Assembly (NCBI RefSeq): GCF_014836715.1
Contig: NZ_JACSQI010000006.1
Coordinates: forward strand, 62,001-126,000
DNA: 64,000 nt
Source of the DNA: Escherichia whittamii
Lineage (GTDB): Bacteria; Pseudomonadota; Gammaproteobacteria; Enterobacterales; Enterobacteriaceae
Direction: 5' to 3'
The first letter of the stretch is position 1; every line of letters begins with the position of its first letter. The translations under genes were made by a program, and so were the position numbers. Below are positions 1-64,000 of the stretch, one piece after another. The notes below the pieces were generated by a model, which worked only from the letters and a program-made list of their open reading frames with translations, did not search any database and was not told where the DNA came from.

Positions 1-1
1 T

Positions 2-535
2 GAGCAGACGCCGGAACAGCGCCAACAAACGCTGCAACGCCAGCGTCAGGCGCAGCAGTTAGCGGAACAGCAACGTCAGGCACAGCCGCCACGTGCATCT
101 GAACAAAGCTGGCAGCAACAGACGCGTACGTCGCAAGCTGCGCCAGTACAATCGCAACCGCGCCAGTCTAAACCGGCTTCTACCCAGCAACCGTATCAGG
201 ATCTGCTGCAAACGCCTGCGCATACTACCTCGCAGCCGAAGCCACAGCAGGCCGCACCAGTAGCACGCGCGGTTGAAGCGCCGAAACCAACAGCGGAGAA
301 GAAAGATGAACGTCGCTGGATGGTACAGTGCGGTTCATTTAAAGGTGCTGAACAGGCTGAGACTGTCCGTGCGCAGTTGGCTTTCGAAGGCTTTGACTCG
401 AAAATTACCACCAACAATGGCTGGAATCGTGTGGTCATCGGGCCGGTGAAAGGCAAAGAGAACGCTGACAGCACCCTCAATCGTTTGAAGATGGCAGGCC
501 ATACAAACTGCATTCGGCTCGCCACCGGGGGTTGA
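2..535 (+). CDS. ftsN: FtsN, essential cell division protein (C-terminal part)
   Basis: The 5' end lies outside the window; about 177 C-terminal residues remain. The first part is the Gln/Pro-rich linker typical of FtsN (many QQ, QPR and SKP runs). It is followed by the SPOR domain, starting near base 310 with RRWMVQCGSF and ending NCIRLATGG. FtsN is a bitopic inner-membrane protein that triggers septal peptidoglycan synthesis through FtsA and FtsQLB, and its SPOR domain binds denuded septal glycan. The two SPOR cysteines, in MVQCGSF and HTNCIR, match the pair known to form a stabilising disulfide. The stop codon overlaps the -35 element of the next operon. Identification is secure; only the N-terminus is missing, because of the window edge. 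Confidence 0.97.
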   Translation, partial: EQTPEQRQQTLQRQRQAQQLAEQQRQAQPPRASEQSWQQQTRTSQAAPVQSQPRQSKPASTQQPYQDLLQTPAHTTSQPKPQQAAPVARAVEAPKPTAEKKDERRWMVQCGSFKGAEQAETVRAQLAFEGFDSKITTNNGWNRVVIGPVKGKENADSTLNRLKMAGHTNCIRLATGG

Positions 536-558
536 AACCCTCAAAATCTCCCCCATCT
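531..558 (+). promoter_or_regulatory. sigma-32 (heat-shock) promoter of hslVU
   Basis: A -35 like GTTGAAA at 531-537 is followed, after about 13 bases, by the -10 CCCCATCT at 551-558. Both fit the sigma-32 consensus (CTTGAAA / CCCCATnT), and hslVU is a known heat-shock operon. The -35 lies on the ftsN stop codon (533-535). Confidence 0.75.
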
Positions 559-571
559 ATACTTTCATTAT

Positions 572-593
572 GCCCCGTACAATTGTGCGGGGC
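572..593 (+). promoter_or_regulatory. 5' leader stem-loop of hslVU mRNA
   Basis: GCCCCGTAC and its complement GTGCGGGGC form a strong hairpin just after the expected transcription start and before the hslV GTG at 628. A 5'-proximal stem-loop is known to stabilise hslVU mRNA in E. coli. There is no U-tract after it, so it is not a terminator. Confidence 0.7.
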
Positions 594-627
594 TTGAATT
601 CTGTATTCCTAACCAAGGGGTCTGCTC

Positions 628-1158
628 GTGACAACTATAGTAAGCGTACGCCGTAATGGCCACGTAGTAATCGCCGGTGATGGTCAGGCCACACTGGGTA
701 ACACTGTAATGAAAGGCAACGTTAAAAAAGTTCGCCGCCTGTATAACGATAAAGTGATCGCAGGCTTTGCCGGCGGCACGGCGGATGCCTTCACGCTGTT
801 CGAACTGTTTGAACGTAAACTGGAAATGCATCAGGGCCATCTGGTTAAAGCAGCGGTTGAGCTGGCAAAAGACTGGCGTACTGATCGCATGTTGCGCAAA
901 CTTGAAGCACTGCTGGCGGTCGCAGACGAAACTGCATCGCTTATCATCACTGGTAACGGTGACGTGGTACAGCCAGAAAATGATCTTATTGCTATCGGCT
1001 CCGGCGGCCCTTACGCCCAGGCTGCGGCACGCGCTCTGTTAGAAAACACAGAACTTAGCGCCCGTGAAATTGCTGAAAAGGCGTTGGATATTGCAGGCGA
1101 TATTTGCATCTATACCAACCATTTCCATACCATCGAAGAATTAAGCTACAAAGCGTAA
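628..1158 (+). CDS. hslV: HslV (ClpQ), peptidase subunit of the HslVU protease
   Basis: HslV is the 176-residue proteasome beta-type peptidase that forms a double hexamer capped by HslU and degrades misfolded and regulatory proteins in the cytoplasm. The start is GTG, followed directly by Thr-Thr: after Met removal Thr2 is the N-terminal nucleophile, which fixes the start. The [14 protein letters not shown] segment near residues 18-31 and the GSGGPYA segment near residue 124 are family hallmarks. Length equals the K-12 protein. It is the first gene of the hslVU operon, 9 bases upstream of hslU, with a sigma-32-like promoter and a leader stem-loop ahead of it. Confidence 0.98.
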
Positions 1159-1167
1159 GGATCTCCC

Positions 1168-2499
1168 ATGTCTGAAATGACCCCACGCGAAATCGTCAGC
1201 GAACTTGATAAGCACATCATCGGCCAGGATAACGCCAAGCGTTCCGTGGCGATTGCACTGCGTAACCGCTGGCGCCGCATGCAGCTCAACGAAGAGTTGC
1301 GCCATGAAGTGACCCCGAAAAACATTCTGATGATCGGCCCGACCGGCGTCGGTAAAACTGAAATCGCCCGTCGTCTGGCTAAACTGGCGAACGCGCCGTT
1401 CATCAAAGTTGAAGCGACCAAATTCACCGAAGTCGGTTATGTAGGTAAAGAAGTCGATTCTATTATCCGCGACCTGACCGATGCCGCAGTGAAAATGGTG
1501 CGTGTACAAGCTATCGAGAAAAACCGTTATCGCGCTGAAGAACTGGCAGAAGAACGTATTCTCGACGTGCTGATCCCACCGGCTAAAAACAACTGGGGAC
1601 AGACCGAACAGCAGCAGGAACCGTCCGCTGCTCGTCAGGCATTCCGCAAAAAACTGCGTGAAGGCCAGCTCGATGACAAAGAAATCGAGATCGATCTTGC
1701 CGCAGCACCGATGGGCGTTGAAATTATGGCGCCTCCGGGAATGGAAGAGATGACCAGCCAGCTGCAGTCTATGTTCCAGAATCTGGGCGGCCAGAAGCAA
1801 AAAGCACGTAAGCTGAAAATCAAAGACGCCATGAAGCTGCTGATTGAAGAAGAAGCGGCGAAGCTGGTGAATCCGGAAGAACTGAAGCAAGACGCTATCG
1901 ATGCCGTTGAACAGCACGGGATCGTGTTTATCGACGAAATCGACAAAATCTGTAAGCGCGGCGAATCCTCCGGCCCGGACGTTTCTCGTGAAGGCGTTCA
2001 GCGCGACTTGCTGCCGCTGGTAGAAGGTTGCACCGTTTCCACCAAACACGGGATGGTCAAAACCGATCACATTCTGTTTATCGCTTCTGGCGCGTTCCAG
2101 GTAGCGAAACCGTCTGACCTGATCCCGGAACTGCAAGGTCGTCTGCCGATCCGCGTTGAGCTGCAGGCCCTGACCACCAGCGACTTTGAGCGTATTCTGA
2201 CCGAACCGAATGCCTCTATCACCGTGCAGTACAAAGCACTGATGGCGACCGAAGGCGTGAATATTGAGTTCACCGACTCTGGTATCAAACGCATTGCAGA
2301 AGCTGCATGGCAGGTAAACGAATCTACCGAAAACATCGGTGCGCGTCGTTTACATACCGTTCTGGAGCGTTTGATGGAAGAGATTTCTTACGACGCCAGC
2401 GATTTAAGCGGTCAAACCATCACTATTGACGCAGATTATGTGAGCAAACATCTGGATGCGTTGGTGGCAGATGAAGATCTGAGCCGTTTTATCCTATAA
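1168..2499 (+). CDS. hslU: HslU (ClpY), ATPase subunit of the HslVU protease
   Basis: HslU is a 443-residue AAA+ unfoldase. Walker A is GPTGVGKT at residues 57-64 and Walker B is GIVFIDEID at about 251-259. Between them lies the I-domain insert (about residues 110-240) that receives substrates. The C-terminus ends in RFIL, the tail that docks into and activates HslV. Length and gene order match K-12. It is co-transcribed with hslV and closed by a terminator hairpin at 2530. No odd features. Confidence 0.98.
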
Positions 2500-2529
2500 T
2501 CGCGTTCAATCATTTTCATCATTGTTTGA

Positions 2530-2556
2530 TGGGGCTGAAAGGCCCCATTTTTATTG
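2530..2556 (+). terminator. rho-independent terminator after hslVU
   Basis: TGGGGCT-GAAA-GGCCCCA forms a GC-rich hairpin followed by a T-rich run (TTTTTATT). It sits between the hslU stop (2499) and the menA start (2566). Confidence 0.85.
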
Positions 2557-2565
2557 GCGCGTATT

Positions 2566-3492
2566 ATGACTGAACAACAAATTAGCCGAACTCAGGCGTG
2601 GCTGGAAAGTTTACGACCTAAAACCCTCCCCCTCGCCTTTGCTGCAATTATCGTCGGGACGGCGCTGGCATGGTGGCAAGGTCACTTCGATCCGCTGGTC
2701 GCTCTGCTGGCACTCATTACCGCCGGGCTGTTACAGATCCTCTCTAACCTCGCCAATGACTACGGTGATGCCGTCAAAGGTAGCGACAAACCTGACCGCA
2801 TTGGACCGCTGCGCGGCATGCAAAAAGGGGTCATTACCCAGCAAGAGATGAAACGGGCGCTCATTATTACCGTCGTGCTCATTTGCCTCTCCGGACTGGC
2901 GCTGGTCGCGGTGGCGTGTCATAACCTGGCTGATTTTGTCGGCTTTCTGATTCTTGGTGGGTTATCAATTATCGCCGCTATCACCTATACCGTGGGCAAT
3001 CGTCCTTATGGTTATATCGGCCTGGGTGATATTTCCGTACTGGTGTTCTTTGGCTGGTTGAGTGTGATGGGCAGCTGGTATTTGCAGGCACATACGCTGA
3101 TTCCGGCGCTGATCCTTCCAGCAACGGCCTGTGGTCTGCTGGCAACGGCGGTGCTCAACATTAACAATCTGCGTGATATCAATAGCGACCGCGAGAATGG
3201 CAAAAACACACTGGTAGTGCGCTTAGGTGAAGTGAACGCTCGTCGTTACCATGCCTGCCTGCTGATGGGCTCGCTGGTGTGTCTGGCGCTGTTTAATCTC
3301 TTTTCACTGCACAGCCTGTGGGGTTGGTTGTTCCTGTTAGCAACGCCGTTGTTGGTTAAACAGGCCCGTTATGTGATGCGTGAAATGGACCCGGCGGCGA
3401 TGCGTCCGATGCTGGAACGCACCGTCAAGGGAGCATTATTAACTAACCTGCTGTTTGTTTTGGGAATATTCTTAAGCCAGTGGGCTACTTAA
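2566..3492 (+). CDS. menA: MenA, 1,4-dihydroxy-2-naphthoate octaprenyltransferase
   Basis: MenA joins DHNA to octaprenyl diphosphate to give demethylmenaquinone, the membrane step of menaquinone synthesis. The 308-residue protein is strongly hydrophobic with about eight or nine membrane segments. The UbiA-family prenyl-diphosphate motif NDYGDAVKGSDKPDR lies at about residues 64-78, with a second Asp-rich motif NNLRDINSDREN near residue 205. The start was set at MTEQQ rather than 12 bases upstream, giving the K-12 length. It lies between the hslVU terminator and rraA. Confidence 0.97.
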   Translation: MTEQQISRTQAWLESLRPKTLPLAFAAIIVGTALAWWQGHFDPLVALLALITAGLLQILSNLANDYGDAVKGSDKPDRIGPLRGMQKGVITQQEMKRALIITVVLICLSGLALVAVACHNLADFVGFLILGGLSIIAAITYTVGNRPYGYIGLGDISVLVFFGWLSVMGSWYLQAHTLIPALILPATACGLLATAVLNINNLRDINSDRENGKNTLVVRLGEVNARRYHACLLMGSLVCLALFNLFSLHSLWGWLFLLATPLLVKQARYVMREMDPAAMRPMLERTVKGALLTNLLFVLGIFLSQWAT

Positions 3493-3584
3493 CTGACAAA
3501 TATCAATTAACAATTGATGATTTTGCCAACAACCCACATAGCGCGATATACTGAAAATTCTCGCAGCAACTGAATGTTAAGCCT

Positions 3585-4070
3585 ATGAAATACGATACTT
3601 CCGAGCTTTGTGACATCTATCAAGAAGATGTCAACGTCGTGGAACCGCTGTTCTCCAACTTTGGTGGACGGGCGTCGTTTGGCGGACAAATCATCACGGT
3701 AAAATGTTTCGAGGACAACGGGTTGCTGTACGATCTGCTCGAAAAGAATGGCCGTGGTCACGTACTTGTCGTCGATGGCGGTGGTTCTGTTCGTCGCGCA
3801 CTGGTCGATGCGGAACTGGCGCGTCTGGCGGTCCAAAATGAATGGGAAGGCCTGGTCATTTACGGCGCGGTGCGTCAGGTAGATGATCTGGAAGAGCTGG
3901 ACATCGGCATCCAGGCGATGGCCGCAATTCCGGTCGGTGCCGCTGGCGAAGGCATTGGCGAAAGCGATGTCCGCGTCAACTTTGGCGGCGTCACCTTCTT
4001 CTCCGGCGACCATCTCTATGCCGATAATACCGGGATTATTCTTTCAGAAGATCCGCTGGATATTGAATAA
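3585..4070 (+). CDS. rraA: RraA, regulator of RNase E activity (formerly MenG)
   Basis: RraA is a 161-residue protein, a ring-shaped trimer that binds the C-terminal scaffold of RNase E and the helicase RhlB, lowering mRNA decay. It was once misnamed menG because of its position next to menA. The sequence has the conserved [14 protein letters not shown] segment near residues 64-77 and the [15 protein letters not shown] stretch. Length and context agree with K-12. A terminator hairpin follows directly. It is 92 bases downstream of menA and probably has its own promoter in the AT-rich gap. Confidence 0.97.
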
Positions 4071-4085
4071 CTCTCTGCCATGTGC

Positions 4086-4116
4086 AAAAAAAGGGGAATT
4101 AAATTCCCCTTTTTTA
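4086..4116 (+). terminator. terminator after rraA
   Basis: AAAAAAGGGGAAT-TAA-ATTCCCCTTTTTT is a near-perfect inverted repeat with A-runs on the left and T-runs on the right, so it could work in both directions. It begins 16 bases after the rraA stop. Confidence 0.85.
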
Positions 4117-4330
4117 TATGTCAAATATTCATAGAGACTATCATTTGTTTTTGTTCAATTCATTTTAAATATCAATACTTCACATCTGACAATATAAATT
4201 AATTATCGACAAACCACTTCATAAAAATAATGCAGCATTAAAAGTTAATACCATATGGTAAATTAACCATTCCGGAAATAGCGATATAAATCATCGTTAG
4301 TAGCGAACGTATATATAATAAGGGATTGAT

Positions 4331-5047
4331 ATGAGATACGTTATCTTATTAATACTATGGATAATAACTGTTTTTCTTAGTCATCTTCAGCACAGCCACC
4401 TACTGTCTGGAGATCCTGGCATGGTTGGCGAGTATATCGGTTCAGTACTTCTGGGGCCGTTATTACTTCCCGTGCTTGTGTCAGGTATTCTGTGCGCATT
4501 CGCTAAAAAAACGCGTAACTTCGCCAGTTTTACTCGCGGGTGCTGCTGGGTATTGGGGGTATTGCTTTTATCCAACGTCGGCAATACATTTCGCATGATC
4601 ACCCCGTGGCAATATACGTTTGAGAATGCCGCTATTTCCGTGACTATCCCGAACAGACACTGGAAAACGATTTCCATTAGTACTGATAAAACCATTGATA
4701 TAAGAAGTGAAGATAATAGCGTCTTTATTTCTGCTTTCCGCCTGCCCGCAGGACGTAGCACCGATGACTCGCTGGAAGAGTTAAAGAAGATGCAGCGAGA
4801 CAATCTCAAGGATCAATACAATGAAGAAACCTTCCAGTTTCATGACTGTAATGCCAAACATTTCACCTGTAAGTATCAGGACGTGTTAATAAATTTTGAT
4901 GGTCAGCAAAAAAGAACCATCAGTGTTTACCTTGAAGATACCCCCAGGGCTGTGGGGCTCATTGCATTAATGAAGCCAGATACGGCAGATAAATATCACC
5001 AACAGGCGATGGAGATTATGTTGTCTGCTAAAAATGCAGTGAAGTAA
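4331..5047 (+). CDS. unidentified membrane-anchored protein (accessory gene between rraA and zapB)
   Basis: I do not recognise this 238-residue protein, and I recall no gene at this place in K-12, where rraA and zapB are neighbours. Three hydrophobic segments fill the first third (about residues 3-18, 34-57 and 67-83), followed by a soluble domain of about 150 residues ending QAMEIMLSAKNAVK. The soluble part has alternating beta-strand-like stretches (SVFISAFRLPAG, RTISVYLED) and two cysteines close together (FHDCNAKHFTCKY). The start is supported by AAGGGATTG just upstream. The preceding 210 bases are very AT-rich. It faces zapB convergently. The topology suggests membrane-anchored sensing or envelope work, but no function can be assigned. 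Confidence 0.75.
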   Translation: MRYVILLILWIITVFLSHLQHSHLLSGDPGMVGEYIGSVLLGPLLLPVLVSGILCAFAKKTRNFASFTRGCCWVLGVLLLSNVGNTFRMITPWQYTFENAAISVTIPNRHWKTISISTDKTIDIRSEDNSVFISAFRLPAGRSTDDSLEELKKMQRDNLKDQYNEETFQFHDCNAKHFTCKYQDVLINFDGQQKRTISVYLEDTPRAVGLIALMKPDTADKYHQQAMEIMLSAKNAVK

Positions 5048-5072
5048 AAAATAAGGCGCCTTACGGCGCCTC
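5044..5072 (-). terminator. terminator of zapB
   Basis: GGCGCC-TTAC-GGCGCC, extended by flanking AGA/TCT-type pairing, is followed on the minus strand by TTATTTTTTAC. It separates the convergent gene at 4331 from zapB and probably ends zapB. Confidence 0.7.
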
Positions 5073-5085
5073 TGAGTGGAAAAGA

Positions 5086-5379
<294 letters not shown>

Positions 5380-5579
5380 TTATCGGTGACGCCTTAATAA
5401 ATACGTGCGCGTTTTCGTTAGCTCCGATTGTATGAAGCCGCGCCATCGCTGTCCAGCGGCACGCCTTGTAGATTACGGTTTGCCACACTTTTCATCCTTC
5501 TCCTGGTGACATAATCCACACGAATAGAAAATGTTAATAAATTTGTTGCGTTAATGATCTAGCAAACATGCATCATGTA

Positions 5580-5690
5580 TAAACAGATGAAATAAATAGC
5601 GCGATAACGCTCATTTTATGACGAAGCACACACATTTTAAGTTCGATATTTCTCGTTTTCGCTCGTTAACGATAAGTTTACAGCATGCCT
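5580..5690 (+). promoter_or_regulatory. probable GlpR/CRP control region upstream of glpFKX
   Basis: The 424 bases between zapB and glpF contain no gene. In 5580-5690 there are repeated GlpR-like half sites: GATAACGCTCATT near 5603, AAGTTCGAT near 5639 and CGCTCGTTAACGATAAG near 5660. The GlpR consensus has TTCG/AACG half sites, and glpFK in K-12 has several GlpR operators plus CRP sites here. I cannot place each operator exactly. The rest of the gap should hold the zapB promoter. Confidence 0.5.
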
Positions 5691-5755
5691 ACAAGCATCG
5701 TGGAGGTCCGTGACTTTCACGCATACAACAAACATTAACTCTTCAGGATCCGATT

Positions 5756-8132
<2,377 letters not shown>

Positions 8133-8153
8133 TGTCAGGCACCTGAACCGATT

Positions 8154-8241
8154 GCCTGATGCGACGCTAACGCGTCTTATCAGGCCTACGGCCGATGCCA
8201 TTTGTGTAGGCCGGATAAGGCGTTCACGCCGCATCCGGCAT
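8154..8241 (+). repeat. REP pair (BIME) between glpK and glpX
   Basis: Two facing REP units: GCCTGATGCGACGCTAACGC... ending in TATCAGGCCTAC, then GTAGGCCGGATAAGGCG... ending in GCATCCGGCATG. Such elements can form stem-loops that protect upstream mRNA and bind gyrase or IHF. Confidence 0.9.
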
Positions 8242-8345
8242 GTCGCAGACTCTGAAACCGTGCGGGGACAACCCCGCACACATCAATAATCCGCTCCCTC
8301 CCCTGTGCTACACTTCGCGCCATTCCTTACTGCTTAGAGTTTGCT

Positions 8346-9356
8346 ATGAGACGAGAACTTGCCATCGAATTTTCCCGCGTCACCGAATCTGCGGCGCTGG
8401 CTGGCTACAAATGGTTAGGACGCGGCGATAAAAACACCGCTGACGGCGCAGCGGTTAACGCCATGCGCATTATGCTCAACCAGGTCAACATTGACGGCAC
8501 CATTGTCATTGGTGAAGGTGAAATCGACGAAGCGCCGATGCTCTACATAGGTGAAAAAGTCGGTACTGGTCGCGGCGACGCGGTGGATATTGCCGTTGAT
8601 CCGATTGAAGGCACGCGCATGACGGCGATGGGTCAGGCTAACGCGCTGGCGGTGCTGGCAGTAGGCGATAAAGGCTGCTTCCTCAACGCGCCAGATATGT
8701 ATATGGAAAAGCTGATCGTCGGACCGGGAGCTAAGGGCGTCATCGACCTGAACCTGCCGCTGGCGGATAACCTGCGCAATGTTGCGGCGGCACTCGGCAA
8801 GCCATTGAGCGAACTGACGGTAACTATTCTGGCGAAACCGCGACACGATGCGGTTATCGCAGAAATGCAGCAACTCGGCGTGCGCGTGTTTGCTATTCCG
8901 GATGGTGACGTTGCGGCCTCAATTCTCACCTGTATGCCTGACAGCGAAGTTGACGTGCTGTACGGCATTGGCGGTGCGCCGGAAGGCGTGGTTTCTGCGG
9001 CGGTGATCCGAGCGTTAGATGGCGATATGAATGGCCGTCTGCTGGCACGTCATGATGTCAAAGGCGACAACGAAGAAAATCGCCGCATTGGTGAACAGGA
9101 ACTGGCACGCTGCAAAGCGATGGGCATCGAAGCGGGTAAAGTGCTGCGTCTGGGCGATATGGCGCGCAGCGATAACGTTATCTTTTCCGCAACCGGTATC
9201 ACCAAAGGCGATCTGCTGGAAGGCATTAGCCGCAAAGGCAATATCGCCACTACCGAAACGCTGCTGATCCGTGGCAAATCTCGCACTATTCGTCGCATTC
9301 AGTCGATTCACTATCTGGATCGTAAAGACCCGGATATGCAGGTACACATTCTCTGA
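8346..9356 (+). CDS. glpX: GlpX, class II fructose-1,6-bisphosphatase
   Basis: GlpX hydrolyses fructose-1,6-bisphosphate to fructose-6-phosphate in gluconeogenesis, a Mn-dependent enzyme. At 336 residues it has the class II signatures GEGEIDEAPMLYIGEKVG (about residues 56-73) and VDPIEGTR with metal-binding Asp and Glu near residue 85. The same fold is shared with inositol monophosphatases. It is the third gene of the glp cluster and suits growth on glycerol. A strong terminator follows. Confidence 0.97.
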   Translation: MRRELAIEFSRVTESAALAGYKWLGRGDKNTADGAAVNAMRIMLNQVNIDGTIVIGEGEIDEAPMLYIGEKVGTGRGDAVDIAVDPIEGTRMTAMGQANALAVLAVGDKGCFLNAPDMYMEKLIVGPGAKGVIDLNLPLADNLRNVAAALGKPLSELTVTILAKPRHDAVIAEMQQLGVRVFAIPDGDVAASILTCMPDSEVDVLYGIGGAPEGVVSAAVIRALDGDMNGRLLARHDVKGDNEENRRIGEQELARCKAMGIEAGKVLRLGDMARSDNVIFSATGITKGDLLEGISRKGNIATTETLLIRGKSRTIRRIQSIHYLDRKDPDMQVHIL

Positions 9357-9376
9357 GTGATTTGATCGATTGAGCC

Positions 9377-9405
9377 TTCCAGTCCTTCGGGACTGGAATT
9401 TTTTT
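9377..9405 (+). terminator. terminator after glpX
   Basis: TTCCAGTCC-TTCG-GGACTGGAA is a hairpin closed by a stable UUCG tetraloop and followed by seven Ts. Confidence 0.92.
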
Positions 9406-9452
9406 GTTCGGAGAACGAAGATAAGGCAAGTCAATCAAAACAGGAGAAAAAC

Positions 9453-10199
9453 ATGGCTGATTGGGTAACAGGCAAAGTCACTAAAGTGCAGAACTGGACC
9501 GACGCCCTGTTTAGTCTCACCGTTCACGCTCCCGTGCTTCCGTTTACCGCCGGGCAATTCACCAAACTTGGCCTTGAAATTGATGGCGAACGCGTTCAGC
9601 GCGCCTACTCCTATGTTAACTCGCCCGATAATCCCGATCTGGAGTTTTACCTGGTCACCGTCCCCGATGGCAAATTAAGCCCGCGACTGGCGGCGCTAAC
9701 ACCGGGTGACGAAGTGCAAGTGGTTAGCGAGGCGGCAGGCTTCTTTGTGCTGGATGAAGTACCGGACTGCGAAACGCTATGGATGCTGGCGACCGGTACG
9801 GCGATTGGCCCTTATTTATCGATTCTGCAATTGGGCAAAGATTTAGATCGCTTCAAAAATCTGGTGCTGGTTCACGCCGCACGATATGCCGCCGACTTAA
9901 GCTATTTACCACTGATGCAGGAGCTGGAAAAACGCTACGAGGGGAAACTGCGCATTCAGACGGTGGTCAGTAGGGAAACGGCTGCGGGTTCGCTCACCGG
10001 GCGGATACCGGCGTTAATTGAAAGCGGTGAACTGGAAAACGCGGTTGGCCTGCCAATGGATAAAGAAACCAGCCATGTGATGCTGTGTGGTAATCCGCAA
10101 ATGGTGCGCGATACGCAACAACTGCTAAAAGAAACCCGGCAGATGACGAAACATTTACGTCGTCGACCGGGCCACATGACAGCGGAGCATTACTGGTAA
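9453..10199 (+). CDS. fpr: Fpr, ferredoxin/flavodoxin-NADP+ reductase
   Basis: Fpr is a 248-residue FAD enzyme that passes electrons from NADPH to flavodoxin and ferredoxin. These feed radical-SAM enzymes, methionine synthase and ribonucleotide reductase, and the gene is induced by superoxide through SoxS in K-12. The FAD-binding motif RAYSYVNSP is at about residues 50-58, the NADP-binding segment MLATGTAIGPYLSIL near 110-124, and the chain ends in the aromatic Trp248 typical of the bacterial subclass. It follows the glpX terminator and ends four bases from the convergent uspD. I did not locate a clear SoxS box. Confidence 0.97.
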   Translation: MADWVTGKVTKVQNWTDALFSLTVHAPVLPFTAGQFTKLGLEIDGERVQRAYSYVNSPDNPDLEFYLVTVPDGKLSPRLAALTPGDEVQVVSEAAGFFVLDEVPDCETLWMLATGTAIGPYLSILQLGKDLDRFKNLVLVHAARYAADLSYLPLMQELEKRYEGKLRIQTVVSRETAAGSLTGRIPALIESGELENAVGLPMDKETSHVMLCGNPQMVRDTQQLLKETRQMTKHLRRRPGHMTAEHYW

Positions 10200-10203
10200 G
10201 CGG

Positions 10204-10632
10204 TTACTTATCGATAAACGGCACGATGAGCAGGTCCGCACTCAACTTATTGATCATCCCGCGGTATGCCGGCATCAAACGGTTGATAAATGAGTGGTGA
10301 TGACCACAGACAAGGAGGTCGCACTGCTCATTTTGCATAATTTCTAGCAGTGTTTCCGGCATTTCTCCGCGCTCAATACGCAGTTTTGTCTTCGGCCACT
10401 GAATATTTTTCGTCAGTTTATACAGCTTGTTATCCGACTTATCTTTCAACAGTTGAAGAATATCTTCTGTTGCAGGGAAGTAAATGCCCGGATACAACTC
10501 ACTTAAGCCATCATCAATATGAATTAACGTCAGGTGAGCGTCATTATGTCTGGCGAGATCCAGGGCTTTGTTCACCAGTAAGGCATCTTCTTCATTTCCG
10601 GAAATTGCCACGCCAATGTGTTTATAAGCCAT
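10204..10632 (-). CDS. uspD: UspD, universal stress protein
   Basis: UspD is a 142-residue single-domain universal stress protein of the UspA class (Rossmann-like fold). The N-terminus [16 protein letters not shown] and the C-terminal [10 protein letters not shown] fit the family. [18 protein letters not shown] sits where other Usps have GxxGHxxxxxxxxG, with HHHS here, in keeping with the non-ATP-binding UspA/C/D branch. E. coli UspD helps survival under superoxide and UV stress. It lies 30 bases downstream of yiiS on the same strand and is probably co-transcribed with it. Confidence 0.95.
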
Positions 10633-10662
10633 GTTTAACTCCTTCCTTCTAAAGCGACTCCA

Positions 10663-10962
10663 TCAAGCTAACGAACGCAGGGATAACTCAAAAATAATCA
10701 TCTCGGCCTGGCATGAGAAGGTGAAGGCCGCATCAAGCTCAACTTGCCCCTCCAGATCCTTAATCTTATAGGCCACACTGGCCCCTTCATCCGCAGAGGA
10801 TGCAGTGGCGGCAAGCTCTTTCAGTTTGGTCATAAAGGACTCTGCTTCTTCGCGGGTGGCAAAAAAGCGCGAAAACTTACTGGTACAGTTGTCGTTATCA
10901 ATCACCGTACCGATATCAATCGCACATCCTTTAGTACTGCATTTATCTACGACATCTTTCAT
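10663..10962 (-). CDS. yiiS: YiiS, UPF0381/DUF406 family protein
   Basis: A 99-residue cytoplasmic protein of a small enterobacterial family (related to YfcZ) without an established biochemical role. The start [24 protein letters not shown] contains two cysteines, and a helical middle part ([20 protein letters not shown]) is followed by a beta-rich end. It is the first gene of a probable yiiS-uspD operon, so a stress role has been suggested by context. The 211 bases upstream, up to the end of yiiR, show no gene and should carry its promoter. Confidence 0.93.
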
Positions 10963-11173
10963 AGGGCACCTCTGTATATTCGCCTCTCTGTCGATTACGA
11001 CTTAAGAATAATGCGCCGTTAAGAGAAGAACAAACAAGTAATGATCTTATGGATTACCATTTTTTTTGATATTGCTTAAGGTGAGGAAATGAGGAGGATT
11101 TTCCGGGCATTGTCATATCCTGCGTGGAAATAACGATCCCGGAAAAAAATAGCAATAAGAGATATATTAAAGG

Positions 11174-11614
11174 TTAATTACTTGATTTATTGTCGGCTTT
11201 ATACTTCACATCCAGAGTATCTTTGCCAAATTTATTTTCGCCCTGCGTACCGACAAATGCGCCAAGATCAATAAGCATCATCACCAGAATCAACGTCGGG
11301 ACAAAACGCCCAACCGTCCATTGCCAGACGCCCGGTAAAATCGCCCAGTTACCCGCCAGCAGCATCCACGCTACAATCATCAAAAATGCCCATGCGCCGG
11401 AACGCCCGCGATCGTGCAGCCGTTTGACCGTTACTGCCGCTGTCGGCCAAAGTAAGCACACCAGGCAAAACGCGGCGGTCTGGATATCGAGTAAGTTTTT
11501 ACCTGCCAGTGAGAAAAGCACCAGCATGCCAACGAACCAGAGGCCAATCCAAATCCAGAAATCACGGCGCCCAATACGCCCTTTAAACGAGAATAACCAT
11601 TGCTGTATGGTCAT
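11174..11614 (-). CDS. yiiR: YiiR, DUF805 family inner-membrane protein
   Basis: A 146-residue protein with four hydrophobic segments. The opening IQQWLFSFKGRIGRRDFWIWIGLW is the DUF805 signature (an FxGRIxRxxFW-type motif), and VKRLHDRGRSG in the middle is the second conserved block. No function is established for the family. It is transcribed divergently from yiiQ across 100 bases. Length and position match K-12. Confidence 0.93.
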   Translation of the reverse strand: MTIQQWLFSFKGRIGRRDFWIWIGLWFVGMLVLFSLAGKNLLDIQTAAFCLVCLLWPTAAVTVKRLHDRGRSGAWAFLMIVAWMLLAGNWAILPGVWQWTVGRFVPTLILVMMLIDLGAFVGTQGENKFGKDTLDVKYKADNKSSN

Positions 11615-11714
11615 GTAAGTTCCTTGATGGTTGTCTTTTCCAGGATTCTACCCTTTTGACAAGGGAGACAGATATCGTTTTAATCGGAGTCAGTCATAAC
11701 AAAAGGTACTGTCG

Positions 11715-12314
11715 ATGAAGCCAGGGTTTGCGCTGTTTTTTCTCTTATGTTCTGCATCAGCCGTTAGCACAACGGTGCATGCACAAACACCAGGTACGGC
11801 GACCACTGCGCCCTATCTGCTTGCTGGCGCCCCTACCTTCGACCTCTCCATCAGCCAGTTTCGAGAAAACTTTAACAGCCAGAACCCCAACCTGCCACTG
11901 AACGAGTTTCGCGCCATCGACAGCAGCCCCGACAAAGCCAATCTGACTCGCGCCGCCAGTAAAATTAACGAGAACTTGTATGCCTCTACGGCGCTGGAGC
12001 GCGGCACTTTAAAAATCAAAAGCATTCAAATTACCTGGCTACCAATCCAGGGACCAGAGCAAAAAGCCGCCAAAGCGAAAGCTCATGAATACATGGCGGC
12101 GGTGATCCGCACACTCACCCCGCTGATGACCAAAACACAAAGCCAGAAAAAGTTGCAATCGCTCCTTACTGCGGGGAAAAACAAACGTTATTACACCGAG
12201 ACAGAAGGCGCACTGCGCTATGTTGTCGCGGACAACGGCGAAAAGGGACTGACCTTCGCTGTTGAACCGATTAAGCTGGCGCTATCTGAATCGCTTGAAG
12301 GGTTGAATAAATGA
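11715..12314 (+). CDS. yiiQ: YiiQ, DUF1454 family predicted periplasmic protein
   Basis: A 199-residue protein with a clear signal peptide: a hydrophobic core in the first 18 residues and a VHA-like cleavage site near residues 21-24, ahead of QTPGTATTAPYL. The mature part is soluble, with no recognised catalytic motif. The DUF1454 family has no proven function. It precedes tpiA by 107 bases, in the same direction but probably with separate transcription. Confidence 0.92.
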   Translation: MKPGFALFFLLCSASAVSTTVHAQTPGTATTAPYLLAGAPTFDLSISQFRENFNSQNPNLPLNEFRAIDSSPDKANLTRAASKINENLYASTALERGTLKIKSIQITWLPIQGPEQKAAKAKAHEYMAAVIRTLTPLMTKTQSQKKLQSLLTAGKNKRYYTETEGALRYVVADNGEKGLTFAVEPIKLALSESLEGLNK

Positions 12315-12421
12315 CAAAAAGCAAAGCCTTTGTGCGGATGAATCTCTATACTGTTTCACAGACCTGCTGCCCTGCGGGGCGGCCATCTTCCTTTATTCGC
12401 TTATAAGCGTGGAGAATTAAA

Positions 12422-13189
12422 ATGCGACATCCTTTAGTGATGGGTAACTGGAAACTGAACGGCAGCCGCCACATGGTTCATGAGCTGGTTTCTAACCTGC
12501 GTAAAGAGCTGGCAGGCGTTGCTGGCTGTGCGGTTGCAATCGCACCACCGGAAATGTACATCGATATGGCGAAGCGTGAAGCTGAAGGCAGCCACATCAT
12601 GCTGGGTGCGCAGAACGTGGATCTGAACCTGTCCGGCGCATTCACCGGTGAAACCTCTGCTGCTATGCTGAAAGACATCGGCGCACAGTACATCATCATC
12701 GGCCACTCTGAACGTCGTACTTACCACAAAGAGTCTGACGAACTGATCGCGAAAAAATTCGCGGTGCTGAAAGAGCAGGGTCTGACTCCGGTTCTGTGCA
12801 TCGGTGAAACCGAAGCTGAAAACGAAGCGGGCAAAACTGAAGAAGTTTGCGCACGTCAGATTGACGCTGTGCTGAAAACTCAGGGTGCTGCGGCATTCGA
12901 AGGTGCGGTAATCGCTTACGAACCAGTATGGGCAATCGGTACTGGCAAATCTGCAACTCCGGCTCAGGCACAGGCTGTTCACAAATTCATCCGTGACCAC
13001 ATCGCTAAAGTTGACGCTAACATCGCTGAACAAGTGATCATTCAGTACGGCGGCTCTGTAAACGCGTCTAACGCTGCAGAACTGTTTGCTCAACCAGACA
13101 TCGACGGCGCGCTGGTTGGCGGTGCTTCTCTGAAAGCTGACGCTTTCGCAGTAATCGTTAAAGCTGCAGAAGCGGCTAAACAGGCTTAA
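12422..13189 (+). CDS. tpiA: TpiA, triosephosphate isomerase
   Basis: TpiA interconverts dihydroxyacetone phosphate and glyceraldehyde-3-phosphate. At 255 residues it has the catalytic set Lys11 (GNWKLNG), His95 (IGHSERR) and Glu167 ([11 protein letters not shown], including the mobile loop). The phosphate-binding GGSVN and GALVGGASL segments follow near the C-terminus. It is a cytoplasmic homodimer of (beta/alpha)8 barrels. Single gene, closed by a terminator hairpin. Confidence 0.98.
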
Positions 13190-13198
13190 GTCTGACAG

Positions 13199-13232
13199 GT
13201 GCCGGATTTCATATCCGGCACTTACTTTCCTT
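13199..13232 (+). terminator. terminator after tpiA
   Basis: GTGCCGGAT-TTCAT-ATCCGGCAC hairpin followed by a weak T-rich stretch (TTACTTTCCTTAA), 10 bases after the tpiA stop. Confidence 0.7.
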
Positions 13233-13243
13233 AACTCTTCGCC

Positions 13244-13999
13244 TTAACGCAAAATCTCACACTGATGATCCTGAATTTCTTCGGCTGAAGCACGGTTAAG
13301 CGTCAGTAGATTTCGTTGTGTCGCCAGCAATACAAATGAGTTATCACTCTGCCGTACCATCGCCAGCCCGTAGCTTCCCATATGTTCCCGCGCCTCAGGC
13401 ACTTCTTCCGCCAGCATCATAAATGGGCTGCGTTGTACCAGTTCGCTTTCCGTTACCCGACGCGCCAGGTATTCATGCCCGCGCAAACCACCTGGCAGCG
13501 GCAACCAGCGGCTGCTGATGTTCGCCAGATTGTTATCCAGCTGTTCGCGCACATCAGGACGAATACAAGAGATATGAATATGAAAATGGTTTTGCGTACG
13601 CCCGGTGCGGGAGTTGATCGCCAAAGAAACCGCGCGATCGGGAACCGGCTGGCCGTATTTTTTGCTCATGAAATCACGCGCCTGCCAGGCTAACCAGAAG
13701 AAATTAGGCGTTGAAGGATCGGTTAACAATGGACTTTCAGTGCCGTTAATACGATACGTTGGCATCAACAAATATTGCAGAGGACCGTTAAGGTCTTTTA
13801 AAACCACGTATCCGGCATTGGGTTTGACTTCCGCACATGGCGAAGGGTTTTGGTTTTGCTGCTGATTGGGTAAACATTGCTCAAGAACTATCTGACGTAA
13901 CGTGTCCGACTCTGCACCGGTTAATTTCCAGTAACCAATACCGGCAGCCACAACGGCGATAACTATCATCACCAAAAAAAGAAGACCTGCTTTTTTCAT
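13244..13999 (-). CDS. cdh: Cdh, CDP-diacylglycerol pyrophosphatase
   Basis: Cdh hydrolyses CDP-diacylglycerol to CMP and phosphatidate at the inner membrane. The 251-residue protein has an uncleaved N-terminal membrane anchor (about residues 5-26), then a HIT-superfamily-like domain with the HFHIHISC motif near residue 145. The start was placed at [12 protein letters not shown]; the 14 upstream in-frame codons lack support and would spoil the signal anchor. It is convergent with tpiA and lies downstream of sbp on the same strand, separated by the sbp terminator. Confidence 0.95.
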
Positions 14000-14052
14000 C
14001 TTTTTTTCCCTGTACCTCAAAGAGATACAAGGGTAACGCAAAATCGTGACAA

Positions 14053-14085
14053 TAAAAAACCCGGTCGCGAGATGCCACCGGGCTG
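14053..14085 (-). terminator. terminator of sbp
   Basis: Read on the minus strand, AGCCCGGTGGC-ATCTC-GCGACCGGGTT forms a hairpin followed by TTTTATTG, 16 bases beyond the sbp stop. Confidence 0.85.
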
Positions 14086-14100
14086 ATAATCTTAAAAGTA

Positions 14101-15090
14101 TTAACGTTTACTGATTTGGTCAAACGTACCGCCGTTAGAGAAATGCTCTTTTTGCGCTTTCGTCCAGCCACCGAACTCTTCATCAATGGTGAATAACTTC
14201 AGCTTCGGAAAGGCATTTTCATATTTTTTCGCTACCTGAGGATCGCGCGGACGATAGTAGTTTTTAGCCGCAATCTCCTGACCTTCTGGCGAGTAGAGAT
14301 AGTTCAGATACGCTTCCGCCACCTCTTTGGTGCCTTTTTTCTCCACCACTTTATCGACAACTGACACCGTAGGCTCTGCAAGAATAGACTCGCTCGGCGT
14401 GACGATTTCGAATTTATCTTTCCCCAGTTCATTCGCCGCCAGCAGAGCTTCGTTTTCCCAGGCAATCAGCACGTCGCCAATGCCGCGCTCGACAAAGGTA
14501 TTCGTTGAACCGCGCGCGCCGGAATCCAGCACTTCGACGTTTTTATATAACGACTGCACGAATTCCTGCGCTTTTGCCTGATCGTTGTTGTTGTGATGCA
14601 GGGCATATCCCCAGGCTGCCAGGTAGTTCCAGCGAGCACCACCAGAGCTTTTCGGGTTCGGGGTGATCACCGAAACTCCGGGCTTAATCAAATCGTTCCA
14701 GTCGTGAATCTGCTTCGGATTACCCTTACGCACCAGGAAGACAATGGTAGAAGTATAAGGTGCGGAGTTATCCGGCAGACGCTTGATCCACGCTTTATCA
14801 ATACGGCCACGTTCAGCAATGGCATCCACATCATAGGCTAACGCCAGCGTGACGACATCAGCTTCTATGCCATTGATTACCGACGTCGCCTGTTTACCCG
14901 AACCGCCGTGCGACTGGCGAATCACCACATTATCGCCAGTTTGCTGTTTCCAGTGGGCGCTGAAGGCTTTGTTGTACTGTTCGTACAGTTCGCGCGTTGG
15001 ATCATACGAAACGTTAAGAAGCTGAATATCCTTTGCCATCACGCTGGTCGCTGCCAGCAAAAATGTTAACCCTACGCCCCACTTGTTCAT
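14101..15090 (-). CDS. sbp: Sbp, periplasmic sulfate-binding protein
   Basis: Sbp binds sulfate (and thiosulfate) and hands it to the CysUWA ABC transporter. The 329-residue precursor has a signal peptide of about 19 residues ([19 protein letters not shown], then KDIQLL). The mature fold is the two-lobed binding protein type, with conserved QSHGGSGKQ and GARGSTNTF segments that form the sulfate pocket. In K-12 the gene is activated by CysB under sulfur limitation; I could not define the CysB site. A terminator follows. Confidence 0.97.
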
Positions 15091-15202
15091 CGCCCGGCTC
15101 TCTTATGTTGTGTTGTGATAAGCAAAGCGTGCCAGAAGGTGAACCAAACATTAAAGAATAAAAAAAGATTGGCTATAACTTGCGGGTATATGTTGAAGAG
15201 TT

Positions 15203-15227
15203 AAAAAGGCGGAATGAATCCGCCCCA
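15203..15227 (-). terminator. hairpin with U-tract downstream of pfkA
   Basis: On the minus strand GGCGGATT-CA-TTCCGCC is followed by TTTTTAA. It lies beyond the REP pair after pfkA, 180 bases from the pfkA stop, and is the first U-tract hairpin on that strand. Confidence 0.6.
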
Positions 15228-15255
15228 TATTGCTGACAAAGTGCGCTTTGTTCAT

Positions 15256-15354
15256 GCCGGATGCGGCATGAACGCCTTATCCGGCCTACAAAAGCTTGCA
15301 AACTCAATAGATTGCAGAATTTATGTAGGCCTGATAAGCGAAGCGCATCAGGCA
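15256..15354 (-). repeat. REP pair (BIME) between sbp and pfkA
   Basis: Two REP units in opposite orientation, GCCGGATGCGGC...CCTTATCCGGCCTAC and GTAGGCCTGATAAGCG...GCATCAGGC, separated by about 40 bases. It lies in the 3' region of pfkA. Confidence 0.9.
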
Positions 15355-15409
15355 TTTTTGCCTCTGTCATCGGTTTCAGGCTAAAGAAATCTGCCTTTTT
15401 CCGAAATCA

Positions 15410-16372
15410 TTAATACAGTTTTTTCGCGCAGTCCAGCCAGTCACCTTTGAACGGACGCTTCATGTTTTCGATAGCATCGATGATGTCATGGTGAACCAGT
15501 TGTTCGTTCTGAATACCTACGCAACGACCACCGTAGCCTGCCAGCAGCAGATCGATAGCGTAAGCGCCCATACGGGAAGCCAGAATACGGTCGTAAGGTA
15601 CCGGGGAACCACCACGCTGGATGTGGCCCAGCACAGTTGCGCGGGTTTCACGGCCAGTTTCTTTTTCGATGAAATGAGCCAGCTCGTCGACGTCACACAT
15701 ATGTTCAGTGATCGCCACAATCGCGTGTTTTTTACCTTTCGCGATACCGGCTTTGATTTCGTTTACCAGATCGTCACGACTGAATTCAACTTCCGGAACC
15801 ACAACGAATTCACAGCCACCAGCAATAGCCGCAGCCAGAGTCAGATCGCCACAGTAGCGGCCCATCACTTCCACCACGGAAATACGTTGGTGAGAAGAAG
15901 AGGTGTCACGCAGACGGTCGATGGCTTCAACAACAGTGCTCAACGCAGTGAAGAAACCAATGGTGTAGTCAGTACCTTTGATGTCGTTGTCGATAGTGCC
16001 CGGCAGACCGATGCACGGGAAGCCCATTTCGGTCAGACGCATTGCACCCATGTAGGAACCGTCACCGCCGATAACCACCAGCGCGTCGATACCACGTTTT
16101 TTCAGGTTTTCGATAGCCACGGCGCGGATGTTCTCGTCGCGGAATTCCGGGAAGCGTGCAGAACCGAGGAATGTACCACCACGGTTGATCATGTCAGACA
16201 CGCTGTAACGGTCTAGCTGTACCATACGGTCTTCATACAGACCCAGATAGCCGTCATAAATGCCCATTACTTCCAGACCTTCTGTCAGCGCAGAACGAAC
16301 AACCCCGCGAATTGCGGCGTTCATGCCTGGCGCATCACCGCCGCTTGTCAACACACCGATTTTCTTAATCAT
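15410..16372 (-). CDS. pfkA: PfkA, 6-phosphofructokinase I
   Basis: PfkA phosphorylates fructose-6-phosphate with ATP, the main control step of glycolysis; it is allosteric (activated by ADP, inhibited by PEP). The 320-residue protein has the ATP-binding [13 protein letters not shown] (residues 11-23), GGDGS (102-106) and the catalytic [11 protein letters not shown], with Asp128 counting the initiator Met. The start [12 protein letters not shown] was chosen by family length; an in-frame extension of 32 codons upstream is not supported. It is a single gene followed by REP elements. Confidence 0.98.
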
Positions 16373-16552
16373 GACTACCTCTGAACTTTGGAATGCAAAA
16401 TGAAATCTGTTGCCGGAAGTCTTCTTGCACATCGAAGTGATCCAACGAATGTACAAATAGTATAACAATCACTTCCTGCTGAATTGATTCAGGTCAGGCC
16501 AAATGGCGGTATTTTATACACAAAATGCGGGTCTGGCTCTCTTTTGTACGGA

Positions 16553-17455
16553 TTATGAAAGCGTAGACCGTTTACTCTCCCTGGGTACGACAGAACAAGG
16601 ATCCTGATGGATAATCACATCTGAACCCGGAAAACGCCGTAAAATAGCCTGCTCTACCTGATCCGCCACCATATGTGCCTGAACCAAAGGCAGAGAGTCC
16701 TCCATTTCCAAATGAATCTGAATAAAGCGAGTCGGCCCTGACTGCCGCGTGCGAAGATCGTGAGCGCCGCTAACTCCCGGCCAGGAAGTCACGATATCAA
16801 TAATTTCCTGTCGTTCGCCATCGGGCAGCGCGCGATCCAATAATGACTGGACCGCCTCATACCCCATGCGTAACGCGCTATATAAAATATAGATGCCGAT
16901 TCCCAAAGCAAACAGGGCATCAGCACGATGCCAACCATACCAGGACAATCCCAGCGCCAGCAAAATCGCGCCGTTCATCATAACATCAGACTGATAATGT
17001 AGCATATCTGCCCGCACTGCCTGGCTTTGCGTCCGGCGAACGACCCAACGCTGAAACGAGACAAGGATAATCGTACAAATTAGCGCCACAATAGTCACGA
17101 TAACCCCAACACCCGGGTCTTTCATCGGTGTCGGAGAAACCAAATGCTGAATACCGGTCAAAAACAGGAACAGCGCGGAACCGGAGATAAACATACTTTG
17201 CGCCAGCGCGGCGAGCGACTCAGCTTTACCGTGACCAAAGGAGTGATTATCGTCGGCAGGTTGCAGTGAGTAACGCACGACCAATAAGTTAGTTAAGGAC
17301 GCGCCGATATCCACCAGCGAATCTACCAGCGCAGCGAGAATACTCACTGATCCGGTATACCACCATGCAAAAATTTTAATCAGTAATAACAGCGAAGCCA
17401 TCGCCGTTGCAGCGATCGCTGCCCGACTGACCAGCTGCCCATAAGATTGATTCAT
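16553..17455 (-). CDS. fieF: FieF (YiiP), Zn/Fe cation efflux antiporter
   Basis: FieF is a cation diffusion facilitator that exports Zn(II) and Fe(II) in exchange for protons. The 300-residue protein has six transmembrane segments. The transport site is formed by Asp45 and Asp49 in [12 protein letters not shown], with the partner [10 protein letters not shown] in segment 5. The His-rich cytoplasmic C-terminal domain ends [14 protein letters not shown]. The start MNQSYGQLV gives the K-12 length. It lies between pfkA and cpxP, all on the minus strand but with separate transcription. Confidence 0.97.
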
Positions 17456-17536
17456 AAATACTCCCGCTATCAACTGACGGTAGTATAACGGATGCAAATC
17501 ATCTGCAATGCATCAAGTAACAGGCAAATTGAGGAT

Positions 17537-17594
17537 AAAAAAAACCCCCACATCATGTGGGGGAAGACAGGGATGGTGTCTATGGCAAGGAAAA
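17537..17594 (-). ncRNA. cpxQ: CpxQ, small RNA from the cpxP 3' UTR
   Basis: This minus-strand segment begins TTTTCCTTGCC, right after the cpxP coding end, and finishes with a hairpin CCCCCACAT-GATGTGGGGG and eight Ts. This matches my memory of the 58-nt Hfq-dependent CpxQ RNA, released from cpxP mRNA by RNase E and repressing envelope-protein mRNAs during Cpx stress. The T-run is also the cpxP terminator. The 5' end is set by the known length. Confidence 0.85.
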
Positions 17595-17603
17595 CAGGGT
17601 TTA

Positions 17604-18104
17604 CTACTGGGAACGTGAGTTGCTACTACTCAATAGCTTCAACGATGAACTTTTTTGCCATTGCGTCACGTCGCGCAACTGCTCCATTCGTTGTTGATGT
17701 TTCTCGTTTAAAACCGCTTGCTGCTCCGGCGTTAACAGGTGATACATTTGGTTGCGGACTTTTGCCATCTCAACCTGGCGAGCGATTTGTTCTTTCGCCA
17801 TTTTTTCTGCCTGAGCGCGCACAGCGTTTTCATCAAAATTTTCTGCGGTGACAAGGCGATGCATTGTCTCCATTTCGCTAACATTAACAGGAGGCTGTTC
17901 GTGCCGGGCCTGTTGCATAAGATCTCGCATCTGCTGACGCTGATGTTCGGTTAAACTTATGCCGTCGAACATATGGCTCTGCGTACTGCGCTGCGTAAGT
18001 TCTTCGCCCGGATGCCAGTTATCGCCTGAACCGACTTCAGCAGCGTGGCTTAATGAACTGACTGCCAGCGTTGAGGCCATGACGGCAACGGTAACTATGC
18101 GCAT
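17604..18104 (-). CDS. cpxP: CpxP, periplasmic inhibitor of CpxA and envelope stress chaperone
   Basis: CpxP binds the CpxA sensor and keeps it quiet, and delivers misfolded pilins to DegP. The 166-residue precursor has a signal peptide ([21 protein letters not shown], with cleavage before AEVGSG). The two LTxxQ motifs that define the Spy/CpxP family are LTEHQRQQ and LTPEQQAV. Another Met codon directly precedes the chosen start; MRIVT gives the usual length. It is transcribed divergently from cpxRA over a shared CpxR site. Its 3' end carries CpxQ. Confidence 0.97.
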
Positions 18105-18183
18105 CATTTGCTCCCAAAATCTTTCTGTCGCGATTCAACGATAGAGAGTTTACGATTCAGGCTGCAAACATGCGTCAGGGGGT

Positions 18184-18198
18184 GTAAAACAACGTAAA
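18184..18198 (+). promoter_or_regulatory. CpxR box between cpxP and cpxR
   Basis: GTAAA-ACAAC-GTAAA is an exact match to the CpxR consensus (GTAAA-N5-GTAAA). It lies in the 149-base divergent region, in place to autoregulate cpxRA and switch on cpxP. Confidence 0.9.
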
Positions 18199-18253
18199 GT
18201 CATGGATTAGCGACGTCTGATGACGTAATTTCTGCCTCGGAGGTATTTAAACA

Positions 18254-18952
18254 ATGAATAAAATCCTGTTAGTTGATGATGACCGAGAGCTGACTTCCCT
18301 GTTAAAGGAGCTGCTCGAGATGGAAGGCTTCAACGTGATTGTTGCCCACGACGGGGAACAGGCGCTTGATCTTCTGGACGACAGCATTGATTTACTTTTG
18401 CTTGATGTGATGATGCCGAAGAAAAATGGTATCGATACGCTGAAAGCACTTCGCCAGACACACCAGACGCCAGTCATTATGTTGACGGCTCGCGGCAGTG
18501 AACTTGATCGCGTCCTCGGCCTTGAGCTGGGTGCAGATGACTATCTCCCGAAACCATTTAACGATCGTGAACTGGTTGCGCGTATTCGCGCGATCCTGCG
18601 CCGTTCGCACTGGAGTGAGCAACAGCAGAACAGCGATAACGGTTCGCCGACGCTGGAAGTTGACGCCTTAGTGCTGAATCCAGGCCGTCAGGAAGCCAGC
18701 TTCGACGGGCAAACACTGGAGTTAACCGGTACTGAATTTACTCTGCTCTACCTACTGGCGCAGCATCTGGGTCAGGTGGTTTCTCGCGAGCATTTAAGTC
18801 AGGAAGTACTGGGCAAACGCCTGACGCCTTTCGACCGTGCTATCGATATGCATATTTCCAACCTGCGTCGTAAGCTGCCGGATCGTAAAGACGGTCATCC
18901 GTGGTTTAAAACATTGCGTGGTCGCGGCTATCTGATGGTTTCCGCTTCATGA
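18254..18952 (+). CDS. cpxR: CpxR, envelope-stress response regulator
   Basis: CpxR is a 232-residue OmpR-family regulator. The receiver domain carries the acidic pair DDD at residues 8-10, phospho-acceptor Asp51 (LLLDVMMP) and the LPKPF lysine near residue 100. The C-terminal winged helix follows from about residue 135 (LEVDALVLNPG). Phosphorylated CpxR activates cpxP, degP, dsbA and others. Its stop overlaps the cpxA start by four bases (ATGA), showing translational coupling. Confidence 0.98.
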   Translation: MNKILLVDDDRELTSLLKELLEMEGFNVIVAHDGEQALDLLDDSIDLLLLDVMMPKKNGIDTLKALRQTHQTPVIMLTARGSELDRVLGLELGADDYLPKPFNDRELVARIRAILRRSHWSEQQQNSDNGSPTLEVDALVLNPGRQEASFDGQTLELTGTEFTLLYLLAQHLGQVVSREHLSQEVLGKRLTPFDRAIDMHISNLRRKLPDRKDGHPWFKTLRGRGYLMVSAS

Positions 18953-20322
18953 TAGGCAGTTTAACCGCGCGCATCTTCGCCATCTTCTGGCTGACGCTGG
19001 CGCTGGTGTTGATGTTGGTTTTAATGTTACCCAAGCTCGACTCACGCCAGATGACCGAGCTTCTGGATAGCGAACAGCGTCAGGGGCTGATGATTGAGCA
19101 GCATGTCGAAGCGGAACTGGCGAACGATCCACCCAACGATTTAATGTGGTGGCGTCGCCTGTTCCGGGCCATTGATAAGTGGGCGCCGCCAGGCCAGCGT
19201 TTATTACTGGTGACCACTGAAGGCCGCGTGATCGGCGCTGAACGCAGCGAAATGCAGATCATTCGCAACTTTATTGGACAAGCAGATAACGCCGATCATC
19301 CGCAGAAGAAAAAATATGGCCGCGTGGAACTGGTCGGTCCGTTCTCCGTGCGTGATGGCGAAGATAATTACCAGCTTTATCTGATTCGTCCGGCCAGCAG
19401 TTCTCAATCCGATTTCATCAACTTACTGTTTGACCGCCCGCTATTACTGCTGATTGTCACCATGTTGGTCAGTACGCCGCTGCTGTTGTGGTTGGCCTGG
19501 AGTCTGGCAAAACCGGCGCGTAAGCTGAAAAACGCTGCTGATGAAGTTGCCCAGGGGAACTTACGCCAGCATCCGGAACTGGAAGCGGGGCCACAAGAAT
19601 TTCTTGCCGCAGGTGCCAGTTTTAACCAGATGGTGACCGCGCTGGAACGTATGATGACCTCCCAGCAGCGCCTGCTTTCTGATATCTCTCACGAGCTGCG
19701 CACGCCATTGACGCGTCTGCAACTGGGTACGGCGTTACTGCGTCGCCGTAGTGGTGAAAGCAAGGAACTGGAGCGTATTGAAACCGAAGCCCAGCGTCTG
19801 GACAGCATGATCAACGACCTGTTGGTGATGTCACGTAATCAGCAGAAAAACGCGCTGGTGAGCGAGACAATCAAAGCCAACCAGCTGTGGAACGAAGTGC
19901 TGGATAACGCGGCGTTCGAAGCGGAGCAAATGGGCAAATCGTTTACCGTTAACTTCCCGCCGGGGCCGTGGCCGCTGTACGGCAACCCGAATGCCCTGGA
20001 AAGTGCGCTGGAAAACATTGTTCGTAATGCTCTGCGTTATTCCCATACGAAGATCGAAGTAGGCTTCGCGGTAGATAAAGACGGTATCACCATTACGGTG
20101 GATGATGATGGTCCTGGCGTTAGCCCGGAAGATCGCGAACAAATTTTCCGTCCGTTCTATCGTACCGATGAAGCTCGCGATCGTGAATCTGGCGGTACGG
20201 GTCTGGGGCTGGCGATTGTCGAAACCGCCATCCAGCAGCACCGTGGTTGGGTGAAAGCCGAAGACAGCCCGCTGGGCGGTTTGCGGCTGGTGATTTGGCT
20301 GCCGCTGTATAAGCGGAGTTAA
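18949..20322 (+). CDS. cpxA: CpxA, envelope-stress sensor histidine kinase
   Basis: CpxA is a 457-residue inner-membrane kinase and phosphatase for CpxR. Transmembrane segment 1 covers about residues 7-27, the periplasmic sensor domain about 30-165 and transmembrane segment 2 about 165-185, followed by HAMP. The dimerisation domain contains catalytic His248 in SDISHELRTPLTRLQ. The ATP-binding N box (ENIVRNALRYS), G1 (DDGPGV) and G2 (GGTGLGLAI) follow. The pathway senses misfolded envelope proteins. A long REP array begins just after the gene. Confidence 0.98.
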   Translation: MIGSLTARIFAIFWLTLALVLMLVLMLPKLDSRQMTELLDSEQRQGLMIEQHVEAELANDPPNDLMWWRRLFRAIDKWAPPGQRLLLVTTEGRVIGAERSEMQIIRNFIGQADNADHPQKKKYGRVELVGPFSVRDGEDNYQLYLIRPASSSQSDFINLLFDRPLLLLIVTMLVSTPLLLWLAWSLAKPARKLKNAADEVAQGNLRQHPELEAGPQEFLAAGASFNQMVTALERMMTSQQRLLSDISHELRTPLTRLQLGTALLRRRSGESKELERIETEAQRLDSMINDLLVMSRNQQKNALVSETIKANQLWNEVLDNAAFEAEQMGKSFTVNFPPGPWPLYGNPNALESALENIVRNALRYSHTKIEVGFAVDKDGITITVDDDGPGVSPEDREQIFRPFYRTDEARDRESGGTGLGLAIVETAIQQHRGWVKAEDSPLGGLRLVIWLPLYKRS

Positions 20323-20331
20323 ACACCGCGC

Positions 20332-20631
20332 AGGACGGATAAAGCGTTTACGCCGCATCCGGCGTTTGAGCAGGATGCCTGATGCGACGCTGATCGCGTC
20401 TTATCAGTCATACAATATCTGCTGAAATTCTTGCTTTTGTAGGACGGATAAGGTGTTTACGCCGCATCCGGCATTTGAGCAGAATGCCTGATGCGACGCT
20501 GGTCGCGTCTTATCAGGCCTACAACATCTGCTGAAATTATTGCTTTTGTAGGACGGATAAGGCGTTTACGCCGCATCCGGCATTTGAGCAGAATGCCTGA
20601 TGCGGCGCTGATAGCGTCTTATCAGGCCTAC
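20332..20631 (+). repeat. BIME array: three tandem 109-base copies, six REP units
   Basis: The sequence AGGACGGATA...GCGTTTACGCCGCATCCGGC...GCCTGATGCGACGCTG...TCTTATCAG recurs starting at 20332, 20441 and 20550, a constant period of 109 bases. Each copy holds two facing REP units. The linker TGCTGAAATT(A/C)TTGCTTTTGT is repeated too. The array fills the gap between the convergent cpxA and yiiM. Confidence 0.93.
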
Positions 20632-20641
20632 TCTCTGGGAA

Positions 20642-21316
20642 TTATTTCCCCCACAACCGCCGTGAATTATCTTCAATCTTGCCGCTAAGTCGGCGCTTCT
20701 GCATCGTTCGCGTCCAGCTTTTCGATAGCCCAGCGGCAGAAAGCAAACGGTGATACTGCTCATCATCAAACGGCATATGCCATGCGATGGCGACAGCCTC
20801 TTGCACGGTCACATCGCTAACGCGGGAAACCAGCTCAAGCGGCGCATCAGCAGATACCTGCCCCGGCGCAATCACGCTATACAGCCAGCCGACTTTACCC
20901 GTGTTTTGCATCAACTGCGCTATATCACTGATATCAAAGTGGTAATTGAGTTTGTAGCACGGAGAGCGCGGCTGGGTGACCTGAATCAACGCCTCTCCCC
21001 AGCGGAAAATATCACCTATAAAAACATTGCTTTCCGTCAGGCCATCGGTTGAGAGGTTTTCACCAAACGCAGGTGCAACAAACAACTCCGCCTGTTCCGG
21101 AAATTCCCGCGCCCAGTAGAGATAATGCTCGCGAGGATAATGACACAGCGCCCTGTCCGGCCCACCGTGAACTATTTTCTCCGCCTGCTCGTCACCTTCC
21201 AGACCCAGTTCTGTCAGCATCAACTCACCATCGACCTGGACTTTCGCAATCGCGCTGGGTTTGCTTTCGGGATAAGCCTGTATTTTGCCTGTGTATACAT
21301 CAACCGGATATCGCAT
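20642..21316 (-). CDS. yiiM: YiiM, MOSC-domain molybdoenzyme (6-N-hydroxylaminopurine resistance)
   Basis: YiiM is a 224-residue soluble protein with an N-terminal beta-barrel MOSC domain and a C-terminal extension. The MOSC cysteine that ligates the molybdenum cofactor is in PRSPCYKLNYH near residue 125. E. coli YiiM and YcbX detoxify N-hydroxylated base analogues. The start was set at MRYPVDVYTGKIQ, giving the usual length, rather than five codons upstream. It is convergent with cpxA across the BIME array. Confidence 0.95.
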   Translation of the reverse strand: MRYPVDVYTGKIQAYPESKPSAIAKVQVDGELMLTELGLEGDEQAEKIVHGGPDRALCHYPREHYLYWAREFPEQAELFVAPAFGENLSTDGLTESNVFIGDIFRWGEALIQVTQPRSPCYKLNYHFDISDIAQLMQNTGKVGWLYSVIAPGQVSADAPLELVSRVSDVTVQEAVAIAWHMPFDDEQYHRLLSAAGLSKSWTRTMQKRRLSGKIEDNSRRLWGK

Positions 21317-21469
21317 CTGTTCCCTCTCCACCGAGAAATTTCCCCATTAGACCATATTTATTTTACGTCAGGCGCGCAAAATGAGAGCACGGTTCACATG
21401 ACGACGTCTTATAAATGTTATCAATGAGATGTTTTTTGAAACACTATTTCATTATCAGGAGTGTACAAC

Positions 21470-22360
21470 GTGACCGAGCAAACACAGTTTTCTGGCGTCT
21501 GGTGTCCTTCCATCACACCGATGGATAAAGACGGGAATGTAGACCTTAACGGACTGAAGCAGCATCTGCAGCGACTCACTGACGCTAACATCGATGTGAT
21601 ATTGCTAATGGGAAGCATTGGTGAGTTTGCTTCCTTCACCCTGGAAGAGAGGCTCATGCTTATCCGCGAAGCGCGTTCCATGAGCACATTAAAAATGGTG
21701 GCCAACGTCTCGTCCACCTGCACACATGATGTACTGGTGATGGCGCAAGAAGCGTATCGCGTTGGGTACGATGCGGTGATGATCCTCCCGCCTTACTACT
21801 ACGGCCAGACGGCGAAGCAATTATTAAGCTATTTTCGCCATCTGGGTCGCGAATTACAGGGCAAATGGTTCGCATATAACTTCCCGGCGCGGACCGGTTG
21901 TGATTTAACCCCAGACCTGGTTGCCACACTGGCGAGTGAGTTTCCTGAGTTTGCAGGAATTAAAGATACCGTCGATTGCCAGTCACACACCCGCAGCATG
22001 ATTCAGGCAACTCAGGCTGTGCGTCCTGATTTTGCGGTGCTTTCGGGGTATGACGAATATTTCATTCCTAATCTGCTGGCCGGTGGCGCGGGGATAATCT
22101 CTGGCTTAAATAACGTCATGCCGGAGCTGTTTGTTGAAGCACGCGAAGCCTTCAAGAATGGCAATCTCGCTGCCCTACATGAAATTCAGCAACAGATCGG
22201 CACTTATATGTCCATCTACGCCATCGGTGAGGATTTTGTCACCACCATTAAGACGGTGGTATCACGTAAGTTTGGTTACTGCACAGGAGTGTCGCGCAAT
22301 GTCGGTGGAGAGTTAACAGAAAGCGAATGTCGGACGATTGATGAGGTGTTTGTTATTTAA
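21470..22360 (+). CDS. DapA-family aldolase/lyase, probable 2-keto-3-deoxygluconate aldolase
   Basis: A 296-residue (beta/alpha)8 enzyme of the DHDPS/N-acetylneuraminate lyase family, not present here in K-12. The Schiff-base Lys165 is in FAGIKDTVDC and the catalytic Tyr136 in AYNFPARTG; the N-terminal GSIGEFASF replaces the GTTGES of DapA and resembles the GSxGEF of YagE/YjhH-type 2-keto-3-deoxygluconate aldolases. A GTG at 21461 abuts AGGA at 21457-21460 with no spacing, so the second GTG at 21470 (9 bases of spacing) is the better start. It is convergent with the ketodeoxygluconate permease gene kdgT, which favours ketodeoxygluconate or a similar 2-keto-3-deoxy acid as substrate. The exact substrate is inference. 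Confidence 0.8.
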   Translation: MTEQTQFSGVWCPSITPMDKDGNVDLNGLKQHLQRLTDANIDVILLMGSIGEFASFTLEERLMLIREARSMSTLKMVANVSSTCTHDVLVMAQEAYRVGYDAVMILPPYYYGQTAKQLLSYFRHLGRELQGKWFAYNFPARTGCDLTPDLVATLASEFPEFAGIKDTVDCQSHTRSMIQATQAVRPDFAVLSGYDEYFIPNLLAGGAGIISGLNNVMPELFVEAREAFKNGNLAALHEIQQQIGTYMSIYAIGEDFVTTIKTVVSRKFGYCTGVSRNVGGELTESECRTIDEVFVI

Positions 22361-22368
22361 GGTAAAAC

Positions 22369-22396
22369 GCCGGATGAACGTCAATTCATCCGGCGA
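22369..22396. terminator. hairpin between the convergent aldolase gene and kdgT
   Basis: CGCCGGATGAA-CGTCAA-TTCATCCGGCG is a near-perfect inverted repeat located 8 bases after the aldolase stop and 19 bases after the kdgT stop. It lacks a long U-run on either side, so it may work with both genes or stabilise 3' ends. Confidence 0.6.
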
Positions 22397-22415
22397 TAAT
22401 ATGGCATAAGAGAGA

Positions 22416-23399
22416 TTATTTCACCGTCCCCAGAATTTCGATCTTCGCCACTCTGGCTTTGGCTTTACGTGACCAGACAGAGGTAAGAATTGGCACCAGA
22501 ATCGAAGTCACAATTACCGCCGTCGCCACCAACGAAGTTGCCGCAGGCGCCATCGGTTTAAAAGCCGGGATCATTTCCGCAATCAGTACCGGCGTAGCCA
22601 CCGCGGCCCCGGCTGAACTGGAGGCGGCAATTCCGGCAGTGCCATCGCCACCACCAATCAATTTATCGGCAATAATCAACGGAATACCGGTCACGATAAT
22701 CACCGCCACGCCCAACAGGATCCCCAACAAACCTGTCTGGGCAATCACGGTTAAATCAATGGTATTGCCCAGCGCGAAAGCAAAGAACGGGATCAGCGTC
22801 TGCACCGCTTTGCTGAAAAACTCGCGCAATTCAGGATCAAGGTTCCCCAGTGCGAAGCCCACCAGGAACGGCAACACTGCGCCAACGAAAACATGCGGCT
22901 CAAACGAAGCAATCCCGGCGGTTCCCAGAATAATCATCGTCATTAGCGGACCAGATTCCAGCGACATCAAAACAAATGCCCCGGCCTCTTCTTTGGTGCC
23001 GTACTGCTGCATGATAGAGGCATACAGACCGCCGTTGGTCATGTCCATTGCCGCCACCAGCGCCAGCGTTGAAAGCCCGGCAAAGAATCCAACTTCGACA
23101 CCGTGCTCAGGAATAATGCGCGAAGCAATTGCCGCAACCACCCACGCAACGGCAATTTTGGTTACCACCAGCGTACCGGATTTACGCAACACTGTTCCCG
23201 TCGCGCTTAATTTGATAGACGCCCCCATGCAGAAAAACCACACCGCCAGAATAGGCACCGTGCCGGTAATCATCCCGTTGGTGAATGATCCAAAATATTT
23301 TCCCGCCCCCGGCGAGAAGGTGTGACACAGTGCGCCAAGGAACAGCGGGATGAGCATCATCCCCCCCGGGATTTTCTCTATCGTGCGTTTTATCTGCAT
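22416..23399 (-). CDS. kdgT: KdgT, 2-keto-3-deoxygluconate permease
   Basis: KdgT is a proton symporter that brings 2-keto-3-deoxy-D-gluconate, a pectin and glucuronate breakdown product, across the inner membrane. The 327-residue protein has about ten hydrophobic segments with conserved [16 protein letters not shown] and [17 protein letters not shown] blocks of the KdgT family. The start MQIKR follows K-12; two further Met codons lie directly upstream. In K-12 it is repressed by KdgR. Next to it lies a convergent DapA-type aldolase gene that K-12 lacks. Confidence 0.96.
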
Positions 23400-23571
23400 T
23401 TTCATCACCTGTTGGCATATTTTTATAGGCTGATGCGAAGTTCCTTAACGGAGCATCAGTGTTGATGGAAATGAAGATAGACATTCAACAGAGCAATAAA
23501 AGTGATCAAAACCACATCAATTGAAACGTTGTTTTAATTTTATAGGATCATTGTTTTTATTTTGAAATTGA

Positions 23572-23613
23572 TCACAAAAAAACCACCGCTATGTGCGATG
23601 GTTTGTTTTTTAT
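23572..23613 (-). terminator. terminator of sodA
   Basis: On the minus strand AAACCATCGC-ACATA-GCGGTGGTTT (one mismatch) is followed by TTTTTGTGATC. The left flank is also T-rich on the plus strand. It lies 46 bases after the sodA stop. Confidence 0.75.
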
Positions 23614-23658
23614 GCTGGCAAACGGCGTAAACGCCTCATTGCAGCAGGCAATATGCGA

Positions 23659-24279
23659 TTATTTTTTCGCCGCGAAACGTGCCGCAGCTTCGTCCCAGTT
23701 CACCACGTTCCAGAACTCTTTAATGTAGTCTGGACGACGGTTCTGGAATTTCAGGTAGTAAGCGTGTTCCCACACATCCAGGCCCACAATCGGGAAGCCG
23801 GAAGCGCCAGAAATGGCTTCGCCCATCAGCGGGGAGTCCTGATTAGCAGTAGAAACCACCGCCAGTTTATCGCCTTTTTGCACCAGCCATGCCCAGCCGG
23901 AACCAAAGCGGGAAGCTGCCGCTTTCTCAAATTCTGCTTTGAAGTTATCAACGGAACCGAAATCACGTTCGATAGCCGCTTTCAGATCGCCCTGCAGGGT
24001 GGTGCCTTTTTTCAGACCTTTCCAGAACAGGCTGTGGTTAGCGTGACCGCCAGCGTTGTTGCGCAGAACGGTTTTTTTGTCTGCTGGCAGCTGGTCCAGT
24101 TTGGTGATCAGCTCTTCAACCGGCAGGTTGGCGAATTCTGGCAGGCTTTCCAGCGCCGCATTGGCGTTGTTGACGTAGGCCTGATGGTGTTTGGTGTGGT
24201 GGATTTCCATGGTCTGCTTATCGAAGTGCGGTTCCAGGGCATCGTAAGCATACGGCAGGGATGGCAGGGTATAGCTCAT
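23659..24279 (-). CDS. sodA: SodA, manganese superoxide dismutase
   Basis: SodA converts superoxide to oxygen and hydrogen peroxide in the cytoplasm. The 206-residue protein has metal ligands His27 (MEIHHTKHH), the His in NHSLFW, and Asp and His in [23 protein letters not shown] with GSGWAWLV and Gln-type residues around it fits the Mn form. The start [14 protein letters not shown] was chosen, with two extra in-frame codons ahead left out. The upstream region has a Fur-like box, fitting known iron control of sodA, which also responds to SoxRS and ArcA. Confidence 0.98.
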
Positions 24280-24349
24280 ATTCATCTCCAGTATTGTCGG
24301 GCGGCCGATTGTTAATGCCGCGTAAGCAGTTGGTTCATTATAGTTAATT

Positions 24350-24374
24350 AAATGATATTGAAAATGATTATCGA
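24350..24374 (-). promoter_or_regulatory. Fur box upstream of sodA
   Basis: AAATGATATTGAAAATGATT followed by ATCG carries repeated GATAAT/ATTATC-like hexamers close to the Fur consensus. It lies about 70 bases ahead of the sodA start, as in K-12. Confidence 0.7.
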
Positions 24375-24421
24375 TGCCGTACTTTTCGTAAGGATATGGT
24401 TTTGCAGGAAAATGCCTGAGA

Positions 24422-24437
24422 TGTGAGCCAAATCACC
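24422..24437 (+). promoter_or_regulatory. CRP site of the former rhaT promoter
   Basis: TGTGA-GCCAAA-TCACC fits the CRP consensus TGTGA-N6-TCACA with one mismatch. It lies 127 bases upstream of the rhaT start, followed by TGCCAGTAAATCGGCAACGG, which could hold RhaS half sites. RhaS itself is missing from the locus. Confidence 0.6.
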
Positions 24438-24563
24438 CACTTAATGCCGTGATTGCCAGTAAATCGGCAACGGCGGCAACAGGCGAAAGGTTAATCGACT
24501 ACACAATTTTTACACTCATCTCGTCGGAGATGTGACGCGACGAAAAATGATGAGGATAAAAGA

Positions 24564-25136
24564 ATGAGTAACGCGATTATGATGGGGATTTTTTGGCATT
24601 TGATCGGCGCGGCCAGTGCAGCCTGTTTTTACGCTCCGTTCAAAAAAGTAAAAAAATGGTCATGGGAAACCATGTGGTCAGTCGGTGGGATTGTTTCGTG
24701 GATTATTCTGCCGTGGGCCATCAGCGCCCTGTTACTACCGAATTTCTGGGCGTATTACAGCTCGTTTAGTCTCTCTACCCTGCTGCCTGTTTTTCTGTTC
24801 GGCGCGATGTGGGGGGCAAACATACTCCGCAAAACCTTTGTGATGCAGGTAAACCCCGATGCTCACGCAGAGTATCAGCGTCGGCATAACCCGATCTGGC
24901 CGGAACTGGAAGCTGTATTGAAATCCCACGGCGCGCATAACTACGCCATCTATCTCGATAAAGCGCGAAATTTGCTGTTTGCCACGGTAGAGATTGAATC
25001 TGAAGAATGGTGGAATGCGGTTGCCAGCACTGAAGTCTGCCAACGTTGGAGGAAGCATATGCAGGACGTGATGCCCGCTAATCCGGATAACAGCCCGGTC
25101 AGTAGCGAGCTGCAAGACGTGTTTTACATGGCATAA
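24564..25136 (+). CDS. RhaT'-'RhaM fusion: remnant of the deleted rhamnose locus
   Basis: One uninterrupted 190-residue frame. Residues 1-84 are the N-terminus of the L-rhamnose/proton symporter RhaT ([18 protein letters not shown] ... LFGAMWG), about three of its ten membrane segments. From residue 87 or 88 the sequence is L-rhamnose mutarotase RhaM ([14 protein letters not shown] ... [12 protein letters not shown]), complete except for its initiator. The join lies at about 24813-24826. In K-12 rhaT and rhaM flank rhaR, rhaS, rhaB, rhaA and rhaD, about 7 kb, all absent here. The RhaM part has several changes from K-12 as I recall it, including Arg to Trp in ESEEWWNAV and Trp to Arg in CQRWRKHM, so it may be drifting. 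The transporter part cannot transport. Whether the mutarotase part folds or acts is unknown. Confidence 0.9.
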
Positions 25137-25230
25137 TCCACTGCGGTGCCGGATCCCCCTCAGACACCGCGATGACAATTGATTAATATAGATTTCGCTG
25201 ACGCAATTTATCCAACATCTCCCGGGTCAA

Positions 25231-25971
25231 TTAAAAACGCCAACTCACTCCGGTGACAAAAGTAAAACTTTCATTACGGTCAATCATTGGGCTGTTAGTG
25301 ATCTCTTCCGGCAGCTCGCTGTATCCGGCACTCGCCATTAATACGACGTGTTCTCCGATGGGGTATTTTGCCGTCAGGCTGACATAAGGCACCCAGGCAT
25401 CTTGCGCGGTATAACTCGCCAGACCGCTGCGACGAGACTCGCTCTCTGAAATGCCATAGTAATAGTCACTGAAATTCTCGTCATAATAGAGAACGCCAAG
25501 AGCAGGTGTCAGCGACAGGCGACCTATCTGCATTTTGTGGAATAACGATAACTCACCCACCCAACCGTTACTGTTATCCAGAACATCAGCCGCCGCAGAA
25601 GCCTTCACGGTCCCCCAACGCTCATGGTGATACCAGGCAACACCCGCCATTGCCGTGCTGTCACGCTTATCGAGTTGTTGCATAGCATGGTCGTCATTAT
25701 CAGCAGGATCAAATTCCAGTGGCATCCAGGATGCCGTCAGGCTAAGTTCATTTTTTTCACTTTGCGACAGAATAAAACCTAACGTGGTCTGGCGGACATA
25801 AAAAGAATCGCTCTCATAACTGATCAGCGGAATTGCTTTGGTATTTTCATTATAACCGCGATAAGGCGATTCATTATAAACTGCGCCAGTACCAACGGAT
25901 AATTCTGCAGCAGTTGCACTTGCCATAAAAGGCATAAAAAATAACGCCACAATATTTCGGTTAATTAACAT
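25231..25971 (-). CDS. yiaT: YiaT, MipA/OmpV-family outer-membrane protein
   Basis: A 246-residue protein with a signal peptide (MLINRNIVALFFMPFMASATA, then AELSVG) and a beta-barrel body ending in Phe (TGVSWRF), as outer-membrane proteins do. It belongs to the MipA/OmpV family; the related MipA scaffolds murein enzymes. The role of YiaT is not settled. The start was set at MLINRN rather than three codons upstream. It is divergent from the LysR-type gene yiaU, the likely regulator. In K-12 it neighbours the yiaK-S/sgb operon; here its other side abuts the rhamnose remnant. Confidence 0.93.
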   Translation of the reverse strand: MLINRNIVALFFMPFMASATAAELSVGTGAVYNESPYRGYNENTKAIPLISYESDSFYVRQTTLGFILSQSEKNELSLTASWMPLEFDPADNDDHAMQQLDKRDSTAMAGVAWYHHERWGTVKASAAADVLDNSNGWVGELSLFHKMQIGRLSLTPALGVLYYDENFSDYYYGISESESRRSGLASYTAQDAWVPYVSLTAKYPIGEHVVLMASAGYSELPEEITNSPMIDRNESFTFVTGVSWRF

Positions 25972-26095
25972 GTCCGACATTCCATTTTAAATTAAGATAA
26001 AAAAGAGTCGGCATAGTAATGCTTACAATTTCTCCGGTGCAAGATTCATATTTATATAGTAATATATAAAATTATATATAAATTGGACTGTTGCG

Positions 26096-27070
26096 ATGAC
26101 AAAATTACAACTCAAGTACCGGGAGTTAAAAATTATCTCGGTAATCGCTGCCAGTGAAAATATCAGCCATGCAGCTACCGTGCTTGGCATCGCGCAGGCC
26201 AATGTCAGTAAATATCTTGCTGATTTTGAATCAAAAGTGGGTTTAAAAGTCTTTGACAGAACCACACGGCAACTAATGCTGACGCCTTTTGGCGCCGCAC
26301 TATTACCGTACATTAATGATATGCTCGACAGAAACGAGCAGCTTAATAATTTTATTGCAGATTATAAGCATGAGAAACGTGGTCGGGTTACCATCTACGC
26401 ACCAACTGGCATTATTACCTATTTATCCAAACACGTTATCGACAAAATTAAAGATATCGGTGAAATCACCTTATCGCTAAAAACCTGCAATCTTGAGCGC
26501 AACGCTTTTTATGAAGGCGTCGAATTTCCCGATGATTGTGATATTTTAATCAGCTACGCGCCACCAAAAGATGAATCGCTGGTTGCCAGTTTTATTACGC
26601 AATATGCAGTAACCGCCTATGCCAGCCAAACTTATCTTGAGAAACATCCCATTAGCCAACCAGACGAACTTGAACATCACTCCTGTATTTTGATCGATTC
26701 GATGATGATCGATGACGCGAATATCTGGCGCTTCAACGTCGCCGGAAGTAAAGAAGTGCGTGATTATCGTGTTACGGGAAATTACGTCTGCGACAATACT
26801 CAGTCGGCGCTGGAGCTGGCGCGAAATCACCTGGGGATTGTGTTTGCGCCAGACAAAAGTGTGCAGAGCGACCTGCAAGACGGCACGCTGATCCCCTGTT
26901 TCCAGCAACCGTATGAATGGTGGCTGGATCTGGTGGCTATCTTCCGTAAACGGGAATACCAGCCCTGGCGGGTCCAGTATGTGTTGGACGAGATGCTGCG
27001 TGAAATTCGCCACCAGCTTGCCCAGTCGCAGCAACTGCGGCCTGAACAAGCGGCGGAAAACAAAGATTAA
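26096..27070 (+). CDS. yiaU: YiaU, LysR-type transcriptional regulator
   Basis: A 324-residue LysR-family regulator. The N-terminal winged helix-turn-helix (about residues 5-62) includes [33 protein letters not shown]. The effector-binding domain follows (residues 90-300). It is divergent from yiaT across 124 AT-rich bases and overlaps the 3' end of the convergent yiaV by four bases. K-12 work links YiaU to outer-membrane and envelope targets. By position it probably controls yiaT and perhaps yiaVW. Confidence 0.93.
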
Positions 27071-28203
27071 TGGTCGAGATAAAGGTAATGCACCCAGCTG
27101 GTCATGCGTAACAGCACTTTGCGCATGACCGAAACATGGCTGAAATGATCGGAATAGACCGCCACCTGGGCGTAAATACCGTCTGGTAATGCGCTCAAAT
27201 CAATATGCTCATCCAGCTCAATGGTCGCGATAACGCCATCAGAACCTGGTGCTGTATTTAAGGACTGTAAAGTGCCGGTCGACTGATAAGCCCCTCCGGG
27301 AACGGCTGGACTGATGGCTGCCAACTTACCGCTGAAGACCTTACCTGGCAGGGCATTAAACACCACTTCCGCATCATCGCCGGGGGCCAGGCGCAGCAAG
27401 GAGTTCTGGCGGAACTGTGCCACGATTTGTCGTTTCTGATCGGGTATAAACACCATTACCGGACGCAGCGGCAGCGACGCGGCATACGTTCCTGGACGAA
27501 TCAGTACCTGAGTCACGTAACCGTCGCTCGGCGCACGCACTACCGTCTGCTCAAGGTTATATTTTGCTTCCGCAAGCTGCGCTTTCAGGCTGGCGATTTG
27601 TGAATGCTCCCCCAACACCAGGCTGTCGAGTTGGCTCTGGATCTGTTTTTGTTCCGCCGCCGATGACTTCACTGAGGCTTCCTGCGCCAGATAATTTTGC
27701 CGCGCCACATCGATATCCCGTTCTGAAAACGGGTTTACTTTCGCCTGACTGCCGCGTGCGTAACGCTGGTACTCTTTAGCAAATTTATCCCGTGTAACCT
27801 TTGCCTGCTGGGTATTCGCCACCATCTCATCTAACTCTGCACCCAATGCCCGCTGCTTATGTTCTTCGGTGACGATATCCGCCATCAGCCGATCTACTCG
27901 TGCCTGATAACGCGTCGGGTCCAGTCGGAATAGCACCTCACCTTTTTTAATCAGCGTATTTTTCTTATCCGTCACTTCAATTACTACACCCGTCACCTGC
28001 GGAACAACCGGAATGGAAATAACTGCTTTTTGCGCTTTAAAGGTATATGGATGGTTATAGTTCATTAATAGAATTAAGCCACTGACAATAAATATGCCGC
28101 CCAGTGCCGCAGTAGGGACAGTCCATTTATTCACGGGAATTTTAAAAATCTTAAACATTGCCCATGCGAAAGCCACATAGGTCAAAATAATCAGTAAATC
28201 CAT
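27067..28203 (-). CDS. yiaV: YiaV, HlyD/EmrA-like membrane fusion protein
   Basis: A 378-residue periplasmic adaptor: an N-terminal membrane segment (about residues 5-20), a second hydrophobic stretch (30-48), then a biotinyl-lipoyl domain, a long alpha hairpin (about residues 100-210) and the matching lipoyl half with [21 protein letters not shown]. Such proteins bridge inner-membrane pumps and outer-membrane channels. No pump gene lies nearby; its only partner is yiaW, five bases upstream. It is closely related to YibH 9 kb away, with an almost identical C-terminal tail. Function is not proven. Confidence 0.93.
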
Positions 28204-28208
28204 AAATA

Positions 28209-28532
28209 TTACTCGGCAGAAGGGGCTTTCATATCAGCGAGCTGTTTCTCCAGCCCGGCAATACGCTGTTGCAGTTGTATAATGGATGAATCATGACTTT
28301 GCATTCCCCATCCCCGCTCCGGGCGGTAAAGCGTGGCCCAAATCCACAAAAAGGGCCAGATAACGTGCAGCGTAAACAAACTCACCCAACCGGCAACATG
28401 AATGGCATCGGCATGAGGATGGTTGCGTTTTTTCGCAATCAGGTAGGGAATATCATGTAAAATAATAATCCCATAGAAGATCACCAGGAATACAAAAATA
28501 AGCACTCCCAGTGCAAAATAATCCAGGAACAT
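28209..28532 (-). CDS. yiaW: YiaW, DUF3302 inner-membrane protein
   Basis: A 107-residue protein with two membrane segments (about residues 5-26 and 48-68) and a cytoplasmic coiled tail ([17 protein letters not shown]). DUF3302 proteins are always found with a YiaV/YibH-type adaptor, and here too yiaW comes first in a two-gene operon. The start [13 protein letters not shown] was chosen over an in-frame extension with no ribosome site. YibI at 37807 is its paralogue. No function is established. Confidence 0.92.
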
Positions 28533-28693
28533 ATTTTCCTCAGAGAATATAAAAAAGAACAATTAACACATATTATGAAATGCCATAATGCAGTGCAATT
28601 TCCTTATTTATATAACGGCATATTGTTTTATATATACTTTCTGAAATGTGCTGTCTGGCTTTTCAACAGCTCGAAGCTTATCATATTGAAATA

Positions 28694-29029
28694 ATGGAAT
28701 TATTGGCCAAACTTATGAATAACACCAGCAACACATCTACAGTGCAGCTTAAACGTATTAAACCATCAATTATCTACCGTTTATTGCTGATTGGCCTCGG
28801 TACGCCATTGGTTATCTACGGCCTGGTTTGCGGTATTTTAGGCATGTTTGGCTACGACCAGGTGAGATGGAACGACACCGTGATACACGGCCTACTGGCC
28901 CTGCCTGCGGGATTGCTTGCAGGCCTGTCAGTCAGTGTGTTCCTCACCGTACTGATTGGCACCATCGCTTGTTTTGGTCTGTGGTTGTACAGCCTGGTTC
29001 GCCCGCTCACTATCGAAACGCGAGATTAA
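28694..29029 (+). CDS. small membrane protein of unknown function
   Basis: A 111-residue frame from the ATG at 28694 (or 104 residues from 28715) with three hydrophobic stretches: residues about 30-52, 62-85 and 85-100 (YRLLLIGLGTPLVIYGLVCG, LLALPAGLLAGLSVSVFLTV). No clear ribosome-binding site precedes either start. It lies between the divergent yiaW and the convergent aldB and ends REP-proximal. I do not recognise the family. Good membrane periodicity and a position where no other frame makes sense support it being a gene, but K-12 annotation as I recall it lists none here. Confidence 0.6.
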   Translation: MELLAKLMNNTSNTSTVQLKRIKPSIIYRLLLIGLGTPLVIYGLVCGILGMFGYDQVRWNDTVIHGLLALPAGLLAGLSVSVFLTVLIGTIACFGLWLYSLVRPLTIETRD

Positions 29030-29148
29030 ACGCCGGGCAGCTTCCGCCAGAAACGCACTTCTGTTGGCGTAATCAGGATTATTGCGCACGTAGGTTTCAA
29101 TTGACGCATAAATAAAGCGCAGATTGTAACAACGTGCGCTTTGTTTAT

Positions 29149-29222
29149 GCCGGATGCGGCGTGTACGCCTTATCCGGCCTACGCCGTAGGCATGATAAGA
29201 CGCGTAAGCGTCGCATCAGGCA
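29149..29222. repeat. REP pair (BIME) downstream of aldB
   Basis: GCCGGATGCGGCGTGTACGC...TTATCCGGCCTAC is joined through a short GCC to GTAGGCATGATAAGACGCG...GCATCAGGCA. It lies between the ends of the small membrane-protein gene and aldB. Confidence 0.9.
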
Positions 29223-29252
29223 ATGAATACCCGATGCGACCAGCTTCTTACA

Positions 29253-30791
29253 TCAGAACAGCCCCAACGGTTTATCCGAGTAGCTCACCAGTAGGCACTT
29301 GGTTTGCTGATAATGTTCCAGCATCATCTTATGGGTTTCGCGCCCGATGCCCGACTGTTTGTAGCCGCCAAACGCTGCGTGTGCCGGGTAGGCATGATAA
29401 CAGTTGGTCCACACGCGCCCAGCCTGAATGCCGCGCCCCATCTTATAGGCAAGATTGCCGTTACGACTCCAGACGCCTGCGCCCAAACCATATTGTGTAT
29501 CGTTCGCCAGCTCCAGCGCCTCATCCATCGTTTTGAAGGTGGTTACCGCCAGCACCGGGCCAAAAATTTCTTCCTGGAACACACGCATATTGTTCTGACC
29601 AAACAGGATTGTCGGTTCAAGGTAGTAGCCGTCTTTCAACTCACCTTCCAGCAGCTTACGCCGCCCGCCGGTGAGCACGTCTGCGCCCTCTTTTTTACCG
29701 ATATCAATGTAATTGAGGATAGTTTCCAGTTGCCCATGAGATACCTGCGCGCCCATTTGCGTCACGCTGTCGAGCGGGTTACCGCTACGAATACCTTCAA
29801 CACGGCGGATGGCGCGTTCCATAAAGCGTTCATAGATAGACTCCTGCACTAAAGCACGGCTTGGACAGGTACAGACTTCGCCCTGGTTAAAGGCAAATAG
29901 TGCAAAGCCTTCCAGCGCTTTATCGAAAAAGGCATCTTCTTCATCCATCACGTCAGCAAAGAAGATATTTGGCGACTTGCCGCCCAGCTCCAGCGTCACC
30001 GGAATAATATTTTGCGTGGCGTACTGCATAATCTGCTGGCCCACTTCCGTTGAGCCGGTAAATGCCACTTTGGCAATACGTTTTGAGGTCGCCAGATATT
30101 CGCCAATTTCGCCGCCCGCACCGTTTACCACGTTCACCACGCCTGGCGGCAGTAAATCACCAACGATCTCCATTAGCAGCAGTACAGAAAGCGGAGTGAG
30201 TCGTGCGGGTTTCAGCACCACGCAGTTGCCCGCCGCCAGCGCGGGCGCCATTTTCCAGCTCGCCATCAGCAACGGGAAGTTCCACGGGATAATCTGCCCC
30301 ACCACGCCTAACGGTTCGTGGAAGTGATAAGCCACAGTTTCGCTATCGACTTCACTGATCCCACCTTCCTGCGCCCGAATACACGAGGCGAAATAGCGGA
30401 AATGGTCAATCGCCAGCGGCACATCGGCAGCACTGGTTTCGCGGATGGGCTTGCCGTTATCCCAGGTTTCTGCCGTCGCTAACAGCTCGAGGTTTTGTTC
30501 CATTCGATCCGCAATCTTAAACAGAATCGCCGCGCGATCCTGCACCGAGGTATGCGCCCATTTGTCTTTCACTTTATGCGCGGCATCCAGCGCCAGATCG
30601 ATGTCGCGTTTGCCCGAAGACGCCACTTCGCACAGTAGCTGCCCGGTCACCGGCGTCAGGTTCTGGTAATACTCGCCGTCGGCGGGCGCGACCCATTCGC
30701 CGCCGATAAAGTTGTCATAGCGGGCTTTTAACTTGAGGGGGAAACCATACTCGCCGGGCTTAATCTGTGCTGAAGGGGGATTGTTGGTCAT
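29253..30791 (-). CDS. aldB: AldB, NADP-dependent aldehyde dehydrogenase
   Basis: AldB oxidises acetaldehyde and other aldehydes to acids, serving ethanol and aldehyde detoxification. It is 512 residues and its gene is induced in stationary phase in K-12. The catalytic Glu is in [11 protein letters not shown] and the nucleophile Cys in [14 protein letters not shown]; the NAD(P) motif FTGSTEVGQ precedes them. The start [16 protein letters not shown] is chosen by family length; a 30-codon upstream extension has no support. An Fe-alcohol dehydrogenase gene (yiaY) lies directly upstream, giving an alcohol-aldehyde-acid pair. Confidence 0.96.
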
Positions 30792-30956
30792 GGTAGTCTC
30801 CTTGCGGTGTGAGGTATAACAAGGGTAGACGTGACTGGCGAAATCTTCGCCAGCCGGTGACAGCTTTACGACGGCAATCACGAATTTACGGGCAAGGACT
30901 ACAGAGATAGTTTCAGCAAAACGACTGACAACACGTCAGCCGTTACGAGAAGGTAA

Positions 30957-32108
30957 TTACATCGCAGCGCGATAAATCGCCACAATTTCTTCGTGAGTTG
31001 CCTGAATCGGGTTAGTAAATCCGCAGGCATCTTTCAGGGCATTGGTCGCCAGTACCGCGAAATCTTCTTCTTTCACGTTCAGGTCCCGCAGACCTGCCGG
31101 AATATCGACTTTCTTCGCCAGTTCGCGGATAGCGTTAATGCAGGCTTCTGCACCTTCCGCGTCGTTTTTACCTGTCACATTCACACCCATCGCGGCAGCG
31201 CAGTCACGCAGACGTGCGGCGGCTACTTTGCTGTTGAATACCTGAACGTGCGGCAGCAGAACGGCGTTACATACACCGTGCGGCAGATTGTAGAAACCGC
31301 CTAACTGATGCGCCATCGCATGAACATAACCCAGGGACGCATTGTTGAACGCCATACCGGCGAGGAACTGGGCATAAGCCATCGCTTCGCGCGCTTTCGC
31401 ATTGCTGCCATCTTCTACGGCTAACGGCAGGTTTTCGGCAATCATGGTCACGGCTTTCAGTGCACAAGCGTCAGTGATCGGCGTTGCGGCAATAGACACA
31501 TACGCTTCGATAGCGTGTGTTAAGGCATCCATACCCGTTGCGGCAGTCAGCGACTTCGGCATTCCGATCATCAGAGAGGAGTCATTAACAGAAAGCAGCG
31601 GAGTCACGTGCTTATCCACAATCGCCATTTTGATGTGACGCGCTTCGTCAGTGATGATGCAGAAGCGGGTCATTTCAGACGCAGTACCCGCTGTGGTGTT
31701 AATGGCGATCATCGGCAACTGCGGTTTTGCAGAGCGGTCAACGCCTTCGTAATCGCGAATATCACCACCGTTGGCTGCCACCAGCGCAATGCCTTTCGCA
31801 CAGTCGTGCGGGGAACCACCACCTAAAGAAATCACGCTATCGCAATTATTTTCTTTCAGTAGTTTCAGGCCTGCGGCGACGTTTTCTGTGGTTGGATTAG
31901 GCTGAGTGCCATCATAAATAACGCTAAAAATATCGCGTTCCTGTAAGGCTTTTTGCACATCACCCGCCATGCCTAATTTCGTCAACATATTGTCAGTGAC
32001 AATCAATGTACGGGTAAATCCATAGTCTGCCATCATATTCATTGCATCATTCAATGAATCAGCACCGATGACATTCACAGAAGGAATAAAAAAGGTTGAA
32101 GCTGCCAT
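30957..32108 (-). CDS. yiaY: YiaY, iron-dependent alcohol/L-threonine dehydrogenase
   Basis: A 383-residue group III (Fe-containing) alcohol dehydrogenase, close to FucO and AdhE's C-terminal half. The NAD-binding [14 protein letters not shown] is near residues 96-109. Metal ligands are expected at the Asp and His of [14 protein letters not shown] and the histidines of [23 protein letters not shown]. It acts on short alcohols; a threonine dehydrogenase annotation also exists for YiaY. It lies between aldB and selB, separated from selB by a terminator. Confidence 0.93.
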
Positions 32109-32199
32109 AAAACACTCCTGGAAGAGTAAAAAGGGCTGGCAGCTTACAGAGGAATTTCATTCGAAAATATGATCGATATTACCGTTTATTAAAATATTT

Positions 32200-32238
32200 T
32201 TAATAAAAAGCACGTTATATTCATCAAATAACGTGCTT
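32200..32238 (-). terminator. terminator of the selAB operon
   Basis: AAGCACGTTAT-ATTCATCAA-ATAACGTGCTT is a perfect 11-base inverted repeat followed on the minus strand by TTTTATTAAAAATATTTT. A second perfect AT-rich repeat (TATTAATTCAT / ATGAATTAATA, 32262-32290) lies just ahead of it, immediately after the selB stop. Confidence 0.8.
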
Positions 32239-32296
32239 CCTTAATATTGATAATAATTTTGTATTAATTCATGTTTATTATGAATTAATAATTTCC

Positions 32297-34141
32297 TTAC
32301 TTTTCGGGAAATAATAATGCGTCGCGCAATAAATGATCGTTTCCACGGCGCCGCGTAAAGCCAATACGGTCAAAATATTCCAGAATTTGAATTGCCAGCT
32401 TTCGGCCTACGCCTAAGCGATCGCGGAAATCCGCTGCGCAGGTCGAGCCACATTCCTGATCGAGATCGCGGATCATATTGGCAAACTCGACAATCCGATC
32501 GTTACGATAATAACGATCTTTAACGATCGCCGTAATTATCCCCTGCTGTGCCGCCTGCCGTAGTGTCAGACGCATTGCCTGTTCGTCAGTTCCCGTCTCT
32601 TTTGCCAGATCACGCACCCACCACGGCTCGTTGCCAAACAGCGGTTCCACTTTTTGCCAGATAGCCTGCTGCTCTTCACTGAATCCCGCTTTGTGATCCG
32701 GCAGATGCAGCCAACCATGATGGCTGTGAATGTCGCCACTTTCGCGCATCTTTTCAATCAGCAACAGCACCAGTGCTTCATCTTCCATCGGCAACGCCAT
32801 GCGCCGCAGACGCTCGCGTCCCGGCCCTGGTTCATCACGATGTTGCTCATGATACGTTGCTAACGTGTCGAGAATTTTACGTTGCCAGCGGGCGGCAACC
32901 GGCGCATTCAACAAGCTATAACCAGCCTGAATATAGCCAGGCTGTTGCAGCAGTTCGCGCATCCCTTCGCCGTTGAGCTGGCGCGCCCAGGCGAAATCCG
33001 CAAGGTTAACCGCTCCGCGTTCCAGATGAACGGTCAGTGCGTCGGCATCGCTTTGTGTACGTGCAAGAGACGCCAGCCATTGCAAATATTCCGGCTTACG
33101 CTTGCCGCGACGTGGCGGGTTGAGCATCACCACGCGCGCCCCCGCCAGCGTGTTGCGGGCAGAGATATCGCGCAGCACTAAGCGATCGTTATCCGCCAGC
33201 CACAGCGGCGTGTCGAACACCAGTTCGGCCAGGTTATCTTCCAGCAGCGAAACGCGCCCCGTAACGTGGCTGGCGGCGTGGTGAATATGCAGCGGCTGCC
33301 ACTGGGTCAACGGCGTATGGGCTTGAAGTTCGACAATGACCCGTGTGAACGGCTCTGGCGGTGCATCAGCCAGCAACCAGTCACCACGGTTAATCTGTTC
33401 TTTTTCTGCATCACCGGCAATATTAAGCGCAATACGCTGCCCGGCGTGGGCGGTTTCTGTTGGCTGATTCTGCGCATGCAGCGCACGCACACGCATCGGT
33501 TTATTTACCCCCGTCAGCCACAGCGAATCACCTACCTTCACTTCGCCGCTTAACGCCGTACCAGTGACCACCAGCCCGGCACCTTTTACGGTAAAAGCGC
33601 GATCGATAGCGAGGCGAAAACTGTGCTGACTGGCGTGTTCACGTTCCGGCAACTGAAGTAGATGTTCACGCAGAGCATCAATTCCCTGCCCTTCGGTTGC
33701 TGCGGTGACAAACAGTTTTGCCTCGGCAAAACCGTATTCCCGCAGCACCTCCTTTACCTGGCGTTCAACCTCATCAACACGTTCTTCATCCACGCGATCG
33801 GCTTTAGTCAGCGCCACTGTTAACATCGGGTTACCCGTCAGCTGCAAAATCGCCAGATGCTCACGGGTCTGCGCCATCACGCCGTCATCGCACGCCACCA
33901 CCAGCAGCGCGTGATCGATACCCCCGACGCCCGCCAGCATATTAGAAAGAAACTTTTCATGGCCGGGAACATCAATAAATCCAGGCACACGTCCGTCCGG
34001 CTGCGGCCAGTAGGCATAGCCGAGATCGATGGTCATCCCACGCTTCTTTTCTTCCGGCAGACGGTCGGCATTTACGCCAGTAATCGCCTGTAATAACGTT
34101 GTTTTGCCGTGGTCAACGTGTCCGGCAGTCGCAATAATCAT
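32297..34141 (-). CDS. selB: SelB, selenocysteine-specific elongation factor
   Basis: SelB brings Sec-tRNA(Sec) to the ribosome at UGA codons by binding the SECIS hairpin in formate dehydrogenase mRNAs. The 614-residue protein has an EF-Tu-like GTPase with G1 GHVDHGKT (residues 7-14), G3 DVPGHEK and G4 TKAD. Domains II and III follow, then four winged helices at the C-terminus (about residues 380-614) that bind SECIS. Its start overlaps the selA stop (ATGA), giving translational coupling. Confidence 0.97.
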
Positions 34142-35529
34142 TTCAACAACATCTCCAAAAACCGTTGCTCATCTTCAAGGCAGCGTAAGTCCAGCCACAG
34201 ACGCCCGTCATAAATGCGGCCAATCACCGGAATCGGCAATTCACGCCAGCGAGCAGCTAATGACTCAAGATGGCTACCGCGTCCGTCGTGGGGCGTAAAC
34301 GTTAATGCCGCGCTCGGCAGGCGATCAACCGGCAGCGAACCACTACCAATCTGCGAAAGGCATGGCATAACCTGTACAGCAAACTCCGCACCGTAGTGAG
34401 CGGCAAGGGGTGCCTGTAACCGTTGCGCCTGGATTTGAATGACCTCTGCGCTGCGGGTAAGCAGACGCAGGGTCGGTAATTTTTCACTCAGTGCTTCTGG
34501 GTGCAAATAAAGACGTAACGTCGCTTCCAGCGCCGCGAGGGTCATTTTATCCGCGCGTAATGCACGCTTCAGCGGGTGGCTTTGCAAACGAGCGATCATC
34601 TCTTTTTTACCAACGATAATCCCTGCCTGCGGCCCGCCTAACAACTTGTCGCCGGAGAAGCTCACCAGGCTGACGCCCGCCGCAATCAACTCCTGCGGCA
34701 TCGGCTCTTTTGGCAAACCATACTGGCTGAGATCTACCAGCGAACCACTGCCTAAATCAGTCACCACGGGAACATCCAGTTCTTTGCCGAGCGCCACCAG
34801 TTCCGCTTCGTCTATCGCTTTGGTGAAGCCTTGAATGCTGTAATTACTGGTATGCACCTTCATCAGCAGCGCGGTATTTTCATTCACTGCCTGACGATAA
34901 TCATTCGCGTGCGTGCGGTTGGTCGTCCCCACTTCATGCAGAGTGCAGCCCGCCTGACACATTACGTCAGGAATACGAAACGCGCCGCCAATCTCCACCA
35001 GTTCGCCGCGAGAAACCACCACTTCTTTACCGCTGGCTGTTGCAGCTAACATCAGCAGCACCGCCGCCGCATTGTTATTGACGATACAGGCATCTTCTGC
35101 GCCGGTGATGCGACATAACAACTGCGCCAGCGCACGATCGCGATGCCCGCGTCCGGCGTCGTCCAGATCGTACTCCAGCGTCACCGGCGAACGCATAACT
35201 TGCGTAACGGCCTCAACCGCCGCTTCCGCCTGCAATGCCCGCCCAAGATTAGTATGCAGCACCGTTCCCGTCAGGTTGATCACCGGACGCAGCGCGCTCT
35301 GCGCCTCTTTCGCCAGACGAGCATCAACCTCTTGCGCCCAGTTTTCACACCATGCAGGCAGCGACTGGCTGTCGCGAATCATTTCCCGCGCTTCGTCGAG
35401 CATTTGACGTAGCAACTCCACGACTCGGGTATGGCCATAAGTATCACGCAAAGAAAGGAAAGAGCTATCACGCAATAAGCGATCGATAGCTGGAAGCTGA
35501 CTATAGAGGGAACGCGTTTCGGTTGTCAT
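34138..35529 (-). CDS. selA: SelA, L-seryl-tRNA(Sec) selenium transferase
   Basis: SelA is a PLP enzyme that converts seryl-tRNA(Sec) to selenocysteyl-tRNA(Sec) using selenophosphate, working as a large decamer. At 463 residues it has PLP lysine Lys295 in [14 protein letters not shown] and the N-terminal tRNA-binding domain (residues 1-70). It is first in selAB; together with selC and selD elsewhere it supports formate dehydrogenases. Length equals K-12. Confidence 0.97.
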
Positions 35530-35626
35530 AGGAAACCAGGCTCATCAAGGCCCTCTCGCACGGAGAAGGGCGTTTAACATAACCACGGATTGTAACGTGA
35601 GAAGCGTCAGGAGGACATATCGCGCA

Positions 35627-36235
35627 TCAAGCCTTTGGCGGTTCGGTGCGAGCGAAGCTTTCGCGGCTAAACAGGTTTTCAACCAGTTTGACTAAGTGTG
35701 GGCGGTCGACACACCAGCCCGGCGCAACGCGGCGGAAATTGAGATACCCGACGGCACAGGCAATGGCGATAGTCGCCAGATTGACTGTATCGGTTTTGAG
35801 CGTGCCATCGACCAGATATCCTTCCAGCACATCCAGGCTACGGTTGATTTTCTCTCGCTGGCGTAACAATTCATCTTCAGACTGCTGCGCCGCAGGACGC
35901 GCCTGTTCGCGCACCGACACCAGCCCGGCATCCATAATGCCGTCGGCCAGCGCCTCAATTTTACGCACTCGCAGCGACTCCAGCGGATCGCGCGGCAACA
36001 TCGCCGGAGCAACATTCATTAATTCAATATATTCGGCGATGATCGGCGAATCAAACCAGCATTCGCCCTCTTCGGTCACCAGCACCGGTACTTTCCCTAA
36101 CGGATTAAATTGCGCCACGCCATTGTCCGCGTTATAGGGCAGTTCATTTATAAATTCGAAAGTAATGCCCTTTTCTAACAACAGAATAGAAAGTTTGCGT
36201 ACAAACGGGCTGGTGTAGCTACCGATGAGTTTCAT
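35627..36235 (-). CDS. yibF: YibF, glutathione S-transferase family protein
   Basis: A 202-residue GST-fold protein: thioredoxin-like N-terminal domain ([24 protein letters not shown], with Ser/Thr instead of the usual Tyr or Cys at the glutathione site, then VPVLV and the Asp/Ser pair [10 protein letters not shown]), and an all-helical C-terminal domain. Its substrate is unknown. It lies 97 bases downstream of selA's start, on the same strand. In K-12 the rhsA element follows on the other side; here yibH begins within 71 bases. Confidence 0.93.
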
Positions 36236-36305
36236 GCCGGGTCCTTTGTGCGAGGAAAAATATCAGTATGGCCCAGGCTCACGCAAAACACAGGTGATAC
36301 AAGTC

Positions 36306-37442
36306 TCAATGATCCAAATATAAATAATGCATCCAACTGGTCATTCTCAGCAGCACTTTGCGCATCACGGAAACATGACTGAAATGGTCGGAGTAAACCG
36401 CCACCTGGGCGTAGATGCCGTCTGGCAGAGAATCAACCTCAGCATTAGGTTCGAGATCAATCAGCGCGAGTACGCCATCTGTGCCTGGCACAACGGTCAG
36501 CGATTGCAGTACGCCCTGTGCCTGGTAGGAACCACCAGGTACAACCGGCAAAATACTGCTCAGTTTTCCGCGAAATACCTGACCCGGCAGTGCATTAAAT
36601 ACCACTTCAGCTTCATCGCCAGGTTCCAGACGTAGCAGCGAATTTTGCCGGAACTGGGCGACAATTTGCCGTTTTTGCTCAGGGATGAAGACCATCACCG
36701 GGCGTAGTGGTAGCGCAGCAGCGTAAGTGCCTGGGCGAATCAACACCTGAGTGACGTATCCATTACTTGGCGCCCGCACGATGGTTTGCGCCAGGTTATA
36801 CTCCGCCTCCGTCAATTGTGCTCTCAGGCTGACAATTTGTGACTGCTCACCGTTGACCATGCTGTCTAACTGACTTTGAATCTGTGCCTGCTCTGCTATC
36901 GAACCTTTTACCAGCGCGTCCTGTGCGAGAAAATTTTGTCGGGCATCATCGATATCACGCTCAGAAAAAGGATTCACTGCGGCCTGGCTACCTTTAAGGT
37001 AACGCTGATAGTTTTTAAACAGACGATCGCGTTCTGCTGAAACCTGAGTGGTATTGGCCTGCGCTTCGGCTAACTGCGCTCTCAGCGTTTTCACGTTATG
37101 GGTTGCCGTCATCAGATCGGCCTGTAACCGCGCCACTCGCGCCTGGTAACGTACCGGATCGAGTTTAAAGAGTACTTCACCCTTTTGAATAAGCTGATTA
37201 TTTTTATTCGTCACTTCGCTGACGATCCCCGTCACCTGCGGCGTAATGGGGATAGAAACCACCGCTTTTTGCGCCGTAAAAGTGTAAGGATGGTTGTAGT
37301 TCATCAGCAAAATCAAACCACTCACCAGAAATACGCCACCGAGCGCCGCCGTCGCCAGCGTCCACTGATTCACCGGAATGCGGAAGATTTTAAAGACCGC
37401 CCACGCCAGCGCCACGTAAGTTAAGACAATCAACAGATCCAT
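36306..37442 (-). CDS. yibH: YibH, HlyD/EmrA-like membrane fusion protein
   Basis: A 378-residue periplasmic adaptor, the same length as YiaV and very similar along its whole length (for instance [21 protein letters not shown] and [12 protein letters not shown] at the end). The N-terminal membrane anchor, split lipoyl domain and long coiled-coil hairpin (about residues 100-215) define the family. It follows yibI by two bases, forming the same two-gene pair as yiaW-yiaV. No pump or outer-membrane channel is adjacent. Function is unproven. Confidence 0.93.
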
Positions 37443-37444
37443 GG

Positions 37445-37807
37445 TTAGATCTCCGGAAACGTGGAATAGTCAGTTTTTTTCTCGGCGGCGAGTTGATGTT
37501 CCAGCCGGGAGATACGGTCAGAAAGCGCAGCGATGTCCGGGTCAGGCGCCCTCTCTTGCGGCGTAGCATGCGACTGCATGCCCCAGCCGCGCTCTGGCTG
37601 GTAGAGCGTCGCCCAAATCCACAGGAACGGCCAAATTACATGCAGGGTAAAAAGGCTCACCCAGCCCGCAGTATGGATCGCATCAGCATGGGGATGATTA
37701 CGCTTTTTGGCGATCAGATAAGGGATGTCATGAATTGCGATGATTCCATAAAAAATCACCAGAAAGACGAATATCAGCACTCCCAACGCGAAGTAGTTTA
37801 GAAACAT
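37445..37807 (-). CDS. yibI: YibI, DUF3302 inner-membrane protein
   Basis: A 120-residue protein with two membrane segments, nearly identical to YiaW in its first 75 residues ([38 protein letters not shown]) and diverging in a charged coiled tail ([18 protein letters not shown]). The start was set at MFLNYF, 35 codons inside a longer open frame, because this matches YiaW and the K-12 length. It is first in the yibI-yibH pair, divergent from mtlA. Confidence 0.92.
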
Positions 37808-37986
37808 ATCTGCCTCGGATTCACGCTTATCAGAGTTGTTATGGGCTGGCAGCCAGATGGGAGTCAGGCTGATTATTTGACAATAATCCGGGTTTGCAAT
37901 TCTCGCCATCACACCGAAGAATAATTTTAAGAAACGATGAGTTGCTTAGTTACATAACGGTTTTACGGCTAAGGCATAACATGCTG

Positions 37987-38202
37987 TAGATCACATCAGG
38001 TGAACGCCGTAAGAAAATATCTTGTGATTCAGATCACAAAGATTCAACAAACAGCCAAAACAAAAACGTGACAAAAATCACATTTAAATGCCATTTTTGG
38101 CCAATATTGCCGTCTTGTTGTTTTTATACACAAACATTTTGTGATGAACATCACGTCAATTACCTCTCTACCCCCTATATTTATGTGACTGATATCACAT
38201 AA
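37987..38202 (+). promoter_or_regulatory. mtlA control region with four or five CRP sites
   Basis: The 535 bases between yibI and mtlA hold no gene. CRP-type palindromes are TTGTGATTCAGATCACAAA (38022-38040), CGTGACAAAAATCACATTT (38067-38085), TTTGTGATGAACATCACGTC (38138-38157) and TTATGTGACTGATATCACAT (38181-38200). A weaker AGATCACATCAGGTGAAC is at 37988-38005. K-12 mtlA is known for multiple CRP sites of this kind. Confidence 0.85.
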
Positions 38203-38342
38203 AAGGCCACCGACTGGACAGTTAACCGATTCAGTGCCAGATTTCGCAGTATCTACAAGGTCCGGCTACCTCTGCCGCCACATTAACAAAAAACCTCGGG
38301 CTTCCAGCCTGCGCGACAGCAAACATAAGAAGGGGTGTTTTT

Positions 38343-40256
38343 ATGTCATCCGATATTAAGATCAAAGTGCAAAGCTTTGGTCGTTTCCTCAGCAACATGG
38401 TGATGCCAAATATCGGCGCGTTTATCGCGTGGGGTATCATCACCGCGTTATTTATTCCAACAGGGTGGTTACCGAACGAAACGCTGGCGAAGCTGGTCGG
38501 GCCGATGATCACCTATCTCCTGCCGCTGCTGATCGGTTATACCGGTGGTAAGCTGGTAGGTGGCGAACGTGGCGGCGTGGTTGGTGCTATCACTACCATG
38601 GGCGTTATCGTCGGCGCAGACATGCCGATGTTCCTCGGCTCTATGATTGCAGGTCCGCTGGGCGGCTGGTGCATTAAGCATTTCGACCGCTGGGTAGACG
38701 GTAAAATCAAATCCGGTTTTGAGATGCTGGTGAACAACTTCTCTGCCGGTATCATGGGGATGATCCTCGCTATTCTGGCATTCATGGGGATTGGCCCGCT
38801 GGTTGAAGCTCTGTCCAAAATGCTGGCTGCGGGCGTTAACTTCATGGTTGTCCATGACATGTTGCCGCTGGCATCTATTTTTGTTGAGCCAGCGAAAATC
38901 CTGTTCCTCAACAACGCCATTAACCACGGTATCTTCTCGCCGCTGGGTATTCAGCAGTCCCATGAGATGGGCAAATCCATCTTCTTCCTGATTGAAGCGA
39001 ACCCGGGTCCGGGTATGGGTGTTCTGCTGGCGTACATGTTCTTTGGTCGTGGTAGCGCTAAACAGTCTGCGGGCGGTGCGGCAATCATCCACTTCCTGGG
39101 TGGTATCCACGAAATTTACTTCCCGTATGTACTGATGAACCCGCGTCTGATTCTGGCCGTTATCCTCGGCGGTATGACTGGCGTGTTCACGCTGACTATT
39201 CTGGGCGGCGGTCTGGTTTCTCCGGCATCTCCGGGCTCTATCCTCGCAGTACTGGCGATGACGCCAAAAGGCGCTTACTTCGCTAACATTGCCGGTGTGT
39301 GTGCGGCAATGGCTGTCTCCTTCGTTGTCTCTGCCATTCTGCTGAAAACCAGCAAAGTGAAAGAAGAAGATGATATTGAAGCAGCAACTCGTCGTATGCA
39401 GGACATGAAGGCTGAATCTAAAGGCGCGTCTCCGCTGTCTGCTGGCGATGTCACTAACGACCTGAGCCACGTACGTAAAATCATCGTTGCCTGTGACGCC
39501 GGTATGGGTTCCAGTGCGATGGGCGCAGGTGTGCTGCGTAAGAAGATTCAGGATGCGGGCCTGTCACAGATTTCTGTTACTAACAGCGCGATCAACAACC
39601 TGCCGCCTGATGTGGACCTGGTCATCACTCACCGTGACCTGACCGAACGTGCTATGCGTCAGGTTCCGCAGGCACAGCATATTTCGCTGACCAACTTCCT
39701 CGACAGTGGTCTGTACACCAGCCTGACCGAACGTCTGGTTGCTGCCCAACGCCACACTGCAAACGAAGAGAAAGTAAAAGACAGCCTGAAAGACAGCTTT
39801 GACGATTCTAACACCAACCTGTTCAAGCTCGGCGCAGAGAACATCTTCCTCGGTCGCAAAGCGGCAACCAAAGAAGAAGCGATTCGTTTTGCCGGTGAGC
39901 AACTGGTGCAAGGCGGTTACGTTGAGCCGGAATACGTTCAGGCGATGCTGGACCGCGAAAAACTGACCCCGACCTATCTGGGTGAGTCTATCGCAGTGCC
40001 GCACGGTACGGTTGAAGCGAAAGATCGCGTGCTGAAAACTGGCGTCGTGTTCTGCCAGTACCCAGAAGGCGTGCGCTTCGGTGAAGAAGAAGATGACATT
40101 GCCCGTCTGGTAATTGGTATTGCTGCCCGTAACAACGAGCACATCCAGGTTATCACCAGCCTGACCAACGCACTGGATGATGAGTCTGTCATCGAGCGTC
40201 TGGCGCACACCACCAGCGTGGATGAAGTGCTGGAACTGCTGGCAGGTCGTAAGTAA
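38343..40256 (+). CDS. mtlA: MtlA, mannitol-specific PTS enzyme IICBA
   Basis: MtlA imports and phosphorylates D-mannitol. It is a 637-residue three-domain protein: the membrane IIC domain (about residues 1-340), the IIB domain with phospho-cysteine Cys384 in VACDAGMGSSAMG, and the IIA domain with phospho-histidine His554 in AVPHGTVEAKD. Phosphate flows from HPr to His554 to Cys384 to mannitol. It is first in the mtlA-mtlD-mtlR operon behind a multi-CRP promoter region. Length equals K-12. Confidence 0.98.
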   Translation: MSSDIKIKVQSFGRFLSNMVMPNIGAFIAWGIITALFIPTGWLPNETLAKLVGPMITYLLPLLIGYTGGKLVGGERGGVVGAITTMGVIVGADMPMFLGSMIAGPLGGWCIKHFDRWVDGKIKSGFEMLVNNFSAGIMGMILAILAFMGIGPLVEALSKMLAAGVNFMVVHDMLPLASIFVEPAKILFLNNAINHGIFSPLGIQQSHEMGKSIFFLIEANPGPGMGVLLAYMFFGRGSAKQSAGGAAIIHFLGGIHEIYFPYVLMNPRLILAVILGGMTGVFTLTILGGGLVSPASPGSILAVLAMTPKGAYFANIAGVCAAMAVSFVVSAILLKTSKVKEEDDIEAATRRMQDMKAESKGASPLSAGDVTNDLSHVRKIIVACDAGMGSSAMGAGVLRKKIQDAGLSQISVTNSAINNLPPDVDLVITHRDLTERAMRQVPQAQHISLTNFLDSGLYTSLTERLVAAQRHTANEEKVKDSLKDSFDDSNTNLFKLGAENIFLGRKAATKEEAIRFAGEQLVQGGYVEPEYVQAMLDREKLTPTYLGESIAVPHGTVEAKDRVLKTGVVFCQYPEGVRFGEEEDDIARLVIGIAARNNEHIQVITSLTNALDDESVIERLAHTTSVDEVLELLAGRK

Positions 40257-40296
40257 TCCAGTTCCCCCCTCTCCACATAGCGAAGGGGGGCTAACT

Positions 40297-40380
40297 GCCT
40301 GATGCGCTTTGCTTATCAGGCCTACAAAACAAAGCGCAGTTTGTTAAATTTGCACGTTTTTGTAGGCCGCATCCGGCGCA
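40297..40380 (+). repeat. REP elements between mtlA and mtlD
   Basis: GCCTGATGCGCTTTGCTTAT...CAGGCCTAC at 40297-40325 is one REP-like unit; GTAGGCCGCATCCGGC at about 40363-40378 is half of another. The pair is degenerate compared with the other BIMEs in the window. Confidence 0.75.
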
Positions 40381-40395
40381 GCCCCTTTCCTCACG

Positions 40396-40437
40396 GAGAG
40401 GGTTTGGGTGAGGGAAATGCCTCACCCCAGCCCTCTC
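40396..40437 (+). repeat. long inverted repeat ahead of mtlD
   Basis: GAGAGGGTTTGGGTGAGG and CCTCACCCCAGCCCTCTC pair over 18 bases with one mismatch around a six-base loop. The stem ends 29 bases before the mtlD start and has no U-tract. Similar GAGAGGGTTGGGGTGAGG repeats are scattered in enterobacterial genomes. Confidence 0.75.
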
Positions 40438-40466
40438 GGGTAAAAACATTGATGAAGGTTAATACT

Positions 40467-41612
40467 ATGAAAGCATTACATTTTGGCGCAGGTAATATCG
40501 GTCGTGGCTTTATCGGTAAACTGCTGGCAGACGCAGGTATCCAACTGACGTTTGCCGATGTAAATCAGGTGGTGCTTGATGCCCTGAATGCCCGTCATAG
40601 CTATCAGGTTCATGTGGTCGGTGAAACCGAGCAGGTAGATACCGTTTCCGGCGTAAATGCCGTCAGCAGCATCGGCGATGAAGTGGTTGATTTAATCGCC
40701 CAGGTTGATTTGGTCACCACCGCAGTTGGCCCGGTCGTGCTGGAACGTATAGCTCCCGCCATCGCCAAAGGGCTGGTGAAACGTAAAGAACAAGGTAATG
40801 AATCGCCACTGAACATCATCGCCTGTGAAAACATGGTACGCGGCACCACGCAGCTGAAAGGCCATGTGATGAACGCCCTGCCGGAAGAAGCCAAAGCGTG
40901 GGTAGAAGAGCATGTTGGCTTTGTGGATTCCGCCGTTGACCGCATCGTACCGCCTTCCGCCTCTGCAACTAACGATCCGCTGGAAGTAACTGTAGAAACC
41001 TTCAGCGAATGGATTGTTGATAAAACCCAGTTCAAAGGCGCACTGCCGAACATCCCAGGCATGGAGTTAACCGACAACCTGATGGCATTTGTTGAGCGTA
41101 AACTCTTCACCCTGAACACAGGTCATGCTATAACCGCGTACCTCGGAAAACTGGCAGGTCATCAGACCATTCGTGATGCGATTCTCGACGAGAAAATCCG
41201 TGCGGTGGTAAAAGGTGCGATGGAAGAAAGCGGCGCGGTACTGATCAAGCGCTATAACTTTGATGCTGACAAACATGCAGCATACATCCAGAAAATCCTC
41301 GGTCGTTTTGAAAACCCGTATCTGAAAGATGATGTGGAGCGCGTAGGCCGTCAACCGCTGCGTAAACTGAGTGCTGGCGACCGTCTGGTAAAACCGCTGT
41401 TGGGTACGCTGGAGTACGGTTTGCCACACAAAAACCTGATTGAAGGTATCGCCGCCGCGATGCACTTCCGCAGTGAAGATGATCCGCAGGCACAAGAACT
41501 GGCGGCGCTGATTACCGAGAAAGGCCCGCAGGAAGCGCTGGCGCAAATTTCCGGGCTTGATGCTAACAGCGAGGTTGTCGCCGAAGCAGTCACGGCTTAT
41601 AACGCAAAATAA
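40467..41612 (+). CDS. mtlD: MtlD, mannitol-1-phosphate 5-dehydrogenase
   Basis: MtlD oxidises mannitol-1-phosphate, made by MtlA, to fructose-6-phosphate with NAD. The 381-residue protein opens with the nucleotide-binding motif [13 protein letters not shown] (residues 5-17) and is a polyol-specific long-chain dehydrogenase. The catalytic lysine region [16 protein letters not shown] lies near residue 213. The start [10 protein letters not shown] excludes a long in-frame run through the repeats upstream. The C-terminus reads AYNAK, one residue shorter than I recall for K-12. Its stop overlaps the mtlR start (TAATG). Confidence 0.97.
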
Positions 41613-42199
41613 TGGTAGACCAGGCGCAGGACTCCCTGCGCCCGAATAACAGATTGTCAGATATGCAGGCAACAATGGAACAAACCCAGGCCTTTGAAAA
41701 CCGTGTGCTTGAGCGTCTGAATGCTGGCAAAACCGTGCGAAGCTTTTTGATCACCGCCGTTGATCTCCTGACCGAGGCGGTGAATCTTCTGGTGCTTCAG
41801 GTATTCCGCAAAGACGATTACGCGGTGAAGTATGCTGTAGAACCATTACTCGACGGCGATGGTCCGCTGGGCGACCTTTCCGTGCGCTTAAAGCTGATTT
41901 ATGGGCTTGGCGTGATTAGCCGCAACGAATATGAAGATGCGGAACTCTTGATGGCGCTGCGTGAAGAGCTGAATCACGACGGTAACGAATACGCCTTTAC
42001 CGATGATGAAATTATTGGGCCATTTGGCGAGCTGCACTGCGTGGCGGCGATCCCACCGCCGCCACAGTTTGAACCAACAGACTCCAGTTTGTATGCGATG
42101 CAAATTCAGCGTTACCAACAAGCTGTGCGTTCAACAATGGTCCTTTCACTGACTGAGCTGATTTCCAAAATCAGCTTAAAAAAAGCCTTTCAAAAGTAA
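41612..42199 (+). CDS. mtlR: MtlR, mannitol operon repressor
   Basis: MtlR is a 195-residue all-helical protein that represses the mtl operon; it lacks a classical DNA-binding domain and may act through a complex with HPr. The sequence is strongly charged and helical, with no visible helix-turn-helix. The start overlaps the mtlD stop (TAATG), so translation is coupled. Length equals K-12. It ends five bases from the convergent yibT. Confidence 0.95.
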   Translation: MVDQAQDSLRPNNRLSDMQATMEQTQAFENRVLERLNAGKTVRSFLITAVDLLTEAVNLLVLQVFRKDDYAVKYAVEPLLDGDGPLGDLSVRLKLIYGLGVISRNEYEDAELLMALREELNHDGNEYAFTDDEIIGPFGELHCVAAIPPPPQFEPTDSSLYAMQIQRYQQAVRSTMVLSLTELISKISLKKAFQK

Positions 42200-42203
42200 G
42201 CGA

Positions 42204-42413
42204 TTACTGCTTCTCAACCTGCTTCGGCCTATAAAGTTGACGATAATACTCCAGACGTTGCAGATATAACGGCACGCTTTCCTCGGGTATATCGGACGGA
42301 AGCGCGTCACGGGGAGGAAGCTTTTTCAGATACTCCCGGAAAGCCTGGCTTGATGCCATAAAATCTACGGTTTTATCGATAAGATGCGGAACGTTTTCAC
42401 CTAATTTGCCCAT
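42204..42413 (-). CDS. yibT: YibT, small conserved protein
   Basis: A 69-residue soluble protein ([20 protein letters not shown] ... [11 protein letters not shown]), charged, with no membrane segment and no recognised domain. It matches the K-12 YibT in length and place. It is convergent with mtlR. Its function is unknown; the start is preceded by GGAGATATTATC, containing a plausible ribosome site. Confidence 0.9.
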
Positions 42414-42694
42414 GATAATATCTCCGTATTACCCCGCGCCGGGAATGCGCGGCCGCCAATTTTAGTGTAGATCCCGGTAAAGATGGCATTAAGGAAATTG
42501 TGCTGAAACTATAATAATTGCACTCTCATGCTTATCATCCTTTCCTTTGGATTCCTGAATTAATCAATAAATTGAATGCATTTCACACACAGCAATGATT
42601 TCAAAAGGAACTATTGCAATGCCATCAGTTGTGTACAACGCCCCCCGTCACGCATACTAGAGGCTATAAATTTATCTTTATCAGAAGTCATCAC

Positions 42695-43057
42695 ATGAAA
42701 GAAGTCGAAAAAAACGAAATCAAACGTCTTAGCGATCGCCTGGACGCTATCCGCCACCAGCAGGCCGATCTGTCGCTGGTTGAAGCCGCAGACAAATACG
42801 CCGAGCTGGAGAAAGAAAAAGCCACGCTGGAAGCGGAAATTGCCCGCCTGCGTGACGTTCACAGCCAGAAACTTAGCAAAGAAGCGCAGAAGCTGATGAA
42901 GATGCCGTTCCAGCGTGCGATTACTAAAAAAGAGCAGGCTGATATGGGTAAGCTGAAGAAGAGCGTTCGCGGACTGGTCGTTGTGCACCCGATGACTGCG
43001 CTGGGCCGTGAAATGGGCCTGCAAGAGATGACAGGGTTCTCTAAGACCGAGTTTTAA
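42695..43057 (+). CDS. yibL: YibL, DUF2810 ribosome-associated protein
   Basis: A 120-residue basic protein. The first half is coiled coil ([34 protein letters not shown]) and the second half is basic ([21 protein letters not shown]). K-12 YibL has been found with ribosomes, but its task is not established. The start [10 protein letters not shown] was chosen over an in-frame extension of 28 codons. It stands alone, followed by a hairpin (GCTCCTGC / GCAGGAGC at 43101-43124). Confidence 0.93.
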
Positions 43058-43100
43058 GCCCCTACTGGTCGATATAACTAAAGTCTCCGCATTTTTATTC

Positions 43101-43130
43101 GCTCCTGCCGGCACATGCAGGAGCATATTT
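43101..43130 (+). terminator. hairpin after yibL
   Basis: GCTCCTGC-CGGCACAT-GCAGGAGC is followed by ATATTTC, a weak U-rich tail. Probable yibL terminator. Confidence 0.6.
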
Positions 43131-43208
43131 CAAACATCGAAATCGATTAACGTTATATTTTCAATTCCCCCGCATACCTGAATAATTTTAGTAGGTTAGA
43201 ATCTGAAA

Positions 43209-43425
43209 ATAGCTTCCGTGGATGCTGACAGAGTGTTTACTGGCCCTACATATACCATCGGTACCACTAACTACGATAACGTCGGTGATGCACTGGCAGC
43301 AATTAACACCTCATTTAGCACTTCTCCTGGCGATGCTCTGCTTTGGGATACCTCCGCAGGTAAAATCAGGGCCAAACACGGTACTAATGGTGACGCAAGT
43401 GTGATCGCTGATGGGGATTGCCCTT
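43209..43425 (+). pseudogene. remnant of a UpaG/EhaG-type trimeric autotransporter adhesin
   Basis: About 72 codons read in one frame as a piece of an adhesin stalk: [17 protein letters not shown], then [30 protein letters not shown] and [14 protein letters not shown]. The YNVGDAL..LLWDTTAG..KHGTN pattern is typical of the repeats in UpaG/EhaG, whose gene occupies this spot between yibL and lldP in many pathogenic E. coli. There is no signal peptide, head or C-terminal YadA anchor. The open frame runs on to 43544, but after about 43425 it reads the lldP regulatory region and is not adhesin-like. Not expected to yield a working protein. Confidence 0.8.
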
Positions 43426-43452
43426 TTCTTTACCAGACATCCTCCCATCCCA

Positions 43453-43469
43453 AATTGGCCCTACCAATT
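43453..43469 (+). promoter_or_regulatory. LldR operator O1 upstream of lldP
   Basis: AATTGGCCCTACCAATT is a palindrome and, as I recall, identical to the published upstream LldR operator. Together with the second site it allows looping repression that L-lactate relieves. Confidence 0.85.
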
Positions 43470-43578
43470 CTTTGCTTATCTGACCTCTGGTTCACAGTTC
43501 CCCAATTAAAACACACATCATTGTTGCTAATTAATAACATTTAGTTAACCATTCATTGTCATTATCCCTACACAACAA

Positions 43579-43595
43579 AATTGGCAGTGCCACTT
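43579..43595 (+). promoter_or_regulatory. LldR operator O2 in the lldP leader
   Basis: AATTGGCAGTGCCACTT is a weaker copy of O1, 126 bases downstream, matching the known O1-O2 spacing around the lldPRD promoter. Confidence 0.8.
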
Positions 43596-43667
43596 TTACA
43601 CAACGTGTAACAAGGAGATGAGCAACAGACTCATTACACGATGTGTGTGGACTCCAGGAGACTTGCA

Positions 43668-45323
43668 ATGAATCTCTGGCAACAAAACTATGATCCCGCC
43701 GGGAATATCTGGCTTTCCAGCCTGATAGCATCGCTTCCCATCCTGTTTTTCTTCTTTGCGCTGATTAAGCTCAAACTCAAAGGCTATGTCGCCGCCACGT
43801 GGACAGTCGCTATCGCTCTGACCGTCGCGCTATTGTTCTACAAAATGCCGGTCGCCAACGCACTGGCCTCGGTGGTTTATGGCTTCTTCTACGGTTTGTG
43901 GCCAATAGCCTGGATCATTATTGCGGCGGTGTTCGTCTATAAAATCTCAGTGAAAACCGGGCAATTTGACATCATCCGCTCGTCGATTCTTTCGATAACC
44001 CCAGACCAGCGTCTGCAAATGCTGATTGTCGGTTTCTGTTTCGGCGCTTTTCTCGAAGGGGCTGCGGGCTTTGGCGCACCGGTGGCGATCACCGCCGCAT
44101 TGCTGGTGGGTCTGGGCTTTAAACCGTTATACGCCGCCGGGCTGTGCCTGATTGTTAACACCGCGCCAGTGGCATTTGGCGCGATGGGCATTCCAATTCT
44201 GGTTGCCGGGCAGGTGACGGGCATCGACAGCTTTGAGATTGGCCAGATGGTGGGTCGTCAGTTACCGTTTATGACCATTATCGTCCTGTTCTGGATCATG
44301 GCGATTATGGACGGCTGGCGCGGCATCAAAGAGACGTGGCCTGCGGTCGTGGTTGCAGGTGGTTCATTTGCCATCGCACAGTATCTCAGCTCCAACTTTA
44401 TTGGGCCGGAACTGCCGGATATTATCTCTTCGCTGGTATCGCTGCTCTGCCTGACGCTGTTCCTCAAACGCTGGCAGCCGGTGCGCGTTTTCCGCTTCGG
44501 CGATCTGGGTGCATCCCAGGTTGATATGACGCTGGCTCACACCGGTTACACGGCGGGTCAGGTGTTACGCGCCTGGACACCGTTCCTGTTCCTGACCGCC
44601 ACCGTAACGCTGTGGAGTATCCCGCCGTTTAAAGCCCTGTTCGCTTCGGGCGGCGCCCTGTATGAGTGGGTGATCAACATTCCGGTGCCGTATCTCGACA
44701 AACTGGTTGCCCGTATGCCGCCGGTCGTCAGCGAAGCTACCGCCTACGCCGCCGTGTTTAAGTTTGACTGGTTCTCTGCCACTGGTACCGCCATTCTGTT
44801 TGCTGCACTGCTTTCGGTTGTCTGGCTGAAGATGAAACCGTCTGACGCTATCAGCACCTTCGGCAGCACACTGAAAGAACTGGCCCTGCCCATCTACTCT
44901 ATAGGTATGGTGCTGGCGTTCGCCTTTATCTCGAACTATTCCGGGCTGTCGTCAACGCTGGCGTTGGCACTGGCGCACACCGGTCATGCATTTACCTTCT
45001 TCTCGCCGTTCCTTGGTTGGCTGGGGGTATTCCTGACTGGGTCGGATACGTCCTCTAACGCTCTGTTTGCCGCGCTGCAAGCCACCGCTGCACAACAAAT
45101 TGGCGTCTCTGACCTGTTGCTGGTTGCAGCCAACACCACCGGTGGCGTCACCGGCAAGATGATCTCTCCACAATCCATCGCCATCGCCTGTGCGGCGGTA
45201 GGCCTGGTGGGCAAAGAGTCAGATTTATTCCGCTTTACTGTCAAACACAGCCTGATCTTCACCTGTATGGTGGGCGTGATCACCACGCTTCAGGCTTACG
45301 TCTTAACGTGGATGATTCCTTAA
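43668..45323 (+). CDS. lldP: LldP, L-lactate permease
   Basis: LldP is a 551-residue proton-coupled carrier for L-lactate, D-lactate and glycolate in the inner membrane, with about 12-14 membrane segments. Family blocks are [20 protein letters not shown] near residue 125 and [10 protein letters not shown] with [17 protein letters not shown] near the C-terminus. The start is preceded by AGGAGACTTGCA. It is first in lldPRD, behind LldR operators. Its stop overlaps the lldR start (TAATG). Confidence 0.97.
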
Positions 45324-46099
45324 TGATTGCTACACCCAGACGCCTGTCAGACGAGGTAGCCTCCCGTGTGCGGGCGCTGATTGATGAACAAAATCTGGAG
45401 GCGGGCATGAAATTGCCCGCTGAACGCCAACTGGCGATGCAACTCGGCGTGTCGCGTAATTCACTGCGCGAAGCGCTGGCAAAGCTGGTGAGCGAAGGCG
45501 TGCTGCTTAGTCGTCGCGGTGGTGGCACATTTGTGCGCTGGCGTCATGATGCGTGGTCGGAGCAAAACATCGTCCAGCCGTTGAAAACGCTGATGGCCGA
45601 TGATCCGGATTACAGCTTCGATATTCTGGAAGCCCGCTACGCCATTGAAGCCAGCACTGCGTGGCATGCAGCGATGCGCGCCACACAAGCCGATAAAGAA
45701 AAGATACAGCTCTGCTTTGAAGCGACGCAGAGTGAAGACCCGGATCTCGCCTCGCAAGCGGACGTGCGTTTTCATCTGGCGATTGCCGAAGCCTCACATA
45801 ACATCGTGCTGCTGCAAACCATGCGCGGTTTCTTTGATGTTCTGCAATCCTCGGTGATGCAAAGCCGTCAACGGATGTATCTTGTGCCGCCCGTTTTTTC
45901 ACAACTGACCGAGCAACATCAGGCGGTCATTGACGCCATTTTTGCCGGTGATGCCGACGGGGCGCGTAAAGCGATGATGGCGCACCTCAGTTTTGTCCAC
46001 AGCACCATGAAAAGATTCGATGAAGATCAGGCGCGCCGTGCACGTATTACCCGCCTGCCCGGTGAGCATAATGAGTATTCGAGGGAGAAAAACGCATGA
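45323..46099 (+). CDS. lldR: LldR, GntR-family regulator of lactate use
   Basis: LldR (258 residues) has an N-terminal winged helix-turn-helix of the FadR subgroup ([26 protein letters not shown], about residues 31-56). The all-helical FCD effector domain has metal ligands expected among the conserved Asp and His of [14 protein letters not shown]. It represses lldPRD without lactate and can activate with it. Its start lies in the lldP stop (TAATG) and its end overlaps lldD by four bases. Confidence 0.96.
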
Positions 46100-47286
46100 T
46101 TATTTCCGCAGCCAGCGATTATCGCGCCGCAGCACAACGCATTCTGCCGCCGTTCCTGTTCCACTATATGGATGGCGGCGCATATTCTGAATATACCCTG
46201 CGTCGTAACATGGAAGATTTGTCAGAAGTGGCGCTGCGCCAGCGTATTCTGAAAAACATGTCCGACTTAAGTCTGGAAACGACGCTGTTTAATGAGAAAT
46301 TGTCGATGCCAGTAGCGCTGGCTCCGGTGGGCTTGTGCGGCATGTATGCGCGTCGCGGCGAAGTTCAGGCAGCCAAAGCGGCTGATGCTCACGGTATTCC
46401 GTTTACTCTCTCGACGGTTTCCGTTTGCCCGATTGAGGAAGTCGCACCCGCCATCCAGCGCCCAATGTGGTTTCAGCTTTACGTACTGCGCGATCGCGGT
46501 TTTATGCGTAACGCACTGGAACGGGCAAAAGCCGCAGGTTGTTCGACGCTGGTTTTCACCGTGGATATGCCAACGCCGGGCGCACGCTACCGTGATGCGC
46601 ACTCAGGTATGAGCGGCCCGAACGCCGCAATGCGCCGCTACTTGCAGGCGGTGACTCACCCACAATGGGCGTGGGATGTGGGCCTGAATGGTCGTCCGCA
46701 TGATTTAGGTAATATCTCGGCTTACCTTGGCAAACCGACCGGACTGGAAGATTACATCGGCTGGCTGGGGAATAATTTCGATCCGTCCATCTCATGGAAA
46801 GACCTTGAGTGGATCCGCGATTTCTGGGATGGCCCGATGGTGATCAAAGGGATCCTCGACCCAGAAGATGCGCGTGATGCAGTCCGTTTTGGCGCAGATG
46901 GCATTGTGGTTTCTAACCACGGTGGCCGCCAGTTAGATGGCGTACTCTCTTCTGCCCGCGCGCTGCCTGCTATTGCGGATGCGGTGAAAGGTGATATCGC
47001 CATTCTGGCGGATAGCGGCATTCGTAACGGGCTGGATGTTGTGCGTATGATTGCTCTCGGTGCCGATACCGTACTATTGGGCCGTGCTTTCCTCTATGCG
47101 CTGGCAACGGCGGGCCAGGCGGGCGTAGCTAACCTGCTGAATCTGATTGAGAAAGAGATGAAAGTGGCGATGACGCTGACAGGCGCGAAATCGATTAGCG
47201 AAATTACGCAAGATTCGCTGGTGCAGGGGTTGGGTAAAGAGTTGCCTGCAGCGCTGGCTCCGATGGCGAAAGGGAATGCGGCTTAA
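46096..47286 (+). CDS. lldD: LldD, L-lactate dehydrogenase (quinone, FMN)
   Basis: LldD oxidises L-lactate to pyruvate and passes electrons to the respiratory quinones. It is a 396-residue peripheral membrane flavoprotein of the glycolate oxidase family. The catalytic His275 lies in [12 protein letters not shown], followed by the FMN phosphate-binding segments [20 protein letters not shown] and [10 protein letters not shown]. It is the last gene of lldPRD, linked to lldR by an ATGA overlap. Confidence 0.98.
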
Positions 47287-47309
47287 GGGTTAGATGAATA
47301 TCTGCTATC

Positions 47310-47332
47310 CTGCCCCCGCACTAAGGGGGCAG
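47310..47332 (+). promoter_or_regulatory. hairpin covering the trmL ribosome-binding site
   Basis: CTGCCCCC-GCACTAA-GGGGGCAG is a GC-rich stem ending one base before the trmL ATG; its right arm is the only purine-rich stretch that could act as ribosome site. No U-tract follows. Confidence 0.6.
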
Positions 47333-47333
47333 T

Positions 47334-47807
47334 ATGTTAAACATCGTACTTTACGAACCAGAAATTCCGCCAAACACTGGCAACATCATTCGTCTTTGCG
47401 CTAATACCGGCTTTCGTCTGCATATCATCGAACCGATGGGATTTGCCTGGGACGATAAGCGCCTGCGCCGCGCGGGGCTGGACTACCACGAATTTACCGC
47501 TGTTACGCGTCATTATGACTATAACGCGTTCCTCGAAGCAGAAAATCCCCAGCGTCTGTTTGCCCTCACCACCAAAGGTACGCCCGCGCATAGCGCCGTA
47601 AGTTATCAGGATGGTGACTATCTGATGTTCGGCCCGGAAACGCGCGGCCTGCCAGCGAGCATTCTCGACGCCCTGCCCGCTGAACAAAAAATTCGTATTC
47701 CGATGGTGCCGGACAGCCGCAGCATGAACCTGTCCAATGCGGTGTCGGTAGTGGTGTATGAAGCCTGGCGGCAGCTGGGATATCCGGGAGCGGTGTTGAG
47801 AGATTAG
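47334..47807 (+). CDS. trmL: TrmL, tRNA (cytidine/uridine-34 2'-O)-methyltransferase
   Basis: TrmL (formerly YibK) is a 157-residue SPOUT-class enzyme that methylates the wobble base of leucine tRNAs with SAM. The knotted SAM site is formed by the C-terminal blocks [11 protein letters not shown] and [23 protein letters not shown]. The N-terminal [22 protein letters not shown] is the family signature. It follows lldD by 47 bases on the same strand, across a hairpin that also covers its ribosome site. Confidence 0.97.
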
Positions 47808-47815
47808 TTACGCCA

Positions 47816-47849
47816 GGCCGGATAAGATGCGTTAGCATCGCATCCGGCA
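47816..47849. repeat. single REP unit between trmL and cysE
   Basis: GGCCGGATAAGATGCGTTAG...CATCGCATCCGGC is one REP palindrome between the two convergent gene ends. Confidence 0.88.
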
Positions 47850-47862
47850 CGATCACATAACG

Positions 47863-48684
47863 TCAGATCCCATCCCCATACTCAAAGGTATGGTGAATGC
47901 CGTTGAAATGCTGATCCATATCCATTGATGGCTTATCGCTGTCTGGTTTACCGACAATGCGTGCCGGAACGCCAGCGGCGGTGGTATGCGGCGGCACTGG
48001 TTGCAGCACCACGGAACCTGCGCCAATCTTCGCGCCGCGCCCAACTTCAATATTGCCGAGAATTTTCGCGCCCGCGCCAATCATTACGCCTTCACGAATT
48101 TTCGGGTGACGGTCGCCGCTGGTTTTACCTGTACCGCCGAGCGTCACGGATTGCAGAATCGACACGTCGTTTTCAATTACTGCCGTTTCACCAACGACGA
48201 TGCCCGTCGCATGGTCGAGCATGATCCCGCGACCAATTTTTGCTGCCGGGTGAATATCGACCTGGAACGTCACAGAAACCTGGTTTTGCAGAAAAATAGC
48301 CAGTGCGCGACGGCCCTGATTCCACAGCCAGTGACCAATGCGATACGCCTGCAAGGCATGAAAACCTTTCAGGTATAACAATGGAGTCGAGTATTTATCG
48401 ACTGCCGGGTCGCGGGTACGTACCGCCTGAATATCACAGGCCGCAGAGGCGATCATCTCCGGGTCGGCGGCGTAGGCTTCTTCAACCACTTCTCGGATAG
48501 CAATGGCAGGCATGATCGGCGATGACAGCTTGTTCGCCAGCATATAGCTCAATGCACTGCCCAGATTTTCGTGCTTGAGTAGCGTTGCGTGGTAAAAACT
48601 GGCCAGCATTGGCTCACAGTCCGCCAGCGTTCTGGCTTCAGCTTTAATATTGTTCCAGACAATTTCCAGTTCTTCACACGACAT
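47863..48684 (-). CDS. cysE: CysE, serine O-acetyltransferase
   Basis: CysE acetylates L-serine with acetyl-CoA, the first step to cysteine, and is inhibited by cysteine. The 273-residue protein has a helical N-terminal half and a left-handed beta helix of hexapeptide repeats (from about residue 140: IHPAAKIGRGIMLDHATGIV, then GAGAKILGNIEVGRGAKIGAGSVV). The C-terminal tail that binds CysK is HTFEYGDGI, ending in the required Ile. It is last in the secB-gpsA-cysE series, 79 bases after gpsA across a GC-rich hairpin. Confidence 0.97.
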   Translation of the reverse strand: MSCEELEIVWNNIKAEARTLADCEPMLASFYHATLLKHENLGSALSYMLANKLSSPIMPAIAIREVVEEAYAADPEMIASAACDIQAVRTRDPAVDKYSTPLLYLKGFHALQAYRIGHWLWNQGRRALAIFLQNQVSVTFQVDIHPAAKIGRGIMLDHATGIVVGETAVIENDVSILQSVTLGGTGKTSGDRHPKIREGVMIGAGAKILGNIEVGRGAKIGAGSVVLQPVPPHTTAAGVPARIVGKPDSDKPSMDMDQHFNGIHHTFEYGDGI

Positions 48685-48708
48685 TGCTTACTCCACACGA
48701 TGAGATAA

Positions 48709-48738
48709 TGACCGGCCCGTTCTGCGCGGGCCGGGTCA
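48709..48738 (-). other. GC-rich hairpin between gpsA and cysE
   Basis: TGACCCGGCCCGC-GCAGAA-CGGGCCGGTCA (minus strand) is a long stem without a U-tract. It lies between gpsA and cysE, which read the same way, so it may lower or separate cysE expression rather than end transcription outright. Confidence 0.6.
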
Positions 48739-48763
48739 TAGCGGTAACAAAGGTTCCCTGGGT

Positions 48764-49783
48764 TTAGTGGCTGCTGCGCTCGTCCTTGCGTGCACGACCT
48801 AATAAAGTCAATGCTGCCTCGCGCGCGTTTTTTCCGCAATATAATACTTGATAAATTTCCTCGGTTATTGGCATTTCAACGCCGAAGCGATGCGCCAACT
48901 CTCGGACTTCTTTCGTATTGCGGTAGCCTTCCACCACCTGACCAATCTTCTCCTGCGCGCTTTGTACATCCATACCCTGACCGAGCATCATGCCAAAACG
49001 GCGGTTACGCGACTGGTTGTCGGTACAGGTCAGCACCAGATCGCCCAGCCCCGCCATACCCATAAAGGTGGCAGGATCGGCCCCCAGTGCCGCGCCAAGA
49101 CGCGACATTTCAGCCAGACCACGGGTGATTAGCGCCGTTCGTGCATTCGCGCCAAAACCGATACCGTCGGACATCCCCGCACCAATCGCAATGACGTTTT
49201 TCACCGCGCCGCCAAGCTGAACGCCAATGAAATCTGGATTACTGTAGACACGAAAGCTTTTGCCACAGTGCAGCAACTGCTGAAGATCATCAGCAAAGGT
49301 TTGGTCGGTAGAGGCCAGCGAAATTGCCGTTGGTAAACCTGCCGCCAGTTCTTTCGCGAAAGTTGGACCGGAGATAACCGCCAGCGGAATTTGATCGCCT
49401 AACGCCTCACGCGCCACGTCCTGTAACAGACGTCCGGTTTCCGCTTCCAGACCTTTTGTCGCCCACACCAGACGCGCATCAGGACGCATCAGCGGTTTAA
49501 TCTGACGCAGCACTTCTCCAAAGACATGGCTGGGTACAACGACGAGAATATTACGGCTGGCTACCAGCGCGGTGGCGAGATCGCTTTCAAGATGGAGCGT
49601 ATCGGGAAAAGGCACATCGGGGAGAAACGCGGCGTTACAGCGGTCGCGTTCAAGCGTTGCGATATGTTGAGGATCATGGCCCCAGAGGACAACCTCGTGG
49701 CCATTTCTTGCCAGGGTAATGGCAAGAGCGGTGCCGTACGAGCCGGCACCGATCACAGTCATTGAAGCATTACGTTGGTTCAT
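48764..49783 (-). CDS. gpsA: GpsA, NAD(P)-dependent glycerol-3-phosphate dehydrogenase
   Basis: GpsA reduces dihydroxyacetone phosphate to sn-glycerol-3-phosphate, the backbone of phospholipids. The 339-residue protein begins with the dinucleotide motif [12 protein letters not shown] (about residues 10-21). [15 protein letters not shown] and the catalytic lysine block [17 protein letters not shown] follow. Its start overlaps the secB stop by one base (TGATG type), indicating coupling. Length equals K-12. Confidence 0.97.
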
Positions 49784-50250
49784 CAGGCATCCTGATGTTC
49801 TTCAGTACCTTCGCCAGCCTGCTGCTGCAAATAGTTCATGAACAGCGCATCGAAGTTAACCGGCGCAAGGTTCAGTTGCGGGAATGTACCGCGGGATACC
49901 ATGCTGGTGATGCATTCACGAGCATACGGGAACAGAATGTTCGGGCAGTATGCGCCCAGGCAATGTGCCATCTGGGTGCCTTCGATACCCGCGATGGAGA
50001 AAATGCCGCCCTGCTGAACTTCGCACAGGAACGCGGTTTCTTCGCCCAGGGATGCCGTTACGGTAACACGCAGTACCACTTCGTACACGTCATCTGCCAG
50101 TTGAGTAGATGCCGTATCCAGATCAAGTTTAACTTCTGGCTGCCAATCTTTCTGGAAAACGTGCGGCGCGTTCGGCGCTTCGAAAGAGATATCCTTGGTA
50201 TAAATACGCTGGATCTGGAAAGTCATTTCAGTGTTGTTTTGTTCTGACAT
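49783..50250 (-). CDS. secB: SecB, protein-export chaperone
   Basis: SecB keeps precursors of envelope proteins unfolded and delivers them to SecA. The 155-residue acidic protein is a tetramer; the beta-strand core ([24 protein letters not shown]) and the C-terminal helix with the SecA-binding tail ([11 protein letters not shown]) are visible. It is third in the yibN-grxC-secB-gpsA-cysE series on the minus strand, 62 bases after grxC. Confidence 0.97.
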
Positions 50251-50312
50251 GTGTAGAAAACCCTTAAGTGTTGTCCTTAAATACTGCGCAGTGTAATGCC
50301 AACGTTAATACG

Positions 50313-50564
50313 TTATTTCAGCAGGGGATCCAGTCCACCACGTGCATCCAATGCATACAAGTCATCACAGCCGCCAATGTGCTGTGCGTCAATAAAAATC
50401 TGTGGAACCGTGGTGCGACCACTGCGTTTGATCATCTCTTCACGCTTGGCGGCGTTACCATCGATCGGCAGTTCCTGGAAACTCACGCCCTTGCTGCTCA
50501 GTAGTGCTTTTGCACGATGGCAATACGGGCAGGTTTCTTTGGTATAGATTTCAACATTGGCCAT
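50313..50564 (-). CDS. grxC: GrxC, glutaredoxin 3
   Basis: GrxC is an 83-residue dithiol glutaredoxin that reduces disulfides and ribonucleotide reductase with glutathione. The active site CPYC is at residues 12-15 (ETCPYCHRAK), with the cis-Pro TVPQIF and GGCDDL motifs for glutathione binding. It sits between yibN and secB on the same strand. Confidence 0.97.
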   Translation of the reverse strand: MANVEIYTKETCPYCHRAKALLSSKGVSFQELPIDGNAAKREEMIKRSGRTTVPQIFIDAQHIGGCDDLYALDARGGLDPLLK

Positions 50565-50705
50565 AACTTAGCTCCTGTTTTTTTACCCTGAAATCTCATG
50601 TTGCAGGGCGGCAGCAAAATGGAGTATCCCCAGAAGCTTATATCAATAAGTCGCTGGGGGTCTAATTGCAGCTAACAGCCTGCGGCATGAAAGACGACAG
50701 GTAAA

Positions 50706-51137
50706 TTATTTACCGCGCACCAGAGGCAAGTTTTCGCCAGCCCAGCCAGCAACGCCTTCTTTCAGCACGAATACCTGCACAAAACCAGCTTTCGTCAGCG
50801 CGTTTGCAGGCTCCTGGCACTGCATGCCAGAACCGTCTACCACGATAACCGGTTTGTCTTTATGTTTCTCAAGCTCACCAACGTTGTTGGCTTTGATTTC
50901 GCTCGGCAACAGATTGATAGAACCTGCGATATGGCCTTTACGGAAGTCATCACGCTGACGTAAATCCACAACCACAGCGTCTTCTTTGTTGATCAGACGT
51001 GTAGCTTCACCACGAGTAATCACCTTCACTTTCGAGGTCAGGCTCTTAAACGTAGTAACAAGAACCGCCACCAGTAACGCAATCCAGGCGATACTCAGCA
51101 TGGGATGACGGCCAACAAATTGCATAATTTCTTGCAT
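50706..51137 (-). CDS. yibN: YibN, membrane-anchored rhodanese-like protein
   Basis: A 143-residue protein with an N-terminal membrane segment (about residues 10-30) and one rhodanese domain ([21 protein letters not shown] ... [14 protein letters not shown]). The active-site loop reads [13 protein letters not shown], with Cys in the expected place. E. coli YibN has been linked to YidC-dependent membrane insertion. The start was set at MQEIMQF, four codons inside the longest frame, as in K-12. It leads the grxC-secB-gpsA-cysE series and is divergent from gpmI. Confidence 0.94.
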
Positions 51138-51379
51138 GGGGGGTAACAACTCCCGACGTAGTGATTAAAAACCAGGAAAGGAGTATACCTGCGCGTTGCG
51201 GCAAATACAGCCAGAGCGTGCACTGGAATGCAATTTTGCGGGGCGCGACGAAAAAAAATCGCAAATCTGGCATCGGCTTGCAGCGAGCGGTCGTATATTT
51301 TGATCTTCAGAGGCTATTTTATCGATTCAGCTGTAGTAAAATTACGCAAATTTTGACTCTTGAGTATGAGGTTGTCGCA

Positions 51380-52924
51380 ATGTCGGTTTCTAAAAAACCT
51401 ATGGTACTGGTGATTCTGGATGGCTATGGCTATCGCGAAGAACAGCAGGATAACGCCATTTTTAGTGCTAAAACCCCGGTAATGGATGCACTGTGGGCCA
51501 ATCGTCCGCATACCCTAATCGACGCTTCCGGTCTGGAAGTCGGTCTGCCTGACCGTCAGATGGGTAACTCCGAAGTAGGCCACGTTAACCTGGGTGCCGG
51601 CCGCATCGTGTATCAAGACCTGACTCGTCTGGACGTTGAAATCAAAGATCGCGCTTTCTTTGCTAATCCGGTGCTGACTGGCGCGGTAGATAAAGCGAAG
51701 AACGCGGGCAAAGCAGTACACATCATGGGGCTGCTTTCCGCAGGCGGTGTACACAGCCACGAAGATCACATCATGGCAATGGTAGAGCTGGCAGCTGAAC
51801 GTGGCGCAGAGAAAATCTACCTGCACGCATTCCTTGACGGTCGCGACACTCCGCCGCGCAGTGCTGAATCCTCACTGAAAAAATTCGAAGAGAAATTTGC
51901 CGCGCTGGGTAAAGGCCGCGTAGCGTCCATCATTGGCCGTTACTACGCAATGGACCGCGACAACCGTTGGGATCGCGTTGAAAAAGCTTATGACCTGCTG
52001 ACTCTGGCGCAGGGTGAGTTCCAGGCTGATACCGCCGTTGCCGGTTTGCAGGCTGCTTATGCTCGCGACGAAAACGACGAATTCGTGAAAGCGACCGTTA
52101 TCCGTGCTGAAGGCCAGCCAGATGCAGCAATGGAAGACGGCGATGCGCTGATTTTCATGAACTTCCGCGCTGACCGCGCGCGTGAAATCACTCGTGCATT
52201 CGTGAACGCCGATTTCGACGGCTTCGCGCGTAAGAAAGTGGTTAACGTCGATTTCGTAATGCTGACCGAATACGCTGCCGACATCAAAACCGCTGTGGCT
52301 TACCCACCAGCGTCTCTGGTTAATACCTTCGGCGAGTGGATGGCGAAAAACGACAAAACTCAGCTGCGTATTTCCGAAACCGAAAAATATGCCCACGTCA
52401 CTTTCTTCTTCAACGGCGGCGTAGAAGAGTCGTTCAAAGGCGAAGATCGCATTCTGATCAACTCGCCGAAAGTCGCTACCTACGACCTGCAACCGGAAAT
52501 GAGCTCCGCAGAGCTGACCGAAAAACTGGTTGCGGCAATCAAGAGCGGCAAATACGACACCATCATCTGTAACTATCCGAACGGCGACATGGTAGGTCAC
52601 ACCGGGGTGATGGAAGCTGCGGTTAAAGCGGTTGAAGCACTGGATCACTGTGTTGAAGAAGTGACCAAAGCTGTTGAGTCCGTGGGTGGGCAACTGCTGA
52701 TCACCGCAGACCACGGTAACGCTGAACAGATGCGCGATCCGGCTACTGGTCAGGCTCACACGGCGCATACCAACCTGCCAGTTCCGCTGATTTACGTTGG
52801 CGATAAGAACGTGAAAGCGGTTGAAGGCGGCAAACTTTCTGACATCGCTCCGACCATGTTGTCGCTGATGGGGATGGAAATCCCGCAAGAGATGACTGGT
52901 AAGCCGCTGTTCATCGTGGAATAA
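51380..52924 (+). CDS. gpmI: GpmI, cofactor-independent phosphoglycerate mutase
   Basis: GpmI interconverts 3- and 2-phosphoglycerate with two Mn ions. It is a 514-residue alkaline-phosphatase-fold enzyme; Ser64 in [15 protein letters not shown] carries the phosphate. Metal ligands are in LVILDGYG at the start and in ADHGNAEQM and [10 protein letters not shown] near the end. The start [17 protein letters not shown] excludes a 73-codon upstream frame that lacks a ribosome site and overlaps the promoter shared with yibN. It precedes envC. Confidence 0.97.
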
Positions 52925-52957
52925 TCCCTCCCCATGAGGGGAAAGGCGATTAATACC

Positions 52958-54217
52958 ATGACACGGGCCACGAAACCGCGCAGGTTTGCAGTCAGGCCCA
53001 TCATTTACGCCAGCGTTCTTAGCGCTGGCGTATTGTTGTGCACGTTTTCCGCCCACGCGGATGACCGCGACCAACTCAAGTCTATTCAGGCCGATATCGC
53101 CGCGAAAGAGCGCGCGGTACGCCAACAGCAGCAACAACGCTCAAGCCTGCTTGCTCAACTGAAAAAGCAGGAAGAGGCGATCTCCGAAGCCACACGCAAG
53201 CTGCGCGAAACGCAAAACACGCTCAATCAACTGAATAAACAGATTGATGAGATGAACGCGTCGATTGCCAAACTGGAACAGCAAAAAGCCGCCCAGGAAC
53301 GCAGCCTCGCCGCGCAACTGGATGCCGCGTTTCGTCAGGGTGAGCATACGGGCATACAGCTCATTCTCAGCGGTGAAGAAAGCCAGCGCGGTCAGCGTTT
53401 ACAGGCTTATTTCGGCTATCTCAACCAGGCGCGACAAGAAACCATCGCCCAGTTGAAGCAAACGCGTGAAGAAGTCGCCATGCAGCGTGCTGAACTGGAA
53501 GAGAAACAAAGCGAGCAACAAACGCTGTTATATGAGCAGCGCGCCCAACAGGCGAAACTGACTCAGGCGCTGAACGAGCGTAAAAAGACGCTGGCAGGGC
53601 TGGAATCTTCCATCCAGCAAGGTCAGCAACAGTTGAGCGAGCTGCGTGCTAACGAATCTCGTCTGCGCAATAGTATTGCTCGCGCGGAAGCTGCGGCGAA
53701 AGCGCGTGCTGAACGTGAAGCGCGTGAGGCTCAGGCAGTTCGCGACAGGCAGAAAGAAGCGACGCGTAAAGGCACCACCTACAAGCCGACCGAAAGCGAA
53801 AAATCGCTGATGTCCCGTACCGGTGGTCTGGGCGCACCGCGCGGTCAGGCATTCTGGCCTGTTCGCGGGCCAACGCTGCATCGCTATGGCGAACAGCTAC
53901 AGGGCGAACTGCGCTGGAAAGGGATGGTGATTGGTGCCTCTGAAGGTACTGAAGTTAAAGCGATTGCCGATGGCCGGGTGATTCTGGCTGACTGGCTGCA
54001 AGGCTACGGTCTGGTGGTGGTGGTTGAGCACGGTAAAGGCGATATGAGTCTTTACGGCTATAATCAGAGCGCACTGGTGAGCGTTGGTTCGCAGGTTCGT
54101 GCGGGCCAGCCAATTGCGCTGGTGGGCAGCAGTGGTGGTCAGGGTCGGCCTTCACTCTATTTCGAAATTCGCCGCCAGGGTCAGGCGGTCAATCCACAGC
54201 CGTGGTTGGGAAGATAA
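52958..54217 (+). CDS. envC: EnvC, activator of the amidases AmiA and AmiB at division
   Basis: EnvC is a periplasmic protein that relieves autoinhibition of AmiA and AmiB, under control of FtsEX. The 419-residue precursor has a signal segment ending FSAHA near residue 34, long coiled coils (about residues 35-270) that contact FtsX, and a C-terminal LytM domain. The LytM domain is degenerate: the last metal motif HxH is replaced (PSLYFEIRR), so it activates but does not cut. The start MTRATKPRRF was chosen, as in K-12. It is followed by yibQ after three bases. Confidence 0.96.
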   Translation: MTRATKPRRFAVRPIIYASVLSAGVLLCTFSAHADDRDQLKSIQADIAAKERAVRQQQQQRSSLLAQLKKQEEAISEATRKLRETQNTLNQLNKQIDEMNASIAKLEQQKAAQERSLAAQLDAAFRQGEHTGIQLILSGEESQRGQRLQAYFGYLNQARQETIAQLKQTREEVAMQRAELEEKQSEQQTLLYEQRAQQAKLTQALNERKKTLAGLESSIQQGQQQLSELRANESRLRNSIARAEAAAKARAEREAREAQAVRDRQKEATRKGTTYKPTESEKSLMSRTGGLGAPRGQAFWPVRGPTLHRYGEQLQGELRWKGMVIGASEGTEVKAIADGRVILADWLQGYGLVVVVEHGKGDMSLYGYNQSALVSVGSQVRAGQPIALVGSSGGQGRPSLYFEIRRQGQAVNPQPWLGR

Positions 54218-54220
54218 GTT

Positions 54221-55180
54221 TTGTTTCCATTTCGTCGTAACGCTCTTGCATTTGCCGCTCTGTTGGCGCTCTCCTCCCCCGTACTTGCTGGCAAACTTGC
54301 CATCGTCATTGATGATTTTGGTTATCGCCCGCATAACGAAAACCAGGTGCTGGCGATGCCATCCGCCATCTCCGTTGCCGTGTTACCCGACTCACCACAC
54401 GCCAGAGAGATGGCGACCAAGGCGCATAACAGCGGTCACGAAGTGTTGATTCATCTGCCGATGGCGCCGTTGAGTAAACAGCCGCTGGAGAAAAACACGC
54501 TGCGCCCGGAGATGAGCAGCGACGAAATTGAGCGCATTATTCGCAGCGCAGTCAATAACGTGCCCTATGCTGTGGGGATCAACAACCACATGGGCAGCAA
54601 GATGACCTCTAACCTGTTTGGTATGCAGAAAGTGATGCAGGCGCTGGCGCGTTACAATCTTTACTTTCTCGACAGTGTAACCATCGGTAATACCCAGGCG
54701 ATGCGCGCTGCGCAAGGCACTGGTGTGAAGGTTATTAAAAGGAAGGTGTTCCTCGACGATTCGCAAAATGAAGCGGATATTCGTGTGCAGTTTAATCGTG
54801 CAATTGACCTGGCGCGTCGTAACGGTTCGACTATCGCCATTGGTCATCCGCATCCCTCAACGGTACGCGTATTGCAACAGATGGTTTATAACCTGCCGCC
54901 AGACATTACGCTGGTGAAAGCCAGCAGCTTGCTGAATGAACCGCAGGTTGATACTTCTACACCGCCAAAAAACGCTGTGCCAGACTCACCGCGTAACCCG
55001 TTCCGTGGCGTGAAGCTCTGTAAACCGAAGAAACCGCTGGAACCAGTTTATGCTAATCGCTTCTTTGAAGTATTAAGCGAAAGCATCAGCCAGAGCACGC
55101 TGATCGTTTACTTCCAGCATCAGTGGCAAGGCTGGGGTAAGCAGCCTGAAGCGGCGAAGTTTAACGCTAGCGCAAATTAA
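54221..55180 (+). CDS. yibQ: YibQ, divergent polysaccharide deacetylase family periplasmic protein
   Basis: A 319-residue secreted protein with a signal peptide (MFPFRRNALAFAALLALSSP, cleaved near VLAG). The barrel starts KLAIVIDDFGYRPHNENQVL and continues HEVLIHLPMAP and INNHMGSKMTSN, the divergent deacetylase family 2 pattern. Activity has not been shown. The start is TTG at 54221, three bases after the envC stop, which is the only position that keeps the whole signal peptide. Probable operon gpmI-envC-yibQ. It overlaps the end of the convergent waaH by 14 bases. Confidence 0.92.
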   Translation: MFPFRRNALAFAALLALSSPVLAGKLAIVIDDFGYRPHNENQVLAMPSAISVAVLPDSPHAREMATKAHNSGHEVLIHLPMAPLSKQPLEKNTLRPEMSSDEIERIIRSAVNNVPYAVGINNHMGSKMTSNLFGMQKVMQALARYNLYFLDSVTIGNTQAMRAAQGTGVKVIKRKVFLDDSQNEADIRVQFNRAIDLARRNGSTIAIGHPHPSTVRVLQQMVYNLPPDITLVKASSLLNEPQVDTSTPPKNAVPDSPRNPFRGVKLCKPKKPLEPVYANRFFEVLSESISQSTLIVYFQHQWQGWGKQPEAAKFNASAN

Positions 55181-56201
55181 AGGCGCTACGCGTAATACGA
55201 TGGTGCGACCGCGTTTTGTCGCGCCATTGCCATAAACGGAAAGACCACAGCAACGCCTGATAACCCACCTTCACGCTGCGCACATTGGTAATCAGGCGCT
55301 TATACATACCGGAAGTAAATATCTCGGCAATCATCCGCTGGCGGGTAATAATATCCGGCTCTTTGCGCACCGCATGGCAAACGCGTAATGCTTCGTAAGT
55401 TATTTGCTGATGAAACTCCGGATAAATCGGAATTTTGTCGGCGTAATTACGATTTAAATTTTCCAACAGACGCGTTATCTTAATATAGTGACGTTGATAA
55501 TTAAGGTTTTTGTTCCCTTGTCTTTTCAAGCGACTTACTGACGTATTATGCAGATAATATTTATATAACGATTGCTCGGTATATCGCGCACGCAGCGCAT
55601 TAAACATAAACTCTGTTGTCCAGACAATATCCTGATGATGTAATCCGGCAATAAATTTAATGTTATTTTTAACAATGACATCGCGGCGATAAACCCCCAT
55701 CCAGACAACGTGAGTCCAACGGCGGGAAGAAAGCCCCATCCGCAGCCAATCCGGGCCAGTTAATACGCCGGTTGAGCGTATGCGAACGGTGGGAATAGAT
55801 TGCCAGGTTTCCCCCGTTTCACGGGTACACCAGTCAGCGTTACACTGCGCCACGTCGAGATCGTCCTCTAACGCCATGGTCATCAGCGTTTCGTACATGG
55901 TGGGATAGACTTCATCATCAGCATCGACAAAAGCGACATATTTGCCCGTCGCCGCCTCGATCCCACGATTACGCGCCACCGATGCGCCAGCATTCGCCTG
56001 ATGCAGCAAGCGAACGTGAGGATAGTTTTCTGCGTAATGCTTTGCTATATCAACAGAATTATCCGTTGACCCATCGTTAATAATAATGATTTCCAGAGCA
56101 GTCCAGGTTTGCGTGATTAAAGATTCCATACAAGTGCGGAAATCATCGCCCGCATTATATAACGGGATAATAACACTAAGTTTATTGGTGCTGTTCATCA
56201 T
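55167..56201 (-). CDS. waaH: WaaH (YibD), LPS heptose III glucuronosyltransferase
   Basis: A 344-residue GT2-family (GT-A) glycosyltransferase. The N-terminal VIIPLYNAGDDFRTCMESL is the classical start, IIINDGSTDNS binds the nucleotide sugar, and the metal motif is FVDADDEVYPTMY. WaaH adds glucuronic acid to heptose III of the LPS inner core under phosphate limitation via PhoB in K-12. I did not find a convincing Pho box in the 302-base gap upstream. It lies apart from the main waa operons, between yibQ and tdh. Confidence 0.93.
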   Translation of the reverse strand: MMNSTNKLSVIIPLYNAGDDFRTCMESLITQTWTALEIIIINDGSTDNSVDIAKHYAENYPHVRLLHQANAGASVARNRGIEAATGKYVAFVDADDEVYPTMYETLMTMALEDDLDVAQCNADWCTRETGETWQSIPTVRIRSTGVLTGPDWLRMGLSSRRWTHVVWMGVYRRDVIVKNNIKFIAGLHHQDIVWTTEFMFNALRARYTEQSLYKYYLHNTSVSRLKRQGNKNLNYQRHYIKITRLLENLNRNYADKIPIYPEFHQQITYEALRVCHAVRKEPDIITRQRMIAEIFTSGMYKRLITNVRSVKVGYQALLWSFRLWQWRDKTRSHHRITRSAFNLR

Positions 56202-56503
56202 AAATTACCGACGACCTCTGAAGTTACCCTGATGTTGTACAGGCTTTGTATTAAGAAACCATTAAGCCTGTGAAATATTATTTTTACGGGTGAGAAAGTC
56301 ACTTCAGGCTAGAGAGATAATGAGAGCAGCAATATAAGATAACTGCGCAATTACGATATCTTTATTACACTGACAGGATTTTACATATTTAACAGATTAT
56401 CCTCAGGGAAAAGAGCTGGTATTTTGGCTTTTCAGATTGTAGACAAAGTGCGCTTTGTTTATGCCATCAGCTGCAAGGGCTGGAATACCAGCCCTTATTC
56501 ATA
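56202..56503. other. gene-free gap between waaH and tdh
   Basis: No credible gene. It should hold the waaH promoter on the minus strand. A perfect inverted repeat AAGGGCTGG-AATA-CCAGCCCTT at 56475-56496, without a U-tract on either side, follows the tdh stop and probably marks the end of kbl-tdh. Confidence 0.6.
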
Positions 56504-57529
56504 TTAATCCCAGCTCAGAATAACTTTCCCGGACTGACCTGAACGCATAGCGTCGAAACCTTTCTGGAAATCATCGATGGAGAAACGATGGGTAATGATC
56601 GGCGAGAGATCCAGACCAGACTGAATCAGCGCCGCCATCTTGTACCAGGTTTCAAACATCTCACGACCGTAAATGCCTTTAATGAACAAGCCTTTAAAGA
56701 TCACTTTTGTCCAGTCGATAGACATATCAGACGGCGGGATACCCAGCATCGCAATACGACCACCGTGATTCATGGTGTCCAGCATCGTGCGAAACGCTGA
56801 CGGCGCACCAGACATCTCCAGGCCAACATCAAAGCCTTCAGTCATGCCCAGTTCTGCCATTACGTCGTTGAGATTCTCTTTCGCGACGTTAACCGCACGA
56901 GTGATGCCCATTTTGCGCGCCAGTTCCAGACGATACTCATTAACGTCGGTGATAACCACATTACGCGCGCCGACGTGTTTCGCCACTGCCGCGGCCATAA
57001 TACCAATTGGGCCTGCACCAGAAACCAGAACATCTTCGCCGACCAGGTCAAACGATAGCGCCGTATGCACCGCATTTCCGAACGGGTCAAAAATTGCGGC
57101 TAAGTCATCGGAGATATTGTCAGGGATTTTGAAGGCGTTGAATGCCGGGATCACCAGATATTCGGCGAAGCAGCCCGGGCGATTAACACCAACGCCTATC
57201 GTGTTGCGGCACAAATGGGTACGCCCACCACGACAGTTGCGGCAATGACCACAGGTGATATGGCCTTCGCCAGAAACGCGATCGCCGATCTTGAAGCCTT
57301 TCACTTCCTGACCGATGCCAACCACTTCACCAACATATTCATGGCCTACAACCATCGGTACTGGGATGGTTTTTTGCGACCACTCATCCCAGTTATAGAT
57401 GTGAACGTCAGTCCCGCAGATGGCTGTTTTACGGATTTTAATCAGCAGATCGTTATGTCCGAGTTCCGGTTCAGGAACGTCGGTCATCCAGATGCCCTCT
57501 TCCGCTTTCAGTTTGGATAACGCTTTCAT
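56504..57529 (-). CDS. tdh: Tdh, L-threonine 3-dehydrogenase
   Basis: Tdh oxidises threonine to 2-amino-3-ketobutyrate with NAD; Kbl then cleaves this to glycine and acetyl-CoA. The 341-residue medium-chain dehydrogenase has catalytic zinc ligands Cys38 ([16 protein letters not shown]) and His and Glu in [10 protein letters not shown], structural zinc cysteines [15 protein letters not shown], and the NAD motif [15 protein letters not shown]. It is second in kbl-tdh, 13 bases after kbl; in K-12 the operon is controlled by Lrp. Confidence 0.98.
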
Positions 57530-57542
57530 CTCACATCCTCAC

Positions 57543-58739
57543 TCAGGCGATTACGCCCAGTTGTTTACCAATACGCGTGAACGCTTCTACCGCACGCGTA
57601 ATTTGCTCAGGGGTATGCGCCGCAGACATCTGGGTTCGAATACGCGCCTGACCTTTCGGAACGACCGGATAGAAGAAACCGGTGACGTAAATGCCCTCTT
57701 TTTGCAGCTCGCGGGCAAATTTTTGCGCCACTACCGCATCGCCAAGCATGACCGGAATAATGGCGTGATCGGCACCTGCCAGAGTAAAGCCCGCAGCCGA
57801 CATCTGCTCACGGAACTGGCGTGCGTTCGCCCACAGACGGTCACGCAGTTCGCTGCCCGCTTCGACCATCTCCAGCACTTTAATGGAAGCAGCTACAATG
57901 GCAGGTGCCAGCGAGTTGGAGAACAGGTAAGGACGAGAACGCTGACGCAGCCACTCAACCACTTCTTTACGCGCCGCGGTGTAACCACCAGAAGCGCCGC
58001 CTAATGCTTTACCGAGCGTGCCGGTGATGATGTCAACACGGCCCATTACATCGCAGTATTCATGGGAACCACGACCGTTTTCACCGACAAAACCAACCGC
58101 GTGAGAGTCATCAACCATCACCAAAGCGTCGTATTTATCCGCGAGATCGCAAACCCCTTTCAGGTTGGCAATTACGCCATCCATAGAGAACACACCATCG
58201 GTGGCGATTAATACATGGCGCGCCCCGGATTCACGCGCTTCTTTCAGGCATGCTTCCAGCTCTTGCATATTGTTGTTGGCATAGCGATAGCGTTTGGCTT
58301 TGCACAGTCGCACGCCGTCAATGATCGAGGCATGGTTCAGAGCATCGGAGATAATGGCGTCTTCCGCGCCCAACAGCGTTTCAAACAGACCACCGTTAGC
58401 GTCAAAGCAGGAAGAGTAGAGAATCGCATCTTCCATCCCGAGAAATGCTGCCAGCTTCTGCTCAAGCTCTTTATGGCTATCCTGAGTGCCGCAGATAAAA
58501 CGTACTGAAGCCATCCCGAAACCGTGAGAATCCATTCCCGCTTTTGCCGCCGCAATCAGCTCCGGATGATTCGCCAGCCCGAGATAGTTATTGGCGCAAA
58601 AGTTTATGACGTGACTTCCATCAGCCACAGTGATGTCTGCTTGCTGCGCAGACGTAATAATGCGTTCTTCTTTAAACAACCCTTCCGCCCTTGCGGTTTC
58701 CAGATCGTTAGTTAACTGCTGATAAAATTCTCCACGCAT
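57543..58739 (-). CDS. kbl: Kbl, 2-amino-3-ketobutyrate CoA ligase (glycine C-acetyltransferase)
   Basis: Kbl is a 398-residue PLP enzyme of the alpha-oxoamine synthase family that completes threonine breakdown to glycine and acetyl-CoA. The PLP lysine is in [18 protein letters not shown] and the Asp that holds the pyridine nitrogen in [28 protein letters not shown] at the N-terminus is the family signature. It is first in the operon with tdh and divergent from hldD over 213 bases. Confidence 0.98.
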
Positions 58740-58952
58740 TGCGATTCTCCAGACAGGGCAATTTCCAGCACATATTACCCAAACTTATAGTTCGCGACGA
58801 GATGACGCGTTAACACTTCTGTAAAATTCGGGATAAATAACGCCCATCCCCCTCACTTTCGGCGAATGGCTGAAGCCAACGCCGTGTAGTGATATGATAG
58901 AAGTATTCGTGTCTGAGATTGTCTCTGACTCCATAATTCGAAGGTTACAGTT

Positions 58953-59933
58953 ATGATCATCGTTACCGGCGGCGCGGGCTTTATCGGCAGCAACATCGTT
59001 AAGGCCCTGAATGATAAAGGCATCACCGATATTCTGGTGGTGGACAACCTGAAAGACGGCACCAAGTTTGTGAACCTGGTGGACCTGAATATCGCGGACT
59101 ATATGGATAAGGAAGACTTCCTGATCCAGATTATGGCAGGCGAAGAGTTCGGCGATGTCGAAGCGATTTTCCACGAAGGCGCGTGCTCTTCCACCACCGA
59201 GTGGGACGGCAAGTATATGATGGATAACAACTATCAATACTCCAAAGAGCTGCTGCACTACTGCCTGGAACGTGAAATCCCGTTCCTGTACGCCTCTTCC
59301 GCAGCCACTTACGGTGGCCGCACCTCCGACTTTATTGAATCCCGCGAATACGAAAAACCACTGAACGTATACGGTTATTCGAAGTTCCTGTTTGATGAAT
59401 ATGTTCGTCAAATCCTGCCTGAAGCGAACTCGCAGATTGTTGGCTTCCGCTATTTCAACGTTTATGGACCGCGTGAAGGCCATAAAGGCAGCATGGCGAG
59501 CGTCGCTTTCCATCTCAACACGCAACTTAACAACGGTGAATCACCGAAACTGTTCGAAGGTAGCGAGAACTTTAAACGCGACTTCGTCTACGTGGGCGAC
59601 GTGGCAGATGTGAATCTGTGGTTCCTGGAAAATGGCGTTTCTGGCATCTTCAACCTCGGTACGGGTCGTGCGGAATCTTTCCAGGCAGTGGCGGATGCAA
59701 CGCTGGCTTATCATAAAAAAGGCCAGATTGAGTACATTCCGTTCCCGGATAAACTGAAAGGACGTTATCAGGCGTTCACTCAGGCGGATCTGACGAATCT
59801 GCGCGCTGCGGGTTACGACAAACCATTCAAAACCGTTGCCGAAGGCGTAACGGAATATATGGCCTGGCTGAATCGCGACATCAACGTAAATTCACAAAAT
59901 CATTCGAGCGGTATCAAGGCGGCAACTAAGTGA
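58953..59933 (+). CDS. hldD: HldD, ADP-L-glycero-D-manno-heptose 6-epimerase, with a C-terminal extension
   Basis: HldD converts ADP-D,D-heptose to ADP-L,D-heptose for the LPS inner core. It is a short-chain dehydrogenase-like enzyme: [15 protein letters not shown] binds NADP and the catalytic pair Tyr140/Lys144 is in VYGYSKFLF. The frame is 326 residues, against about 310 in K-12, which ends at LNRD plus one residue. Here the tail after LNRD reads [17 protein letters not shown] and is encoded mostly by an ERIC repeat that overlaps the 3' end. First gene of hldD-waaF-waaC-waaL, though the normally tight junction to waaF is opened by the repeat. Core enzyme features are intact. Confidence 0.96.
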
Positions 59934-60080
59934 CAAATTCGTCTGGAACGAATTTGAACTGCCGAAGGCTGCCTTCGGTGAGGGACAGGGACGTTCCTCA
60001 TTCATACCGGGAGCTTACAATAGTAAGTGACCGGAGTGAACGCAGGCAGCCGCCGCAGAGACAGCTTGAAGGATGAAGTG
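59896..60080 (+). repeat. ERIC (IRU) element with an internal insert between hldD and waaF
   Basis: The left arm AAAATCATTCGAG...CAAGGCGGCAACTAAGTGA (59897-59933) and the right arm GGAGCTTACAATAGTAAGTG...GCAGCTTGAAGGATG (60010-60075) match the ERIC consensus AATTCGAG...GGCGGCAAG...GAGTGA and GGAGCTTACATAAGTAAGTG...GCAGCTTGAAGTATGAC as I know it. About 75 bases between them are an insert with two small hairpins: AAATTCGT-CTGGA-ACGAATTT (59935-59955) and CCGAAGG-CTG-CCTTCGG (59962-59978). ERIC elements with inserts of roughly this size are known. It contains the hldD stop codon and ends just before the waaF ATG. Confidence 0.85.
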
Positions 60081-60081
60081 A

Positions 60082-61128
60082 ATGAAAATATTGGTGATCG
60101 GCCCGTCATGGGTGGGCGACATGATGATGTCGCAAAGTCTCTATCGCACGCTCCAGGCGCGCTATCCCCAGGCGATAATCGACGTGATGGCACCGGCATG
60201 GTGCCGTCCGTTATTATCGCGGATGCCGGAAGTTAACGACGCTATCCCTATGCCTCTCGGTCACGGGGCGCTGGAAATCAGCGAACGCCGCAAGCTGGGA
60301 CATAGCCTGCGCGAAAAACGTTACGACCGTGCCTACGTCTTACCCAACTCCTTTAAATCCGCATTAGTGCCTTTCTTCGCGGGGATTCCGCATCGCACCG
60401 GCTGGCGCGGTGAAATGCGCTACGGTTTACTCAACGATGTGCGCGTGCTCGATAAAGAAGCCTGGCCGCTAATGGTGGAACGCTATGTTGCGCTGGCCTA
60501 TGACAAAGGCGTAATGCGTACCGCACAAGATCTACCAAAACCGTTGTTATGGCCGCAATTGCAGGTGAGCGAAGGTGAAAAATCGTATACCTGTAATCAA
60601 TTTTCGCTCTCATCAGAACGTCCGATGATTGGCTTTTGTCCGGGCGCAGAGTTTGGCCCGGCGAAACGCTGGCCACACTACCACTACGCCGAACTGGCAA
60701 AGCAGCTCATTGATGAAGGTTATCAGGTGGTTCTGTTCGGCTCGGCGAAAGATCATGAAGCGGGCAATGAGATTCTTGCCGTTCTGAATACCGAGCAGCA
60801 GGCGTGGTGTCGGAATCTGGCGGGAGAAACGCAGCTTGAGCAGGCCGTTATCCTGATTGCAGCCTGTAATGCCATTGTCACTAACGATTCTGGTCTGATG
60901 CACGTTGCGGCGGCGCTCAATCGTCCGCTGGTTGCCCTGTATGGTCCGAGTAGCCCGGACTTCACACCGCCGCTTTCCCATAAAGCACGCGTGATCCGGC
61001 TGATTACCGGCTATCACAAAGTGCGTAAAGGTGACGCTGCGGAGGGTTATCACCAGAGCTTGATCGACATTACGCCACAGCGCGTATTGGAAGAACTCAA
61101 CGCGCTATTGTTACAAGAGGAAGCCTGA
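60082..61128 (+). CDS. waaF: WaaF, ADP-heptose:LPS heptosyltransferase II
   Basis: WaaF adds the second heptose to the LPS inner core on the cytoplasmic face of the membrane. The 348-residue GT9 enzyme starts MKILVIGPSWVGDMMMSQ and has the ADP-heptose block FCPGAEFGPAKRWP near residue 185 and VTNDSGLMHVAAAL near the C-terminus. Its ribosome site (GAAGGATGAAGTG) lies in the end of the ERIC element. waaC follows after three bases. Confidence 0.97.
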   Translation: MKILVIGPSWVGDMMMSQSLYRTLQARYPQAIIDVMAPAWCRPLLSRMPEVNDAIPMPLGHGALEISERRKLGHSLREKRYDRAYVLPNSFKSALVPFFAGIPHRTGWRGEMRYGLLNDVRVLDKEAWPLMVERYVALAYDKGVMRTAQDLPKPLLWPQLQVSEGEKSYTCNQFSLSSERPMIGFCPGAEFGPAKRWPHYHYAELAKQLIDEGYQVVLFGSAKDHEAGNEILAVLNTEQQAWCRNLAGETQLEQAVILIAACNAIVTNDSGLMHVAAALNRPLVALYGPSSPDFTPPLSHKARVIRLITGYHKVRKGDAAEGYHQSLIDITPQRVLEELNALLLQEEA

Positions 61129-61131
61129 CAG

Positions 61132-62088
61132 ATGCGGGTTCTGATCGTTAAAACATCGTCGATGGGCGATGTTCTCCATACGCTGCCCGCACTCACCGAT
61201 GCCCAGCAGGCAATCCCTGGAATTACGTTTGATTGGGTGGTAGAAGAAGGCTTCGCACAGATTCCGTCCTGGCATGCCGCTGTTGAGAGGGTGATTCCTG
61301 TGGCGATACGTCGCTGGCGCAAAGCCTGGCTCTCGGCCCCCATAAAAGCGGAACGGAAAGCGTTTCGTAAAGCCCTTCAGGCAGAAAACTATGACGCAAT
61401 TATCGACGCCCAAGGGCTGGTAAAAAGCGCTGCTCTGGTGACACGTCTGGCACATGGCGTTAAGCACGGAATGGACTGGCAAACCGCTCGCGAGCCTTTA
61501 GCCAGCCTGTTTTACAATCGTAAACATCATATTGCGAAACAGCAGCACGCTGTCGAACGTACCCGTGAACTGTTCGCAAAAAGCCTTGGCTATAGCAAAC
61601 CGCAGACCCAGGGCGATTATGCTATTGCGCAGCATTTCCTGACAAATCCACTACCAGATGCTGGAGAGTATGCTGTATTCCTCCATGCGACTACCCGCGA
61701 TGATAAACACTGGCCGGAAGATCACTGGCGAGAATTAATTGGTTTACTGGCAGGTTCAGGGATTCGAATTAAACTACCGTGGGGTGCACCGCATGAAGAA
61801 GAGCGGGCAAAAAGGCTGGCGGAAGGCTTTGATTATGTCGACGTACTACCGAAGATGAGTCTGGAAGGCGTTGCCCGTGTGCTGGCTGGAGCTAAATTTG
61901 TTGTGTCGGTCGATACAGGGTTAAGCCATTTAACTGCGGCACTCGATAAACCCAATATCACAGTTTATGGGCCTACAGACCCAGGATTAATTGGCGGTTA
62001 TGGGAAGAATCAGGTAGTTTGCATGGCACCGGATAAAGATCTTGCTCATCTGGCTGCAGAAACAGTATTAAAGAAAATCAATTCCTGA
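61132..62088 (+). CDS. waaC: WaaC, ADP-heptose:LPS heptosyltransferase I
   Basis: WaaC attaches the first heptose to Kdo2-lipid A. The 318-residue GT9 enzyme begins MRVLIVKTSSMGDVLHTLPA. The heptose-site blocks are LHATTRDDKHWPEDHW and VSVDTGLSHLTAALDKPN. The last 25 or so residues (VVCMAPDKDLAHLAAETVLK and after) differ from the K-12 tail as I recall it, and base composition drops to AT-rich at this point, marking the edge of the variable core region. It is three bases downstream of waaF. Confidence 0.97.
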   Translation: MRVLIVKTSSMGDVLHTLPALTDAQQAIPGITFDWVVEEGFAQIPSWHAAVERVIPVAIRRWRKAWLSAPIKAERKAFRKALQAENYDAIIDAQGLVKSAALVTRLAHGVKHGMDWQTAREPLASLFYNRKHHIAKQQHAVERTRELFAKSLGYSKPQTQGDYAIAQHFLTNPLPDAGEYAVFLHATTRDDKHWPEDHWRELIGLLAGSGIRIKLPWGAPHEEERAKRLAEGFDYVDVLPKMSLEGVARVLAGAKFVVSVDTGLSHLTAALDKPNITVYGPTDPGLIGGYGKNQVVCMAPDKDLAHLAAETVLKKINS

Positions 62089-62126
62089 TTAACACATTCT
62101 ATATTATTTAAAACGGTGGAGAAGCA

Positions 62127-63344
62127 ATGTTAACAGCCTCGCTGGTGCTGCGTAATAAAGAGAGCTGGAAACCATACTGGAATAAAGTGTTGGTATTCCT
62201 CTTTATTGCAACCTTTTTCCTTGATGGTATTACCCGTTATAAGCATATCATATCTGTACTAATGATTATTACGGTAATCTATCAAGTTTCTCGTGCTCCA
62301 GGAACATTTAAAGCACTCTATAAAAATAATCTTTTTTATAGCATCCTGGCACTGTCACTCATTCTTTTATATGCTACTTTCATATCACCTGATCTGAAAA
62401 TAAGTTTTAAAGAATTCAGTAACACGGTACTTAAAGGATTTTTGGCATATAGTTTACTAATACCTGCATTGTTAAAAGATGAAGATAATGAAAGCATCGG
62501 TAAAATTGTACTATACTCATTAGTTACCGGACTTGGGTTACGTTGCCTTGTTGAAATTATTCTTTATATTCAGGATTATAATAAAGGAATAATGCCATTT
62601 TCCACCTACGAACACCGTAGTATTTCCGATTCAATGGTGTTTCTATTTCCAGCATTATTAAATCTTTGGCTTATCAAGAAAACCTCTTATAAAATAGCAT
62701 TCGTAATTTTTAGTGCAGTTTTCTTATTTCTGTTATTAGGAACGCTCTCGCGTGGTGCATGGCTGGCAGTATTCATAGTAACTCTACTATGGTTAATCTT
62801 AAATCGTCAGTGGAAATTGTTGATGCTGATCTCCATCGTTATTTCTGTTGCAGCAGCGTGTATATTTACCTATAAAGGTGATCATGCCAATAAAGACAGG
62901 CTTATTTATAAACTTCAACAGACCGACAGTTCTTATCGCTATACCAATGGTACTCAAGGTACGGCGTGGACATTAATTATGGAAAATCCACTTAAGGGAT
63001 ATGGCTACGGCGATGATATTTACCATGCAATATATAATAAGCGTGTCGTCGATTTTCCATCATGGACGTTCAGGCAATCCATTGGACCACACAACGTTAT
63101 TTTGTCAATTTGGTTTGCAGCAGGTTTAGCTGGATTACTCGCTTTACTTTATCTGTATGGCTCTATTATCAAAGAAACAGCTAACGCAATATTTAAAAAA
63201 GTAGTAGTCACTCCTTATAATGGTCAATTATTACTATTTTTATCTCTTGTAGGTTTTTATATTATTCGAGGTAATTTCGAGGAAGTTGATCTCAAACCAA
63301 TTGGCTTGATTGTTGGTTTGCTGTTAGCTATGCGGAATAAATAA
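62127..63344 (+). CDS. waaL: WaaL, O-antigen ligase (non-K-12 type)
   Basis: WaaL transfers undecaprenol-linked O-antigen to lipid A-core on the periplasmic face. The 405-residue protein has about 12 membrane segments; between the last pairs is a large periplasmic loop (about residues 255-330) with TDSSYRYTNGTQGTAW and the conserved His in SIGPHNVILSIW, and TLSRGAW carries the conserved Arg. It does not resemble K-12 WaaL as I remember it (419 residues, MLTSFKLHSLK start) and fits the R1/R3/R4 type group. It is AT-rich, as usual for core-region genes. A ribosome site GGTGGAGAAGCA precedes it, 38 bases after waaC. Confidence 0.92.
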   Translation: MLTASLVLRNKESWKPYWNKVLVFLFIATFFLDGITRYKHIISVLMIITVIYQVSRAPGTFKALYKNNLFYSILALSLILLYATFISPDLKISFKEFSNTVLKGFLAYSLLIPALLKDEDNESIGKIVLYSLVTGLGLRCLVEIILYIQDYNKGIMPFSTYEHRSISDSMVFLFPALLNLWLIKKTSYKIAFVIFSAVFLFLLLGTLSRGAWLAVFIVTLLWLILNRQWKLLMLISIVISVAAACIFTYKGDHANKDRLIYKLQQTDSSYRYTNGTQGTAWTLIMENPLKGYGYGDDIYHAIYNKRVVDFPSWTFRQSIGPHNVILSIWFAAGLAGLLALLYLYGSIIKETANAIFKKVVVTPYNGQLLLFLSLVGFYIIRGNFEEVDLKPIGLIVGLLLAMRNK

Positions 63345-63349
63345 AAAAA

Positions 63350-63380
63350 AGCCTGCCTGACATTTGGTTCAGGCAGGCTC
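63350..63380 (-). terminator. terminator between convergent waaL and the WaaK-like gene
   Basis: GCCTGCCTGA-CATTTGGT-TCAGGCAGGC is a perfect 10-base stem; on the minus strand it is followed by TTTTTTTTATTT. It ends the large waa operon on the minus strand. Confidence 0.9.
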
Positions 63381-63397
63381 TTCAAATCAAAGAATTT

Positions 63398-64000
63398 TTA
63401 ACCAAACCAGTCTCGTATTTGTGCTTCAAAACTCTGAGTAACATGTTCCCAGCTATATTTTGAGAAAACAAAATTTCGGGCATTTTCAGCAATTTGTTCT
63501 CTGTCAGCATCAGCTAAAACTCGCTTAATATCCGCGAGAATACTTTCAGATGTCATAGGCTCTGCAAGGTGATAACCTGTAATTCCTTCCAGAACAAACT
63601 CACTGATTCCACCTTTTTGACTCGCAAGTACAGGTTTACCAGCCGCCATAGCTTCAACAGCTACCATACAAAAAGCTTCTTCTACCTGGGAAGGAACAAC
63701 AACTAAATCTGCTAAACGGTAATAGTTATGCATCTGCTCCGGCGGCTGCCCACCCGCCATGATACATTGCGCGCCAATAGCTTTCGCTTCATCCAGAACC
63801 TTTTTCTGATATTCAGCTTTTTCACCTTTTTTACTGGCAAAAGGATCACCAACGATAACCAGTTTAAGGTTGTCTCTATCCTTACACAGCTTATTGAAAG
63901 CATCCATAAGCATCAGACAGCCTTTATCTGGCGATATCCTTCCTGCAAATAATAACACCGTATCATTCGCATCGATATTGAATTTCTTCCTTAAATCTAC
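63398..64000 (-). CDS. WaaK-like LPS core glycosyltransferase (C-terminal part)
   Basis: The gene runs off the window; 200 C-terminal residues are seen, starting VDLRKKFNIDANDTVLLFAG. It is a GT4 (GT-B) enzyme: AGRISPDKG, then the donor-binding VPSQVEEAFCMVAVEAMAAGKPVLAS. It closely resembles Salmonella WaaK (1,2-N-acetylglucosaminyltransferase), including VVGDPFASKKGEKAEYQKKVL and SKYSWEHVTQSFE. In E. coli the relatives are waaK of the R2 core and waaD of the R3 core, each next to waaL. It should add the terminal side-branch sugar of the outer core. Which of the two types cannot be decided from this fragment. Confidence 0.85.
   Translation of the reverse strand, partial: VDLRKKFNIDANDTVLLFAGRISPDKGCLMLMDAFNKLCKDRDNLKLVIVGDPFASKKGEKAEYQKKVLDEAKAIGAQCIMAGGQPPEQMHNYYRLADLVVVPSQVEEAFCMVAVEAMAAGKPVLASQKGGISEFVLEGITGYHLAEPMTSESILADIKRVLADADREQIAENARNFVFSKYSWEHVTQSFEAQIRDWFG

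Follow-up and report, generated by a model that had tools for sequence, protein, structure and literature searches.

Loss of L-rhamnose use has been described elsewhere in the genus Escherichia. Passages of Ooka et al. 2015 (PMC4700944) describe loss of the rha operon and absence of xyl in E. albertii, with rha loss recorded for all 34 study strains. E. marmotae strains vary in rhamnose fermentation, as stated in an excerpt of PMC11546641, and an excerpt of PMC10132054 reports that rhaT expression depends on RhaS. A paper on cryptic clade II (PMC7716201) contains no word starting with 'rhamn'. Among the titles and abstract openings found in our literature search, none describes a fusion of RhaT and RhaM, and a search on RhaM active-site residues returned no paper on E. 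coli RhaM.

Here, we analysed such a fusion in Escherichia whittamii, in a window of 64,000 nucleotides (contig NZ_JACSQI010000006.1, positions 62,001 to 126,000 of the forward strand). In the list of open reading frames, window positions 24564-25136 form one open frame with an ATG start and 190 codons, encoding 190 amino acids. The predicted protein runs from residues 1-84 of RhaT through the dipeptide Ala-Asn into RhaM, the first Met of which is read as Ile. Pfam assigns residues 1-93 to RhaT (PF06379) and residues 89-189 to a complete rhaM domain (PF05336). When the seven K-12 Rha proteins were compared with the window by tblastn, RhaT 1-84 aligned to 24564-24815 and RhaM 1-103 to 24822-25130, and RhaR, RhaS, RhaB, RhaA and RhaD had no match within the window. 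The in-frame joining of 84 RhaT residues to RhaM, proposed in an earlier note on this DNA, is thus borne out by the reading frame, the Pfam domains and tblastn. Against TIGR02625, the NCBIfam model for rhamnose mutarotase, the fusion scores 176 bits, which is above the cut-off of 99.6. The best of the RhaT NCBIfam models gives 175 bits, far below its cut-off of 509; of the full-length RhaT L-rhamnose/proton symporter with its 344 residues, residues 1-84 alone are left. Hydrophobic segments of this part lie around residues 3-24, 36-65 and 67-88. We are highly confident that the fusion is a non-functional deletion scar, an ordinary remnant of gene loss. The features of the locus are collected in Table 1.

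Table 1. Features of the rha remnant and its immediate surroundings, in window coordinates.
Feature	Position	Strand	Basis
sodA, left neighbour as in K-12	23659..24285	-	ORF list, K-12 comparison
Stretch of the sodA-rhaT intergenic region, including the largely conserved sequence upstream of the former rhaT	24450..24563	+	Ten-sequence alignment
rhaT codons 1-84, encoding three hydrophobic stretches of sufficient length to form membrane helices	24564..24815	+	tblastn, 97.6% to K-12 RhaT 1-84; Pfam RhaT
rhaD-rhaM spacer remnant GCAAAC, read as Ala-Asn	24816..24821	+	Base-by-base comparison with K-12 and G011
rhaM remnant, start ATG changed to ATA, open to its normal stop	24822..25136	+	Pfam; codon comparison
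Inversion boundary: match to K-12 4.093 Mb stops at 25137, match to 3.751 Mb starts at 25212	25138..25211	.	K-12 comparison
yiaT, right neighbour, adjoining rhaM through the inversion	25231..25980	-	K-12 comparison; same neighbour in G010 and G011

To describe the junction we compared the window base by base with K-12 and with G011, a close relative that matches the window genome (G000) at 97% in one nearby stretch and at 96% in another. In G011 all seven rha genes are open, and the right neighbour is yiaT as in the window. This comparison fixed the breakpoint between rhaT and rhaM, which the earlier note had proposed to locate against K-12, at 24815/24816. Up to 24815, the window is identical to the rhaT side of G011 across the 30 bases compared; base 24816 is the first departure from rhaT, and the spacer remnant begins there. 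Microhomology had been suspected around 24813-24826. It is not there: in the comparison with K-12 and G011, the rhaM side fits the G011 rhaT side only as GG-G around 24813-24816, with no continuous run. G011, with its intact operon, has 7,012 bp between the two junction points, a length that is therefore missing from the window genome. Relative to G011, the missing part comprises rhaT from codon 85, rhaR, rhaS, rhaB, rhaA and rhaD. Both parts of the fusion match the intact parental locus of G011 and K-12, in the same order and on the same strand.

The search for the missing genes was extended to the rest of the genome. K-12 DNA covering rhaA, rhaB, rhaS and rhaR, used as one query of 4,751 bases, had no match in the window's own genome (33 of 33 first-look candidates scored), and the same was true of rhaD (one query of 814 bases, 21 of 21 first-look candidates scored). 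These two DNA searches were run without a positive control of their own; searches of the same type do recover further stretches of K-12 here, at 87-97%. By protein profile, RhaA (PF06134) is absent from the genome, with 3 of 14 control genomes positive, E. coli included. A DNA query spanning the whole operon stretch returned, among the 40 of 302 candidates scored, rhaT and an intergenic repeat only, and the family of this repeat sits between rhaA and rhaD in K-12. A copy of rhaBAD elsewhere in the genome was therefore not found by either the K-12 DNA queries or the RhaA profile. Together with the tblastn comparison of the window, these searches corroborate the loss of rhaR, rhaS, rhaB, rhaA and rhaD claimed in the earlier note, and operon loss is well supported. 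Because no copy of the missing genes was found elsewhere in the genome, the strain should be unable to use L-rhamnose.

The same results bear on the quality of the join itself. An intact operon might exist in the strain and have been lost or wrongly joined in the assembly, which is a draft of 40 contigs. However, the junction lies inside a contig of 259 kb, no run of bases is shared at the join, and private changes are found right at it; moreover, neither RhaA nor rhaDABSR was found in the genome, the completeness of which is rated at 100%. An assembly misjoin is in our judgement highly improbable.

On the 3' side of rhaM come yiaT, yiaU, yiaV and yiaW, genes with K-12 positions near 3.75 Mb, as against 4.09 Mb for rhaM. 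This order results from an inversion with respect to K-12 that spans about 342 kb. Its midpoint lies near 3.922 Mb, which we take to be close to the K-12 replication origin. The reciprocal join, ysaD-yiiG, is present in this genome as well, on a different contig (G000:C4:88.6-89.1 kb). The rhaM-yiaT join is common to G010 and G011, and at this place G006 carries part of yiaT; the ysaD-yiiG join is matched over its full length in G007, G008 and G010. At least one inversion join or a remnant of one is thus seen in G006, G007, G008, G010 and G011. Since G011 combines the join with an intact operon, the inversion would most simply predate the deletion without having caused it. Among the own-genome matches listed for frvABXR, with 40 of 306 candidates scored, there were none to these genes.

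Two further differences from K-12 were observed around these joins. Between yiiM and kdgT, at window positions 21461-22360, lies a DHDPS-family gene (PF00701) that K-12 does not have there and that reaches the cut-off of no NCBIfam model. As it adjoins kdgT, the 2-keto-3-deoxygluconate transporter gene, its position suggests an aldolase for 2-keto-3-deoxygluconate. In K-12, sgbE occupies the interval between sgbU and ysaD. On the contig with the reciprocal join, this interval holds putative genes for an AraC-type regulator, a sugar transporter and a large glycoside hydrolase (locus L132, 1568-5999, G000:C4), named from the look of their sequences.

The rhaM remnant has lost its own start codon and is altered at conserved positions. 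R63W, W77R and L103M all fall at sites where 79 of 79 other RhaM sequences agree, these being the loci from other genomes kept in a tblastn search of the fusion (the best 80 of 306 relatives). The first two correspond to the unusual changes picked out in the earlier note, the WW in ESEEWWNAV and the Trp to Arg change in CQRWRKHM, and both are indeed present. We take Y18, H22, Y41, W76 and W77 of RhaM to have a catalytic or sugar-binding role, W77 presumably being sugar-binding. Y18, H22, Y41 and W76 are kept in the window; with R63 replaced by Trp and W77 by Arg, its RhaM does not retain the full set of invariant mutarotase residues.

Private changes, defined as bases at which one sequence differs and nine others agree, were counted in ten rhaM sequences, with G011 set apart from eight other copies and G010 left out for its partial rhaM. 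The window copy has eight nonsynonymous and no synonymous private base changes; by private codons, eight are changing and one is silent. The eight other copies (K-12, G002, G004, G005, G006, G007, G008 and G009) together have nine of each, and the window differs from them with p = 0.016 (Fisher, one-sided). The rhaM of G011, which stands in an intact operon, shows seven nonsynonymous and no synonymous private changes, one of them at the invariant P12, and differs from the eight copies with p = 0.024. Eight nonsynonymous changes out of eight in the window copy do not differ from neutrality (0.157). In pairwise comparison with G011, dN/dS of the window rhaM is 0.72 over codons 3-104 and 1.28 for codons 42-104, and that of the neighbours cpxA, kdgT, sodA, yiaT and yiaU ranges from 0 to 0.07. 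Measured against K-12, the value for the window rhaM is 0.119, below the 0.172 of G011, and most of the history of the gene would thus have passed under constraint. Because the G011 copy, in its intact operon, is likewise without visible constraint, the link between fast rhaM change and the fusion is weakened. Fast change seems to be in part a feature of the clade, in which rhaM seems loosely constrained. It is the position of the changes, at R63, W77 and L103, that marks the window out from G011, though G011 too is changed at P12.

The rhaT part is little changed, with a dN/dS of 0.131 against K-12 and 0.155 against G011 and a single private change, T6M, among ten sequences. Either a recent deletion or earlier constraint on rhaT would account for this. 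The rhaT piece (24564-24815) is 98% identical to G002 and G004, as against 95% to G011, and the adjacent sodA-kdgT stretch has the opposite affinity, with 97% to G011 as against 92%. The rhaT piece may therefore stem from past recombination with an E. coli-like donor.

The frame is without a stop codon across its 190 codons, as the earlier note had stated. This says little about selection, because only about 4% of single substitutions would create a stop (approximately 4.4% for the whole fusion, 4.1% for rhaM alone). The computed chance that the frame is still open is about 72% after 8 changes and 44% after 20, and the open frame is weak evidence of selection. Since the rhaT promoter needs RhaS, and rhaS was not found, low expression of the fusion is expected.

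These observations need to be weighed against the suggestion, also made in the earlier note, that the fusion is a membrane-tethered protein still under selection. A membrane-anchored mutarotase that is made and kept, perhaps for another sugar, would be compatible with the open frame, the three retained hydrophobic stretches, the little-altered RhaT part, the largely conserved upstream region and the TIGR02625 score above its cut-off. The open frame, however, needs no selection, as most frames of this kind would still be open after eight changes. Moreover, the RhaM part has lost its own start, its private changes are all nonsynonymous, R63W and W77R strike sites invariant in every other RhaM sequence compared, as does a third change, and RhaS and the rest of the pathway are missing. 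The suggestion thus goes unsupported, and we give a selected, anchored mutarotase very little credence. That the chance deletion created a new translated membrane protein with three helices and an altered mutarotase domain, kept for a new role, appears highly improbable.

We thus favour a deletion scar, which could have formed as follows. One deletion of about 7 kb, with no real microhomology at the join, would have taken rhaT from codon 85, rhaR, rhaS, rhaB, rhaA and rhaD. A random join falls in frame one time in three, and that of rhaT to rhaM would have done so by chance. Without isomerase, kinase, aldolase and the RhaS activator, the leftover frame would have no pathway to serve, and it is probably little transcribed. 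The remnant would then drift, its private changes including the loss of the rhaM start codon and of three invariant residues.

The window genome is not the only one to have lost this locus. Among 12 Escherichia genomes, the RhaA family is present in eight and absent from the window genome, G001, G003 and G010; the rhaM family is present in ten. The four genomes without RhaA carry four different scars, and the RhaT-RhaM fusion was found in none of the 11 other genomes. In G010, the region upstream of rhaT is followed by 124 bp of rhaD and then by rhaM from approximately codon 40. In G003, the sequence just 5' of rhaT is followed by scraps of rhaR and rhaS and then by the fdhD region. In G001, sodA is followed about 50 bases on by a match to yiiG, with no match to rhaT or rhaM. 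G001 is probably E. albertii, because it is the sole genome of the 12 without xyl; the window genome has the whole xyl cluster, on which ground an assignment to E. albertii was rejected. These scars suggest that one catabolic locus has been lost repeatedly within Escherichia. Trees of neighbouring segments, from which coverage removed six sequences in the first tree and one in the cpx tree, conflict on the order of G000, G010, G011 and G003 and were not used to count events. In view of this conflict, the four scars may but need not stem from four fully separate losses.

The scar of G010 raises the question of whether the window junction arose in more than one step. An ancestor shared with G010 could already have been broken, with a later deletion making the present junction, and it is in keeping with such stepwise erosion that in this close relative the operon is likewise gone, with scraps of rhaD and rhaM remaining. 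Neither scar is ancestral to the other, however, as the rhaD piece is present in G010 and not in the window genome, and rhaT 1-84 is present in the window genome and not in G010. G011, in addition, is intact, and the segment trees disagree on the closest pair among G000, G010 and G011. We regard stepwise erosion as unlikely, yet still worth considering; it is a variant of the deletion scar and does not conflict with its main point.

Comparable fusions were sought more widely, in searches of relatives, E. coli and plasmids from which records near the window genome may have been left out. Some part of the fusion is matched in 5,373 of 5,426 E. coli genomes, and no single place covers 80% of it in any of the 5,426. 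A search of 72,556 plasmid records with 24700-24940 gave four matching records, each covering less than 80% of this stretch. In Enterobacillus tribolii and Hafnia alvei, apparent RhaT-RhaM fusions from long tblastn alignments were rejected as overhang running through a stop codon 5' of a normal rhaM.

The fusion shows that a score above the TIGR02625 cut-off can name a working mutarotase in a strain without the rhamnose pathway. It also adds to a small comparative case, in which the rhamnose operon is gone from 4 of 12 Escherichia genomes with four break patterns. When comparing the locus with the K-12 rhaT-rhaRS-rhaBADM cluster, there is a clear correspondence, as this cluster is the source locus of both fusion parts and has the same left neighbour, sodA. 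Unlike K-12, the window is without five genes and most of rhaT, and its right neighbour is yiaT instead of frvA. Natural rhamnose-fermentation defects are also reported for E. coli CC119 and O26:H11 in an excerpt of PMC10132054; whereas the window has an operon deletion and a fusion, in those strains individual rha genes carry frameshifts or in-frame mutations. With E. albertii, as described in passages of PMC4700944, the window genome shares the loss of the whole operon for rhamnose use within the genus. However, E. albertii is without xyl, whereas the window genome retains its xyl cluster.
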